Positions 1-64,000 of a DNA stretch of 64,000 nt are shown piece after piece. Position numbers and translations under genes: made by a program. This DNA is from Diphasiastrum complanatum (Eukaryota > Streptophyta > Lycopodiopsida > Lycopodiales > Lycopodiaceae), in contig CM055096.1 in assembly GCA_029204225.1 (NCBI GenBank), positions 31,253,767-31,317,766 of the forward strand, given 5' to 3'. The notes under the pieces are model-generated. The model saw only the letters and a program-made list of their open reading frames with translations, was not told the DNA's origin and ran no database searches. Every line of letters begins with the position of its first letter. Within the stretch, counting starts at the first letter, position 1.

Positions 1-978
1 TAATTACAATCCTTTCAGCGATAGACCTGCAGTGATCCTGCAGCAATTTGGAACGATGAATTTTCCAGCGACCTACGATGTTCTTCAGTGACATGACCTG
101 CAGCAATTCCTGCAATGTTCCTGCCTGGATAACTCAGCAATAACCTGCAGAAAATACTTGTCCTTCCAGCGACCTGTAGATAGCAACGATCTACCTTGCT
201 TCAACAACCTTCAGCAATCCGACCTGTACACCTCTAGCAACCAATTCTAGCAGCCTGATCTGTAGCAATTCCAGCAACCTGAAACTGCAATACTATAACG
301 ATCTTCCTCTTTTTGCAACCCAATTTGCAGTAAAAACTCTAGCTCTCTTGAATTCTAGTCTTCTAAGATCTAAGGCAAACTTTGTAGGCTCCCTCTCATG
401 CAGCACAACCCTTCTCACTAGATCTTCTTCTCAGAAAACTGCCACCCTTGTACATGAACATCAAATTTGAGGACTATGGACACCACCTTCTCTCTTTGAA
501 GATGGTCGAATCAATCAATCTATGAGGATTGATCCCATTCGTTGAATATCTCCTTGCTCTCTTGAATCTTGATGAAAGCTCTCATAACATGCTAGGAAAC
601 CGCCTTGTATATACAACTACCCAAGACGAGATTTGTATTGTGATTAAACAATAGCCAAACACATGGAAGAGAACACAGATGATGTACAGATGATGAAATG
701 AACTCCAACGATGTCCACTACAAGTGTGGTAGGGCTCACTAGATTGTATAAATTTTAGCCATCATGTCTCTAGTCTAACAATAAGCAACCTAAAAGCAGT
801 TACCTACATCATGTCTCTAAGTAAAAACACTTAATACCTATATCTACCAAAATTACAACTCTAAATCTAGCACTAGCATCCTTGACTTAAGTAAACAGCT
901 ACTTTTATCCTAACTTTACTAAATGTAGGCCCCTAGTAATAGCTCACAGGCTGGCCTCAAAAATTCTAGACAACAACA
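1..978 (-). mobile_element. Ty1/copia-type 5' LTR and leader, cut by the window edge
   Basis: Read on the minus strand, an LTR-like block runs from TGTTGTTGTC (978) to CTAGCA (590). A degenerate initiator-Met primer-binding site, TGTTATGAGAGC, follows at 578-589. A repetitive untranslated leader then fills 1-577, rich in short words such as CCTGCAGCAA and CAGCAATCC, like the leaders of other copia elements in this window. No gag is reached before the edge, so the coding part should lie to the left. The boundaries are inferred from one copy only. Broken or incomplete as seen. Confidence 0.45.
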
Positions 979-2499
979 TTAGGGGCCACAAATAAACATT
1001 AAATTCTAACCACAACTTTATGAGTTGCATCGATGTTGGCAATACCTTCATACGCACCATGATATGGCCTGCTTACAAACTCAGAGACACATTACATCAT
1101 ATTTCTCTTCAAAACTGTGTGCACAACGTGTAGGGTAATAGGAAAATATCAGAGTAGCATCCCCAATATCAGGACCTGTGATTACGCATTTCTTTACATG
1201 CATTTGTCTCTCATATGTAATCACTTTTAGGTGCGAGCCGACAACACTAATCGTACCTTGACATCTTCAATCACTTGGGCAACTTATGCCATTATGTGTA
1301 GGCCTCCTCCTCCTTCAAGATCATCCTCACTTCACGAGACAGTCCTTTTTTGCCTCCTGCCCTTTCAATCATTCAGAATACCCACCTCCCTTTCTACCTC
1401 TCCGAGGCTGTACTCACCCTTTGGATTATTTCCCCATGCTCAACCTAAAGACAGTGCTATCTCCTGCAACCATCCCCCTTCTGAGATCCGTTTCCTTTAC
1501 TCAGGATTCTCCCTCCCTCCGAAAGCTGCAACTAAGCCCCTCCTGGCCAAATGATTTTTGTGGATCAGCGCAGGATATTTATGCTTTATTGTAGACAGGG
1601 CCTTTTTTTTGGCAAGGCCAAAAACACAGCATTGTATGTACATTGATGTTGCGTTTTCTCAACAAATGAGTAATTTGAGATATGTCAAGCAAGGACAAAG
1701 GATAATGAGGACCCTGATGTGACCAGCAAGAACAGAGAAGCCTCGAGCTAAAGGAAAAGTATGAAATAAACTGGCTGTACAAAGGAAGGTCAATATCAAG
1801 AAGTATGCAGGGGGGTGGGAGGGAAACCTGGGTATCACCTATAAGGGCAACATCACCTAATGCTATCTCCATGGCACTTGCAATGTCAAGTAGGGAGAAT
1901 GTATGGCTCTCAAGGCTAGGGCTGAAGAATCAGCTCAAGTCTGTCAGATTAGCTCCAAGAAATAAAGGCTAAAACAGAGGCAACAGAATCGAGAGTGTAG
2001 AAAGTGTCTAAAAGAGACAAAAAAGATATTGTGGAAAAGTTCTCCACTAAATTTGCAGTTAATTCCCTTACCATATCATTAAGAAGTGTGTGACTGATTG
2101 AAAAAGCTGAAAATGCAACTTCAACTATCAGAGATAAAGCAGGAAAGAAGGCAAAGGGGAAAGCAGTAATTAGGGACATGATCAAGAGGAGGGAAGTGTC
2201 AGCATAGGAGAACAGACCTTCAAGCTCTCTGTTTAAAATGTAGATAATTTCTGTGTAGGTAAAGGTCCTAGCCATTGAATCCTTTTTGAGGAAGTAGACA
2301 GGTTATCATGGTGGAAACTTGGCCAAGCCCATGATGATAATGAGGTTCCAGAACTGACAGATAGAAGAAGAAGGCACATTTGGAAAAGCACACGTGTACC
2401 AGTACATCCTCTGACATTGTCATCCACCATCACGATGTTTTCTAAATGATCATCTCAGGACTTTATTTGATAATATCATTGTAGACAAGTTTGACCTAT
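979..2499. other. No supportable gene
   Basis: AT-rich sequence with short chance reading frames on both strands, none with a recognisable domain or splice context. It lies in, or downstream of, the ERI1-like minus-strand gene. Confidence 0.4.
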
Positions 2500-2775
2500 A
2501 TTTAGATGGTTGACATGGGTGCCCTTTTGTGAGCACTCTTATCAGTTTTACTTGTTATAGAATCCCTTTTCTAGCTACATGGCTAAGTTTCTTCACAGTT
2601 TTCTCTCAAAAACGTCTATATCCCTTTTGTAGCTACATGGCTAAGTTTCTTCACAGTTTTCTCTCAAAGACGTTATTTTTGCTCTCTTCATTAGTAACAT
2701 ACTTGAGATGTACCCATTAGCCTTATGTACCTATTGGTACCCCGAAGACATTAATATAACTTTCTTTCTTTCATT
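2500..2775 (+). mobile_element. LINE 3'-end fragment with TTTC-rich tail
   Basis: The stretch ACTTGAGATGTACC..TTATGTACC..TTGGTACC, then ACATTAATATAAC and (CTTT)n, matches the 3' ends at 59645-59748 (plus) and 58253-58111 (minus), which end in (TC)n. It is therefore a 5'-truncated copy of the same non-LTR family. No open reading frame remains. Confidence 0.5.
2562..2676 (+). repeat. 58-bp tandem duplication
   Basis: A unit beginning ATCCCTTTT(C/G)TAGCTACATGG and running through TTCTTCACAGTTTTCTCTC occurs twice with a 58-bp period and few differences. It lies inside the LINE-tail fragment. Confidence 0.75.
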
Positions 2776-3121
2776 CCACATTGGCCCTCAAATTATTACT
2801 TTTGTTTCCAATCCCAACCTCAAAAGAACCTGCTCACTTCCACACAGATTTTTAAAGTTTATTAAGGACCAAAGTGTCAACAGCATCCAAAAATCAGATT
2901 GAGGCTAACATATTCGTTATTCATAATCAATGCAATCATAAAAAAAATACACATGCACCATGTACATTAAAATGTTCTCAATAGTACAGAGATATTCATG
3001 TCAGATTTGAAAATATCCAGGATAATGTTGTCTGGTAGTCTGAGAGTCAACATGTATCGCTGTAATTTTGTCCACTGGAAGTTTAAGAGTCAAAATACCA
3101 TAGCTACTAGAAAATACTTAC

Positions 3122-3247
3122 CACGTCACAAACGCTGCATCCTTGAGCTTGTTGGAACCTTTTGAATCCCAAATATTGTGGCTCTCTAACCAAGCTTCAA
3201 ATAACTTCAGAGTCTCCGTAAAAGGTATGGCTGTATCATGCCACACA
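3122..3247 (-). CDS. ERI1-like 3'-5' exoribonuclease, internal exon
   Basis: On the minus strand this exon encodes VWHDTAIPFTETLKLFEAWL followed by ESHNIWDSKGSN..AAFVT. That matches the middle of the plant ERI1-like DEDDh exonuclease family, just after the RINEYIEGKYG region. The donor is clear: the coding strand reads GACGTG|GTAAGT. The acceptor could be GATAG|TGTGTGG at 3247, which puts the boundary at the conserved VWHD. It could also be GGGCAG|ATT at 3270, which would add eight residues. The exon ends in phase 2, as expected for a following C-GNWD segment, which I could not find between 1 and 3121. The family trims RNA 3' ends (small RNA and rRNA processing). The same gene continues at 22969 and 26324, so the introns are very long. 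Confidence 0.75.
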
Positions 3248-3270
3248 CTATCAGCAGAGACGGTTATAAT

Positions 3271-5658
3271 CTGCCCAGCAGAAATAACAAGCTTTATTTA
3301 AAAATCAAACTCATGCATATGAAATATGGTGTTCCAAGCAGCAAGGGCTTAAAAGACATTAAGAGAATACCCACTTAGAAAAAAAATTTCTCTGATATGT
3401 AAAAAGACCGTCTTCTGGAACAGCTTCAGTTTAACCTGACATCCCTTTTTGAGAACATGTCACAACGCTGAATCTCTTTCAACTTGACTAGTCAAGGGAA
3501 CATTTTCACCAGGTGACTAATTACTGCAAGCAAGTCATAGTAGTTGACTTTCAAAGATAGTCTCAACTTGTTCTTGCTTATTTTGACAAGGTTACCGAAC
3601 AGCTTTTCAGGGGCTTCTTGTGGCAGCATGCTGCAGAGAATTATGTTGCGGTTTTGGTCAAGAGGCATTTAAAACAAACCAGGAGACAGTCTATTTAGAG
3701 CATCGGTAAACTTCCTCGTGTTGTCCCTGTCAGGGGGCTCTTAGGACCTCATATCCAGCCTACCTCATCAGAAACAGCTCTGGGCCATCCCTTACACTAC
3801 TCCAAATTAAAAAAGGCCTATATTGGGACTCCCTTCCATTCCAACAGATCTTACAACAAGCTTCTTCCTTGCCTTTCAGTTGTCTGTGCAAGCTTAGCAA
3901 CAACCTCTACAATAAACTTTGTTGCAAACGATTTCTTGCAATGAGATCCTAGCGAGGCAGTGACTAGAAATTCAACTTGCATGTCAGGAAGTCAAGTCAA
4001 ATTTGACCTGTGATGCCAAGACAGAGAGGACAGCGACGCTGTAATGTGAGTTTGCATTGTTTGGTGCTGAAGCTCTCATTAGTCAACTTGAAGGTTATTG
4101 TATTAAATACAGCATTGGATAGATAAATTGCCCTTACTTTGCTTAGCTCATGTCCGGAACACGTTGTTGTACTATTTTGATGGTTTTCTACAACGTTACT
4201 GGATCTATTAAGTTAATAGCAGCAGCTATGTAAACTACCTGTGGGCCTATGTTCATAAGGAGTCTCAATAAACTCTGCATTGTGAAGAGTCAAATTCTTA
4301 AAGACACATAACAGTTGCCTATCAGTCTACCAAATGCTATACCAATGGAACATTTTCAAAAAGTTGCTCTACTGGGAGTTGAAGTGCACAAAACAAGGAG
4401 AGAGAATGTAGCCTTCCCAAAATATTAGGTAGTAGCGGTGAATTTTGTTGCGACTAAGATATTTTATGTACATAAAAGGGAGAAGATATTAGGTGTCTGA
4501 AATGTCCAGCAACATGTCTCTTTCTCTGCACTGTCCTTATTCATGAAGTTGAGATATATACATAATGTTCTATGGATGCACAGCTACTAATTTGGCTTGA
4601 GAAAATCAACTTTGCGTTCAATGAGTACAATTTTGCTACTTCAATGTATAACTCTTCTGCAGCATATCAGTCAAGGTTATGACTCTTGTATCCAGGGAAG
4701 ACAGATTAAAGCTATAGCTCTTACTTTCCTAGATGGAATTAAGTTATTGAACCCTGAATGCTCTTCAACATAGATTCAGAATCTATAGGTTGAATCTTGA
4801 TAGAATACCTCTTTAATGCTTATGAATTACTATCTACAAAAAATAAGCTGATTGCATTGATGTAATAAACTTTAAGGTTCAAACAACAAATCACTGCTGG
4901 AAATCAAAGGCATTCCGGGGGACAAAAATGGTTATCTAACAGGAGTATACTCTGAAAGAGTCGTCACTCTACAATTTTAGATAAAAGAGACATCAAGGGA
5001 GGGTCGCATGTAATACTAGACAGACCTGGAGGTACCAATGGAATAAAGGTGTGAGAATTGAATAATCATCATCGTTGAGTTTAGGGGAAGCATACAATGT
5101 ACACACAATAGATCCATATGGAACAGACCAGGCACATATCAAACGGCATTCCATGCATTGTCTGTTCCATTCCGTAAAATCTAGGCACGGTTCCAATTAA
5201 CCATGCTACTGTGGCGAAACATAGATTTCTATGTCAAAAATCTACTACGACAGAACATTGAATGTTCCGTACTGCAAATTAACCAGGGAAAGAGTACAGT
5301 GTTAAAAGTGCTGGCTAATTCTATGGGAAAAAAAACATTTCGGTAACTACAAGAAAGTGTGCATATAAGCAAAACCAGAGGGTTCTTTTTTATGGGGAAA
5401 GTGTGCACATAGCTGCCATCTTCCACAATGCAAGAAGGTTAACTTGGGCAAGCTTTTGAGAATTATAACATACACTTATAATGAGAAGAGGCTAGGATAG
5501 TATAACCTATCTCTGAAAGGTGCTTTTGAATGTCAATACTATCAATCTAACCAGGTTGTAAGTCTTAGTACTAGTACACCCTGTAAAGAATGAATTCTAA
5601 CACTTGATATCCATCAAACCTGAATTGAGTTGATTTGCCTCTTAAGGATAAGAAACAT
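3271..5658. other. Long intronic or intergenic stretch, no supported gene
   Basis: Probably intron of the ERI1-like gene. A short minus-strand stretch near 3498-3670 looks coding (LFGNLVKISKNKLRLSL) but has no recognised family or splice context. Nothing else supportable was seen. Confidence 0.4.
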
Positions 5659-5663
5659 GTTCA

Positions 5664-5807
5664 TGTTGGAATATCAATCCACACTCTAGAGAGAACTATC
5701 AAACAGGGCCGATAGCTTAGTGGTAGAGCATCCCATCCCGTATGAGGGAGGTCCTGGGTTCAAATCCTAGTCTATCCATCCATATTATGATTTATGGATT
5801 TCTAACA
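5664..5807 (+). repeat. TRIM 5' LTR
   Basis: TG...CA bounded and 144 bp long, followed directly by the primer-binding site. It contains a tRNA-like stretch at about 5706-5778. Confidence 0.93.
5706..5778 (+). promoter_or_regulatory. tRNA-like segment with Pol III boxes in the TRIM 5' LTR
   Basis: Box A-like TAGCTTAGTGGTAGAGC (5713-5729) and box B-like GGTTCAAATCC (5757-5767) lie about 45 bp apart, as in a tRNA gene. D-stem and T-stem pairings can be drawn and acceptor positions 1-3, 6 and 7 still pair. The anticodon arm has an enlarged loop and no convincing anticodon, so this is a tRNA-derived promoter rather than a working tRNA. Confidence 0.75.
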
Positions 5808-5820
5808 TGGTATCAGAGCC
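5808..5820 (+). promoter_or_regulatory. Primer-binding site of the TRIM
   Basis: TGGTATCAGAGCC is complementary to the 3' end of plant initiator tRNA-Met and abuts the LTR without a spacer. Confidence 0.92.
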
Positions 5821-5911
5821 AAGTTAGACCTAATAGTTCATGGTGTCAAAGCCATGGTTAGGTGGCCCAAGTTGTGGGGCAGGCGACAGCTAGGACCCCA
5901 ACCAAGTGTGG

Positions 5912-5923
5912 CTTGAGGGGGGG
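5912..5923 (+). promoter_or_regulatory. Polypurine tract of the TRIM
   Basis: CTTGAGGGGGGG lies directly before the 3' LTR, the expected place for plus-strand priming. Confidence 0.85.
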
Positions 5924-6065
5924 TGTTGGAATATCAATCCACACTCTAGAGAGAACTATCAAACAGGCGATAGCTCAGTGGTAGAGCATCCCATCTGGTA
6001 TGAGGGAGGTCCTGGGTTCGAATCCTAGTCTGTCCATCCATATTATGATTTATGGATTTCTAACA
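5924..6065 (+). repeat. TRIM 3' LTR with tRNA-like segment
   Basis: A 142-bp copy of the 5' LTR. Its box A is TAGCTCAGTGGTAGAGC and its box B GGTTCGAATCC is a perfect consensus match, so this copy is closer to a tRNA than the 5' one. Confidence 0.93.
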
Positions 6066-6070
6066 GTTCA

Positions 6071-6740
6071 GATATAGGGGAAGCAAGTACTCAGAAAGCC
6101 TTTCGAAGTAAACATTACAATTCTGCTGCCTAGTATAAGCAGAAATGATTAGAAAGACAACTCGTCCTTCATGTCAAATCTCCAAAATTTTGTCTCGGTT
6201 TCTACATTACAATTCACCAGCATTTGCATACGTAACACGGTACACCAGCAGATAAACCAAGCTAAGACTGGTAGCTCACATAAGTTGCTCTAATCAATTT
6301 CTCTCGCTTGCCTCAACTTATACCTTACTTACAGAAAGAAGTATGATCTCTTTTTGGTTGACATTGAGGAGAAATAAAGAAGCCAATTCATACACCAGCT
6401 TAAACTTATACAGCTTATGTCCATAGAAAGGAACAAAAATCTACTATGGTAGAAATATTCAGCAATGTATGGAAGCTACACTTATTCAAGATGTCCAGTT
6501 AACATCAAACATGTGAAGAAAGGGTGCTGCTAGCTAATTGCTCCTGAAAGGTTCGCCCATGAACATACAATATTCTCGACTTGACAGCACATATTTACAG
6601 CACATTTAACTTGACATCATGCAGATTAGATCTACTTATAACAGAAAGACACAATCGATAGACTAAGAAACTAACCGTTCTAAACCCCATCTGCCATATT
6701 TTCCTTTGATATAATCTCCAAGCTTTTTCTCACTCATTTT
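6071..6740. other. No supportable gene
   Basis: AT-rich, probably intronic. It ends in a pyrimidine-rich run and TTTTTGCAG, which resembles a plus-strand splice acceptor. Confidence 0.4.
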
Positions 6741-6745
6741 TGCAG

Positions 6746-7057
6746 GTTTCACAAACCTGGAAGACAAAACAGCCAGCAGCCAAAAGTTTCTCAGACACAG
6801 AATTTGCAATCGAACATAAAAGACTTTTTAACAATTCCTGTCTTGTTGATAATGAGCTACAGGCTCTACGAACAAAAATTAACACACCATTCACAAAATG
6901 CATTGATACGTATGCAATGATTCTTTCAAACGCCACATGGGAGCATCTAGTTGCAACCAAACCACAAATGGAAGCAGTAGAAGCAGAGATTGAAGAACAG
7001 GCACTTCAAAAGATCCCAGGAACCTTTCCTAGGATATTGAATACTTTCTTAGTCTAA
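6746..7057 (+). CDS. Possible plus-strand exon, family not recognised
   Basis: After an acceptor-like TTTTTGCAG the plus strand stays open for about 100 codons (VSQTWKTKQPAAKSFSDTE ... NATWEHLVATKPQMEAVEAE). Composition looks like real protein: charged, partly helical, no low-complexity bias. A second open piece follows at about 7150-7237, after a T-rich run and AG, and ends in a stop (QMKALIESIMTVVPSLEYRS). No good donor was found between the two. It lies on the opposite strand inside an intron of the ERI1-like gene, so it could be a gene fragment carried there by a transposon, or a small nested gene. No family assignment is offered. Confidence 0.3.
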   Translation, partial: VSQTWKTKQPAAKSFSDTEFAIEHKRLFNNSCLVDNELQALRTKINTPFTKCIDTYAMILSNATWEHLVATKPQMEAVEAEIEEQALQKIPGTFPRILNTFLV

Positions 7058-7606
7058 CCCATAGATGCACCGTAATTCAGAATCGCGTTTCGGGATTTTC
7101 CCAGAATTGTGCAGAATCGATTTTTTTTTTTTTTGAAATTTTTTTAGGCAATATGGGTATCAGATGAAAGCTCTGATTGAGAGCATTATGACTGTTGTGC
7201 CCAGTTTAGAATACAGGTCTAATTTGTTGTAGGCAATTCAAGGATGGGATCTGGCATAGCGTTATTTTCCTTTAAATGTACTTTTGTTAGAGTGGAATAC
7301 TGACTGGAACTTGGCTGACGTGTGGTGCCTTTGATCACCAAGGTGATTCAAGGTGAATTCCAACTATTTGCTCCCTTCTGGCATCTAGAGCCTTCCTGCC
7401 CTTGACAGCGATTAATTTTTCACCTTCTCATATTACATGGATTAAATTGGAGAACATTGGTGTTAGCATTATGAGCTCTCTCCTGTGATCCCAGACCACT
7501 TATACCCTCCGTCAAGTTTCCGTTTCTTCCTTTCTTGGCTTGGTTGTAACCCGAATCTTCGTTTTTCACTTTTTTAAGATCGCTTCTTCAACAATTCTTT
7601 GCAGCA

Positions 7607-7639
7607 AATCGCGATTCGCGAGTCCAGCGAATCGCGATT
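7607..7639. repeat. Perfect 13-bp inverted repeat with 7-bp loop
   Basis: AATCGCGATTCGC, then GAGTCCA, then GCGAATCGCGATT. CpG-rich in an AT-rich setting. Related words (AATCGCG, GGAACGGTTCC) recur across 7080-8095, suggesting a degraded hairpin-forming repeat. Confidence 0.8.
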
Positions 7640-8060
7640 CACTGCAACTATGGTCTAACCTTAGGAACGGGTTTCTAAGCGAAAGATGTTGGACTATTCA
7701 AGATTGTAACTTTTTGGGGATAAAATGTGAGCCTAAGTCACAAAAAGGTTTTTTAAATACCTGATGTGGCTTATTCGAATGGGGAACAAGGTTCCGTGAC
7801 GGCAGAGTGTACGCACTTTGTACAACCAATTGAGTCGCAATAGAACAACATTACAAAATGCCATATATATAACATAGTTGCTGCAGATCGCAACGATCTG
7901 GAACGTAAATTCCAGCTAATCAGCAATCCATGACCCAGATTGCCAAAAAAGAAAAAAAAAATTAGAAAAAAACTAATGGCTGAAATTTCTTCTGATAGCA
8001 TAGTTAGTGTTACCCACAATCAAGATTGGTACGGAACCATTCCTAGGAACGGTTCCGTAT

Positions 8061-8084
8061 GGTTCCTAAGGTACCTTAGGAACC
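8061..8084. repeat. Perfect 24-bp palindrome
   Basis: A palindrome centred on AAGGT|ACCTT with GGTTCCT and AGGAACC ends. The neighbouring GGAACGGTTCC adds a second, overlapping inverted repeat (8046-8056). No terminal repeats or target duplication were found to prove a MITE. Confidence 0.8.
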
Positions 8085-8479
8085 GTTCCTAAAAAAGATT
8101 TAAAAAAAAACACAAAAGAAAACTATTAATTGAAGACGAACTCTAGCGTGGATAAGCCCGTTCAGGGCAGCTTCTTGCCCCTGGATCTCAAGAAGCCGAC
8201 ACCCACACTATTTGGTTACTACGTGGTTCTCGAGTGTTTGATGGCTGGGCGAGACCACTTGCGGAGGATGGTTGTTACGGCCCTAATTAAGGGATTGGTT
8301 TGTACCATTAAGGGGCTACCTTGGATGTAGGGGCCAGGCCTAATTTGGATAATAGTTAAGTAGGACCTTAGGCTATGCCTGCATGCAGTATAGGCATCTG
8401 TGTTGCATCCTAGTATGGGATAGGATGTACATGCACTGTGTCTATGCATGTAGCTGATCTAGTCTCAGGTCTATACACG

Positions 8480-9578
8480 GAATCCCATCTATACCCCAGA
8501 AGGTTGGTAGTCCTCGCTCTCGACTCTCATGAGTCTCCATGAAAGGCAGTAAATCTCGGCCGATGATAAAGTCAATCAAGTCTCCAGTCGTGGAAGATCA
8601 GCATATACCATCAGAGTTCCATACTCCAATCTGGAGATGGTGTGGATGGGGCCTGGAGGTACTCCCAAACCCAAGGACCCGAAATCCCTAGCACTGAGAA
8701 CTGCTATGAGCGCTATTAAAAAAGCACACCCGTCCATCTCGATAGATAACCAATCTGCTAGACTCTCGGGCCTCCTGCAAGGCCTTACACCTTTCCTCTA
8801 CTTGGATATATGTGAGGTTGTCATCCATATAAATAGTGGTACCACGTAGCTTAGCTCTACACCGCGACGCCTTTCTGCGACTCTCTAAGGAAGTGAAACA
8901 GATAATCTGTGTGGCTACATCTCTGGTGGTCCTCCATGTCATATCTAGTCCATCCGTCATGTGCCCTGGTGTGGTTTCAAGAAAGCGCTTGGCTTCAACT
9001 ATGTCATCCCATCATGTATCCGGGATCCCCGAACCCGAATGTTATGGGCTTTTTGGTCTCTTGATTTTTCTTCCGAAATGGTGGTTGAATTGACTGAGGA
9101 GATGAGAGCTCTTGGTTTGGTACCTTTCTTCAATACAGATGCCCAAGAAAGGGTCTCTTCCTCCTGCTTCTCGATCTTGTGCTCCGATTCTCGTATCATC
9201 GTAGTAGTAGATTCTGAAACTGCAACCTGCTTGGTTCTGATTGCTTGCTCGAGTGATGCAACTTTGGACTGCAATGAGTTCCTTTCAGTGATCAGAGAGG
9301 TTACTATTCCTTTCAGCTGTGAGATTTCTTGCTTCAAAGTCTGGAAATCGGCTTTAATCTGATCAATCTGCCAAGATGAGTAAAGTTCTGTTGATTTTGG
9401 AGGGTGTGTATGAAATAGGTGGTGGTTCTTGAAGAGCGGATGAACTAGCAACAAAAGCAAAGATGATAGGGAATGCGAAGGAGCCCAGCAAGGGCGATAG
9501 ATCCTTCGGCAGGGAGCGTGGCAATGGTGGAAACGGGTGGACAGTGGGGCAATGGCCTGAAGAGAGCAAAGCTGACAT
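8480..9578 (-). pseudogene. LINE fragment B: ORF1 and start of the endonuclease
   Basis: An L1-type LINE fragment. On the minus strand 9578-9370 gives the ORF1 N-terminal part ending SYTPSK, and 9370-9000 gives a coiled coil (IDQIKADFQTLKQEISQLKG) followed by NIRVRGSRI. 8960-8690 gives the RRM-like end (RAKLRGTTIYMDDNLTYIQ). The first part of the AP endonuclease (WNSDG, METHE) can be read near 8630-8500. Reading frames change between these parts, and all reverse transcriptase is missing. The ORF1 layout matches LINE A to the right (YTPSK, RAKLKGT, YMDDDL), so both belong to one family. The copy starts abruptly where LINE A ends. Confidence 0.75.
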
Positions 9579-10475
9579 ATCCTCTGAAATCTGGGAGTGT
9601 CCATGGATCTACCTATCTCGATAGCAAGCTGGTGAGAAGAGACTCGAAGCTGTCCCATACTATATCTCAGACCAAAAGATAGCGGCTAAGTAAGATATGC
9701 TGGAAGGATAGGAATGCCCGTAGCATCCAGCCATAATAGATGTGTGCCGTAATAATGTATCTTGACCCTATCAGGATCAGGCTGTGACCATATAGTGCGT
9801 ATGTAGCTCCGATAAATCTGTTGTTTGATATAAGCATGGGTCCCGCTCAGAAGATCAAATGCAGATAACCCCCAAGTCTGAAGAAGGGCTGAGACGCTGC
9901 TATACCAAGAGTGCTTGGCTCCCTGTCCAGCAATGGTACGAGATGAAGTGAGAGCAGCAACAACGAATTTGAAAGTATCTAAATCTGATACCCTGTGAAG
10001 AAAGGTAATGATCTGAAACATCGCACCGATAACCAAGGGAGGGGAAGCAAACTCTGCTAGTATGATATCATGTAGCAACGAGGGCTTAGCCCGGATCATC
10101 CTGCTGAGCATGAGAATCTGGATACGAGTAAGATCCCTCCATGAATCGTGTGATAAATCAGGGCACCAAGTCTCAGCAGAGTATAAAACAACTAAGGAGA
10201 CAGTAGCAAAATAGTAAGCATCTGGTAGCAGGGTCCTGCACATAGTATGTGGAACAAAATCTCTCCATATGAACAAGAGTGGTATGCTCCTTACGGAGCC
10301 TAGTGAGGGCTGTTGGTCGAAATGTGAGTAGTGAACTAGAGAAAAGTACTCCCAAATAGGTGTAAGAGGTCACGATCTCAATCGGTGGCCCGTCATAGTA
10401 GAATACCACATCTCTCATATGCTGTCTATTAGTGTTGAACACCATAATCTTGGTCTTCTTAGTGTTAAGCGTCAA
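9540..10475 (-). pseudogene. LINE A ORF2 C-terminal part
   Basis: LNTKKTKIMVFN and VTSYTYLGVLFSS are the region just after the YADD active site in L1-type reverse transcriptases. The helical C-terminal part follows (YSAETWCPDLSHDSW, MIRAKPSLLHDIILAE). It ends with MGQLRVSSHQLAIEIGR and CQLC, a cysteine-rich end found again at 55040 on the plus strand. The active site itself is not present. Confidence 0.8.
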
Positions 10476-10479
10476 TCCC

Positions 10480-11149
10480 TAAAGCTGACAAAAGTGATGT
10501 AAAGCAGCAAGGTGTCAATGTGTGAGGCCCTTCAAGATGGCAAGGACGTGTCTCTGCAAGAGTGATCAACTGCTCCCCAAAAGATGTAGTTGGAGTGTAT
10601 GCATCCTGTGATACCCGATCTAGTCCCATATCCAAAGGGTGAAGCCTGAGAAAGTCAGTATCTACATGAAATTCCGTCTGTCTAGAGCTGTGTGGGCGTT
10701 GAAATCTCCTGCTAATAAAATGTAACTCTGTTGAGAAAAGATAGCAATATCATCTGAGAGTGTCTGACATGGGTCCCACCAAATTCAGCAAACGCCGAAG
10801 TTTGTGGAGCGAAATAGCATACAACCGTATAAATATCCTAAGGTAATCCCAATAGTGAGCCAATAATGTGTAGCCAAATATAGCGAGCGTAAGGATCTTG
10901 TTTAACCATCTTAACTACGGTGTCTCTGTATAGACAAGCTACTCCGCCAGATCCTCGACAAGTTTTTCCCCTCACAAATGGGCCAAAAACAGAATCCCAA
11001 AAGTAATCCTGTATATGTGGGAAAGGATGATATAAGGACTCATGGGTTTCAGCCAACAACAAAATGTCACATTTGCTAATAAAATCAGTAAAATGTCCTG
11101 CCGATGATGATGACAAAAAACCATTGCAATTCCAGAAGCCAAGTCTCAA
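10480..11149 (-). pseudogene. LINE A AP endonuclease domain (ORF2 start)
   Basis: MRLGFWNCNGFLSS is the typical first strand of the exonuclease/endonuclease/phosphatase fold. DILLLAETHE carries the metal-binding Glu, and LLAGDFNAHTA (near 10700) carries the GDFN motif. The enzyme nicks target DNA for target-primed reverse transcription. The frame breaks several times and the domain is cut short by the deletion near 10480. Confidence 0.8.
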
Positions 11150-12185
11150 TGTGGTAGGGGATCTCAGGCAGCTTCTGAACCCGGGAGCCCCGAGTTCCTA
11201 CTGTGAAAGGAGGTCGAAATATCTCGGTTTGTCGTCGATAAAAACAACCCTTTGTCCTTTTTCTTTTGCTTCCTTGAGTGTTTAATAAATCATCATCCAT
11301 ATAAACGAAGGTGCCTTTAAGCTTTGCCCGAAGCCGAAGGGCTGCATTGCATTGTTGAAGAGAACGAAATTTGATAAATAGAACATTGTCATCAAACTTA
11401 CTACGCCATGTAGTATCAAAACCATCAGCAACATGAGATAACTTGGAAATGCGTAAGTCTGTAGCTTCTTCTATCCGTTTTCCTCCATTGGCAATGCCTC
11501 TTACTCTAATGTTAAAAGCTTTTTTGGCCCTTCTAGCTTGCTCATCCAAAACTGTCTCCAAATTGTTATCTAGGATAGAGGTTCAGATATGAGGGTGATT
11601 ACCTTGCTTAAGGATCGATTCGTTTCTTCAACCTGTTTTGTAAGCGATGAGAGTTTGCTGCCCATATCGTCCAATTTGAAGAGTGCCGCCCACATCTTTG
11701 TCTCTTCGACTTGTTTTTCCAAGCAAGTTATCTTGTTTACGATATAAATTTTCCTGCTCAAGCTGCCCCACTCGCCCTTTGACACCAAAGAGATCCCTGA
11801 CCAGCTTGCCATTTTCAATCTCAAAAAAGTGTAGTTGTTTCTTAAGTCCGAGGATTTCTTGTCGGATAAAAAGGTCATAGGCTACGAGACTTTCCGTAGG
11901 TTTGGAGGGAGTGTAGTCAATTGTAGTATTTGCAGATGTTTTGGCAGCCTCATGGATATTTTCGGCAAAGGTATAGGAGCACCCGTCCATTGCTTCACGG
12001 ATGGGGGAACTCTCCATTGCTGCCAACGAAGCAGGAAGTGCCTCCATCGCTGGAGGTGAAGATGGCCGCAGCCCCTCCATTGCTGATAATGTAGGGGACT
12101 TCCTCTCCATTGCTGCCAGCGATGGAGGGGGAGATGTGAGCAATAGGGCTGGGGGGGGAGCACCCCCTTTCTTCTTAGGTGCCAT
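11085..12185 (-). pseudogene. LINE A ORF1 (RNA-binding protein)
   Basis: The start is taken as the ATG giving MAPKKKGGAPPP. A proline-rich region follows with repeated AME/AMD units (SLAAMERKSP, SSPPAMEALP, SLAAMESSP), then YTPSK. A coiled coil (EILGLKKQLHFFEIENGKL) comes next, and after a frame change NIRVRGIANGGKR and the RRM-like core (LRAKLKGTFVYMDDDLL). This layout is usual for plant L1 ORF1 proteins, which bind the element RNA. The frame change near 11600 shows it is not functional. Confidence 0.75.
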
Positions 12186-12441
12186 AACAGTGATGGAGGA
12201 GGCCGGAAACAGCAGCAGATGGCGGAACAGCATTGAGCAGATCTCAGATAACTCAGATCCGCTGCATCTGGCCCATTGATCAAACCTGCTCAGCTGAATA
12301 CTCAGACCATCGCTACCAATCCCACTCAGACCCACGCCAGATTCCGTCAGTTCTGCACCCAGGTTCAGCACCCAGGTCCCGCTCCCAGGTCCCGCTCAGA
12401 TCACAACTAAGATCCGCGCTCCAGATCCGTGCCGATCCGCT

Positions 12442-12445
<4 letters not shown>

Positions 12446-12501
<56 letters not shown>
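12446..12501. repeat. (AG)n microsatellite at the 5' side of LINE A
   Basis: About 27 AG units. Read on the LINE strand it is (CT)n directly upstream of the LINE 5' region. Confidence 0.97.
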
Positions 12502-12502
<1 letters not shown>

Positions 12503-12509
12503 CCCATAA

Positions 12510-14004
12510 TATTATGAACATCACCTGAATTATCTTTTTTTCCTAACTTGAACCTTGTGATTTTATCAACTAAATTTTCTTGCTAACAAACATTACTTTT
12601 GATATCCTTTCTATCAGTCCATTTAGAGCTACTATTGGGTCCAATGAGGCCTGTGATGCAAACTGGCTTAAACTTCCAAAGTAGTTTCATTCCTACTAGT
12701 TACCATTCTCAGGTTCATCTACAACACAACTGACCTCACCATCAAGTTCAAACTTTAGCTCATTGGAAGCTAGACCTGATGACAAGACAATAAGGGAGAA
12801 GCCCATTGATTTGATTGCTCAATGCTCATCAACCTTTGCTACAAGATCATCATCAAACACTTGATGTGGCTATTCAATCACAAGCTATCATGACTCAATC
12901 AAATGTTGACAACAATGATTATGTTAAATAGGAAAGAGCTAAGGATGTCTAGTAAGAGTTTATTGGCTTCTTCAGTTGTTTTGGCAGTTAGGGCCTTATT
13001 TAGCTGCATTTGGACCCTTAAAAATATGTTACTCGTTTCAATCCCATCTAAACCTTTGTCACAACATCCAGGATCCAACCGCATTTCTACAAAGGAGACC
13101 TTAAGTCGTGGGTGCCCCAACCCCCATGGGAGGCTAGAAACTTTAATTGGAAACTATGAATACAATTGATGGGTCCTCGTTTGGTAGCTTTTACTAACAG
13201 AGATATGAGTTTCTTTAAGGGAAAACTAAGAAAGGCACAGTTTATTATAACCTGCAAAGCAATGCAATATCATGACTATTTTTTTTTCCAGCGATTCTGG
13301 ATCCAGAAACGCGTAATGCTACTTGGGAGAGCAAACCACTACTCACATGGCACCCCGATTTCTATGTTGAGAATTGTAAACCAAGACAAGAGATTTTCTA
13401 CATTATTGGTGATCAGTAGTGCAAATGCAAATTCCAATTATGAAGACAACAAAGAAATATTACTGCACTATCAAATTACTAAGGCCAATGACTAAGAACA
13501 ATTTTTTTAAGACGGGCCTAAAAAGTGGAGTATGAGAAAAACGATAATAAACAATGTTGTTTTATATTTCTTGTATCTCATGCATGGGTGTAAGGGAATT
13601 GCGATCACACAAATGCCATCAACAATGATTCAAATAGGAATGATATTGCAAACATGTGTGTACCAAGTTATATGTATGGACCAAGAATGCCACATAACCG
13701 CATCAAATAGTGAACTTAGTTGAGTCTTGGATTTTAGTTGGCACCTTTTGTAGCTTATGGTCATCAGCCCTATGGTGATCCATTTGATATGAGTCAGGTC
13801 GATAACTTGACCCTAATACTTACGGTTGTGTCATGGCATTATGCATAGACCATAGTTACATCAACGGTCTCTCAAGTGGATTCTAGAAAAAAGAGGCCCT
13901 TAGGTTGTGGGTAGTATTTGCTTTAAAAGTTATCTTTCTGGCTCATGTACACACTTAACACTACTACTAAGTTGTGTAGTTGATTGTCTAGACAATAGCA
14001 TTGT
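12510..14004. other. No supportable gene
   Basis: AT-rich. Short open stretches near 12900-13495 have no recognised domain on either strand. Confidence 0.4.
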
Positions 14005-14009
14005 TCTGT

Positions 14010-14447
14010 AGTTATGGACTTGGCTCATTACATTCGCCGCGTCCATTTACATTTACTTTACTTTATGCATAAGCAGGCCTTGGGCCCTTTTTATTCATTA
14101 GTGACACTTAGACTATATGGTTGGCCTTTGGCCTTATTATTCATTATTAAGCCATTTGGACATATGACTGGAGAGTGCGGGCCTTCTTGGAGGGCGCACT
14201 ATTATCCTTCCCAGTTAGGCCCTAGCCACCGGAAGCTTCCTTTTAGGGCTTCCTCTTGGCTATAAGTAGGGAAACTGTGTCATTTGTTATTCAGCTAATG
14301 ATATTGATCTCTTTAGTCTCCTTAATCTCTCTCTTTTCTGCTTTCTAGGGCTAAGTCTTGCTTATGTGCTGCTTTCATAGCTTAAGTCTTGCTTATGTGA
14401 TGCTTTCATAGCTTAGCTCTAGATCAGTTGTGGCTCCATTCGTAACT
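14010..14447 (+). repeat. 5' LTR (AGTTA...TAACT)
   Basis: 438 bp. It begins AGTTATGGACTTGG and ends CATTCGTAACT, with the primer-binding site next. The termini are inverted AGTTA/TAACT instead of TG...CA. Confidence 0.88.
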
Positions 14448-14459
14448 TGGTATCAGAGC
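14448..14459 (+). promoter_or_regulatory. Primer-binding site
   Basis: TGGTATCAGAGC directly after the LTR, complementary to initiator tRNA-Met. Confidence 0.9.
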
Positions 14460-15300
14460 ACTTTCCTGTGCACTACTTTTTCAGATTTAGTAGAGGCTGT
14501 CCAGCGCCCTACTAACCCATCACTTTTGTCGATTTTTTCATCAGATTTCCATCGTTTTTTCAGATTTAGTAGAGGTTGTTCAGCGCCCTACTAACCCATC
14601 ACTTTCGTCGATTTTTTCATTAGATTTCCATCGTTTTTCCAGATTTGGTAGAGGCTGGCCAGCGCCCTACTACCTTGTCACTTTCGTCAATTTTCTCCAC
14701 CGATTTGCTGCCCATTTCGTGGCTTGATTGGAGGCTGTCCAGCGCCCTACTTCATCACCATTTTCAGCGGTTTTCTCCAATTTTTTTTTATAAGTTATTT
14801 ACAGATTTTGGTAGCTACTATTCAGCGCCCTACTACCTTGCCATCTTCGACGGATTTCTCCACCGATTTGCTGTCCATTTTGCTGATTGTTTGGAGGCTG
14901 TCTAGCGCCCTACTTCATCACCATTTTCAGCGGTTTTTCCATCATATTGCAGGAAGTTTGTGGATCTTACTAGCTGCTGCCCAGCACCCATTTTCAGCTT
15001 GGATCTTCAGCTCTCTCTCTCTCTTTAGCCTCTTATCCAAAAATCACCCAATTCCATAATCGTTTGCTATTCCAAATTGCCAAAATCCTGCAGCCTGTTC
15101 ATCGCTGCCCCAACCCTTCCGACTTGTCACTTTCACCTATTATTTTATCCGTTTCCAGCCACCTTTCACAGTTTATCAAAAGGCTCTCCAGCGCTCATCC
15201 TCAACCACATTTCACAGAATTCCGACTCTGTTTGATATTCCAATTTGACATTTCCCTCCTGGCTGTCCAGCGCATTTTTACAGCCTTCATTTTCACTTTT
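14460..15300 (+). repeat. Repetitive leader with CCAGCGCCCTAC units
   Basis: The words GGCTGTCCAGCGCCCTACT (and variants), CGATTTTTTCATCAGATT and CATCACCATTTTCAGCGG recur many times in order, building degenerate tandem units of roughly 85-200 bp. It is non-coding. Similar GGCGCCC-bearing leaders occur at 21847-22290 and 58714-59400. Confidence 0.75.
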
Positions 15301-16025
15301 TCCATTTGCTGATTGCTGCCCTTTCTTAGTTGTGATAATATTGGTTGTAATAGGCTAATTTGGGGTAACGACAAGAGTCCGCTCCCTCAAGTTTTCGTCT
15401 ATTCCTTCCACTATCATTATGGCACATTCACCTACCCCGAGTGAAACTGTTCAGGAAAACTTATCCGATCAGTTTCGGCGCATGGATGATACCCTTTTTG
15501 GCCTCGTTCTTCGCTTTGATACAGTTATGACCGGCTTTGCTACTATGCAATCACATATTGATTCTTTACAGCCTCATGGTCCTGGAAAAGCTCCTGTCTT
15601 TCCTTCATTTGGGACTCCCCCTCACCGGCCACTAAGCTTATTTCTTGTCACATTGCTGGGTTTCGTGGTGCCTTACGTTACGATGTTTCTTCCTTCCGTC
15701 CTCCCACACTTGTTGAGGCGATGTCTCTTGCCAGTACTTTACAACACAAGTACTCTGACACCCTTCCTTCCCGCTTCTCCCAACCCCGTCCTTCTACTTC
15801 ATCTTTTCCCGCTATGTCCACCCCTATACCTGCCCCTTCAGTTCCAGCTCCTTGCATTGTCCCTTCGTCTCCTCGTCCTCCGACCCCTCGACCTGCTTTT
15901 GTCCGACGTTACACGTCTGCAAAGTTCGCTGGCCTTCAGGATCCTATATCACACAATTTGAGCGAGTTGCCTGATTTACTTGAGATAGTTACTGATCTAC
16001 CTGAGCTCGTCATTGTATCCCCATA

Positions 16026-16604
16026 GTGAGTCTTCCATGCTTTGATATTGTTGTTGAGTACTTTGATGCTACTCGTGTTCCTGAGCGCCATGCTATAGGT
16101 GTTGTCGCCTATGCTCCTTATCTCAATATTATTCATGGGTCGACGGTTTCAGATGCTTTGGCTACTCCAGTAGATCTCCATATGGCATACAGTTATACAT
16201 TTCATGATGGTCCTATTGTATACTCACTAGCTGATATTGCTGATACCCGTCTAGATGAGTATGCGGTTCTTCTAGATGCATATTTAGGCCAGAACTTATC
16301 AGTTGATGCTTCTGTTATTATGCCTACGTATGTTGTTCCATTTGTGGATCATATTATTCTAGATGCGGGGCGAGAGTATAATGCTTTAGTGGATACAGGC
16401 AGTACACATTCATTTATTAGCAGTTACATTTCCACCAGGATTCATGCTACACCTGTTCCTGCTTCCCAGCCTCTCAATGTTGAGGTTTCTCATTCCCATT
16501 CTTTTTCCAGAACTTACCGTTACACATTTTCCATCCGAGGATATTTGCTAGATGGTCACTATTACTTATCTAGGGTATTTATATGCTGGGATCTTTCTAG
16601 ATGA
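16026..16604 (+). pseudogene. Retropepsin-like region of the 14010 element
   Basis: The segment EYNALVDTGSTHSFIS has the D-T-G-S/A active-site signature of the clan AA proteases of gypsy-type elements. It lies after a long hydrophobic/acidic stretch and before the repetitive region. This is the clearest gypsy-like sign in the element. The element is a fossil with several breaks. Confidence 0.65.
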
Positions 16605-16674
16605 GTATACGGGCATCCTTCAGTCTCCTTGCCTTTCTACATATAGGTTTGCTGCAGTCCATGCCGATGCTATG

Positions 16675-17595
16675 GATATATGGCATTCCTGGTTATTACG
16701 TATAGCTTGGTTTCCATTTGGACCTGTTGATTGGTGCTGGTTTTTCCATATTATTGATCGTCTATGGTGCGGATATCTCTATGATTATGCATGTGGCTCT
16801 CTATCTATTCCTTGGATTGTTGCTCATTGTCAGGCTTGGCATATCCTGATGGCTTGGGTTATTGCCTCCGTTCCAGCTACTGTTTCTCTAGGTGATCTTC
16901 AGATTCCCCGTCATTTCAGGTTGTTCCATATCGCTTGGTCTCCGATGCTAACTTGCCACTTTGTTCTGGTTTTCCAAGACCATCAGAGTACCTTGAGAGA
17001 GTTCCTTCTCCTCTCTTGGGTAGTTTTTGGGGATGTTGCCGCCATATACTTCAGTATTGCTCATATGTGCTTTGATACTCATTCCCAGCTACACGTGGAT
17101 ATTGATCCGATGCTTGCTACTGATGTTGCAGATCTTGTTCCTCGTTCCAGTGCCTGGTGTGTACTTTAGGATTACACTTGCGGCCAGTTCCGATGGGTCA
17201 TCCGATTCTCCATCCGTTTTTGGTGTATCCTATGATGGATTGGTATGTCCATATGAGGTCTTATGTTCCTACTCCTTGGTGCTGGTCTTCCGATGCTGCT
17301 ATCTTTTCTTGGGGCACCTATATCACTGAGTTTGCACATATGGTTGATGGTTACGTGTATGATGCGGCTATTCGCGATGAGTGTCCATCTCTTTTCTAGT
17401 TTCCTTATTGGCTTCCCGTTGCTGACGCAGTTCTACCTTCTCGGGCTTTTTGGATACCTTGGTATGATGTCCCTATCTTTTGGGCTGATCCTCTACTATC
17501 TTGGGCATTACGGATACCTTGGCATTCCTGGTTGCTGCTTGATCTTCTTCTGGTTCCTTGGCATTCCTGGTTGTTCCATATTGCTTGGTTTTAGA
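16675..17595 (+). repeat. Degenerate repeat region of the 14010 element
   Basis: The words TGGCATTCCTGGTT (near 16681, 17519 and 17561), GTTCCATAT(T/C)GCTTGGT (near 16922 and 17572) and GGATACCTTGG (near 17451 and 17510) recur. The region occupies the place where reverse transcriptase would be expected and encodes no known domain. Confidence 0.6.
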
Positions 17596-17649
17596 TGACG
17601 CGGCCGAAATGTTCCCTTCGTCGCCATGATGTTGATCCTGAGTTGTTCC

Positions 17650-17816
17650 CTTTCTTACCAGCTGCCATTCACCAGGTTCGCCTTCACCATAGTCGATGTT
17701 GCCGGCAGATTCAGTTTTTGGTTCAGTTGGATGGTCGTCCTGTTGAGGAGGCCACATGGGAGCCTATTGATGTCTTTTATCATACACCATCACTTGCGGA
17801 TCAGATGCTGCTCTAG
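17650..17816 (+). pseudogene. Chromodomain-like C-terminus of the 14010 element
   Basis: FLVQLDGRPVEEATWEP resembles the second half of a chromodomain (LVxW.G.P..EATWEP), which in chromoviruses ends integrase and guides insertion. Its presence without integrase suggests derivation from a chromovirus by internal replacement. Confidence 0.5.
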
Positions 17817-17894
17817 TTGTTGATGCACCAGGGCTTGCTGTTGTTGGATCCAGTTTCTTTTCGGCAGTTGGGTCTTTTTTTTTGTGTCGGGGAG

Positions 17895-18248
17895 AGTTAT
17901 GGACTTGGCTCATTACATTCGTCGCGTCAATTTACATTTACTTTACTTTATGCATAAGCAGGCCTTGGGCCCTTTTTATTCATTAGTGACACTTAGACTA
18001 TATGGTTGGCCCTTGGCCTTAGCCACCGGAAGCTTCCTTTTAGGGCTTCCTCTTGGCTATAAGTAGGGAAACTGTGTCATTTGTTATTCAGGTAATGATA
18101 TTGATCTCTCTCTTTAGTCTCCTTAATCTCTCTCTTTCCTGCTTTCTAGGGCTAAGTCTTGCTTATGTGCTGCTTTCATAGCTTAAGTCTTGCTTATGTG
18201 ATGCTTTCATAGCTTAGCTCTAGATCAGTTGTGGCTCCATTCGTAACT
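17895..18248 (+). repeat. 3' LTR (AGTTA...TAACT)
   Basis: 354 bp, the same ends as the 5' LTR but lacking one internal block present there. Preceded by GTCGGGGAG. Confidence 0.88.
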
Positions 18249-19649
18249 TGTGTTTTCTTGGTCATCTCAATATCTCAATCCTCTTTTTTTATTTGAAACG
18301 TGGACCTTCAACACTAGCAACATTGAACTAATTTATACGTGAAAGAACTTTGTCCCACTACCATATTCTGCTTCACTTGAGGATGTAGTAACGGTGGGCT
18401 ACTTCTTGCTTAACCAAGAAACTGCAGAATTTCCAATGAAAAAGCAATGACCACTAGTAGAGCGTCTAGTGTCTTGATCTCCAGCCCAATCTGAGTCACA
18501 AAAACCAGCCAAACATGCATCATCACTAGAAGGATAAAACAGACCAAGTGATTTACTTCCTTGAAGATATCGAAGGATCTTCTTCAATGCTTTCCAATGT
18601 GATGTCAACGGAGCATGCATGAATTGACTCATGAGGGAAACACTATAAGATATGTCTGGTCTTGAGTTGCATAAGTAAATGAGACTTCCAACCGCTTGAC
18701 AATATAGTGTAGTATCAAATGGTTCACCACCACTTTGATTACTTAACTTCAGGCCCGTCTCAATTGGTGTAGATTCCAGCCTTTCCTTGCAAAAACTCAA
18801 GACCAAGGTAGAAATGCAATTGGCCTAAATCTGATGTATCATAAACTGAAGCAAGATCAGATTTTAAGGCTGCAATATATTGTTCATTACTACCCGTAAT
18901 GACCAGCAGGTTGTTGAAGGTAAACTTCCTCATTAAGATCACCATTGAGGAAGGCTGTCTTTATGTCAAGTTGGTGCATACGCCAACCATGATGGGCAGC
19001 CAAAGCAGTGACTATCCTTACGGTAGTTATTCGTGCGGTAGGTGCAAAAGTTTCCTCATAATCAATGCCCTCCTTTTGCGCATAACCTTCGGCAACAGGT
19101 CTTGCCTTGTACTCTTTCCATGTGGAAGATCAACAAGAACCCATGTTTGGTTCTTTATGAGTGAGTCATACTCCTCTTTCATTGCGCCAACATTTTACTC
19201 CTCTAGCCTACTCATAAAAAACAGGTTCTATTGCACTATCCTCAATAGATGTAAGAGCAAAATCAAAAAAATCAGCAAATTCTACTGATTTAGATGAGGC
19301 ACGAGTCTTCCCTTTATAGAAACGGCTCACTTTGCTGTCCTGCAAAGTCCTGCAAAGTCTGCAACAGCCATTTAGGGACTGGTTTAGGCTGTCCAACAAC
19401 CTTACTTTGATCAACGCTTTGTTGTCCAAAGTGATCTGAACTATCAACACTTTGCTGTCCAAAGTGCCGTGAAATTGGACTATCCTGTTCAAAGTTTTCA
19501 ACAGGCCGTTCCTCTTCATAAATCTGCTCCTCTCGATGAATTATGGGCTATTTGCTTGAAGAACCAGTAGGCTGTCCATTAGAGGAAGTGGCAGTCCCTC
19601 CTCTTCAAGATTAGATGGTGATACCAAATCTGGAAACACTTCAACATAG

Positions 19650-20249
19650 TCATCTTGGGGGATGTCCCTGCGGTGTGTAAGGTGTAGTCATTTGATGTAG
19701 AATGCCTTTGCTTTGAAGAAACGTGCTGAACGTACTTTTAGTGTATTCTCCTCCTCGGTCGGTACGTAGTATCTTCAAAGTATGCCCAAATTGATTTTCT
19801 ATCATAGCTAGAAAATCTTTGAAGCGTTGAAAAACTTCAGATTTTGCCTTCATAGGAAAGATCCATGTAAACCTTGAAAAATCATCAATAAAAGTAAAGA
19901 AGTACTTGCATTTACCAATGGATTCGGTCCTCATTGGACCACATACATCACTATGAATTAAGGCAAACTTATCACCAACTTTGATAGTCCCATCAATAGG
20001 AAAAGGCTTCCATTGAAACTTACCAAGTATGCATCCTTCGCATACATGTCCTTTGGGATGCTCCATATTTGGAATGCTTTCCACCATGTTGAATTTCTTC
20101 AACATATTCAAACTTCCAAAATTGAGGTGCCCGTACCTCGCATGCCATAGTTTAGCCAATTCCAATGCATGTGAATTAGTAGCAACAAGACCAAAGGATG
20201 TCAAAGCTTTAGGTTCATAAATATCCAACAAAAACAAACCTCCTCGCAA
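19650..20249 (-). pseudogene. Copia integrase region
   Basis: An HHCC zinc-binding region (LWHARYGHLNF ... CEGCILGK) followed by the catalytic core start (LIHSDVCGPM, FIDDFSRFTWIF, ILRTDRGGEYTK). This is the usual copia order before reverse transcriptase. Fossil, incomplete at its end. Confidence 0.85.
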
Positions 20250-20805
20250 TGTTCCCGAAGCAACAATTAAAAGTGATCTCTTTGGGTCTTTTATAAGACA
20301 TGTCTTCTTTAAATTCTACAATCAATCCTTGATTCATGATTGTAGAGACCGAAATGAGATTTTTCTTAATCTTAGGAACATAAAGTACATTTCGAATGAA
20401 TTTTTTTTTCTCCATTGGGAAGAATGAGTCGTATAGATCCAATGCCTTCAATTGGATAGGAGGTGTTGTCAACATCTTGAACCTTGCTTCCATCTTTTAT
20501 TTTCATAAGCTTTGTGGAGACGTCTCTATGGTGAGTCATATGGCGTGTAGCTCCGCTATCAATCACCCAATCAATGAAAGAAAAAACAGCAACCAGCAAA
20601 GCTGAAGTAGTGTTGTTTTCTGCTGAAAAACCAGCAAGTCGAGAAGTGGTAGAAATCTCATTTTGATTAGAAATGAGATTGTTAGTGACAAAAGCAAAAT
20701 CACCATTGAAAGAATCATCCTCCTTTTGATGTTCTAATGCAATCATGGTTGTATTTGTATCAATACCTTTCTCTTTATCCTTAGTAAGCTTCTTCCTACA
20801 TTCCT

Positions 20806-21615
20806 TTATGTGGTGCCCAAACTTTTTACAATAATGACACTTACCCTTCTTTTTGGATCCTTGATCTTGGCCTTCCTTGGAACTTTGATCCTCGGAAGAA
20901 GAAGGCTTACCTTTCCACTTGCCCTTGCCTTTGCCTTTGGTGAAGAAGGCTTGATCTTCTTGTTCACCAAAATTAATCCTTGTTTGCTCTTCTTGGAGAA
21001 GTAAGCCAACAAGCTCTTCAAAGGAGATTTGTTGTCCCCTAAGAGATATGCTTTAAGTAGACACAAATGGAAGATAGGAATGAGGAAGTGAATTAAGAGT
21101 AATTGTAACAAATTGAGAGTTCTCAACAATTTCGTCAATGCTAATAAGAAGCTCTTCACGAAGATCCTTGATCTTCATTAAGTGATTTGAAAGCGTATCA
21201 CCCTCTTGCATCTTCAATGTTGAGAGTTGATTACGTAGAAAAAGCACTTTCACCGTATTCTTCACTTGGAACATCTTGGCAAGTACTTCCCAAGCACTCT
21301 TGGAAGTCTTGCATGATCGAATGTGAGGTAGGATTGATCTCTTCACGGATAGCGCCATGACCGAATGTGCTTGTGCATCACGTCGATCCCACTTCTTTTG
21401 TTCTTCGGAAGACACCTCCACATATGTTGAAGAAGTAGCTCTTGACGGTGTAGTAGGTGCCAAACTAGGTGGCCTCTCTTCATCACCACTTACAACTTCA
21501 AACAAACCTTTAGCAATAAGGAGGTTTTTGATCATGTAGCACCACAAGGAGAAATTAGTTCCATCCAACCTATCTTCATTGAACAAAGAACCTATAGATT
21601 CAGATTCTTTAGCCA
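20806..21615 (-). pseudogene. Copia gag region
   Basis: DRLDGTNFSLWCYMIKNLL and the helical part (SAWEVLAKMFQ, LSTLKMQEGDTLSNHLMKI) are typical of plant copia gag (UBN2/DUF4219 type), followed by a lysine-rich linker and a zinc knuckle. Fossil with frame breaks. Confidence 0.8.
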
Positions 21616-21699
21616 TTTCTGAAAATTCAGCTAATAGTAGATGGGAAAAACAGATTCCAGGCCAAAATCTCTTATATGTAGCCATTCATTTGTATGAGA

Positions 21700-22290
21700 C
21701 ACACTTTTGCTAAGCAATCTACTGTTCATATTGGCTGTCCACAAGTTTCTACAAGAGGGTCATCTAACCATCTCTCTCTTCTCTTTGAGAATACTTTGTG
21801 TTAATGAATAGTCTTGATTCTGGATTCCTACATGGTATCAGAGCCATTTTTCAGAATTGATTGCTTGCTGGAGGACACCCAATAGGCAGCCACATTTCTC
21901 CTCTTTTGGTTCATAAAAATCAGAATTTTTCTGATTTTTGTGGAGAGAGAACTGTTTGGCTCCTTCTTGTTTTTTGTGCAGAAAATTGCAGGGAAAAGCT
22001 TGGAACCTCCACTCATTTGGGAGCCAGCAGTAGGGCGCCCATGCTCAACTAGTTTTCATGTGATTGAAATCAGATTACATGCTTCAAATTTCAGATTTTC
22101 TTCTTGGAGGAGGGCACCCATCTACCTTGAAGACAAATGTGTTTTTGACACAATTTTAGTGGCTGAAATTTTTCTGTTTTTGAGCTTGGAAGAAGGTCCT
22201 ACCATCTGCTCCATTAGCACATTCAGTGCACACCATTTTATCACAAAAGTTCTGGTTGTGTTTTGGCTTCATTGGAAGCCTGCATATTAG
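21700..22290 (+). mobile_element. Copia LTR tail, primer-binding site and leader (plus strand)
   Basis: An LTR end (TGGATTCCTACA) is followed by TGGTATCAGAGCC at about 21833. A leader with repeated GGAGGACACCC, GTAGGGCGCCCATGC and GGAGGGCACCCATC motifs follows. It is like the LTR plus leader at 58272-59400. No gag follows. Fragment. Confidence 0.65.
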
Positions 22291-22439
22291 TTAATATTCT
22301 GTTATTTCAGCAGAATACAGCCACCTATATCTTCTTGTGAATGAGCTATTGCATGTGGTGTATTGCAATCTATAGTGCTCACTAATTCAGCTTTGATCTT
22401 GCTGATTTTTTAGTTAGTCCAAGATGGCTATCTACCTTC

Positions 22440-22672
22440 ATGACTGTTGGCTGTCCAATAACTTGACTAATGGCTATCTAGCTACCATAAGTTACATAAA
22501 ATGATTAAGTACCCCAAATAACAAGTTAGATACTTAATTCACATGTATAGGCCCCTAGTGGACCCACGAGTCCCTACAAGTTAGTTTCATACTAACTTGG
22601 GCCTAAAATATAAATGACCATGGTTACACAGATCTTGACCTTTTGGGTCATAGTAACCTATGGCTTCTACAT
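22440..22672 (-). repeat. LTR U3 fragment related to the 58272 LTR
   Basis: Read on the minus strand it shares CCATAGGTTACT.TGACCC, AAAAGGTC and TGTAACCATGG with the start of the LTR at 58272, on the opposite strand. Confidence 0.6.
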
Positions 22673-22968
22673 CATTTACATTTATTATTCTAATAAAAAA
22701 ATTGACTACTTTGTGATGCCACAAACGTCTTTGTCAACCTTGAGGTAGCTCCCTCTAGTTGGCTAGTTATTGGTAAAGCCTTTGATAGAATACAATGTCA
22801 ACCATTCGCCTTTCTAATGATGAAATCTTTCCATACCTAGCAATAAATCAACTAAAAATCCTTTTCCTAAGTGCACCAATTAAGATTGCAGTACAAATGA
22901 ACATCAAGAGCGCATAAAAATAAGCTTCTTCCAAGATCCCAAGGATAACATTAAGCAACTAATAGTAC

Positions 22969-23168
22969 CTGTGAAATCGATCGACCACTTCCAATGTCTC
23001 AGAGTTTAACATCACAATTGGAAACTCCAAGATTTCTACCATTCCCTCCAAATCTAGAACCAGAAAGTACTTGAATGGTTGTTGACGAGCTTTCTTCAAA
23101 GTTCTTGGAGAAACGCTTAAGGCAGGATATGTGTGACTAAACTTTTCAAGGTGCTCAGGATTGTCCAT
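22969..23168 (-). CDS. ERI1-like 3'-5' exoribonuclease, exonuclease-start exon
   Basis: A 200-bp minus-strand exon with acceptor GCTAACAG|ATGG and donor TTTCACAG|GTACTATT. It encodes MDNPEHLEKFSH, the end of a Cys/His zinc-binding module, a linker (LKKARQQPFKY), and the first strand of a DEDDh exonuclease, FLVLDLEGMVEILEFPIVML. Asp and Glu of DLEG are the first two metal ligands. It ends VVDRFHR. In plant homologues FVRPT...RINEYIEGKYG follows. That exon was not found, and the next recognised one is at 3122. The exon joins in phase to 26324-26752. The methionine here is internal, because the preceding exon ends CTY. Confidence 0.88.
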
Positions 23169-23179
23169 CTGTTAGCACA

Positions 23180-24110
23180 ATCAATTCATCAAGCAAAAGT
23201 GTCTTCTACAAAGAGCAAAAAGCTCGTTGTAGAAAATATTTACAAACAAAAAATAACCAAAGACAAAATACAATAAAACAAGGCATCAAATCATGAACAT
23301 AAACTCAGGTTTGCAGCCCACATTTCTTGAGTAAAACCAATATAGAAGAAAGACAATACAAAAGCTACAAGATTGCTCTTAGTTCAAGTTTGATCACAAG
23401 TCTTTAGACATCCAAACACAATTCTCGAGCTCGTATCAACAAGCTAGCCAAAAAAGTTACTAACTCCCAAATTCCAATGTAATTTGATATCCTTATGACA
23501 ACATGAATGCTATCTATAAATCGAACTAATCTCTGCATCAAAGATAAATCACTGATTTTAAAATTATTCAGTTCAACGTCCCATTCATTGACCAAGGTGA
23601 AAACTTGGTCGAAACAACGGGCTAATCATGGCTTTGATGTTTGCATGCATAGATTCCCAAGAAGCAAATTACTTTCAGCTTCAATGGTGATGTGTACCCC
23701 TAAGGACACATTTGTATCAATGGTTACGTAGACATGTATCCATCAAAGCTTGTGTCTAAAGCCACACTCTCCACACCTTGTGAATAGCCAACCAAATTTC
23801 AAAGCACTACTTAACTTACAAACTTCCACAAGAAAATCAAAAATTGAAAACATGCACAAATCTCTACATGTTGATATATCAAAGTCAAACATCTTTCATT
23901 ATGTGAAGTTGAGTTTTAAATTTGCATGTCTACGTGGCAAGCCAATTCATCGTAGCTAGAATTGGGTCAAGTGATTAATAATCTGCTAATTATTTGCACA
24001 ATGATAGACTACGTACTACCAACATTTGCTATCTAAGAATTTTAGCAAACTAAAGAGCCAAGTAGAATTGAAAGGTGAGGATCTAGCAGTCAAACCCTAT
24101 TCTAAGTAGG
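23180..24110. other. Intron of the ERI1-like gene, no other feature
   Basis: AT-rich, short chance frames only, no recognisable domain. Confidence 0.45.
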
Positions 24111-24119
24111 CAAGAATGG

Positions 24120-25018
24120 AGCCCTAACAAGCAAGTGGGTTGCATGATGATTGTATTGAGAGCAAGAAGCTCAACCTTGCACAGAAGAACTATCCAACTC
24201 ATGAGAAAGAGTTGTATGCCATTATCCACGCTTTGAAGGCATGGAGGCATTATTTGTATGGGATACTCGATTCACTGGAAACTTTTGGACTGTAGTTATG
24301 GCCAAACTTGAAGTCCAATTGAGAATGAGCAGTAAGAAGCATCCTGAAACGGATGGCCAAACTGAGAGAGTCAACCAGACCTTAGAAGATATGCTTAGGG
24401 CATTTGTTGGGGATAAGCAAACTCAATGGGAGAAGTACTTGCCACTGTTGGAGTTTGCTTACAATGACAAGAAGAATGTGAGTACTAAGATAAGTCCTTC
24501 GAGCTTAATTATGGTTTTAGGCCAGCTAGCCCTGTTACGGTAGGAATTCCTCAGAGAGTGCCTAGTGCGGCTAATTTCCTAACTCAAATGAATGAAATGC
24601 TTGAGTTCGTGAAGGTTAATATTAGGCAAGCGATGGACCGAGCTAAGTCTTACGCTGATCAGCATCGCACGCCTAGAGAGTTTGTCGTAGGAGACATGGT
24701 GTTTCTCCAAGTACCCAAGGACTCTAAGACCCTTAAGACGGGCAAATGTTACAAGTTGTCCCCGCGTTATTGTGGACCCTAGAAAATTGTTAAAAGAATC
24801 AGTGATGTTTCTTATAAGTTAGATTTTCCTAAAACCTATAAAGTGCATCCTGTATTTCATGTTTCTAGATTGAAACGGGTTTTACATAACGGTGATAACT
24901 TGTTGTCTGATGGTTTGTTTGGCCTCTTTCTGATGCTACCTGGGAGACCGCGCACAGTCTGCGTGCACAGTACCCTAGCTTTGCCATCGGGGACAATGTT
25001 ACCTGAGGGGAGAAGGGA
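24120..25018 (+). mobile_element. Ty3/gypsy 3' part: RNase H and integrase end
   Basis: RNase H (NYPTHEKELYAIIHALKAW, 24170-24245) is joined directly to the end of the integrase core (SSKKHPETDGQTERVNQTLE, WEKYLPLLEFAYND; 24260-24530). The integrase C-terminal region follows (YADQHRTPREFVVGDMVFL, YKVHPVFHVSRLKRVL; 24560-24890), then a purine tract (GAGGGGAGAAGGGA). The remaining pol and gag are absent. Broken fossil lying in an intron of the ERI1-like gene. Confidence 0.85.
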
Positions 25019-25821
25019 TGTTACAGCTTTTACTCCCTGTCCCGGTTGTTTACTATTTTTACTTATAGATGTATTTCTTGTAAATACAGAAATGGCTAAG
25101 TCACCGGCCTATGGTGACCTTTGTAACAGGAATGTAAATAAAGCTATTAATTAAGTTTCTGAGCCTCAGAGTCGCATGTTGCTTGGGTATAGGAGGGTAC
25201 TGGGTCATTAATTAGGAGTGGTTGGACTGACCTAAAAAGTAGGAGTTGACTAGTCAACGTGACACATCATATGCTCACTGGGACACTTGGTCCAGTGAAT
25301 GAGTGACACATGTTAGGGTTGACCGGTCAAACATGACACGTGTCACATGCTCACTGGGACACTTGGTCCAATGGATGAGTGACACATGTCAACCTACTCA
25401 CTTGCCTATGTGTCAGGGTGCTGCCAAGTGGCAAGTGTCGACTGTGCATGGAGTTGGCCATGTGTAGAGATTTAGGAAGGGTCAGGGTTAAGGGGTGCTT
25501 GAGGATTGTGTATGAGCCTAGAGAGAGGCATTCCTCATCATAATCTATGCAGCAAAGGCTGGGAGGAGACGACGCAGCCAGCTCCACTATATTTGTGTTT
25601 GATGCTATGTCCTTGCAGGGAATCAGAAAGGCTGGAAATTTGTGGCGATCAGTGCATGTTTGGACAGGTGTCGGTAGGAAGATCAGGGAGAGCCTGACAC
25701 AAGGTGTCAAGTATTAGCATAAGGTCAAGGAAAGCCATAAAAGTATGTTTTGGTTTGCATTATTAGAGTTGCCATAGGGCTTATTTCAGACTCAGAACAG
25801 CGGAAAGTCTCCCCATCTACA
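25019..25821 (+). repeat. Gypsy 3' LTR
   Basis: It starts TGTTACAGC right after the purine tract. The end at CATCTACA is tentative, as no second copy is present. A TATA-like CATAAAAG is near 25735. It contains a duplicated unit of about 70 bp with palindromes at 25245-25345. Confidence 0.6.
25245..25397 (+). promoter_or_regulatory. Duplicated U3 unit with W-box and G-box palindromes
   Basis: GTTGACTAGTCAAC (25245-25258) and TTGACCGGTCAA (25319-25330) are palindromes, each formed by two facing TTGAC W-box cores. TGACACGTGTCA (25334-25345) is a palindrome around the G-box CACGTG. The blocks CTCACTGGGACACTTGGTCCA and GAGTGACACATGT follow each in both copies of the unit. Confidence 0.65.
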
Positions 25822-25829
25822 AGGCTCAC

Positions 25830-26320
25830 TTGTGTTGGTCCATGCTAACAAAAAATGGGCCCTCCCCTTTCAAACTACACTTAAAGTTGCCACTGATGGC
25901 ACTTTTCTTTGCCACATAGGGGCAACTCATGTGCATTTTTTGGGCCCTTCCTCGTTGCCTGGCAGTTCAAGCAAGGAAAATCAATGGGCCAATCATAAGG
26001 CTTATTTTCCTGATACTTAGCACGCAACTTGCCTATGCAATGTGAAAGGAGGGTTTAAAATTTAGGGCAACTCTCAAATTGACTTGCCCGTAGTTGGAAT
26101 TGATATAAACTGCAACTTTAGCCACGAAAAGGAAACAAGAATAGCAGTACTTAAACAATACATGATTATGTGAGCCTAGGTTATAAATTAAGCTAAAGGA
26201 GTTTGAAGTTCAAGAAAATGGTCAGACATGTAAACTGTCAGTTCACTTTTATAATCAATCCCTGCATTGTTGACCGTTTTACCATTTCTGAAGTACATCA
26301 AAGCGTATAAACAGAGGTCT
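25830..26320. other. Intron of the ERI1-like gene
   Basis: No domain or repeat recognised. Confidence 0.4.
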
Positions 26321-26323
26321 TAC

Positions 26324-26752
26324 GTAAGTGCAGAGACCCTGGGTATGGTATAAACACATAGGTTTCCACCATTTCGAACTTTGCCCTGACTCATATGCAT
26401 CGGATTCACCCTCTTCCGATTCTTCAGAGGATGTTTTAACTGGTGGAGAAGAAAACAATGTGCTGGATGGAGGCGATTTCTCTGGAGCTGACACAGAATT
26501 GATGAGAGATTTGTCCAAAGAAAATGGTGATGTTGAGAATAACCTAGTTGTAGGATATGAGCAAGACAACTTAAAGGTGCAGCAACAAATAATTGAGATT
26601 TCCTTGAAGCCAAGACGAAGCTGCCCTTGCATTATGCTTGAACAGGAGGAATAGAAGCCTGTCTTCTGGCATCCCACTGAAGCATTTGCGGATTGAACGG
26701 AATACATGGCGGATGCACGTTTCCAGAAAAGCAAAGCCATGCTCAGAATCAA
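26324..26752 (-). CDS. ERI1-like 3'-5' exoribonuclease, N-terminal exon
   Basis: Minus strand. The frame is open from an ATG at 26752 to the donor GCACTTAC|GTAAGACC at 26324. The end is well supported: an acidic Ser/Glu-rich stretch (TSSEESEEGESDAYESG), then KWWKPMCLYHTQGLCTY. This joins in frame to MDNPEHLEKFSH in the next exon, giving C-x7-C-x7-H-x5-H, which fits the zinc-binding module ahead of the exonuclease in plant ERI1-like proteins. The start is uncertain: ATGs at 26752, 26740, 26707 and 26632 are all in frame, and the first 80 residues do not resemble known homologues. Upstream untranslated sequence probably covers about 26760-26850. Confidence 0.75.
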
Positions 26753-26859
26753 ACTAAGCTAAAGCCTGCATGCTGCTAAACCCTGCCTAAACCCTGCCAT
26801 AAGAGCACGGGGAAAACAGATTCAATGTTGGTACCCCACCCTCGGAAAAGTAGAAACTG

Positions 26860-27940
26860 GATCAAATGGGCCTAAATGCCACCTTCAGATGCAAGGCCTA
26901 AACTCCATATATGCCCTTCACCTCTATGTGAAAGGTGAGCATTAAGTGTGCTCGCAAGAACCCAAGAGCCTTGCCTCAGGCTCTAGTAGTTACTTCCATC
27001 AAGCATTTTGTTCACCCTACCAGGATGATTTTCTCTAAGGTGTCATGTGCCTTGTTCGAGAAGTTGAGTTGAACAATGCTTTTTTTTTATTAAATTCTTT
27101 TCATTTTCAATGTGCACAACAATATTCCTCTCAATCTTTCATATCACTTTACCCATTTACATAGACATTATGTTCATAATGCTCATGGGCTATGATCATG
27201 AACTAGCCCATAAATGAAATGAGTCGACACAATTTTATGTAGTCAGACTTTATGATGAGTTTTCAAATCATTGCCTTGGGGCAAGACTTCTGAAACCTAG
27301 AAACTCCTTGGGGCCGGATTTTTAACTAAACAAAAACAATATTAGATTGAAATAAAAACATCTCCACCTACTTGGCAACAATCCAGCAAATTAGATACAG
27401 GAGCCCGATAAATAGAGAGGGCCAAAATAGTGTTATCGGTTGATGACTCTTGAATTGGGTTCCCCTCCTTTTACACAAGATTTTGCGAACTTATCCTTAA
27501 AGAGAGATTGAAGAGGTATGATTTTTGACAAAACTTCCTTGAAAAAGATCACCCTCCTCCTCATTTTTCCAACCTTTATTGCTTGCATGTGTGGAGAGTA
27601 TGGCCTAGGGTAACATGAAAAGAATCTTCCTAACCTACTCTCTATTTGTATTGTGCTTTACGGCATCCAATTTGGTGCTCTGCAACAAAAGTTGTGATCA
27701 TTGGAAGTTTGGCAAAAATTTTAGATGTTCTAATTGCATGTCGAATAGACGAGTAGTAGGTTGCATGTCCTCTATAAAAAAGATCATTTATAAATCACTT
27801 TGCAGTCTACAACATGGCATAGTGTGTTACAGTAGTTTTTGAGATGAAATCTCATGCACAATTACAGTTTTTGTAAAAGTAGTTAAAAAGAGATTTTTGG
27901 GTTCAATTACGCAATTTAAGTAAAAAAGTCATTTTTTTTG
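26860..27940. other. No supportable gene
   Basis: Probable 5' flank of the ERI1-like gene plus, towards 27940, the LTR of the following copia element. A 75-codon frame at 27615 is discussed among the rejected items. Confidence 0.4.
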
Positions 27941-27949
27941 TAACTTATT

Positions 27950-30900
27950 ATATGTGGATTTTATTGTATGCAAAATGTTTTGAAATCAATTTGTTTTGAA
28001 TTGAGAGTTCGATGACATAAACTAATTTTCATAGTTTCTAGTCCATGTTGAACAGAATTCAAGTTGTTTCAATTTTTTTTTTTAATCTGAAATGCTTCTA
28101 GATCCAGATCTAACACTTAGAACTTGATAGATCATTGTGTTAAGCAATCAATAACTCTTAATGATTGTTTTGTACAATCAAAGTTGTCATTTTCTCTGAA
28201 AATTGACATGGTATCAAAGCCAAGTCTAAGAGTGATCTAATGATTAATGAATCTTGTGAAATCAATGACAATGAGTTATTTTTGAGCTTTACTTGAGAGG
28301 GCGAGTTCAAGGAGATAGGTACCATCAATATTTTTGGTCAAGATCGATTTGTGGACTGCTGATGTACTGTTCACACGTGTGAAACCATACAGCAACCTTC
28401 AAATTAAATTCCTTATAGTGTTTTTGACCCAAAAATGTGCATACTAGTCCAAAATTCAAGGTTTTTGGATCATTGTCTAGATCTAGGTTCAATCTATTGA
28501 ATGCTAATGATCAAATAGTGTTTTGATTCATTGAAGCAATTCATTTTGAAGCATTAGGTCAGATCTATAAGGCTAATTTGTTCAGATCTTAAGTGTGTGA
28601 AATATCAAACAAAAATTGTATTAGAATCACTTTTTTGGAGGAGTGATTTGCTAAGATATCTGAAGTAGATCTATTGTACCATCATTTAAGTTGAACTAGG
28701 TTAATTGGGCCAAGATTAGAAGCTTCTTGGAAAGCTAGAGATCTATCTTAGGTCGCTCTTTATCAAGAGATCTTTGTGCATCTCATAGGCTTTCATTCAC
28801 AATGTCATCCATGGGTGGATATTTGTTAGAATCTAGTGAGAAACTAACTTCCACAAACTATTCCATTTGGAAAGTGAGGATGGAATCACTACTTGTGATC
28901 CATGACCTCTTTGATATTGTTTTATGAGTTGAGGAAGAGCCTCAAGCCACCCAAAAACAACTAAAATACAAGAAGAGGGCTAGATTAGCCTTACATTGCT
29001 TAAAGTTGAATGTAAGCAATGACCTCTTGAAGGAGGTGGCTTCTTGTATCTCATTAAAAGAGGCTTGGGATTTACTAAAGAATATTTATGAATCCAATAA
29101 CACTTCAAGAGTGCTTTTGCTAAAAACCCTGATCTTGCAAAGCATGAGGGGAAGTGGAGAAAATGGACAAGAGTATGTCCTAAGAGTAAAATCTTTGAAC
29201 AAAGAATCGGGATTTATATAATAGAAGATCCAAGACAATGAACTAGTGCAAGTAATTTTGAATGGATTAGGTGATGAGTTCTCTAATCTAGTTCAATCTT
29301 TTGCTATTCAAGACCAAATTCCATCAATTGATAAGTTGCATGGAGGATCTGCCTCCAAAGGAAAGCAAAAGAACAAAGCCAAGCTTAAGTGTTTCTTTTG
29401 TGGGAAGAAATGACACTTTGCTTCCAAATGTTATAAGAAGAAGAATGCACAAGGGAGTGAAGATCGAGGCGACCTTGCACAAGGGGAGGAGGAAGAGGAT
29501 GGCTTCAACACATCCTTGATGATAGCATCTACACCGAGATCAAGCCAAGAGACATGGTGGATTGAGAGTGGGACTAGCTCCCACATGTCATTCAACAAGC
29601 ATTATTTTTCTACTCTACTTTCTTGTAATGATTCTAAGAAGTCAACACTGCTAGTGATCAAGAATTTAAGATAGATGGCATATCATCTATTCCATTATGC
29701 TTAGGATCATCTAAGAGGATAGATCTTGATAATGTTTTGTATGTTCCATCCATTACAAAATACTTGCTTAGTGTTGGTCAACTAATGGACAATGGACAAT
29801 GGACTAGATGTACATTTCAAGAATGGAGTGTGTTCCATCTTGAAAAATAATAAGTGCATAGCTAGTGGCATTAAGGAAGGAAGGCTTTTTAAGTTGGATG
29901 CTAATGTGGCCATTGAAAGTGTAAATATGGTTAGGGAGGAGTTGACACGAGTGGAGCTTTGGCACAAAAGATTAGGCCATCCTAATCTTTAAGCAATGGA
30001 ATCCATGCCATCAAATGAGCTATCTCTTGGCCTACCAAAATCCTTCAAGAAGTGTGTGAGGCATGTGGCCTTGCAAAGTCACACAAGACTTCCTACAAGA
30101 GATCTTTGACAAGATCTACCTCACCTTTGGATCTTATCCATTCAAATGTGCATGCTTTTTCTCAATGGAGGAGCCTTAATGTATGTGACTTTCAAAGATG
30201 ATTGTACTAGATTCACTTGGATTGAGTTATTGTCTAAGAAAAGCCTTGTATATGAAGCTTTTGTAAAGTTCAAGTCTCTAGTGGAAAAGCAACTTAGTTC
30301 TTGCATTAAAGTTCTAAGATGTGATAATGGAGGAGAGTATATCTCCAACAAGATGAGAGACTTTTGTGAGATCAATGGCATTAAGAGAGAGCTCACTTGT
30401 TCCTACACCCCCCAACAAAATGGGACGGCCGAGAGGAAAAATAGGAGTCTTTGTGAATCTGCAAAGTCTTTAAGACTTGATGCATGTCTACCCATCTTTT
30501 TTTGAGGGGAGGCCATAACTTGTGCAAATTATTTATGTAATAGGCTTCCTAGTAGTGCTATAAGTGGAATCTCACCATTTCAAGCTTTGTTTGGCAATAA
30601 GCCCAATGTAAAAGATTTTAAAGTGTTTGGATGTATATGTTATGTCCACATTCCTTTGGAAACTAGAAGGAAAGAAGATGCAACTTCCTTCAAAGGAATA
30701 TTTGTAGGCTATAGTGAAAATAGCAAAGGATATAGGATATTTGATCCTTTCAAGCAAAGTAAAAGTTAGCAAGGATGTCTTATTTTATGAATCTCAAACT
30801 TACAACTTGTTTCCAAGTCCATCTAATATTTTAGGTGATGAAGATCTTGCAAAACCCGAGGAGGAGCTTCTTGAAAATGATCTTTTGGAAGATCAAGATC

Positions 30901-31455
30901 AAGTACCAAAGGGGCCGAGAAGATCCACAAGGAGCACGGTCGAGACTTCAAGGCTCACATACTTTGAGAAAGGGAAGCAAAGGAAAGACGCAATTATGTT
31001 ATGAAGATGCAAGTAGATCACAAGTTTGGAGAGATGCAATGCAAATAGAGTTTGATGCTTTGATAGATAATCAAACTTGGAATCTTGTACACCTTCCATA
31101 CGGGAAGAAGCCACTTGCATGTAAGTGGATCTATAGATTAAAGTACAATCAAGATGGATCTATAAGTAAGTACAAAGCTAGATTGGTTGCTAAGGGGTTT
31201 CTTCAAACTAAAGGCATAGATTATGAAGAAACATTTGCTCCTATAGCAAAGCTTGTAACTATTAGATTGATCATTTGTATTGCTACTTTGTTCAAGTGGA
31301 ATCTCTATCAAATGGATGTGACCAATGTTCTTTTGAATGGCTAATTGGAAGAGGAAATATACATGTTGCAACACGAGGGCTTCATCAAGGATGGTGAGGA
31401 GGACAAAGTTTGTCACTTAAGGAAGAGCCTATATGGCTTGAAGCAAGCACTTTAT
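27950..31455 (+). mobile_element. Ty1/copia element, broken, 3' part missing
   Basis: An LTR end (AAAATTGACA) is followed by a variant primer-binding site, TGGTATCAAAGCC (about 28210). Then come a leader of about 590 bp, gag from 28802 (TNYSIWKVRMESLLV, LKEAWDLLKNIYES), and a zinc knuckle near 29390 (CFFCGKK...CYKKK). Protease WWIESGTSSHMS is near 29560, GAG-pre-integrase LWHKRLGHPNL near 29960, and integrase at 30120-30560 (VLRCDNGGEYIS, GTAERKNRS). The start of reverse transcriptase is at 30985-31455 (LACKWIYRLKYNQDGS, ARLVAKGFLQTKGIDYEE). It stops at 31455, where a foreign LTR piece begins. Many breaks; fossil. The LTR start could not be placed. Confidence 0.85.
30120..30560 (+). pseudogene. 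Copia integrase core
   Basis: FTWIELLSKKSLVYEAF, KVLRCDNGGEYISNK, CSYTPQQNGTAERKNRSL: two of the three catalytic acidic residues in their normal contexts, as in copia integrases. Part of the broken element above. Confidence 0.85.
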
Positions 31456-31580
31456 GATCTATGTTATCGCTCTCATGGGAACGAATCTCCACGTGACAAC
31501 ATGTTAATACTCTTCATCTCCTTTGATGCTTGATGTGCTTAGATCTAGGGTTGAAGGTGGATAGGAAATACCTGCTACAT
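31456..31580 (+). repeat. LTR end fragment of the 49004 family
   Basis: CGCTCTCATGGGAACGAATC through GGATAGGAAATACCTGCTACA matches 49723-49834, the last part of the LTR there. No primer-binding site follows. It abruptly ends the copia reverse transcriptase. Confidence 0.8.
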
Positions 31581-31599
31581 TTGCAGAAAAACACTAAGT

Positions 31600-32200
31600 G
31601 TTCACTTAGGCGTAAAAGATGCAAGCCGCAAGGTCCCGCAAGAATGTCACTTGCGATCAAATGAGGACTATGAAAAGGTCCCGCAATAGCCCTTCTTACG
31701 GCCTATAGCGATGGTTATGAGTCCCCACAAAAAATACCACAAGGTCTCGCAAAAACGCCACTTGCGGCCTATAGCAGCTTTCATGCCTACAAAAAAATGT
31801 GGCGCCACAGTATTCACGATTGACTGCTTCATGCTCTTCTCTCACGACTGCTACTGTACCTACATCAACAATGACAACAAGCCACAATCCCCCTCAAATG
31901 GCAAACGATTCCATGCCATTCTTGTATATATATCTACACAAATGTAGATAATAATGGATGATTGTAGAGATGAATATAAATTATCATTTTGTAATCTCTA
32001 AGAGTTAGACATATTGTAGATGCCTTTGCACATCGATTCTTTCTTTCAGACTGAGTGTCAGAATAAGCTCATAGCTGTTACAGAACTTAGTTAGCTTTTA
32101 AGCACGTAATTTTGTCCACAATTGTTCTCTAGCACTCATTGATATGTATTTTCATTCTTCTATTTGAATCAATCATCGTCCATTCTATTGCATTCAGATT
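31600..32200 (+). repeat. LTR remnant with hairpin-type units, plus orientation
   Basis: Three units of the type CAAGGTCCCGCAAGAATGTC + ACTTGCGG occur at about 31625, 31676 and 31740. They are the reverse complement of the units at 47837-48095. Downstream sequence resembles copia LTR sequence in this window. Boundaries unclear. Confidence 0.5.
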
Positions 32201-32459
32201 AATGTCAATGTGCATGCTTAGCTCTCTTCATTATGTCTGACTCTCTTCTTGCTTTGTCTGATTGTTTGCTTCGCCTTTGCAACTCAAACGAGTTTTTTGT
32301 GCGTGCATGCATGATCATGCACAGTGTGACATTGAGGAAATCGTAGTCCGTCCAATCATCCTGAACTTTCCACATCCACAACGATTTCCCAATAGCATGA
32401 ACAATGCTAGATGTTATCTTTAAGTCTCTCTCCCAAGAGGATAATTTAAGCATGAGGTA

Positions 32460-32912
32460 TAGAGCAAAATGAGAAAAAATCAGATCACAAAGATCTATTT
32501 TTTCCCTTTATCTTTAGCTAATTTAGAGAGCACATCTAGTTTCATTACAAATGTAGACATCGTGCATCAACTACATATATAAGATGAAGAATCAATAAGA
32601 ACTTGTCATAAACACTATTGTATGATAATTTACTGTTTTTGTCAGTACAACAGCAATACAACAACAAGACACATAAGAAAAATAGCATTCTACACCCAAA
32701 ATTTCACTATATCAACACCAAGATGCAAAAATGGATGTAGAAACCCAAAGAGATATCTTCCATAAGAATGAATGAGAAGAATGAGATATATGGGTTCCTC
32801 CCACACTTGTAGCCTATTTATAGTAGTCCCTTGCCCTATTTGGATGTTCTTGCACAAGCTTATCAACTTATGAAAATTTCTAGATCTTTACCAAAACCTA
32901 GATGTAACAAGC
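32460..32912 (-). repeat. LTR-like fragment with TATA box
   Basis: On the minus strand TGTTACATCTAGG begins at 32912, followed by CTATAAATAGGC near 32820 and a T-rich transcript-like region. It replaces the expected end of the RNase H of the 32913-48296 element. The left end is uncertain. Confidence 0.35.
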
Positions 32913-34733
32913 TCCATCACCTATAAAAATGGCACATGCACTTATGGATTTCCTATCCATTAGATCTACTGCAAAGTCTGAATATAAAAATCTAAACAAG
33001 TTAGGAGATGATCCCCTATAAACAATGCCAAAATCTCTAGAGCCCGAGATGTACCTCAATACTCTCTTGCCTGGATTCCAATGCTCCACACTAGGATCAT
33101 GCATGAATTGACTTAATCTACCAACGCAATAGGTTAGATCATGTCTTGATCTAATTTCCAAAAATCTATAATAAAGTGAATGATCATGTTCACTCGTAAT
33201 TCTGGAAAAGTAGAAAAGTGTTAAGCTTAGCATACCAACTCCTTGGTGCTTGCTTAAGTGATGTCCTCCTTGGTTTGACTCGAAGATGCCTCTTTGTTGT
33301 GGGTATATTATGTACATAAATAAATAAGTGGGTCCTACCACTCTAACTACTGTCTAGCCTTACTTAGTGGGCCCTGTTGCAGTATAGTGTATACAGTTAG
33401 AATAATAAGTGTGAGGCACTGGCGTCATGCGTCTATAAGCCCAGCCACCAATGAGCATGTTAATTAAATAGTTTGAGTTGTGTTCTAGTGACTTGGGCCC
33501 TAAGTAGCAGTCCTTTGAGAGAAGTCATCAATGAAAGTTAGGAAATAGAGAGCTCCCTCTGTCGAAGCAATTGACATCGGGCCACAAATGTTGCCGTGTA
33601 TAAGGTCAAGCAAGCCTTTGGAAGTATGAACTGAATCTGAAATGAAAGGACTTCTGACATGCTGGTTGATAATACAAATTTCGCATGGAGAAGTTGGCTT
33701 GCTGACAGAAGGCAGATCTTGTACTAGTCTATGAGCAGACATTTGCTGGATACTATTGAAATTGAGGTGGCCAAGTCTGAGATGCCACAACATATCAATT
33801 GATTTAGAAGTGGTTGTATGAAGAGTTTGATTGTTTGAAGAGTAACAGTGGCTGAGTTTGTAAAGATAGCCGCTTCTTCTTCCAAAGGCTAGAACCTTCC
33901 GAGATCTGTCAAGCATTGTGCAGTCTTTTGTATTGAATTCGACCTGCCGGCCTGAGTTGGTGATTCTGCTAACTAAGAGCAGATTCTTGGTCAGATTTGG
34001 AACGTGGAGAACGTTGGACACAATTTGACTTCACCATTCAAGAATTCGATTGAATGTGATGAGTTGTCTCCAAGTTGCACAAGTCTTGTATGGGTTGATG
34101 ATTTGTAGTCCTTGAACTGGTCGCGATGGTGAGTCATGTGTTGAGTTGCTTTAGAATCTAGATATCATGAATTGATATCATATTGTTCTCCGACTTTGGT
34201 CATGAAAGCTACTTCATCTTCTTCTTGCTGCTGAATTGAGTGACTGGTTGTAGCACTATGTGCTTGTTGTTGGAACTGCTTCTTCTTTTCATTGTTGTAC
34301 TTCAAAGTTCAACAGTCCTTTTCTTTGTGACCAGTCCTCTTACAGTATATGCATAACAGTTTCTACACTGGTTGGAATGATGAAGAACTTGAATTCGATC
34401 CTGAACCGAAATTTGGTCTAGTCTGCATGTTGCTCTTATTGTCAATATAACATGACTTTGTAGATCTCTTGGATCTAAACTTCTGATTTTTGAAATAAAG
34501 AGCTTGAGGATCCGATCCTGAGCCTAAGGAGGATGCTGATCTTCTGATCTCCTCTTGTAGAAGCGACAATATTACTCTTGATAGAGTGAGGTGCTTCTGG
34601 GTAGAAATTGCCAATACCCAATTTTTGTAGGCTTCAGGTAGACTCGATAATAGAGTCATGAGTGCATCAAAATCCTCTATGACTGAGCCAGTTGTAGTCA
34701 TTTGCTCCATAAGATTTTTGAACGTGTTGAGAT

Positions 34734-34980
34734 AGTTAAGAAAATAGTTTAAACACCCGACCGGATCAATCACCACATCACAATATCAAGTGCAATAAGA
34801 CAAGACAACAAAATTGCTCTTCACCAACTGTATATTCAACTAATAAGTAATTACAAGGATAAAGTTGCTTAAAAGCACTCAAAGGGCTCGTAAAAGAAAG
34901 ACGGCCAGATAATTCTAGAACTGAGCACATGGGGTCGAAATAAGAAATCATTGTATAAGTCAATCATTGCTATTTTAACT
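34734..34980 (-). repeat. 3' LTR of the 34734 copia element
   Basis: 247 bp, AGTTAAAATAG...CTTAACT on the minus strand, flanked on its outer side by the target duplication. Confidence 0.9.
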
Positions 34981-35071
34981 CTCTCCCTCAATGATCAGCG
35001 TCTCTCTTTATTTTAGAGTTTACTCTATTCATGGAACATACCTTCATGATAGTATTACAAGTAAAGGCTTT

Positions 35072-35717
35072 TTACATAACCAGATCTAAGCCAAGTTTGG
35101 CTCTAAAAGTCTCAAACTTTTCTTTACTTAAAGCTTTCATAAATATATCAGCAACTTGTAACAACGTAGAACAGTGTACAATATTTATATCTTCATATTG
35201 TAGTTTCTCACGCACAAAGTGATATTTTACCTCAATATGTTTTGTCCTTGCATGAAAGACATGATTCTTAACCAATTGTATTCCACTTTGACTGTCACAG
35301 AAAATAACAGTAGGATTTACCTGCTTTATGCCAATCTCACATAATAACTTACATAGCCAAACAGCTTCCTGGGTAGCAGAACTTAACACTTTATATTCAG
35401 CTTCTGTAGAAGAAAGAGAGATAGTATCTTACTTCTTGCTAGACCATGAAAAACAACCGCTACCAAAATTGAAGGCATAACCTCATTGTTGACTTTCTAT
35501 CATCTACACTTCCTGCCCAATCAGCGTCAACATAACCCTGCAACTCAGGTAAAACACTTTGTCTTTTGTAAATTAGGCCAAGGTTAGGTGTCGCCTTCAC
35601 ATACCTCAAAATCCTTTTTGCAGCTTTCCAATGGTCCATAGTGGGTGATGACATGAATTGGCTAATCAAACTTACAACATAGCAGATATCAGGATGTGTA
35701 GTCGTAAGATATATCAA
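35072..35717 (-). pseudogene. Copia RNase H
   Basis: PTMDHWKAAKRILRYVK and YVDADWAGSVDDRKST (first acidic residues), then AVWLCKLLCEIGIKQ and SGIQLVKNHVFHARTKHIEV. Part of the 34734 element; not intact. Confidence 0.85.
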
Positions 35718-35819
35718 ACTCCCAACTAGCTGACGAAATAGAGTAGCGTCAACATGTGCACTATCATCAATACGAGATAATTTCTTACCAGCTTCGCAAG
35801 GGGTGATGGAAGGTTTGCA

Positions 35820-36866
35820 CTATGTCATGCGAAATCTCTCCAATACCTCGCGCACATACTTGTTTTGACATAACCTGATTTCACTACCAGTTTGCCATAC
35901 TTCGACACCCAAGCAGTAGTGTATAAGATCTAAATCTGTCATCTCAAACTGCTTGCATAAGTTGGCTTTGATAGAACGAGTGAGGTTCTCATCATTGCCC
36001 GTGATAATGATATCATCAACATAAAGTACAATCAAGGAAATGCTATCTTCGTTTATAAGAACATAAAGATTTGGATCTGAATTTGTTCTTACAAACCCAT
36101 GAGAAAGAAAATAATTGTCAATGCGTCCATACCATGCGCGTGGCGCTTGCTTAAGGCCATAAAGTGCTTTGTGTAGCTTACATGCCTTCTGTTCTTGTCC
36201 TTTTGCCATGAAGCCCTGCGGTTGGACCATGTAAACTTCTTCCTCTAAGTCACCATTCAAAAATGCGGACTTCACATCCATTTGATGGATCTTCCACCCA
36301 AAATGAGATGCTAGGGCAATGATAAGGCGTAGCGTAGTCCACTTAGCCACTAGAGCAAATGTCTCTTCATAGTCAATTCTTTTACTTTGCTCATAATCCT
36401 TCACTACTAGGCGTGCCTTATGCTTTGATATTGTGCCATCCGCATGAAACTTTGTTCTAAACACCCATTTGTTGTCAATGGGTTTCTTTCCAAGTGGTAG
36501 ATCAACCAACTCCCATGTATCATGTCTGTGGATGGATTCCATCTCATCCTCCATTGCCCTTTGCCACTCTTTGTGATCTTTTGTCTCATCAAAGGTTGAT
36601 GGCTCCCGACATTTCAAAATGTCACTCATTAGGACATAGTTCACATGATAACGATTGGGAGACTTCATTTCCCGCGTTGATCTTCTCACTTCTCCTTGTG
36701 TGCTAGATCCTGATTGATTTAGCTTTGCGTCCTTCATGATCTTCTCATACCATTTTGGTATCTTAGATTCAAGTGATACACTACGTGGAGAGTATGTATC
36801 CCAAGGAGTGTCCAAGTAATGTCTCTTACTTCCAACCGATTTCTCCTTTATTGCTCCTATTGGCAA
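35820..36866 (-). pseudogene. Copia reverse transcriptase, long open region
   Basis: WQRAMEDEMESIHRHDTWEL, NKWVFRTKFHADGTISKHKA, FGWKIHQMDVKSAFLNGDLE, KALYGLKQAPRAWYGRID and the active-site box LIVLYVDDIIITGND occur in the standard order. It would copy element RNA into cDNA. It is the longest open stretch in the window (348 codons). The element as a whole is broken. Confidence 0.92.
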
Positions 36867-37249
36867 GTACCTTCCCCTAGGCTCTTGATTAGGTGGTGTC
36901 CTCTCATACTCGCCCTTCGACTCTCATCTTCATGTGCATCATCTTGTGGAGCGTTTTCTTCATCTTCTTCTTCCAGAATTGTGGGAAGTCTTTTGATGCT
37001 TTCACCACTTGCATGGTCTTCATCTTCATACCTATGAGACTCATCAAAGATCACATCTTTGCTTATGTGAATCTTGTTCATTACATGATCAAAACACATG
37101 TACACCTTTGTCCTCTCGTCATAACCGACGAAGATACACTTGATTGCTTTGGCATCAGGTTTCTTTCGCTCTTCCTTTGGCACATGTACATAGGCCCTAC
37201 ATCCAATGACACGAAACTTGGCGATTTTTGGCTTTATTCCTATAAATGC

Positions 37250-38182
37250 TTATTCGGGAGTCACATTTGGAATCACAACTGTAGGGCTCCTATTTTGCAA
37301 AAATGTTGTCGCACTGCACGCTTCCGACCAAAGTGAATCGGTCAAGCCCATTTGCTTCATCATAGAGCGTGCACTCTCCATAATAGTCTTGTTTTTCCTT
37401 TCAGCTACACCATTACTATGTGGCGTATGTGATTGTGTGAATTGTCTTTTGATGTCATGTTCTTTGCAAAAGTCCTCAAAATCATCAGATTTGTATTCGC
37501 CCCCTCTATCGGATCTTAGCACTTTGATGCGTGCATCCAGTTGGTTCTCTACTAAAGTCTTGAACTCTTTGAAGCGAGCAAAAGCGTCAGATTTCTTCTT
37601 CAAGAAATAAATCCATGTTCTCCTAGAGTAATCATCTATGAAAGTCATAAAATGATATGATTTCCCCAACGACATGGTCTTCATTGGGCCGCACAGGTCG
37701 CTGTGAATAAGTTCCAGCGGTTTCTTAGCTCTTGCAACTCCACATTTCTTGAATGTCTCCCTGTGATGCTTTCCCATGACACATCCTTCACATATTGTGT
37801 GATGATCATCCTGCAATGCTGGTAATCCTATTACCATCTTCAGCTTTGCCATCAATCTTAAGCTCCCATAGTTCAAGTGACCAAGTCTTATGTGCCACAA
37901 CTCAGGTTGAGATGTTGTTGAGATAGCCAAATCATATTCTCCTGGTATTGTAGCATCCAATTTATAAAGGCCACAATTACTATCTCTATAACCTTTCGCC
38001 ACCACTTTATGGTTGTGGTTCATATTTCTCATAAGGCATCCATCCTTGACAAATTCAACCTTAAGATGTTGATTTGCCATTACTCCAATAGAAAGCAAAC
38101 TCTTTTTGAGTTCAAAAACATAAAGCACATTAGGGATATTCTTGATTTTACTATCAGAAAATTGCACAGGTACATTGCCCAC
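37250..38182 (-). pseudogene. Copia GAG-pre-integrase and integrase
   Basis: HHCC zinc region (LWHIRLGHLNYGSL ... CEGCVMGKHH), then LIHSDLCGPM, VLRSDRGGEYKSDDF and NGVAERKNKTIME, carrying the D-D-E residues. 310 open codons. Part of the 34734 element. Confidence 0.92.
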
Positions 38183-38261
38183 ACCCTGTATTTGACATTC
38201 CTCCCCATTGGCTTGAGTGACCTTATCCCCATCATGGATTGGTGAGAATTTCTCAAACCAA

Positions 38262-39200
38262 TCATTTCCCAGTCATATGTTTTGTGGCGCCTGAATCTAT
38301 GAACCATCTGGCACCATCATCAACCTGGGATGCCAATGCCGATGAGAAGACACTTGTCTTGTCATCTTCTCCATCATCTTTGGCAATGTTGCCTTGTTGT
38401 TTCACTTTTCTCGCCTTTATGTCTGTTTTCTTTTTGTAACACTCGCGTGCCCAATGACCCGATTTGTGGCAATAGTAACATTCGCCTTTCTTCTTCTTTT
38501 TTGCCTTTGATGACGACTCTCCCTCGTCATCCTCATCCTTGGTTATCTTGGGAATCCTCTTCCATCCTTTCTGCTTGCCTTTAGCAAGCAAGGCTTGATC
38601 CTCCTGTGGGGTTTGCCTTGACTTCACCACTTCGCGACGCTGCTCTTCCTGCAACATGAAAGTCTTCAAAAGTAGGCAATCTATCCCTCGAAGAAATGCC
38701 GCTCACAAACATCTGTAGCCCTTTCGAGACACCGCTCATTGTGGTATGTACCAATTCAACGTCCCTAATTGGTTCTCCAATTGCTACAAGTTGATCTCTC
38801 AGCTCCTTTTTCCTGGTGAAGAAAGATCCCACCGATTTGCTTTTTTCCATCCTTACTGTGTTCAATCTCAACTTCAAGAACATGGCCCGATCTGGATTGC
38901 AAGTTTGAAATTGCATTCTAAGAGCTTCCCAAGCTCCCCTAGCCATCGTGGCATCACTTATATGAGTGATCACATGGTCTTTCACTGAAAGATTGATCAA
39001 GTACAATGCTCTCTGTGTCTTTTTATCAAAGGCCCTCATGTCACCTGGAGTGGTATTTGTCGGACTTCAATACCTGCCATGATCTCCCATAATTCTTTCT
39101 CCATCAAAATGCTCTTCATTTTGAATTTCCAGATGTTATAGTTAGAAGCCCCATCAAGTTTGCTTGTATCGCCCAAAATTGACTCATTGATGTTTTCCAT
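38262..39200 (-). pseudogene. Copia gag and protease start
   Basis: A gag start KLDGASNYNIWKFKMKSIL, a helical part (GAWEALRMQFQ, MFLKLRLNTVRME), the zinc knuckle CYYCHKSGHWARECY (C-x2-C-x4-H-x4-C) and the protease motif WFIDSGATKHMTG. Part of the 34734 element. Confidence 0.85.
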
Positions 39201-39239
39201 TTTCAAACTGCTTGAAACTTCACCTGTAGGCTATAAAGT

Positions 39240-40448
39240 GTATGCCAAAGCCCACCATGATGTCAGAAATAAAAAATAATGACCTGCAATTTTTGGCTTA
39301 CTAGGCCACCCGCCGCTCTTTCGCCAGATTGAAAGCCAAACTGGCGTCGCTTTCCAAAATGCTTCTCGTCACCAACTCCCAGCTACCTGCCCAATGGAAT
39401 GGTGAAATCACTTCTAACGCGTTCCAAACACTTTCTTCATGGCAATCACTCTGTTTTGGTGTATCGTACTTGCAGGTACAGTCAGGGTGCCCTTTGTTTG
39501 GAGGCTATACCTTTCGTTTGGCCAAAATAGGCTAAAGGAGGTGAAAATAAGGGCAATTTGGGCTTTTGAACTGTTTCTTCAATGTGAAGAAAGTTCACCT
39601 TTCAAAAATTTGGGACCCAACAATTGTTTTAGTTTGAAAATTTTTAATGAAAAGAAGGCCTATTTTGCCTTTCAGTTCTTCAGGACCCTTACAAAGCCCA
39701 TCTAAGGGTGATCCTCCATCCTGTGGCCCACGTTTCTCCCTGAGAACTTCATCTTGGCCGTTGATTTATTTGAGACTTATCCGATGGTCCAAAAAAAGGG
39801 CTGGGCATTAAAGCCCACTCCTCCACGTGCTAAACACCTTCAGCCGCTACAGACTAACCTGGCTGGCTGGTCACGCGTGACTTCTGCGCCTCCCTCCTCC
39901 TCTTCTCTTTGTGATGGCAGCTCCAAGCTTATATATTCAAGCTATGGAAATTTTTGATAGCTCCACTCCTGCACACTGGCTGATCCACGGCCGCCCACGG
40001 CCTCTCCACACAACCACAACATTAGTAGGGCGCCCACTTCTAGCTCTTCACTTCTATGAAAAACCTTGTAGATGGAGATAGATCTTCAATGTTACCTACT
40101 TAAACCCCAGCCATGAAAGAAGAGAGACTTCTTGGGCTATGCTTAGGTTTTCTCTGAGCTAACTTTTTGCAGCCTTCTACTGCACTCAGGTCGCCCTACT
40201 GCAGCAATTATATGCTTCAAACGGATCTTCAATTGGCTTCAAATTGAATCCACACTAGGCAGCCTTTCTACGGAGTTTTATGCTTTTGTTTAGCTTCTCG
40301 TTTCAACCAACAATCCCCTGCCTCTGAATCTTCTTACAGTTTTGAGCTATTCCACGAATCTCCACAGACTCGGTTTTGTGCTTCCTAGCCAACAAACCAT
40401 TGTGAATTTGCAGCTCTCTGTTCTTGTCCGGTGATTGTGGCCACCAAG
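39240..40448 (-). other. Untranslated leader of the 34734 copia element
   Basis: About 1.2 kb between the primer-binding site and gag without a recognisable domain. It contains the palindrome GGGCGCCC (40028-40035) in a GTAGGGCGCCCAC context, shared with other leaders here. Confidence 0.6.
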
Positions 40449-40461
40449 GGCTCTGATACCA

Positions 40462-40701
40462 AGTTAAGAAAATAGTTTAAACACCCGACCGGATCAATTA
40501 CCATAGCACAACATCAAGTGCAATAAGACAAGACAATAGAATTGCTCTCCACAAACTGTACATTCAACCAATAAGTAAGTACAAAGACAAAATTGCTTAA
40601 AAGCGTTCAAAGGGCTCGTAAAAGAAAGACGACCCGATAATTCTAGAATTGAGCACACGTGGTGCTGTCGAAATAATAAGTCGATCATTGCTATTTTAAC
40701 T
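40462..40701 (-). repeat. 5' LTR of the 34734 copia element
   Basis: 240 bp, same ends as the 3' copy, directly followed on the minus strand by TGGTATCAGAGCC. Confidence 0.9.
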
Positions 40702-40984
40702 GAGATGACTCAAAACACTTTTTGCGTCAAACATCCTCAAGGTGAAGAATTTCTTCCTCAAGTGTAACTTAGAAGTAACATCCTTGATATCGTACAGAGT
40801 TGCTAAGATGTCCCATGCATTCTTAGCAGTCTGAGCAGCATGTATGTGGCTGATCTGAGTATCCTTGATGTCGAGAGTGATCATGGCAAATGCTTTGCCA
40901 TCTCTCAGTCTCCACTTGGTGATGCTAGTTGCATCACCGTATGGTTTGAGCTATGTGCCATCAACGATGTCTTGCAGTTCTTTG

Positions 40985-42023
40985 TGTTGGATCTATTTCC
41001 TCTAAGTCACCTAAATCCCATTTTTAATCTGCCTCCATTCATGCTGCATATTTACTCGCGTTGTCGCGCAGTCTGCATATTCACATGCAAATTCTCACAG
41101 GCGATGAAAAGAGAAAAGCAAAGGCTGACGTCACACCCTCTTCGTGCTCATGCAACTGCGCTAACAAACTAGACGGCGACTGCAGCCACCCACGATCTCC
41201 TACAGACAACACATCCACCCTGTACTTTCTTCATCTGCACACCTATAGCATTATGTATATATATTGAATACCATTTGCGTATTCATTAACAAAAAACAAC
41301 AAGAGAAGAAACTAGTAAGCGAGAGAGAATGAAGAAGAGAAGCTTATCAGAGATAGACAAAAAGTAGATGCTCTGTGCATTGATTCTTTAATTTGTCAGC
41401 AATAAGGTTTCATTCCTTTTACAGTTTGAATAAGCTTCGTAGGGCACACGGTTTCGTCCGCTACTGTCTTGTGCTCTACCGCATTATTGACATGTATATT
41501 TGATATACTTAATCTTATACAGTTCTTTGTTCTGCGTTCAGATTTGTGTTAACATTGCTATGCTTATTATTCATTATGTCTGATCTTTCTAGTTGCTTTT
41601 TCTGGTAATAGACGACTAACATTTAGTCTTGTCTTTTGCGAATGTTTCACGACTAATTATCAGTCGAGCATTGTCTAGCTCTTTGTGAATCATCGTGACA
41701 CATAATTTGTCTAGCTATTCGCGACAAATTATTTTTTTGGCGCTTCGTTTATTAATGTTTGGCTATGTAATCAAGAACGACCGTGATTTCCATCACTAAC
41801 GTTCTGTTCATTTTGATAGGCGTAGTCATGCTTTCGGAGAGAGTCGCATAGCTCATTCTGCTGCGCACGAACAATTTTTGTTCGAGTTCGTTTCTTGTTC
41901 GAGTTCGTTTCTCGTTCGTATTTTGTTTCTCATTCGTGTTCGTCTTACCCCTCTGAGCTAAATTTTTTGTTTTTTAACATACGACACCTTTCTCAACTCT
42001 CGCTACTCCCCCTCTCTCCAACA
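40985..42023 (+). repeat. 5' LTR of the 40985 copia element
   Basis: 1039 bp, TGTTGG...CCAACA. A short tandem stretch of GTTCGAGTTCGTTTCT-type units lies near its end (41878-41945). Confidence 0.93.
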
Positions 42024-42181
42024 TGGTATCAGAGCTATTTTCATAGCTTGATAAGTTTCCATAGTACAAGACTCTACTGGCCAATAGAGTAATTGTTTTC
42101 TTGTTCTGTATTTCAGCATCAGATTTTCATACTTAAGTCACTGATAATTTCTTCTATCACTTATACTGATTCCTCCACATG

Positions 42182-43022
42182 AATTTCCAAAAGAAAGCCA
42201 GTCCTATCATGGACAAGCTTGATGGAGCCAATTACCATCTGTGGAAATTTAAGATGAAAATTGTACTAATGGCTGAAGAATTGTATGACGTTGTTACATG
42301 TGCATAAGGAAAACCCGAGGCAGACAACGCAGCAATCACCAGATAGAAGCTGAAGGATGGAAAGGCTTTCACGTTGATCATCCTCAACATCACGGATACC
42401 TAGATCGGCCATGTATGTGAGGCTCAGACATCGAAAGAAGTCTGAAACATCTTGAGTACACTATATGAAGTGCGAGATATAGCTTCCAAGCTACAATCTC
42501 AAGAAGAAATTCTACTCCCTCAAGATGACGAATGGTGATTCTCTACAGAATCACATTAATCAGTTCAAGAACCTGCTAAGACAAATGGCCGTTGTTGGAT
42601 CTGTCATTGACGATCAAGATACAGTGATGCAACTGCTTACAAGCTTGCCAAGCTCTTACGACAGTTGGGTGATGATCATCACGACTCATCCAAAATTGAC
42701 TCTTTCGAAAGTCATTACTATGTTGTTGCAGGAAGACACGCGGAGGAATGAAGCCTCAAGTTCCTCAGTTGATTCTCACGCCTTGTACACCAACAAGAGC
42801 ACGACAAAGCAGAAGAAGAAGAAAGACCTGAAGCAATCAAAGCCAGACCAGAAACCAGCTCAGCACAAAGAACAGTCGAATCCGCATACAAAGAAGAAGT
42901 TGTTCTGCAGATACTGCAAACAAAACAACCACGAAATACAAGACTGCCGAATACTTCAAGCGAAGAACAACAGCAAGGGGCAGTCGAATCAAGTGGCAAA
43001 TGTAGCTACAGAAGCTCCATAG
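42182..43022 (+). pseudogene. Copia gag
   Basis: Gag start DKLDGANYHLWKFKMK, helical UBN2-type part (LLTSLPSSYDSWVMIITTHP), a basic QKKKKDLKQSKPDQ linker and the zinc knuckle CRYCKQNNHEIQDC. Fossil. Confidence 0.85.
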
Positions 43023-43410
43023 CCTATTCAAGAAGCGGATCATGATGCCTTCATGACCAGTCATCAAGGAGCATCTGGCGACAGTTCTTGGTTCCTGGAT
43101 TCCGGAGCCACTCAGCATATGACTAGCCTCATTGGTTGTTTCGAGTCCTATACACCTTACCGTACCCAGAAATATGTCCACCTTGGTGACAATAGCACAC
43201 AAGCTATTAAAGGTGAAGGCACTGTAAGATTAAACTTTGCCAATGATCAGTCTAGGCTACCCTCTAAAGTCCTCTATGTACCAAATTTATCTACGAATCT
43301 GCTCTCTGTAAGTAGAATCACAGTAACACAGAGTAGAATTCGAATGTGATCAGTGTAAAGTAGTTGATAGGACATGCAAGGTCCTAGCACTCGGAAAGAG
43401 GCATGGATAC

Positions 43411-44301
43411 TTGTACAGATTGAGTCATTGCTTTTCTGCCTCTAGTCAGGCTCTCAATACTTCCATTCATTCAATTAAATATTTACTTTGGCATTATAGA
43501 CTTGGTCATTTAAATCATGTTGTTGTACAACAAATGTCTAGACAATCTATTGTTCTTGATCTTGACTATCCTCACGAAAGAGTCGAGTCACCTGTCTGTC
43601 AAGACTGTCTAGTTGGTAAACAGACTAGGAAACCTTTTAAATCAAGCCATCAGCATAGTGCTAGAGGATTGCTAGATGTTGTACATTCAGATATTTGTGG
43701 CCCGATGTAAAATTCTTATGGCCCAATGAAAAATCCTTCACTGAAGGATGCCAAGTATTTTATAACCTTTATTGATGAATTTTCCAAAAGGACCATGGTG
43801 TATTTTATAAAGAAGTAATTAGAAGCCTTCAACTACTTCAGAATCTTCAAGGAGCGTGCAGAGAAGGAGACTGAAAGAATGATCAAGGCCCTCAAGTCAG
43901 ACAACGGTGGAGAATATATCTTTATCGAATTTAAGGAGTACTGCCAAAGCCAAGGCATTGACCAACAATTCACCACTCCTTACAATCCTCAGTCTAATGG
44001 CTTAGCCGAGAGGAAGAACCGTACTCTGATCGAATATGCCAAATGTATGCTATCACATGCATTGTTGTCCAAGAGATTCTGGGCTGAAGCTGTCTCCACT
44101 GCAGCCTACGTCCAGAACAGATGTTCGACCAAGGCCCTCTCAAACAAGACACCCCATGAGGTGTGGACAAGATCTAAGCCTTCTTTGAAAGAACCTAAGA
44201 TTGTTTGGGTGCATTGCCTACGTGCAGATCCCAAAAGACACGAGGAAGAAATTGGACTTCCAAGGTCTCAAGACCATCCTGATCGGATATACTTCATCTG
44301 A
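43411..44301 (+). pseudogene. Copia integrase region
   Basis: LLWHYRLGHLNH and CQDCLVGKQTRKPF (HHCC), VVHSDICGPM, IKALKSDNGGEYIFIEF and NGLAERKNRTLIEY with the acidic triad contexts. Fossil. Confidence 0.88.
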
Positions 44302-44464
44302 TAATACTTATGAGCTGTATGATCATAATACCCAAAAAATCTTGTATAGTCGGGATATAGTTTTCATCGAGGATCAGTTCGTCGACCTCAAAGGCAAGGA
44401 TGTTGCTCAAGAAAAACCCTCATCTCCTACCGATGACATGACAGTCTGAGCTTCTGGCTCAGGC

Positions 44465-45208
44465 GTGTCTATTGTCGACCCACTTCGAGATAGCGAATCA
44501 GACGAAGATGTTGCTGCTACCCAGCAACAAATCCCAAAAGCAGTTCTTCAGTCGAATCCTCCCAGAAGATCAAGCCGAGTGCGCACACAGCCCACAAGGT
44601 ATACTCCTAAGTCTGTTTGTCTCTTGATACGGGAACCGATGACAGTTGAAGAGGCACTCAACCAACTAGACTCTGATCTTTGGAGAGAAGCTATGGACAG
44701 AGAGTATTCCTCTATGATCAAGAACCAAACATGGTCATTAATCGAAGCTCCTATTGGTTGTAATATCGTTGATTGCAAATGGATATTTAAGATCAAATAC
44801 AATGCCAGTAAAGCAATTAACCGAAGGAAGGCAAGACTGGTAGCAAGAGGATTCACCCAGATCTCGAATGTCGACTACAATGAGACTTTTAGTCCAATCA
44901 TCAAACATTCGTCAATCCGAATGCTCCTTTCTTATGCTACAGCTGCTGACCTCGAAGTGCATCAACTCAATGTACAAACAGCCTATTTGAATGAAGTGAT
45001 ACAAGAAGATATCTACATGATCCAGCCCGAAGAATACATTCTGGAAGGTTTGAAAAATCATGTTTGTAAACTCCACAGAGCACTGTACGGCTTGAAACAG
45101 TCTGCCAGAGCTTGGTTTCATAGGATCAACACATTCCTCATCAAACAAGAATTCAAACCAAGCATTGCTGATTGCAACGTCTATTATCATCACCTTGTAT
45201 GTGGATGA
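44465..45208 (+). pseudogene. Copia reverse transcriptase, N-terminal part
   Basis: LWREAMDREYSSMIKNQTWS, CKWIFKIKYNASKAINRRKA, FSPIIKHSSIRMLLSYA, LEVHQLNVQTAYLN and HRALYGLKQSARAWFHRI. The Y-x-DD region and the rest of the domain follow, then RNase H up to about 46080. Fossil. Confidence 0.88.
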
Positions 45209-46149
45209 TATGTTCTCTTTAGCAACAATACCAATATGGTCAAGGATTCGAAACAGATGCTGTTTTCAGAGTTTGACATGACTAATCAAGGCGAAGCTCA
45301 CTTTTGTCTGGGAATTCAAATCCACAGAGACAGAGCAAATCGACTGATTTATATCACTCAACAAAGGTATCTTCACAATGTTCTTAACAGATACAATTTG
45401 ATGGATTGTCAATTAGCTCACTCACCAATGGATCCAGGCCTGCATCTGTCAAAGGACCAATGTCCCCAGACCAAGCAGGGAGTGGAGCAAATGAGAGAAT
45501 ACCCTTATCGATCGATACTAGGATCTCTCATGTATGCAATGGTCTATACAAGACCCGATATCTCTTTTGATGTAAGCTCACTCAGCCAATACATGGTTAA
45601 TCCTCGCATTACCCATTGGAAGGCTCTCATATGGAGATGTTAGCAACGACAATCTTCATCAGCTCAGTGGTTATTTAGATGCAAGCTGGGGAGGAGATGC
45701 AGACAATCGTAAATCCACATCTGGATTTACATTCTTCCTCAACGACGGTCCTCTCAAATGGAATAGTCGTAAGCAAACTTCTATCGCACTTTCTTCTACA
45801 GAGGCAGAATACATTGCTGCTTCTCAATCTATCAAGGAAACGTTTGGGTTGAAAAATTTACTGTCAGATGTTAATCTGAATCAGTATAGCCCTACAATTT
45901 TATTTTGTGATAATTAGAGTGCTATTGTCTTATCGACCAACCCTAGATTTCACTCTAGGAGTAAGCACATTGGAATCAGATATCACTACATCAGGGGCAA
46001 GGTTCTCAACAAGGAAGTGAGCTTAATGTACTGAAGAACGCATGACATGGTTGTAGACATACTCACAAAAGCACTCAGTGTTAATGCAAACAACAATTTT
46101 TGTGCATTTCTTAGTCTGAAGATCAAGGCATTCACAAATCCAGAGGGGG

Positions 46150-47146
46150 TGTTGGATTGATTTCCTGTAAGTCACCTAAATCCCATTTTTAATTCGCCTC
46201 CATTCATGCTGCATATTTACTCGCGTTGTCGTGCGTCTGCATATTCACATGCAAATTCTCACAAGCGATGAAAAGACGAAAAGCAAAGGATGACGTCACA
46301 CCCTCTTCACGCTCATGCAGCTGCGCTAACAAACTGGACGACGACTGCAACCACCCACGATCTCCTACAGACAACACATCCACCCTGTACTTTCTTCATC
46401 TGCACACCTGTAGCATTATGTATATATATTGAATACCATTTGCGTATTCATTAACAAAATACAACAAGAGAAGAAGTTAGTAAGCGAGAGAGAACGAAGA
46501 AGAGAAGCTTATCAGAGATAGACAAAAAGTAGATGCTTAGTGCATTGATTCTTTAATAAGGTTTCATTCCTTTTACAGTTTGAATAAGCTTCGTAGGGCA
46601 CACGGTTTCGCCCACTACTGTCTTGTGCTCTACCACATTATTGACATGTATACTTGATATACTTAATCTGATATAGTTCTTTGTTCTGCATTTAGATTTG
46701 TGTTAATATTGCTATGCTTATTATTCATCATGTCTGATCTTTCTAGTTGCTCTTTCTGGTAATAGACGACTAACAATGCGAATGTTTCGCGACTAATTAT
46801 CAGTCGAGCACTGTCTAACTCATTGCGAATCATTTGCACACATAATTTGTCTAGCTATTCGTGACAAATTATTCTTCTGGCACTTTATTTATTAATGTTT
46901 GGCTATGTAATCAAGAACGGCCGTGATTTCCATCACTAATGTTCTGTTCGTTCTGATAGGCGTAGTCATGCTTTTGGAGAGAGTCGCATAGCTTGTTCTG
47001 CTGTGCACGAACATTTTTTGTTCGAGTTCGTTTCTCATTCATGTTTCGTTTCTCGTTCGTGTTCGTCTTACCCCTCTGAGCTAAATTTTTTGTTTTCTAA
47101 CATACGACACCTTTCTCAACTCTCGCTACTCCCCCTCTCTCCAACA
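46150..47146 (+). repeat. 3' LTR of the 40985 copia element
   Basis: 997 bp copy of the 5' LTR with a few small length differences, followed by the target duplication. Confidence 0.93.
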
Positions 47147-47385
47147 CTTTGGCTAGTAGTATACCTTCATCTTGAATTTCCAGAGATGGTAGTTATCTCC
47201 ATCGAGTTTGTCAATGAGAGATGAACTAGATGATGGATCCATTCTGGTTGAACGAGATCGTTGGTAGAAACAATGATTGTCGGAATACTCTTGGTTACGT
47301 GTTTGCTAGATAGACGTCTTGGGAGAAACAAGAACGATAATCCGCAGTAGAAATGAAGATTACTGAAATGTCCGCTCTGATACCA

Positions 47386-48296
47386 TGTTGTAAAACATGG
47401 GGATGATTGGTAGTGGAAGATTGAGCGTAGGCACGAAAACGCAACAATTAGCAACAAAAATATTGAAGATGAATCATTCATACAAAATTGTGCAAATGAA
47501 TAATATAGTAGTGAGACAAAAAATGCACCTAGATTAATATCAACAGTGAGTACAATGGCTTGAAGTTATAACTTCAACTTGTTGAGCGTGACAATGCTGG
47601 CTACAGAAGAACTCTGATTATAATATTAAAAAACACTTTTATTGCTTGATTCAACTAGTAGTATATATTTACAAGTGTCTCCAAAAAATATCTTACAAGC
47701 ATTGAATGCTATTTACGCCAATTGTTGTATATGTACAAATGACGGTGTCTGAGATCATGGAGAGAAGAGTGTGAGCAGTGGAGTGTGATAACTGGTATCG
47801 CTTTTCTCCTTTTACGTAGGCATTAAGTCTGCTATGGACCGCAAGTGACGTTCTCGCAGTACTTTTGTGGTTTCCCTTTCGGAACTTACTACCGCTGCAG
47901 ACCGCAAGTGATGCTCTTGCGAGACCTTGTGGTCTCTTTAGACCATCACTACTAACCGCAAGTGATGTTCTTGCGGGACCTTGTAGTCACCCTTTTGAAA
48001 TTCGCAACCGTAAGTGATGCTCTTGCAGGTCTTTGCACTACTCTTACAAAGGCCGCTACAGACCGCAAGAAGGGCTCTTGCGGGACCTTGCAATGACTTT
48101 TGATGTCTGTTTTCAAACATAGAGTATTTTTGCATACTATTGTGCAACTGTTCAAGTATTTAGAGTATTTCTACAAACTGTGCAACTACAGTAGAGTATT
48201 TTTGCAGACTATGCAACTGTACAATTATTTACATACAGAAATGGATGGATCTAGATTAGCAATGAGTTGAGGGATGGAGAGGATAGAAATCCAACA
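47386..48296 (-). repeat. LTR shared by two minus-strand copia elements
   Basis: 911 bp, TGTTGG...CAACA on the minus strand. A G-rich purine tract (AAGGGGGGG) lies on its upstream side and a primer-binding site (47374-47385) on its downstream side. It therefore acts both as 3' LTR of the right-hand remnant and as 5' LTR of the 32913-48296 element. Confidence 0.8.
47837..48095 (-). repeat. Five hairpin-type minisatellite units inside the LTR
   Basis: Units at about 47837, 47900, 47954, 48006 and 48061, spaced 52-63 bp. Each contains a (mostly) self-complementary CCGCAAG...CTTGCGG with a loop of about 7 nt, followed by GACCTTG(T/C). They lie 200-460 nt from the LTR start. Confidence 0.85.
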
Positions 48297-49003
48297 CCCC
48301 CCCTTAATCTGGATCCATGAATGCCTTGATCTTCAGACTAATAATAGCACACAAGAAATGTTATCCCTCAGCTTCCATTTGGAAATGGCCTGCTCATCGA
48401 CACTGGGAATCGGTTTGATTCCGACAACTATTTTCCAAAGTTCCTTGGCCATCAGAACTACTCTCATTTTGAATTTCCACAAGTGGTAGTTTGGACCATC
48501 GAGTTTGTCCACCATTAGAGTAGACTGTGGTTGCGAATCCATTTGGAATTTCAAGATGAGCATATGTAGATGTAGATTATATGACTGAAACTAGTTTTCA
48601 CAAGTGTCTACTCTATATCAGAACAGTCGTTCTGATAGTATAAGCTCTATAGAAGTTTTGATAAAGAAATCAGAAAGTAAACTGCTCTTGGGGATTGACA
48701 TATTGTGATGGTACGGAATGAAAAGACGAGATGGCAGTACTCCATCAATTCCTCGGTGTGTGCACTATGGTGATCGTAGACGAACACAAACAATTTGTTA
48801 GCACTTTGCGGAACCATAGCCAGTTCAGAGCTAGAGCTTATGATCGACACACATTAACAGTCATCAAAACATTTTAATCTATAAATAAATTTATTAGAAT
48901 ACAGCGAATCGATCAGAACAGAATAGAAAATGCATTCGACACAGCACATTACGATTTAGAATACTGGAACATCAATTAATATAAATCATAGAAAGTACAA
49001 GTC
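48297..49003 (-). mobile_element. Remnant of a second copia copy in tandem
   Basis: On the minus strand an incomplete LTR (49003-48646), a degraded primer-binding site near 48640, a gag start (MVDKLDGPNYHLWKFKMRVV, 48563-48340) and then directly the element end with purine tract before the shared LTR. Nearly all of gag and pol is gone. Its LTR is cut by the 49004 LTR. Confidence 0.65.
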
Positions 49004-49834
<831 letters not shown>

Positions 49835-49837
49835 ATT

Positions 49838-49856
49838 TTGGCATCGTTGTTGGGGA
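49838..49856 (+). promoter_or_regulatory. Degenerate tRNA-Asp primer-binding site
   Basis: TTGGCATCGTTGTTGGGGA resembles TTGGCGCCGTTGCCGGGGA, the tRNA-Asp type site of plant Tat/Athila-like gypsy elements. It starts 4 nt after the LTR. Confidence 0.7.
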
Positions 49857-50179
49857 GCTATGCCAATTTTTCATTTTCAACATGTTATGATCAAACCATG
49901 ATTTTGGTCTTAAATTAGGTAATTAAAATCGTATGATTGACTGCTCTTCTACTTCTGCAATCAAACTCTGTTTTGTGTTCGCCTCCTGTCATAGTAGTGC
50001 ACACACCGAGGGAATTGGTCGACCACTTTGCCTTCGCGTAGTAGTAGGATTATTCGGATCTGATTGTTAAACTTGTCCGTCCACCACGATCATACTTCAA
50101 CATCCTTGACAGTCCGTGTTGTACCACCAAACCATGCTTTTAGCCTCATATAAAAAAATTTGATGACTCAAAGATGAGC

Positions 50180-51937
50180 ATGTGAGGTCGTTCTATAGTG
50201 TTTTGATCAAAATTAGATTGTTCTTGCTTGATTAGATCAAAATTGCCAATCTAGATCAAGATTTGAGTGCTAGTTTTGTAACAGATTGATTAACCAAGTA
50301 TCCAATCACTCTTGAGGATCTTTTGTAGATTCATTTAAAGTCCTAAGCATTGGTTTTCAAAATGGCATCAGAGCCAAGTACAAGAGTTTAAGTGTTGATC
50401 AAAACTCAATCCAACTTTAGCAAGTCTGATGTTAAAGAACTAGTTTTGAGACAAGCTAAACTAAGTGATTGTTTAGTATGTTAGCTTTGGAAATCTTTGA
50501 GTCCACATGCTTTGTGCATGTTCATTTCAATTTAAGGACCAAAAGGAAATCCTGCATCAATGATGGTAGGATATTGCTCTTCAAGAAAAATTTATTGGAT
50601 TTACATTTCCTCTACTAAGAGAGTTATTATTAATAGAGATGTAGTCTTCTATGAAGGGAAGAAATATAAGTTTGAAGAAGCATTTGTGGATTTGCAACCA
50701 ATCCAAATCATTGATGGCTTGGAGTCAAGTCAAGAGGAGGAGCAAGCTCAAGATCCCAAGACTCCAAGAAAGTCTTCAAGTTACACTATGGAGCCATCAA
50801 GGCTCACTTATATGGATAAAGCAAGGCAAACTGAATGGCATGATGCCTAGTTTTGAAGTGTGCTACATTGAAGCAAGCATCAAGAAAGTGCAATATGCTA
50901 GATCTCGGCCATCCTCACTTATCTCTCACTTATCTCTGGCCATTGAAGACTTCAAATTATTGTTTCACATGTCAACTCAGCAAGCTACTTTAGTCCTTTA
51001 AAGATCTCACATGGATCTATGCATGTATAAAGACACATCTATGGAACATCTTGTAAGGGATCCTTTAAGAGGTGGTGAAAGGTCCTTCATGGATATCATT
51101 CTTTATAGGAGCCTTATAGGTTCCTTGTTTGTAGATGGAATTCTTCTAAGGGTATTCATTTATTTAATTAAGATCAACTCTTGGAGTGTGTATTATCAAG
51201 CTAAATTTGAGGAGTGTGAAAATTGGCAAATACTAGCTTGATAAACACATAGTTTATTGTACATTTTGTAATCCACAGGTGTGAGAACATGTTCCCACGT
51301 GTGAGAAATAGGCCTAGGGTAATTAGGTCTTGATTCTAGGAGTTAAATAAGAAGTTTGGTCAAGTTTCCTAAAATTTAGGAGCTAGAGTCCAAAATTCAA
51401 GGAAGTTGATGTTGATCTAAGTACCATAGATGGTATACCTAATAGTTAGGTCAAATTGACTTGAGTAGGTCAACCTAATGCTTCTTGGTTTCCAAGGGGA
51501 GGCTCGAACCTGGGACCAAAGAAACAGGTCAACCTAATGACTTTTTGGTACCTAAACACGTGTTGTACCTGCTCAGCCATCCAAGGATAGGATCATCTTT
51601 GTACTTGAAAATCAATCAATCACTATGGGAGAGATCATGATTTTGGAGCACTTGACAATTTTGAGTTTTTACACCACGTGTTGAGATTTTTTGATCTGAA
51701 TGCAATCCAAACTTGGTAAAGTTAATTCTCATACTACATACTGTACTTCACATGTGTGAGGTCATTCTATAGTGTTTTGATCAAAATTAGATTGTTCTTG
51801 CTTGATTGGATCAAAATTGCCAATCTAGATCAAGATTTGAGTGCTAGTTTTGCAATAGATTGATTAACCAAGTATCCAATCAGTCTTGAGGATCTTTTGT
51901 AGATCCATTTAGGGTCCTGTGACATTGGTTTTCAACA
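50180..51937 (+). mobile_element. Small, internally deleted copia derivative
   Basis: A truncated 5' LTR (50180-50362) matches the end of the 3' LTR (51755-51937). The primer-binding-site variant TGGCATCAGAGCC (50363-50375) follows the first. The interior keeps only a piece around the integrase/polymerase junction (50560-50850, IIWRDVVFYEG-type text INRDVVFYEGKKYKFEEA, SSYTMEPSRLTYMDKARQ) and an end piece before 51215. The 3' LTR begins TGTGAAAATTGG (51215). Broken. Confidence 0.75.
51495..51592 (-). promoter_or_regulatory. tRNA-like Pol III boxes inside an LTR, possible SINE
   Basis: On the minus strand GGATGGCTGAGCAGGTA (box A-like) is followed about 75 nt later by AGGTTCGAGCC (box B-like). 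It is within the 3' LTR of the 50180 element. Stem pairing is weak, so a tRNA-derived SINE or chance are both possible. Confidence 0.4.
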
Positions 51938-51939
51938 TT

Positions 51940-54455
51940 TTGAATGTGCTCATCTCCTTCTCATTGTTGTATAAGCTGATTCATATCAAAAGTTTGATAT
52001 ATCCTTCAAGTATTCAAATCTATGTTTGAGCGAATTTGATGACTGACTAGTGAATGTCAATATTATCTAACACTTCTGCAAGCTACACTTGGGAACAAGA
52101 CTATATAATTTGTCAAATCAACAAAAGACAATGAAAGTTGATCCGTCAACTTGAGCGGTTAAACTAATGAATCAATCTAGAATGACAACCAATCTAGCTA
52201 CCATTGAGCACAATCAAAAAGAAAAAGAATTAGAAATCTTGTGATGATAATGATGGACAACTATAAAAAGTGACTCCCAACTAAGGTTGTTCCAAAATCA
52301 TCGCAAATAAGAATGCAACAAGCCATATCAAGATCTATGTATGCTCAAAATTATCTACTAACTTTTTTCTCGATATACTAAAAGATAGGGACAATGTGTA
52401 CTTAAGTTATAGGCGCAATAGCATAGCTTGATCAACTTTTTTTGTGATGAAAACGAAAACAAAGAAAGTTCTTGCTAAAGCTTGAACTTTGTCTAAAATT
52501 ATGTATTCAAACCATTGTAGATTATAAAATTCACTAAAGTCAATCTCAAATAGAGCACATCCTAAAAAGTATACAATAATGTTTTGGTTTCTTGAGATAG
52601 CTCCAACTTTTTTGGCATTTCAATTCACTCACCTTCACATGACTTCTTCCTCCTTGAGGAGTCTCGACAATCATATCCCTATTCTCTAGAAGATTATTGC
52701 ATAGTTGTTCAAGAATTACTATGTGAGACACAAAAAGTCCTCTTTCACCGAAGGGAAAACTTCCCTCTCGAAACTACCAATATAGTAGTTTAAAACAATT
52801 TTTCCTACATTTTTTCTCCTTCCATACATTGCCAGATTGGCATCCAACCCATTTGTATTCCAATCGATTCATGTGATCCTTGTTCTAAGCTTTTGTGTCA
52901 ATTATGGCTTGCACAAATGTTGAATACTCTAAAAAAACTCATTAAGAACATACGAAGATTGATTCAAAACTAATTCAACAAGACATTGCATATTTTACGA
53001 ATTAAGCTATTGTATGCCAACCTTGCTTTCAAACTAGAAATTTTTTTACTCGATTCTTAAATTTTGCTTGCAAACTAGATGATTAATTATTAGCAAGTTA
53101 TAACACATTTACATGTAAGACTCGTTAAAATTTCAAAAATGGTATGACTTGCATTTAAAATAGATGTTGGCTTAAAGTGAAATTAGTGTTTGTGTGAGGT
53201 GATTTGATCTTGACCTTTAGATTTGCCATGTCATGTGGACCACTACCAAAACCTTTCTATTGGATATTGAAGGTGATTAACCTTAATCATGATGTCGAAA
53301 ATAGAGGCCCTTCTTTAGTCCAAAAAGGCACTAATGGTGTACCTAAATAGGTATGTTTCTTCGAACTCAAAAGAAAACCGACACAACATGCAACCAAGTG
53401 CTCGTGAATCTTTGGAAGCAACATCACTAGATGCCCTCTCACCCCAAATGTTATTCATGACAACCAAGAAGCCCTTGATCCTAGGACCCAAAGAAAATTA
53501 ATAAAACTTCACAAAAGGGCGATTCATACTACATGAGAGATGGACCATCAGAGAGGACAATATCATGAGCTTTCTCTGTAAAATCATCACTAAGCTTGAA
53601 CCATGAACTCAAATAATAAACTTAAAAAACTATAAGCACTACATAAAGAAAGAGATTAAACAACAAATAGTTTATTTGCCAAAGCGTGTGCTACAAGAAA
53701 AGCAAAGACTCAAAACATAGGCGATTGTAACTTAGATTTGAACTAACTTAAATTTGACCTAGTTTGTAACTCGAATTGTTGCCACATTTTTCCAAGGCTA
53801 TTCTCACCATAGCTTTCTTTTACATCAGAATTTCTAATATTTGTTGCAAAAAAAAAAAAAATTTAAGAATATCTAATTAATGCTTAAAGGCAAAGTAAAG
53901 ATTGAAAACTTATAGAAGCCAGCAAACAACAATGTAGGATGGAGTGAATCTAGCCACATAAGAATATGAATGCCATTTTAAAATAATTTCCAAAACCACT
54001 ACCCTTTTTGAGATTTTTGTGCACACACTTATTCCTTTAAGAGAAACATTTTGTAAACTTGTAAGGATTGGCACAAATCCTTCTCTCCAAAACTGATATG
54101 ATAGTATATCTATCAAGGCCAACATCCTCTGTAACAAATTAAACCTTGGTCCTAGCCGAAGCAGTGAACACATAACTGCACACTTTTTTTTTTTGAATGA
54201 ATGTACCAATCGGACAATTGATTGATAAAGTAGATTGAGTATAGTATAGTATCAGTATCTTATGGTGAAATGTCGTATCCACAGTTCATACATTGTCATA
54301 AAGAAAGCATCATACTTAATGGGTGGGGAGTGCCACTCGAAGTGCTTTTGGACCTGCCATACATGTATATTGCATTCATTCAAAGGCAAAATATTAGTTA
54401 TATATGAAATGATAAAATTGCAAACATGCTGCTAGTACATACCTACAATAACATA
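51940..54455. other. No supportable gene
   Basis: Very AT-rich, with short chance frames only. No LTR, domain or splice context recognised. Confidence 0.45.
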
Positions 54456-54458
54456 TAA

Positions 54459-54464
54459 CCTCTC

Positions 54465-54508
<44 letters not shown>
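54459..54508 (+). repeat. (CT)n microsatellite at the LINE 5' side
   Basis: About 24 CT units with one interruption, ending where the truncated LINE begins. Confidence 0.97.
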
Positions 54509-55588
54509 GATTACCATGTTATCAAACATGATTCGAGCTAAGCCCTCAGTTCCACACCATATCATCCTGGCTAAGTACACCACTTCAGCTTAATGCCCAT
54601 TTTCAACTTATTATTTGCATTCAAAGAGTCATGGAATTCTGAGTCACAAATTCGAGATACTCTTGAATGGCACTTGCATCCTCGCAACATCTCCATTCTC
54701 AACGATATGATCTCTCATGGTATTCTCAGGTCTCTCGCTTACTTAACACATTTGGCATTTCCTTTACACATCTCCTAGCTGTTTCCCATCACTATATCGG
54801 ACGTTTCATCTATCGTGCCTATATTCAACGTACCTGGCATGGTGAGTTGGAGATCAAACCTGACATTTAATGGACTCACTTCTCAGAGTTGGATACGATT
54901 GGTTTGCTGATTCTACCTCACTATCCAAACATTGGTCTTCCGCATGGTCTTAGATTCTAATTGGGCCAGCTTCGTGTTTCTTCATACTAGCTTGCAGTTG
55001 AGATGGAACGTTTTCAAGGTATCCCACTTGCGGAGAGGCTTTGCCAGCCTTGTACCCTTGACGAGGTCGAGGATCACTTCATTTTCAGATGTCGTTTACA
55101 TTATGAGATCAGGGGGAGATTCTTTTGCCTCTTCAAATTCTCTCCAAGACATTACACTCTCTCATGATGTATGTAGAGCATCCCAAAAACTCATAAAAAC
55201 ACATTTTCAAAAAGAAAACCCTAAAAAAGTTTTTTCGAACCCTTACCTCCCGTTTTAAACACATTTCAAAACAACGTACAAAACATACTAGAGAAACATT
55301 GTATCTCATAGCTCCAGATTACCTCTTTCTTCTCTGGGAGAAGATCTCATGATGATTTTGAATATGATGATGAGGTTGGTATTCGTATTCATGACCACAT
55401 CAACGACATCAACGTCATACCTCATGGGATTGGCCATATTACCTCTTTCTTCAGCAAGATTTGATGATCCCCTAGCATCACTACATCTATTTATTTATGT
55501 CTATCTATTTTTAGTCTTTAGTCTAGTCGTATACTTTTATATTTTTGGAGACGTTTCTATGCTCCCACGCATTTGAAAGACAGTAATA

Positions 55589-55591
<3 letters not shown>
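54509..55591 (+). mobile_element. 5'-truncated LINE, ORF2 end and 3' untranslated region
   Basis: The plus strand reads MIRAKPSVPHHIILAKY, then a degraded helical region, GLLILPHYPNIGLPHG, LGQLRVSSY and RLCQPCTLDEVEDHFIFRC. These match the end of LINE A ORF2 (MIRAKPSLLHDIILAE, MGQLRVSSHQLAIE, ICQLCSL). The cysteine-rich end is better kept here. The 3' untranslated region contains GAGACGTTTCTATGCTCC and ends CAGTAATAAAGC, followed by (TC)n. Several stops and frame changes; a dead copy. Confidence 0.85.

Positions 55592-55671
<80 letters not shown>
55592..55671 (+). repeat. (TC)n tail of the LINE
   Basis: About 40 TC units directly after the LINE 3' end. Confidence 0.97.
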
Positions 55672-55676
<5 letters not shown>

Positions 55677-55679
55677 AAA

Positions 55680-57660
55680 TTCTATGGAAGTGGTTCTATG
55701 TTTTTCGAACTCAGTCAAAAGCTCAAAAAAAAATTGTATTCTAAAAGTAATATGTGCATGTGTTGAATACCATTATATTCCCGACTTAGTTGTAAAAATG
55801 TGCACGTCTGTCAAAAGACTTATTAGTAGTTGATTGAGTCATTGGCCTCCATGGTTTGCTTATAACTAAGCTGCATGCACTTATTTTAACATTAAGTCTC
55901 TTTTGAAGGAGTTGACCCATCAACAGTCAGGTGTCCCATGTTGTGTAGACCACATGAGGGCCATGGTGGTCAAGCCACATGTTAGCGTTAGGAGGACTTG
56001 GGCTTAGGAGAGTCCTCAGAAAAATGGCAAAATTCTAGAGAGGATGCCTACCTTATGTGTAGTTGGTTGGGTGGACCAAAAACAAAGTCGTATGTATTAC
56101 CATGATGCACAAACTTTGAGATTGATAAAGTCTAAGTATATCTGGTATCTCACAAAATTGGTGTGTGGTATTTGGTATAGGAGCCTCAGATCAATAGAGT
56201 TCCAGGAGAAGCTCGAATTGCTACTAGGAATAGCTAACTCGCTGAGTAGCAACGTGACTAGATCGGTTTAGAATCAAAATCAAAATTAAAATCGTTAGGT
56301 TTGAAGCATTTTTCAAACTTTTGAACAGACTACAAGGTAAATTAAGGCTGGGAATCTCAATGTTGGAGTTAAAGTCATCATTTCAAGCCAAATATATATA
56401 GTAGCGATAGTTTGTTGCAAATGAAGGAGTCCAGTTTCTTGTCTAGATGAGAAGGGGACGACCATATGTAAAACTCGTATATTTGGATAGCAAATTTTGG
56501 GTAAAAGTGCTTTGGAATCTGTGCAAAACAGACAAGTGCAAAAATTGAGATGGTCAACAACAATTTGGGCTTTGATGGGTTGCAAAAAGCAAGATCTGAA
56601 ATTGCATTAACATTAGTAGCAAAAACAAGCCAAAGTTGGGTTAATTTGGTAATGAAAAAGCCAATTGAAGTCAGTTTTATCACATGGGGCTTGGCATTTT
56701 GCGAGTTTCTTTCTTGCCATGAGTCAATAAAAAGATAGCACATGGTGTGCTACCTTTTAATGTCTATTAATAAGAATTGTGGTTTGGCACATAGTTAAAA
56801 ATCCCATAATGAAATGCCAAAATAAGAAAATTTTGAAGTTAAAGAAAAAATTTAGCCTCCAAATATGACACGCCGGCGTGCTAAAAAAAAAAGAATTGGC
56901 TGAATCGCTTGGCACACCGGCATGCTAGGTCCATTTAATTTTCAAAAGAGAAGATGACCCTGTTTAGACAAATGGTCAGGAAGTCAAAGTTGTAGCTTCC
57001 ACTGAAGACAAACCTAGGCGTTTTCTGGGCAAGCATACAAGTAGAAAGACGTATATACATTTGTTACAGGAAGGGCAACAAGGGCAGGCAAAGAAAAGCC
57101 AAGGGAAAATTCATAGTGGCTAGAAAAGAACGAGAGTTGGAGCTCTCAAGGAAAAAAGGTTATTTGGACAGCCTGTTGTCTAAAGGTGTCATTGTCCCAG
57201 TTTGTTGTTACCATAAGACCGAGAGCAAGCAAAGAGAGATAATTTATATGTTTTGAGGTGCTTGCAGATACACGCGTGCAAAGAATGCCCATATAAACAT
57301 ATGAGAATCTTGTATAATTTTCGTGTAGACAGACCAGAATAGGAAATTCATACTGTGGCAAGAGCCAACTCAAGAGTTGCATGCCGCAAGAGTGTTCTAG
57401 TCACTCCGTCGGGAACATTGTCAAAATAGGCACAACAAGGGCTTAGAGTATCAATTTTCAGCTACTTCCCTCATTCTTTATGTAAGGAAGCATGTGTGTT
57501 AGAGATGCTTGATACAAGATGACACAAGATCCTTCTCCAGTCACACTATAAATCTTTGCCTCTTGATACTTTTATTCCTAGTATGAAATGAAGAACACCA
57601 AGATCCACCATCTTAAACTCTTTAGACTTTACACGTGTGAACCACAACTTCCTACACGGA
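55680..57660. other. No supportable gene
   Basis: Short frames on both strands, none with a recognised domain. CACGCCGGCGTG-type words near 56872 are too few to interpret. Confidence 0.4.
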
Positions 57661-57697
57661 TTGAGGATTGAGGACAAACCACAAAGTGATAATCAGT

Positions 57698-57943
57698 GCA
57701 TTGTACTTGAAGAAAGGCATGCAAAAGAACAATCTACACAAGCTTGAAGCTAGAAATCTCAAAATCAGCAACTCTCTCCAATTTTTCATTACACAAAATG
57801 AGATCCACTTGATAATGAATGCATTGGACTTGGAGAAATGCATGCAAAAGAAGAATCTACACAAGCTTGATGCTAGAAATCTCAAAATCACCAACTCTCT
57901 CCAACTTTTCATCACACAAAATGAGATCCGAAGGGTATATACA
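57698..57943 (+). repeat. Two 123-bp tandem units
   Basis: A unit starting GCATTG(T/G)ACTTG and containing AATCTACACAAGCTTGA and AAATCTCAAAATCA occurs twice with a 123-bp period and about 10% difference. The period is a multiple of three, so a 92-codon plus-strand frame stays open through both. Confidence 0.85.
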
Positions 57944-58108
57944 TAAAGGCTGAGCCCGAGCTAGTTTGTGTAGTTTCACTGAATCACGATTCGATGCTAA
58001 TTGAATAGCAATTCCGATTTGAATCCGATTTGGCCAAATCGAATCTCCGAATTAGATTTTCCTTGATTTTTTTTTTTTTGACAAGATCCGGTTACAGAGG
58101 GGTCCTAT

Positions 58109-58110
<2 letters not shown>

Positions 58111-58200
<90 letters not shown>

Positions 58201-58215
58201 AAGAAAGAAAGAAAG
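58111..58215. repeat. (GA)n(GAAA)n microsatellite
   Basis: About 43 GA units then five GAAA units. It is the tail of the minus-strand LINE end. Confidence 0.97.
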
Positions 58216-58265
58216 CTTTATTAATGTCTTTTCCATGCCAAAAGGCATATAAGACTAATGAAGTA
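58111..58265 (-). mobile_element. LINE 3'-end fragment with (TC)n tail
   Basis: The minus strand reads TTAGTCTTATATGCCTTTTG and then GACATTAATAAAGC, followed by (TTTC)n and (TC)n (58111-58215). This matches the other LINE ends at 2700 and 59650. Only the 3' end is present. The copia LTR at 58272 starts directly beside it. Confidence 0.7.
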
Positions 58266-58271
58266 CAGGTC

Positions 58272-59490
58272 TGTTAGAAGTAATAAATGATAATGTTAGT
58301 TTCCCATAGGTTACTTTGACCCAAAAGGTCGAGACTTGTGTAACCATGGGTTAGGTTTGTTATTTAGACCATGTTAAGTCAGTTTTAGTTGAGTTGGACC
58401 CAATTTTGGTCCAATAATAATTCGTGGGTCCAAGTAAAGTCTAATTATGTTAAGGGACCCTATCTTGACTTTTGGGGGTGCCCTATAATTAGTAGTGGGT
58501 CTTGGATGGTTCTAGAACTTAGGGTTTGGAAGAGTCTAGGAGAAGGCCTATTTATATGTACCCAGTGTTCATTTGTAATTCATTCCCTTTCAAGCATTGC
58601 TACTACTTTCTCTCTCCTTGAGGACGCCTAACCCTCTCCCTCTTCTTCTTGTATATGGAGATTGAATGTTAGAAGGATCTTGGCACTTTGATTTCCTACA
58701 TGGTATCAGAGCCATGGATCTTCTATGCTTGATTTAGGGCGCCCTACCAAAAATTCAGCACCTTTGCTGATTTTTTGGAGTGAAGATCCGTTTTTTTGAC
58801 TCTTTTCCATTTTGTAGGAGGGCGCCACACATCAAAGAAGATAACAGGATTTTGGGCGCCCAAAAATCAAGTTGTTGTTTGCTGATTTTTCAGGTTGCAG
58901 GAAGGCGCCATTAATTAGCTTCTTCGGGGCTTCTTTTAGGTTGCCCACATCCGTGTAGGTTTATCCTACTTCCGTTGGTCCGCTGCTGCCCTATTTTTCA
59001 GATTTGCTCCTTTGCAAGAGGGCGCCCATCTACAAGCAATTTCTATTCTTCTGATTTGGCTGAAAAATCAGCACCCTTGCTGATTTTACAAAGTGAAGAT
59101 CCACTTCTTTTTGCTTGTTTCCAGGTGTGGAAGAAGGCGCTAATTTTTTTGTGATGATCCGATCACATTTCGAGGCTGAAAAGTGGACAGCATATTACCA
59201 TTTGTAGGGTGTTGCAACAGCCCTATCCGTGTGTGTATTGTTCACACTTTTTGGCAAGAAAGAAGGGTTCCGAAAAAAGATTTGTTGGAGGCTAACCTGA
59301 TTCTTTGCTTGCTGGTTTTTGAGTTTGTAATGCAATTTCAGGCTGAAATTTTCAGCACACAAGGCTTGTAGGAGGGCGAGTTCCTACATCCATCTAATGT
59401 GTGGTTTTGACACATTTCGGTGTTGATTTGTCAGATTTGATACTTGCTGATTTTTGTCTTTTAGGGCACATTTAGGGTTTGAAAAAGGTT
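58272..59490 (+). mobile_element. Copia LTR, primer-binding site and leader, no coding part
   Basis: LTR TGTTAGAAG...TTTCCTACA (58272-58700, 429 bp) with a TATA-like CTATTTATATG near 58550, then TGGTATCAGAGCC (58701-58713). A leader of about 700 bp follows with repeated GGGCGCC(C) motifs (58737, 58819, 58854, 58904, 59020, 59135). No gag, pol or 3' LTR is present. A fragment of a larger element. Confidence 0.75.
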
Positions 59491-59499
59491 GTAGGAGAT

Positions 59500-59692
59500 G
59501 TTCCTAGTTATATTACATTTCATTGTATCATTTCTCTCAAACCTACCTAGAGAGTAGAGTAGGGATTTGCTTAGTCTTGCTAAATTAATTCTTTTATTTA
59601 GAAGTTGTTCTTGAGACATTTATATGCTCCTTTTTGGTATCTATCATACTTGAGATGTACTAACTTGGTCTTATGTGCCTTCTGGCATTAAA

Positions 59693-59748
<56 letters not shown>
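59500..59748 (+). mobile_element. LINE 3'-end fragment with (TC)n tail
   Basis: GAGACATTTATATGCTCC, ACTTGAGATGTAC, CTTATGTGCCTTCTGGCATT and AAAAGA precede (TC)n at 59696-59748. The same order of motifs occurs at 55545-55671. 5'-truncated; exact start unknown. Confidence 0.7.
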
Positions 59749-59749
<1 letters not shown>

Positions 59750-59754
59750 CCCTA

Positions 59755-60390
59755 GTTGAACCCTATGCAAAACCGGTATGCCTTCTTTTGTTTTATAACC
59801 TTTTTGAAAAAAACAAATCCGCTTTGAGCAGTCCGTCCAAATTCCACCATTTCAAAAAGACAATTCTTTCATCAAATCGCAGTTCGAGTGAACATTGTTT
59901 GCATACATTTTTTATTTCTTTGAGCTGATACTAAAGCTAGGCTTGCCAAAACATGAAAAAACTCATATATAGCGAGTAGTTAACTTCGCATGATAAGTTG
60001 TGACCCTCTTTGGCATCTATTGCAAGCACATTTACTTCCTTTAAACACATTGATCAAGATGAACAGCAAAATAGTTCAGGCTTCCTAACCAAGTGCCTTA
60101 AAAAAATGCAGAAAGGACCAACAAAACTCTACAAACTTTGCTGAACTTCCTAGGACCTTGATAAGTCCTGACCCTATTTAGCATCTTTTGGATGCACATT
60201 TACTAGTTTTTTAAACATTAACTGAGATGAGCAGCAAACAGCTCAGGCTTCCTAAATAAGTGTCTTAATAGTACAATGCAAAAAGGACCAAAAATATACA
60301 AAACTAGCTTGAACTTTCTGGTACCTACACTACCTTCAAAAAGAGCATCATAACCCAAATCATGACGCCCAGTTTTGTGGTATAAGTTAT
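59755..60390. other. Probable GT47 intron or 3' flank
   Basis: Two copies of a stretch with CTTCCTAA(C/A)(C/T)AAGTG, AAAAGGACCA and ACATTTACT lie near 60010-60120 and 60170-60290. No coding sequence was recognised. Confidence 0.4.
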
Positions 60391-60393
60391 TAC

Positions 60394-60551
60394 CTGCAGC
60401 AAACCTTCATGCAGCTCAACGTAACGCTTGTAAGGTATTGACTGAAGGATAGCTTTCAGATTATATACATCACGCTCTCTTAGGATCACTGCATACTTTT
60501 GCCAATCCAGCACATCATTGAAAGGCAAATCATAGTGATCCGACAGGATCA
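60394..60551 (-). CDS. GT47 exostosin-family glycosyltransferase, downstream exon
   Basis: A 158-bp minus-strand exon with acceptor GTATTGCAG|TGATCC and donor TGCTGCAG|GTAATAAC. It encodes VILSDHYDLPFNDVLDWQKY, then AVILRERDVYNLKAILQSIP and YVELHEGLLQ. This is the conserved end of the exostosin domain, where nucleotide sugar is bound in the Golgi lumen. It joins in phase to 61329-61561 (CCAG + TG gives P-V). The last exon, normally with HFxW..PP..YDAFHMVMYELWLRR-like sequence, was not found to the left. Confidence 0.92.
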
Positions 60552-61328
60552 CTGCAATACAGACCACATGTTCACAATCAGAATCTAGAAAGATAGCCCA
60601 TCCCAGAAAAATCTCATGCACAAAACCAAATTTAGAGCTGATACAGCAGTATACTCGAGGAATACATGATTGTTGAGTCTAAAACATTGCTGACAATCAA
60701 AAAAAGATGCAGATCTGAACTGAACTTCAGGGGTGCAGTCTCAAAGTAGTAAACCAGGACGATGAAGTTCATCATGGGCAGTTTGGACTATTCTCCTGAC
60801 ATTCCTACTTTAATCACTAGAGGCCATACATAAATTCAGTCACATGTACAAAGACATTAAAGTGAGAAACTACTCTAAGACATTAAAGCCAAAAGACGTT
60901 CAGCAATTGCCTGAAACCTCGTTCTAAAGTGAAGTAGGATAAAGAACCTCAAGAACCATGCCAAAAATTTTCAGAAAGTTCAGCTTCCCTTGAATTTCAA
61001 ATTCTTCACTTTCCTGTTAGTGGATTATTTTTATTACCATTACTACAGTTGGTATTGAGGTAAAGTTTTTCTCTTTCAATAACCATGGGGAAAGCTGAAG
61101 AATATCCTAAGCTGGCAACAATGGAACTAAACATCATCATAAAACCTGACCAGAGATAAATTTATCGTAAGCCAAAAAAAGCACGTGACCATGAACCATG
61201 CAGCTATTAAACGTTAACTACTCTTTAACCAGCTTGAAAATCAAAGCAGAGCAAACTACCATATAGCCCCATAAGAAGTTGAATATTAACAAACAACAAA
61301 ACGATTTTAGTAGAAACAGATTTAAAAC

Positions 61329-61561
61329 CTGGAACGCAGCCATAGTGGATGGAGTCTGTGATCCGTGCACTGTTGACCTGGGACCCTCCTGGACAGATGC
61401 AGAATTTGCTCCTGTAGAAAGTCTTTTGGTAAATCAGCTCTCCAATAGCTCTACTTATCCTATTGTTACTGATTGCAAGCACTGTGTCATTTTCCCAAGC
61501 TCTGGCCAATTCAACTCTGATTTTTGAGTTTCTGTGACCTGCCCAGAAACCAAGAATTGTC
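61329..61561 (-). CDS. GT47 exostosin-family glycosyltransferase, core exon
   Basis: A 233-bp minus-strand exon with acceptor TTGACGCAG|GACAATTC and donor GTTCCAG|GTTTTAAA. It encodes TILGFWAGHRNSKIRVELA, AWENDTVLAISNNRISRA, FYRSKFCICPGGSQVNSARI and DSIHYGCVP. The PGGSQVNSARI...HYGCVPVILSD run is the hallmark of plant GT47 proteins, type II Golgi membrane enzymes that add sugars to cell-wall polysaccharides. Which polysaccharide cannot be told from two exons. Upstream exons with the transmembrane and early lumenal part should lie to the right but were not recognised. The frame is intact with no damage. Confidence 0.93.
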
Positions 61562-61564
61562 CTG

Positions 61565-62100
61565 CGTCAACGATGGGTTTGTTATGGTCTAAACACCTCA
61601 AGAGCAAGAACTTGAAGTAGATTCCACAGTCCAGACACAAAGTGTTCAAAATGCTACAACATGGCAGACATGTCATCGAGAACCAAAAGTTCAGCTCAGT
61701 GAGAAATGACTATTCAAATCAAATCACCCCAGCTAACACATGTCTTGACAAATATAGAAGCAGTCCCACAACATATTACAGTGCTCTAAGCCTTAAATCC
61801 AACCTATGAATCACTACAGAACATATGATAGCTATTAGCTCTGAAATAAATATATAAAATATTAATTCAACCCAACTATCATGTATCTTGATGGATATAC
61901 AGTCAGGCACACATCACCCAACATAATAACTAGAGACAAAGGCTAGATCATAGTTTCAAAGCATTCCTTATGAATGTAAGGAACATTCCCCAAAACATTA
62001 GGATGTTCCAATTGGAATGTTGCTCCATTCGCACTTTTGCCTTCGGTGCAGGGAGGTAGAGAGGAAGATAACGGAGCAGGGAGACAGAAAAGAGGGTTAG
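61565..62100. other. Probable GT47 intron
   Basis: AT-rich, no domain recognised. Confidence 0.4.
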
Positions 62101-62103
62101 TAG

Positions 62104-62487
62104 GGAGTAGTTACAAGGTAAGATTCACTAGCTATGCTAGAAAGCAGGACTTAAGCTAGAAAGCAGGAAGAGAATGCTAAAGGAGGCTAAAGAGGAGTAA
62201 TCATCATAAACTGAATAAAGGAATACAATGCTGCCCTACTTATACCCTCTCCCTGAATCAAATGGATAATTCAAAAAAAGGGAGGGAAAAGGATTTGGAG
62301 GGAAAATAGTGCGCCCTCCCAATAGGAGGACCCCCACTCCAAATCAATGTGACCAAGTCCTAAAAATATAACCAAATAGGGCCCAAGGCCAATATATGAA
62401 TAAAAAGGGCCCTTAGGCCTGCTTATGCATAATAACAATAAAAGAATGGACGCGGCGAATGTAATGAGCCAAGTCCATAACTGGAGT
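62104..62487 (-). mobile_element. Solo LTR of the 14010 family
   Basis: A 374-bp LTR (62109-62482; minus strand AGTTATGGACTTGG...TTGTAACT) flanked by a perfect 5-bp duplication (GGAGT on the plus strand, 62104-62108 and 62483-62487). There is no primer site or purine tract on either side. It is the product of recombination between the two LTRs of a former full element. It proves the AGTTA...TAACT ends of this family. Confidence 0.9.
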
Positions 62488-62489
62488 CA

Positions 62490-62945
62490 AGGAGGATGAT
62501 CAAAGAGCGAGTTGGACCGTCGACCAAGGAGGTAGGGAAAACAATCAAGGATCGAGAGGATTGGCGCAGGGTGCAGTAGGAAAGAGAAAGCAAGGAGGAA
62601 GAAAGTAATATGATAGGGGATTGACCAGAAGAAGGTTGCAAAGAGGCTGTTCATACCATGGGAGAGTAGTACGTCTTTAAGGTAAAAGAAAGGTTTTGAA
62701 CCAAAATGAAACTAATGTTGCATACAAGATAACAATAAAGCCTGAGTCTGTAAAGACCATCATGAGTGAATAACAGTGATACATGGCAGTGCTCACTTTA
62801 GCACTCTATCTAAAGTCATTGATAGCCTGAGATAGTGGCTAGAAGAATGTCATGATGGAAGTCATGGCTGCTGAATGTGATGATCTTTGACAAGCCAACA
62901 CGTATGTGAGCGAGTAAATTTGCATCGACATCTAACTGTTGGGGA
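62490..62945. other. No supportable gene
   Basis: Purine-rich at the left, no domain recognised. Confidence 0.4.
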
Positions 62946-62949
62946 AAAG

Positions 62950-63440
62950 GTCTCAAAATTTGTCGACATTGTCTTTGGAAGTGCTCTCTACCTGCATCAT
63001 CCTCTGAGTCTGACTTTGACTTTATTTGAGGTCAACATCTGGAGAAAAAAGAAGTAATCCTGGGCTGCATCTGGGGGTTGGAACTCGTAGAGCACTCCAT
63101 GGGCGGAATCAATGCAATACATCTCTAGGAACAAAGCGTGAATAGCTGAGCTCAAGCCTCAAAAAGGCAATGATATCTCCCTATAATCTCATAATATACT
63201 GGACAGTGGAAAATAGAATGCTTCTCTGTCCCACTTCACCAAAATAACACGACTGACAACTATTGTCCTCTCTGGAATTTCCCTGAACCCAACCAGTCTC
63301 TCTACCTGCACCTAGTGTGAAGAGATGCAAAGCTACCCCAAAGTCAAACAAAGGCTTTGTGGGAGCCTCAGATCTAACTATAGTGGCAAGACCAAATATG
63401 CATCAGCTGCTCTAGAGTCTATCGAGGAATCCCTATTTTA
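62950..63440 (-). pseudogene. LINE ORF2 C-terminal remnant
   Basis: Broken minus-strand text including GVALHLFTLGAGR, SCQSCYFGEVGQ and SSILWDYREI follows the pattern of the LINE ORF2 end (LRVSSHQLAIEIGR, CQLCSL, VEDxFxFxC, YYEIRGR). Frames change between parts. Identification rests on this pattern only. Confidence 0.45.
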
Positions 63441-63470
63441 CCCCTAGTGGCTCTAGGCACTTACATGGTT

Positions 63471-63990
63471 TTATGTTATGCATTTGTCGTGGGGGAAATT
63501 TGTGAGCTGCTTCTTAGCTGACATTGCATTCTCTGCTCCAGAGTTATGTAGTAATAGAAATATATATCCTTCATCTTTCTTACAAAAGAAGTGAGGTCTT
63601 TCCCATCCCACTGTAGATTTGTCAGTTGATCTTTCAGCATCATTATTTGACTTCTTGATTTCGTTTGAAATCTCGTGAGCAGTGCATCCCACATCTTGTA
63701 CCACTCTTTGTGAGTTAAAATAAGTAGGTGCAAGCTGGGTTCCAAGTGGCCAAGTGTGCATGCCATGTGGCATAATATGACTCAATAGAGCAGTCAGTTT
63801 TCAGAACAGGAAGCATAGTTGGACAGCCGGTGATAAGAAGAGCGCAACCAGGACTCTGGATTCTGAGCAACTTTCCAAAAGCTGAAGAGAGCAGCTTGTG
63901 GAGAAGTAGGGTGCACTTACTGTAGGAAGATCCGATTGAGGTGCAGAGTGGATCTTGTGCAAGGCATAGCAGGGCCATACTGTGTCACAA
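63471..63990 (-). pseudogene. Copia gag remnant
   Basis: MWDALLTRFQTKSRSQIMML, DQLTNLQWDGKDLTSFVRK is the central part of a copia gag. Weaker gag-like text reaches the window edge. No LTR or pol accompanies it. Fossil. Confidence 0.65.
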
Positions 63991-64000
63991 AGACAAGAAC

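Follow-up and report, generated by a model that had tools for sequence, protein, structure and literature searches.

TRIM elements whose LTRs contain a tRNA-like sequence were described by Kojima in 2024 from fungi, animals and one plant and were named Helenus, and the term TRIMp3 was proposed for TRIMs of the RNA polymerase III (Pol III) kind (PMC10886601). The one plant family listed there, Helenus-1_SMo of Selaginella moellendorffii, has an LTR of 120 bp, an interior of 85 bp and a 5-bp target site duplication (TSD); Kojima favours insertion of a SINE into the LTR as the origin of Helenus and expects, but does not show, transcription by Pol III (PMC10886601). The description is repeated in a 2026 meeting report. 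A comparable arrangement is found in Cassandra, a TRIM that forms tandem arrays and carries a Pol III-type internal promoter in its LTRs in the form of 5S rRNA sequence (PMC7215508, PMC10853983). Other plant TRIMs resemble the element described here in size, LTR-interior-LTR layout, lack of coding space and the occurrence of arrays in many families, whereas the word tRNA appears nowhere in the main text of the survey that covers them (PMC4717578). In the literature searched, with most subscription papers outside its coverage, we found no other paper on tRNA-bearing plant TRIMs, and the family reported here, its second relative and the Copia chimeras described below were not found in print.

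The element lies in a 64-kb stretch of the Diphasiastrum complanatum genome, hereafter the window, where reading of the sequence reveals a complete TRIM of 402 bp plus flanking duplications at positions 5659-6070. The anatomy outlined in the original prediction was found in full. A 144-bp 5' LTR (TGTTGG...CTAACA, 5664..5807) and a 142-bp 3' LTR (5924..6065), both on the plus strand, enclose a 116-bp interior (5808..5923), and exact GTTCA duplications (5659..5663 and 6066..6070) flank the whole unit. The interior opens with the primer binding site TGGTATCAGAGC, which adjoins the 5' LTR (5808..5819) and which we take to be of the initiator-Met tRNA type, and closes with the polypurine tract GAGGGGGGG (5915..5923). 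End-to-end alignment of the two LTRs gave 95.1% identity; the differences, three single bases, one adjacent pair and a 2-base gap, all fall within the tRNA-like block.

This block, also predicted at the outset, was confirmed by two types of search. ARAGORN called a tRNA-Thr in each LTR (5706..5778 and 5963..6035) and made no call in 2,000 dinucleotide shuffles of either one, while the Rfam tRNA model RF00005 matched the 5' LTR with 40.6 bits and the 3' LTR (5969-6030) with 34.7 bits, against a gathering score of 29. A scan of both strands for the combined box A and box B pattern returned only these two sites in the 64 kb. In the 3' LTR the boxes are TAGCTCAGTGG (5971..5981) and GGTTCGAATCC (6015..6025), as originally quoted; those of the 5' LTR differ from the quoted ones, reading TAGCTTAGTGG (5713..5723) and GGTTCAAATCC (5757..5767), and still fit the Pol III consensus. 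Just 5' of the block in the 5' LTR stands a CAA triplet (5700..5702), near which Pol III may start. When the block is drawn as a tRNA, its anticodon arm is irregular. An Rfam search of positions 5400-6400 with E up to 1 detected no 5S rRNA; its matches were the tRNA, twice, and a weak snoRNA.

The element therefore shares with Cassandra the primer binding site TGGTATCAGAGC (PMC7215508) and the general design, with a tRNA in place of the 5S rRNA (PMC7215508, PMC10853983). To this extent the idea of a tRNA counterpart of Cassandra was right, but the kind had already been described, as Helenus (PMC10886601). Both Helenus and the TRIM studied here are small LTR-interior-LTR units (311-1263 bp and 402 bp, respectively) with a tRNA-like block in each LTR (box A TRGCY...YGG, box B GGTTC), a polypurine tract and a primer binding site complementary to a tRNA, here the stretch next to the 5' LTR (PMC10886601). 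Plant and fungal members of Helenus make 5-bp TSDs, as this family does; tandem arrays, reported from one fish family of Helenus, occur here too; and Copia, the likely partner of the fungal families, is here physically joined to the TRIM in chimeras, none of which is described for Helenus in the portions of the paper covered (PMC10886601). With 144 and 116 bp for LTR and interior, against 120 and 85 bp, the element differs from Helenus-1_SMo when the two are compared by lengths, not sequences (PMC10886601). It looks like a new plant family of the Helenus kind, set apart from Helenus-1_SMo by these described lengths. The further suggestion that the LTR had captured a tRNA is unproven, since SINE insertion is the origin favoured by Kojima and the anticodon arm is irregular here.

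The distribution of the family was analysed in the 1.745-Gb genome. A search with the whole element produced 1,291 first-look candidates, a rough pointer to copy number only, of which 40 were scored (42 rows, corresponding to 41 loci). The family is dispersed: when 50 bp of flank were compared, the 42 scored matches resolved into 35 sites. The element measures 402 bp at 5659-6070 and at L001, and 403-406 bp at the other 39 of the 41 loci. An exact 5-bp TSD was present at 28 of the 35 sites; L020 and L027 show one mismatch each, L005 and L016 lack a fitting one, and L026, L033 and L034 adjoin their own purine tract instead. The LTR pairs of the 35 sites differ at a mean of 3.0 positions, a value that leans toward young insertions because the sample consists of the closest copies. 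A second search, which used the interior only and so made no selection on the LTR, yielded 1,125 candidates; 40 were scored and 30 cut out, and all 30 contained at least one stretch of the family LTR, some of them overlapping places already found.

For the LTR itself we assembled 120 copies of at least about 100 bp from 71 loci, non-redundant by sequence plus flank, though not all independent. Coarser clustering by shared 25-mers placed the 71 loci in 47 groups, so that some sites sit in shared repeats. ARAGORN called a tRNA in 115 of the 120 copies and a tRNA-Thr in 104. Box A (TAGCTYAGTGG) was exact in 96 copies, box B (GGTTCGAATCC) in 99 and both in 79; one or the other was altered in the remaining 41. 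With a tRNA in 115 of 120 copies, the block is not an insertion private to the copy at 5659-6070, and neither such privacy nor relatives without boxes A and B, the two outcomes that had been named as contrary to the original prediction, was seen in this set. Among 34 of 63 tRNA-like places examined no clear host tRNA donor emerged, the closest being L098 and L099, which belong to the second family described below. An exact 21-base pattern from the LTR head had no matches in the viral contigs or the genome contigs of the collections scanned.

Several loci are not separate insertions. L001 was rejected as an independent copy: it duplicates the locus at 5659-6070 (99.9% over 3,402 bp), and its element is 100% identical to the one in the window although the two LTRs of that element differ from each other. 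Shared flanks were observed in the pairs L001/L002, L016/L017, L018/L019, L009/L021, L022/L036 and L113/L114. L022/L036 is one place fetched twice; the remaining pairs lie apart on one or two contigs and are segmental duplications or uncollapsed haplotypes in the assembly. One further LTR of the family (L055:1617-1819) is longer by about 60 bases, located between LTR positions 37 and 42 and immediately 5' of the block.

Among the 35 copies, 82 differences fall on the 146 positions of the block, 23 on the 142 positions of the other LTR sequence and 43 on the 116 positions of the interior. CG and CHG are plant methylation contexts. Sites in these contexts account for 80 of the 148 differences on 42 of the 404 positions, and 64 of the 80 are C-to-T or G-to-A changes. 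The excess in the block is thus due to its CG/CHG sequence context, and the boxes are not exempt from post-insertion decay; the idea that hypervariability of the block signals RNA modification or selection was accordingly rejected. As for CpG, each LTR holds three, all inside the block, box B included, whereas the rest of the LTR and the interior have none (1.7 and 8.1 expected from base composition, respectively). That CpG is kept in the block only, though CG/CHG sites decay fastest, hints at constraint in the source lineage. Against this hint, the block too is below its expectation of 5.8, and CpG is low across the window (observed/expected 0.44).

A second family of tRNA-bearing TRIMs was detected (hits L098 and L099, flanks L113 and L114). 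It is represented by a single insertion, seen twice because the surrounding stretch is duplicated (L113:902-1181 and L114:892-1171, minus strand), with a 153-bp LTR (TGTTAG...TTTTCACA), a 73-bp interior containing TGGTATTAGAGCC and a purine tract, and a truncated 5' LTR. The tRNA blocks of the two families are alike far above chance (0 of 1,000 shuffles as good), but the LTR sequences around them are not (247 of 1,000 shuffles as good for the upstream part and 742 for the downstream part); the interiors are weakly similar (19 of 1,000). The second family retains box A and the D and T arms, while its acceptor stem, as far as the letters can be read, seems unpaired. An internal promoter would leave such a pattern, and this single insertion is a second hint at constraint.

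Tandem arrays occurred in the sample selected by interior, with more than one interior unit in 7 of the 30 loci (L044, L045, L049, L052, L061, L064 and L065, where L064 and L065 are one array). L044 (887-2024) comprises five LTRs and four interiors. Three of these LTRs match only to position 116 owing to a deletion near the LTR end, and the identical deletion in all three indicates that a shortened LTR was multiplied within the array.

At four loci (L063, L069, L070 and L072) the 5' TRIM LTR is missing and other sequence precedes the TRIM primer site. L115, a 9.9-kb stretch around L070 on contig C4, revealed a fused Copia element at 1190-6985: a Copia LTR (1190-1633) is followed by the TRIM interior (1634-1749), a TRIM LTR (1751-1894), a second primer site (TGGTATCAGAGCTACC) that starts the Copia interior at 1895, gag-pol pieces between 2553 and 6136, and the Copia 3' LTR (6546-6985). 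The Copia LTR pair is 97.3% alike, and a GACTG duplication stands on either side of the entire fused element. The coding frame is split into several pieces; the gag piece matches PF14223, a later one PF13976 and a third has no Pfam match. L069 and L072 are fused in the same order (in L069 the Copia LTR lacks its first 9 bases), and no upstream flank is common to any two of the four loci. Together, the 5-bp duplications of L115 and the unrelated upstream flanks of L069, L070 and L072 indicate that fusion preceded transposition, and they support movement of the fused element as a unit. L072 hints at a separate junction event, since its Copia LTR is no more than 87% alike and the final bases of that LTR agree with the end of the TRIM LTR. 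At L063 the TRIM unit is preceded by a Copia LTR, itself behind a stretch that resembles the purine-tract region of L115, with no Copia interior afterwards, so that the TRIM unit there follows an apparent Copia 3' LTR. In L033, the first 465 bases, immediately 5' of a TRIM array, agree at 98% with the Copia interior of L070. As these chimeras were found by a search with the TRIM interior, the near-identity of their TRIM part is in part a product of selection.

The window itself contains a Copia-type element of the chimera lineage (18363..22693, minus strand), with ORFs at 18399-21685, a PF14223 gag at 21053-21685 and an LTR-like stretch at about 22600-22693. Its ORFs match L115 at 55-78% protein identity, and the DNA matches as well. 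This element is a candidate relative of the autonomous partner. For the RVT_2 ORF of the window, identity was at most 58% among the matches listed in a protein search (120 of 7,940). The window is full of retrotransposons: direct repeats at 14010-14449 and 17895-18250 (98-99% alike, about 3.8-3.9 kb apart) are probably the LTRs of another one, and tandem 79-bp units occupy 14477-14713, behind a stretch resembling a primer site. Its few host-gene signals include a GT47 exostosin-type glycosyltransferase gene (PF03016), seen as two exon-like pieces at 60325-61566 on the minus strand. A minus-strand ORF of 227 aa at 9686-10369 gave no Pfam match and no homologue among 295 candidates. Elsewhere in the genome, a matK-like pseudogene (L042) had 10 protein matches from 249 candidates: a gymnosperm, Pseudotaxus, was best at 41%, an unnamed protein reached 43% across a shorter length, angiosperms gave 31-36% and a fern 26%, and lycophytes were not among the 10, a result that speaks against a flowering-plant host.

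We consider it likely that the family is a non-autonomous LTR retrotransposon of the Helenus kind, presumably driven by Pol III from the boxes in its LTR and mobilised by Copia, with units joined at the primer site that the two have in common. The boxes and the block are the basis for inferring Pol III transcription. Pol III factors would recognise boxes A and B of the 5' LTR and transcription would start near the CAA just 5' of the block, at about LTR position 37-42, leaving some 42 bp of U3 and 100 bp of R-U5. In plants, upstream CAA triplets act as Pol III start sites, though just 36-45% of angiosperm tRNA genes carry such a triplet within 10 nt (PMC11700998). Here a CAA is present no more than 10 nt 5' of the block in 60 of 62 LTRs (8 of 70 lacked a readable box A and were excluded), which, the triplet being common by descent, do not amount to 60 independent cases. 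The element itself lacks a Pol III terminator, and the RNA would read through the interior into the 3' LTR and end in a T run of the flank. TTTT is missing from all 35 elements; as it is also missing from 3,363 of 5,000 resampled sequences, its absence is uninformative and was rejected as a sign of Pol III. Packaging in trans would then fall to a Copia family with the identical primer site; reverse transcription would follow, with strand transfer via the repeated part of the LTR, and then integration by the integrase of that Copia. Strand transfer or crossover at the common primer site would at times generate TRIM-TRIM arrays and TRIM-Copia chimeras.

Transcription by Pol II from the LTR, with the block as a passenger by descent or with a role in the RNA (processing, stability or packaging), is an alternative that we hold to be unlikely. 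The acceptor stem, D arm and T arm can pair in the copies viewed (L027), which a role in the RNA would explain too; yet in the second family box A and both the D and T arms are preserved amid unlike LTR sequence and the acceptor stem seems unpaired, a pattern that agrees more with a promoter than with a complete tRNA structure. A chance resemblance, or a SINE that entered the LTR of the copy at 5659-6070 late, would also give a tRNA match, as tRNA covariance models detect tRNA-derived SINE heads as well. Such SINEs, non-LTR elements without LTRs and primer binding site, have a tRNA-like head with boxes A and B as the TRIM does, and, unlike them, the TRIM has LTRs, a primer binding site, a polypurine tract and mostly exact 5-bp TSDs. 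The TSDs enclose the entire LTR-interior-LTR unit, the block occupies one fixed place in the aligned LTRs, and neither the silent shuffles nor the calls in nearly every LTR copy agree with a chance or late origin, which is extremely improbable.

Regarding the mobiliser, Copia of the fused lineage may be what moves the TRIM. It is quite possible, if on balance doubtful, that the chimeras arose by ordinary DNA recombination between a TRIM, or a one-LTR TRIM circle, and Copia and are uninformative on this point: TGGTATCAGAGC adjoins the LTR end in both elements, enough for a crossover at the DNA level, unequal exchange could yield the arrays, and exchange easily produces the order seen at L063. 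This explanation sits less well with the 5-bp duplications around the fused element of L115 and with the fused order shared by L069, L070 and L072 amid unrelated upstream flanks, and the common primer site and 5-bp TSDs fit Copia anyway. Since crossover between a one-LTR TRIM circle and Copia gives the same product, co-packaging is plausible, not proven. Beyond the favoured reading of a Pol III-driven, Copia-mobilised TRIM, a more far-reaching proposal, which we put forward as speculative, is that the Pol III TRIM and a Pol II Copia swap LTR-interior modules at the LTR/primer-site junction; Copia would thereby gain a Pol III promoter in its leader and spread as a two-polymerase hybrid, and exchange between TRIMs would lead to tandem arrays.

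These results bear on genome annotation as well as on the elements themselves. Because ARAGORN reports a tRNA-Thr in 104 of 120 LTR copies, annotated tRNA numbers for this genome may be too high. The 2024 definition of Helenus included one plant species, and the genome analysed here adds a young plant family whose boxes are largely intact. Together with the second family sharing the block and the Copia fusions, it makes two matters testable: whether LTRs of this type are indeed transcribed by Pol III, and which autonomous element carries the TRIM.
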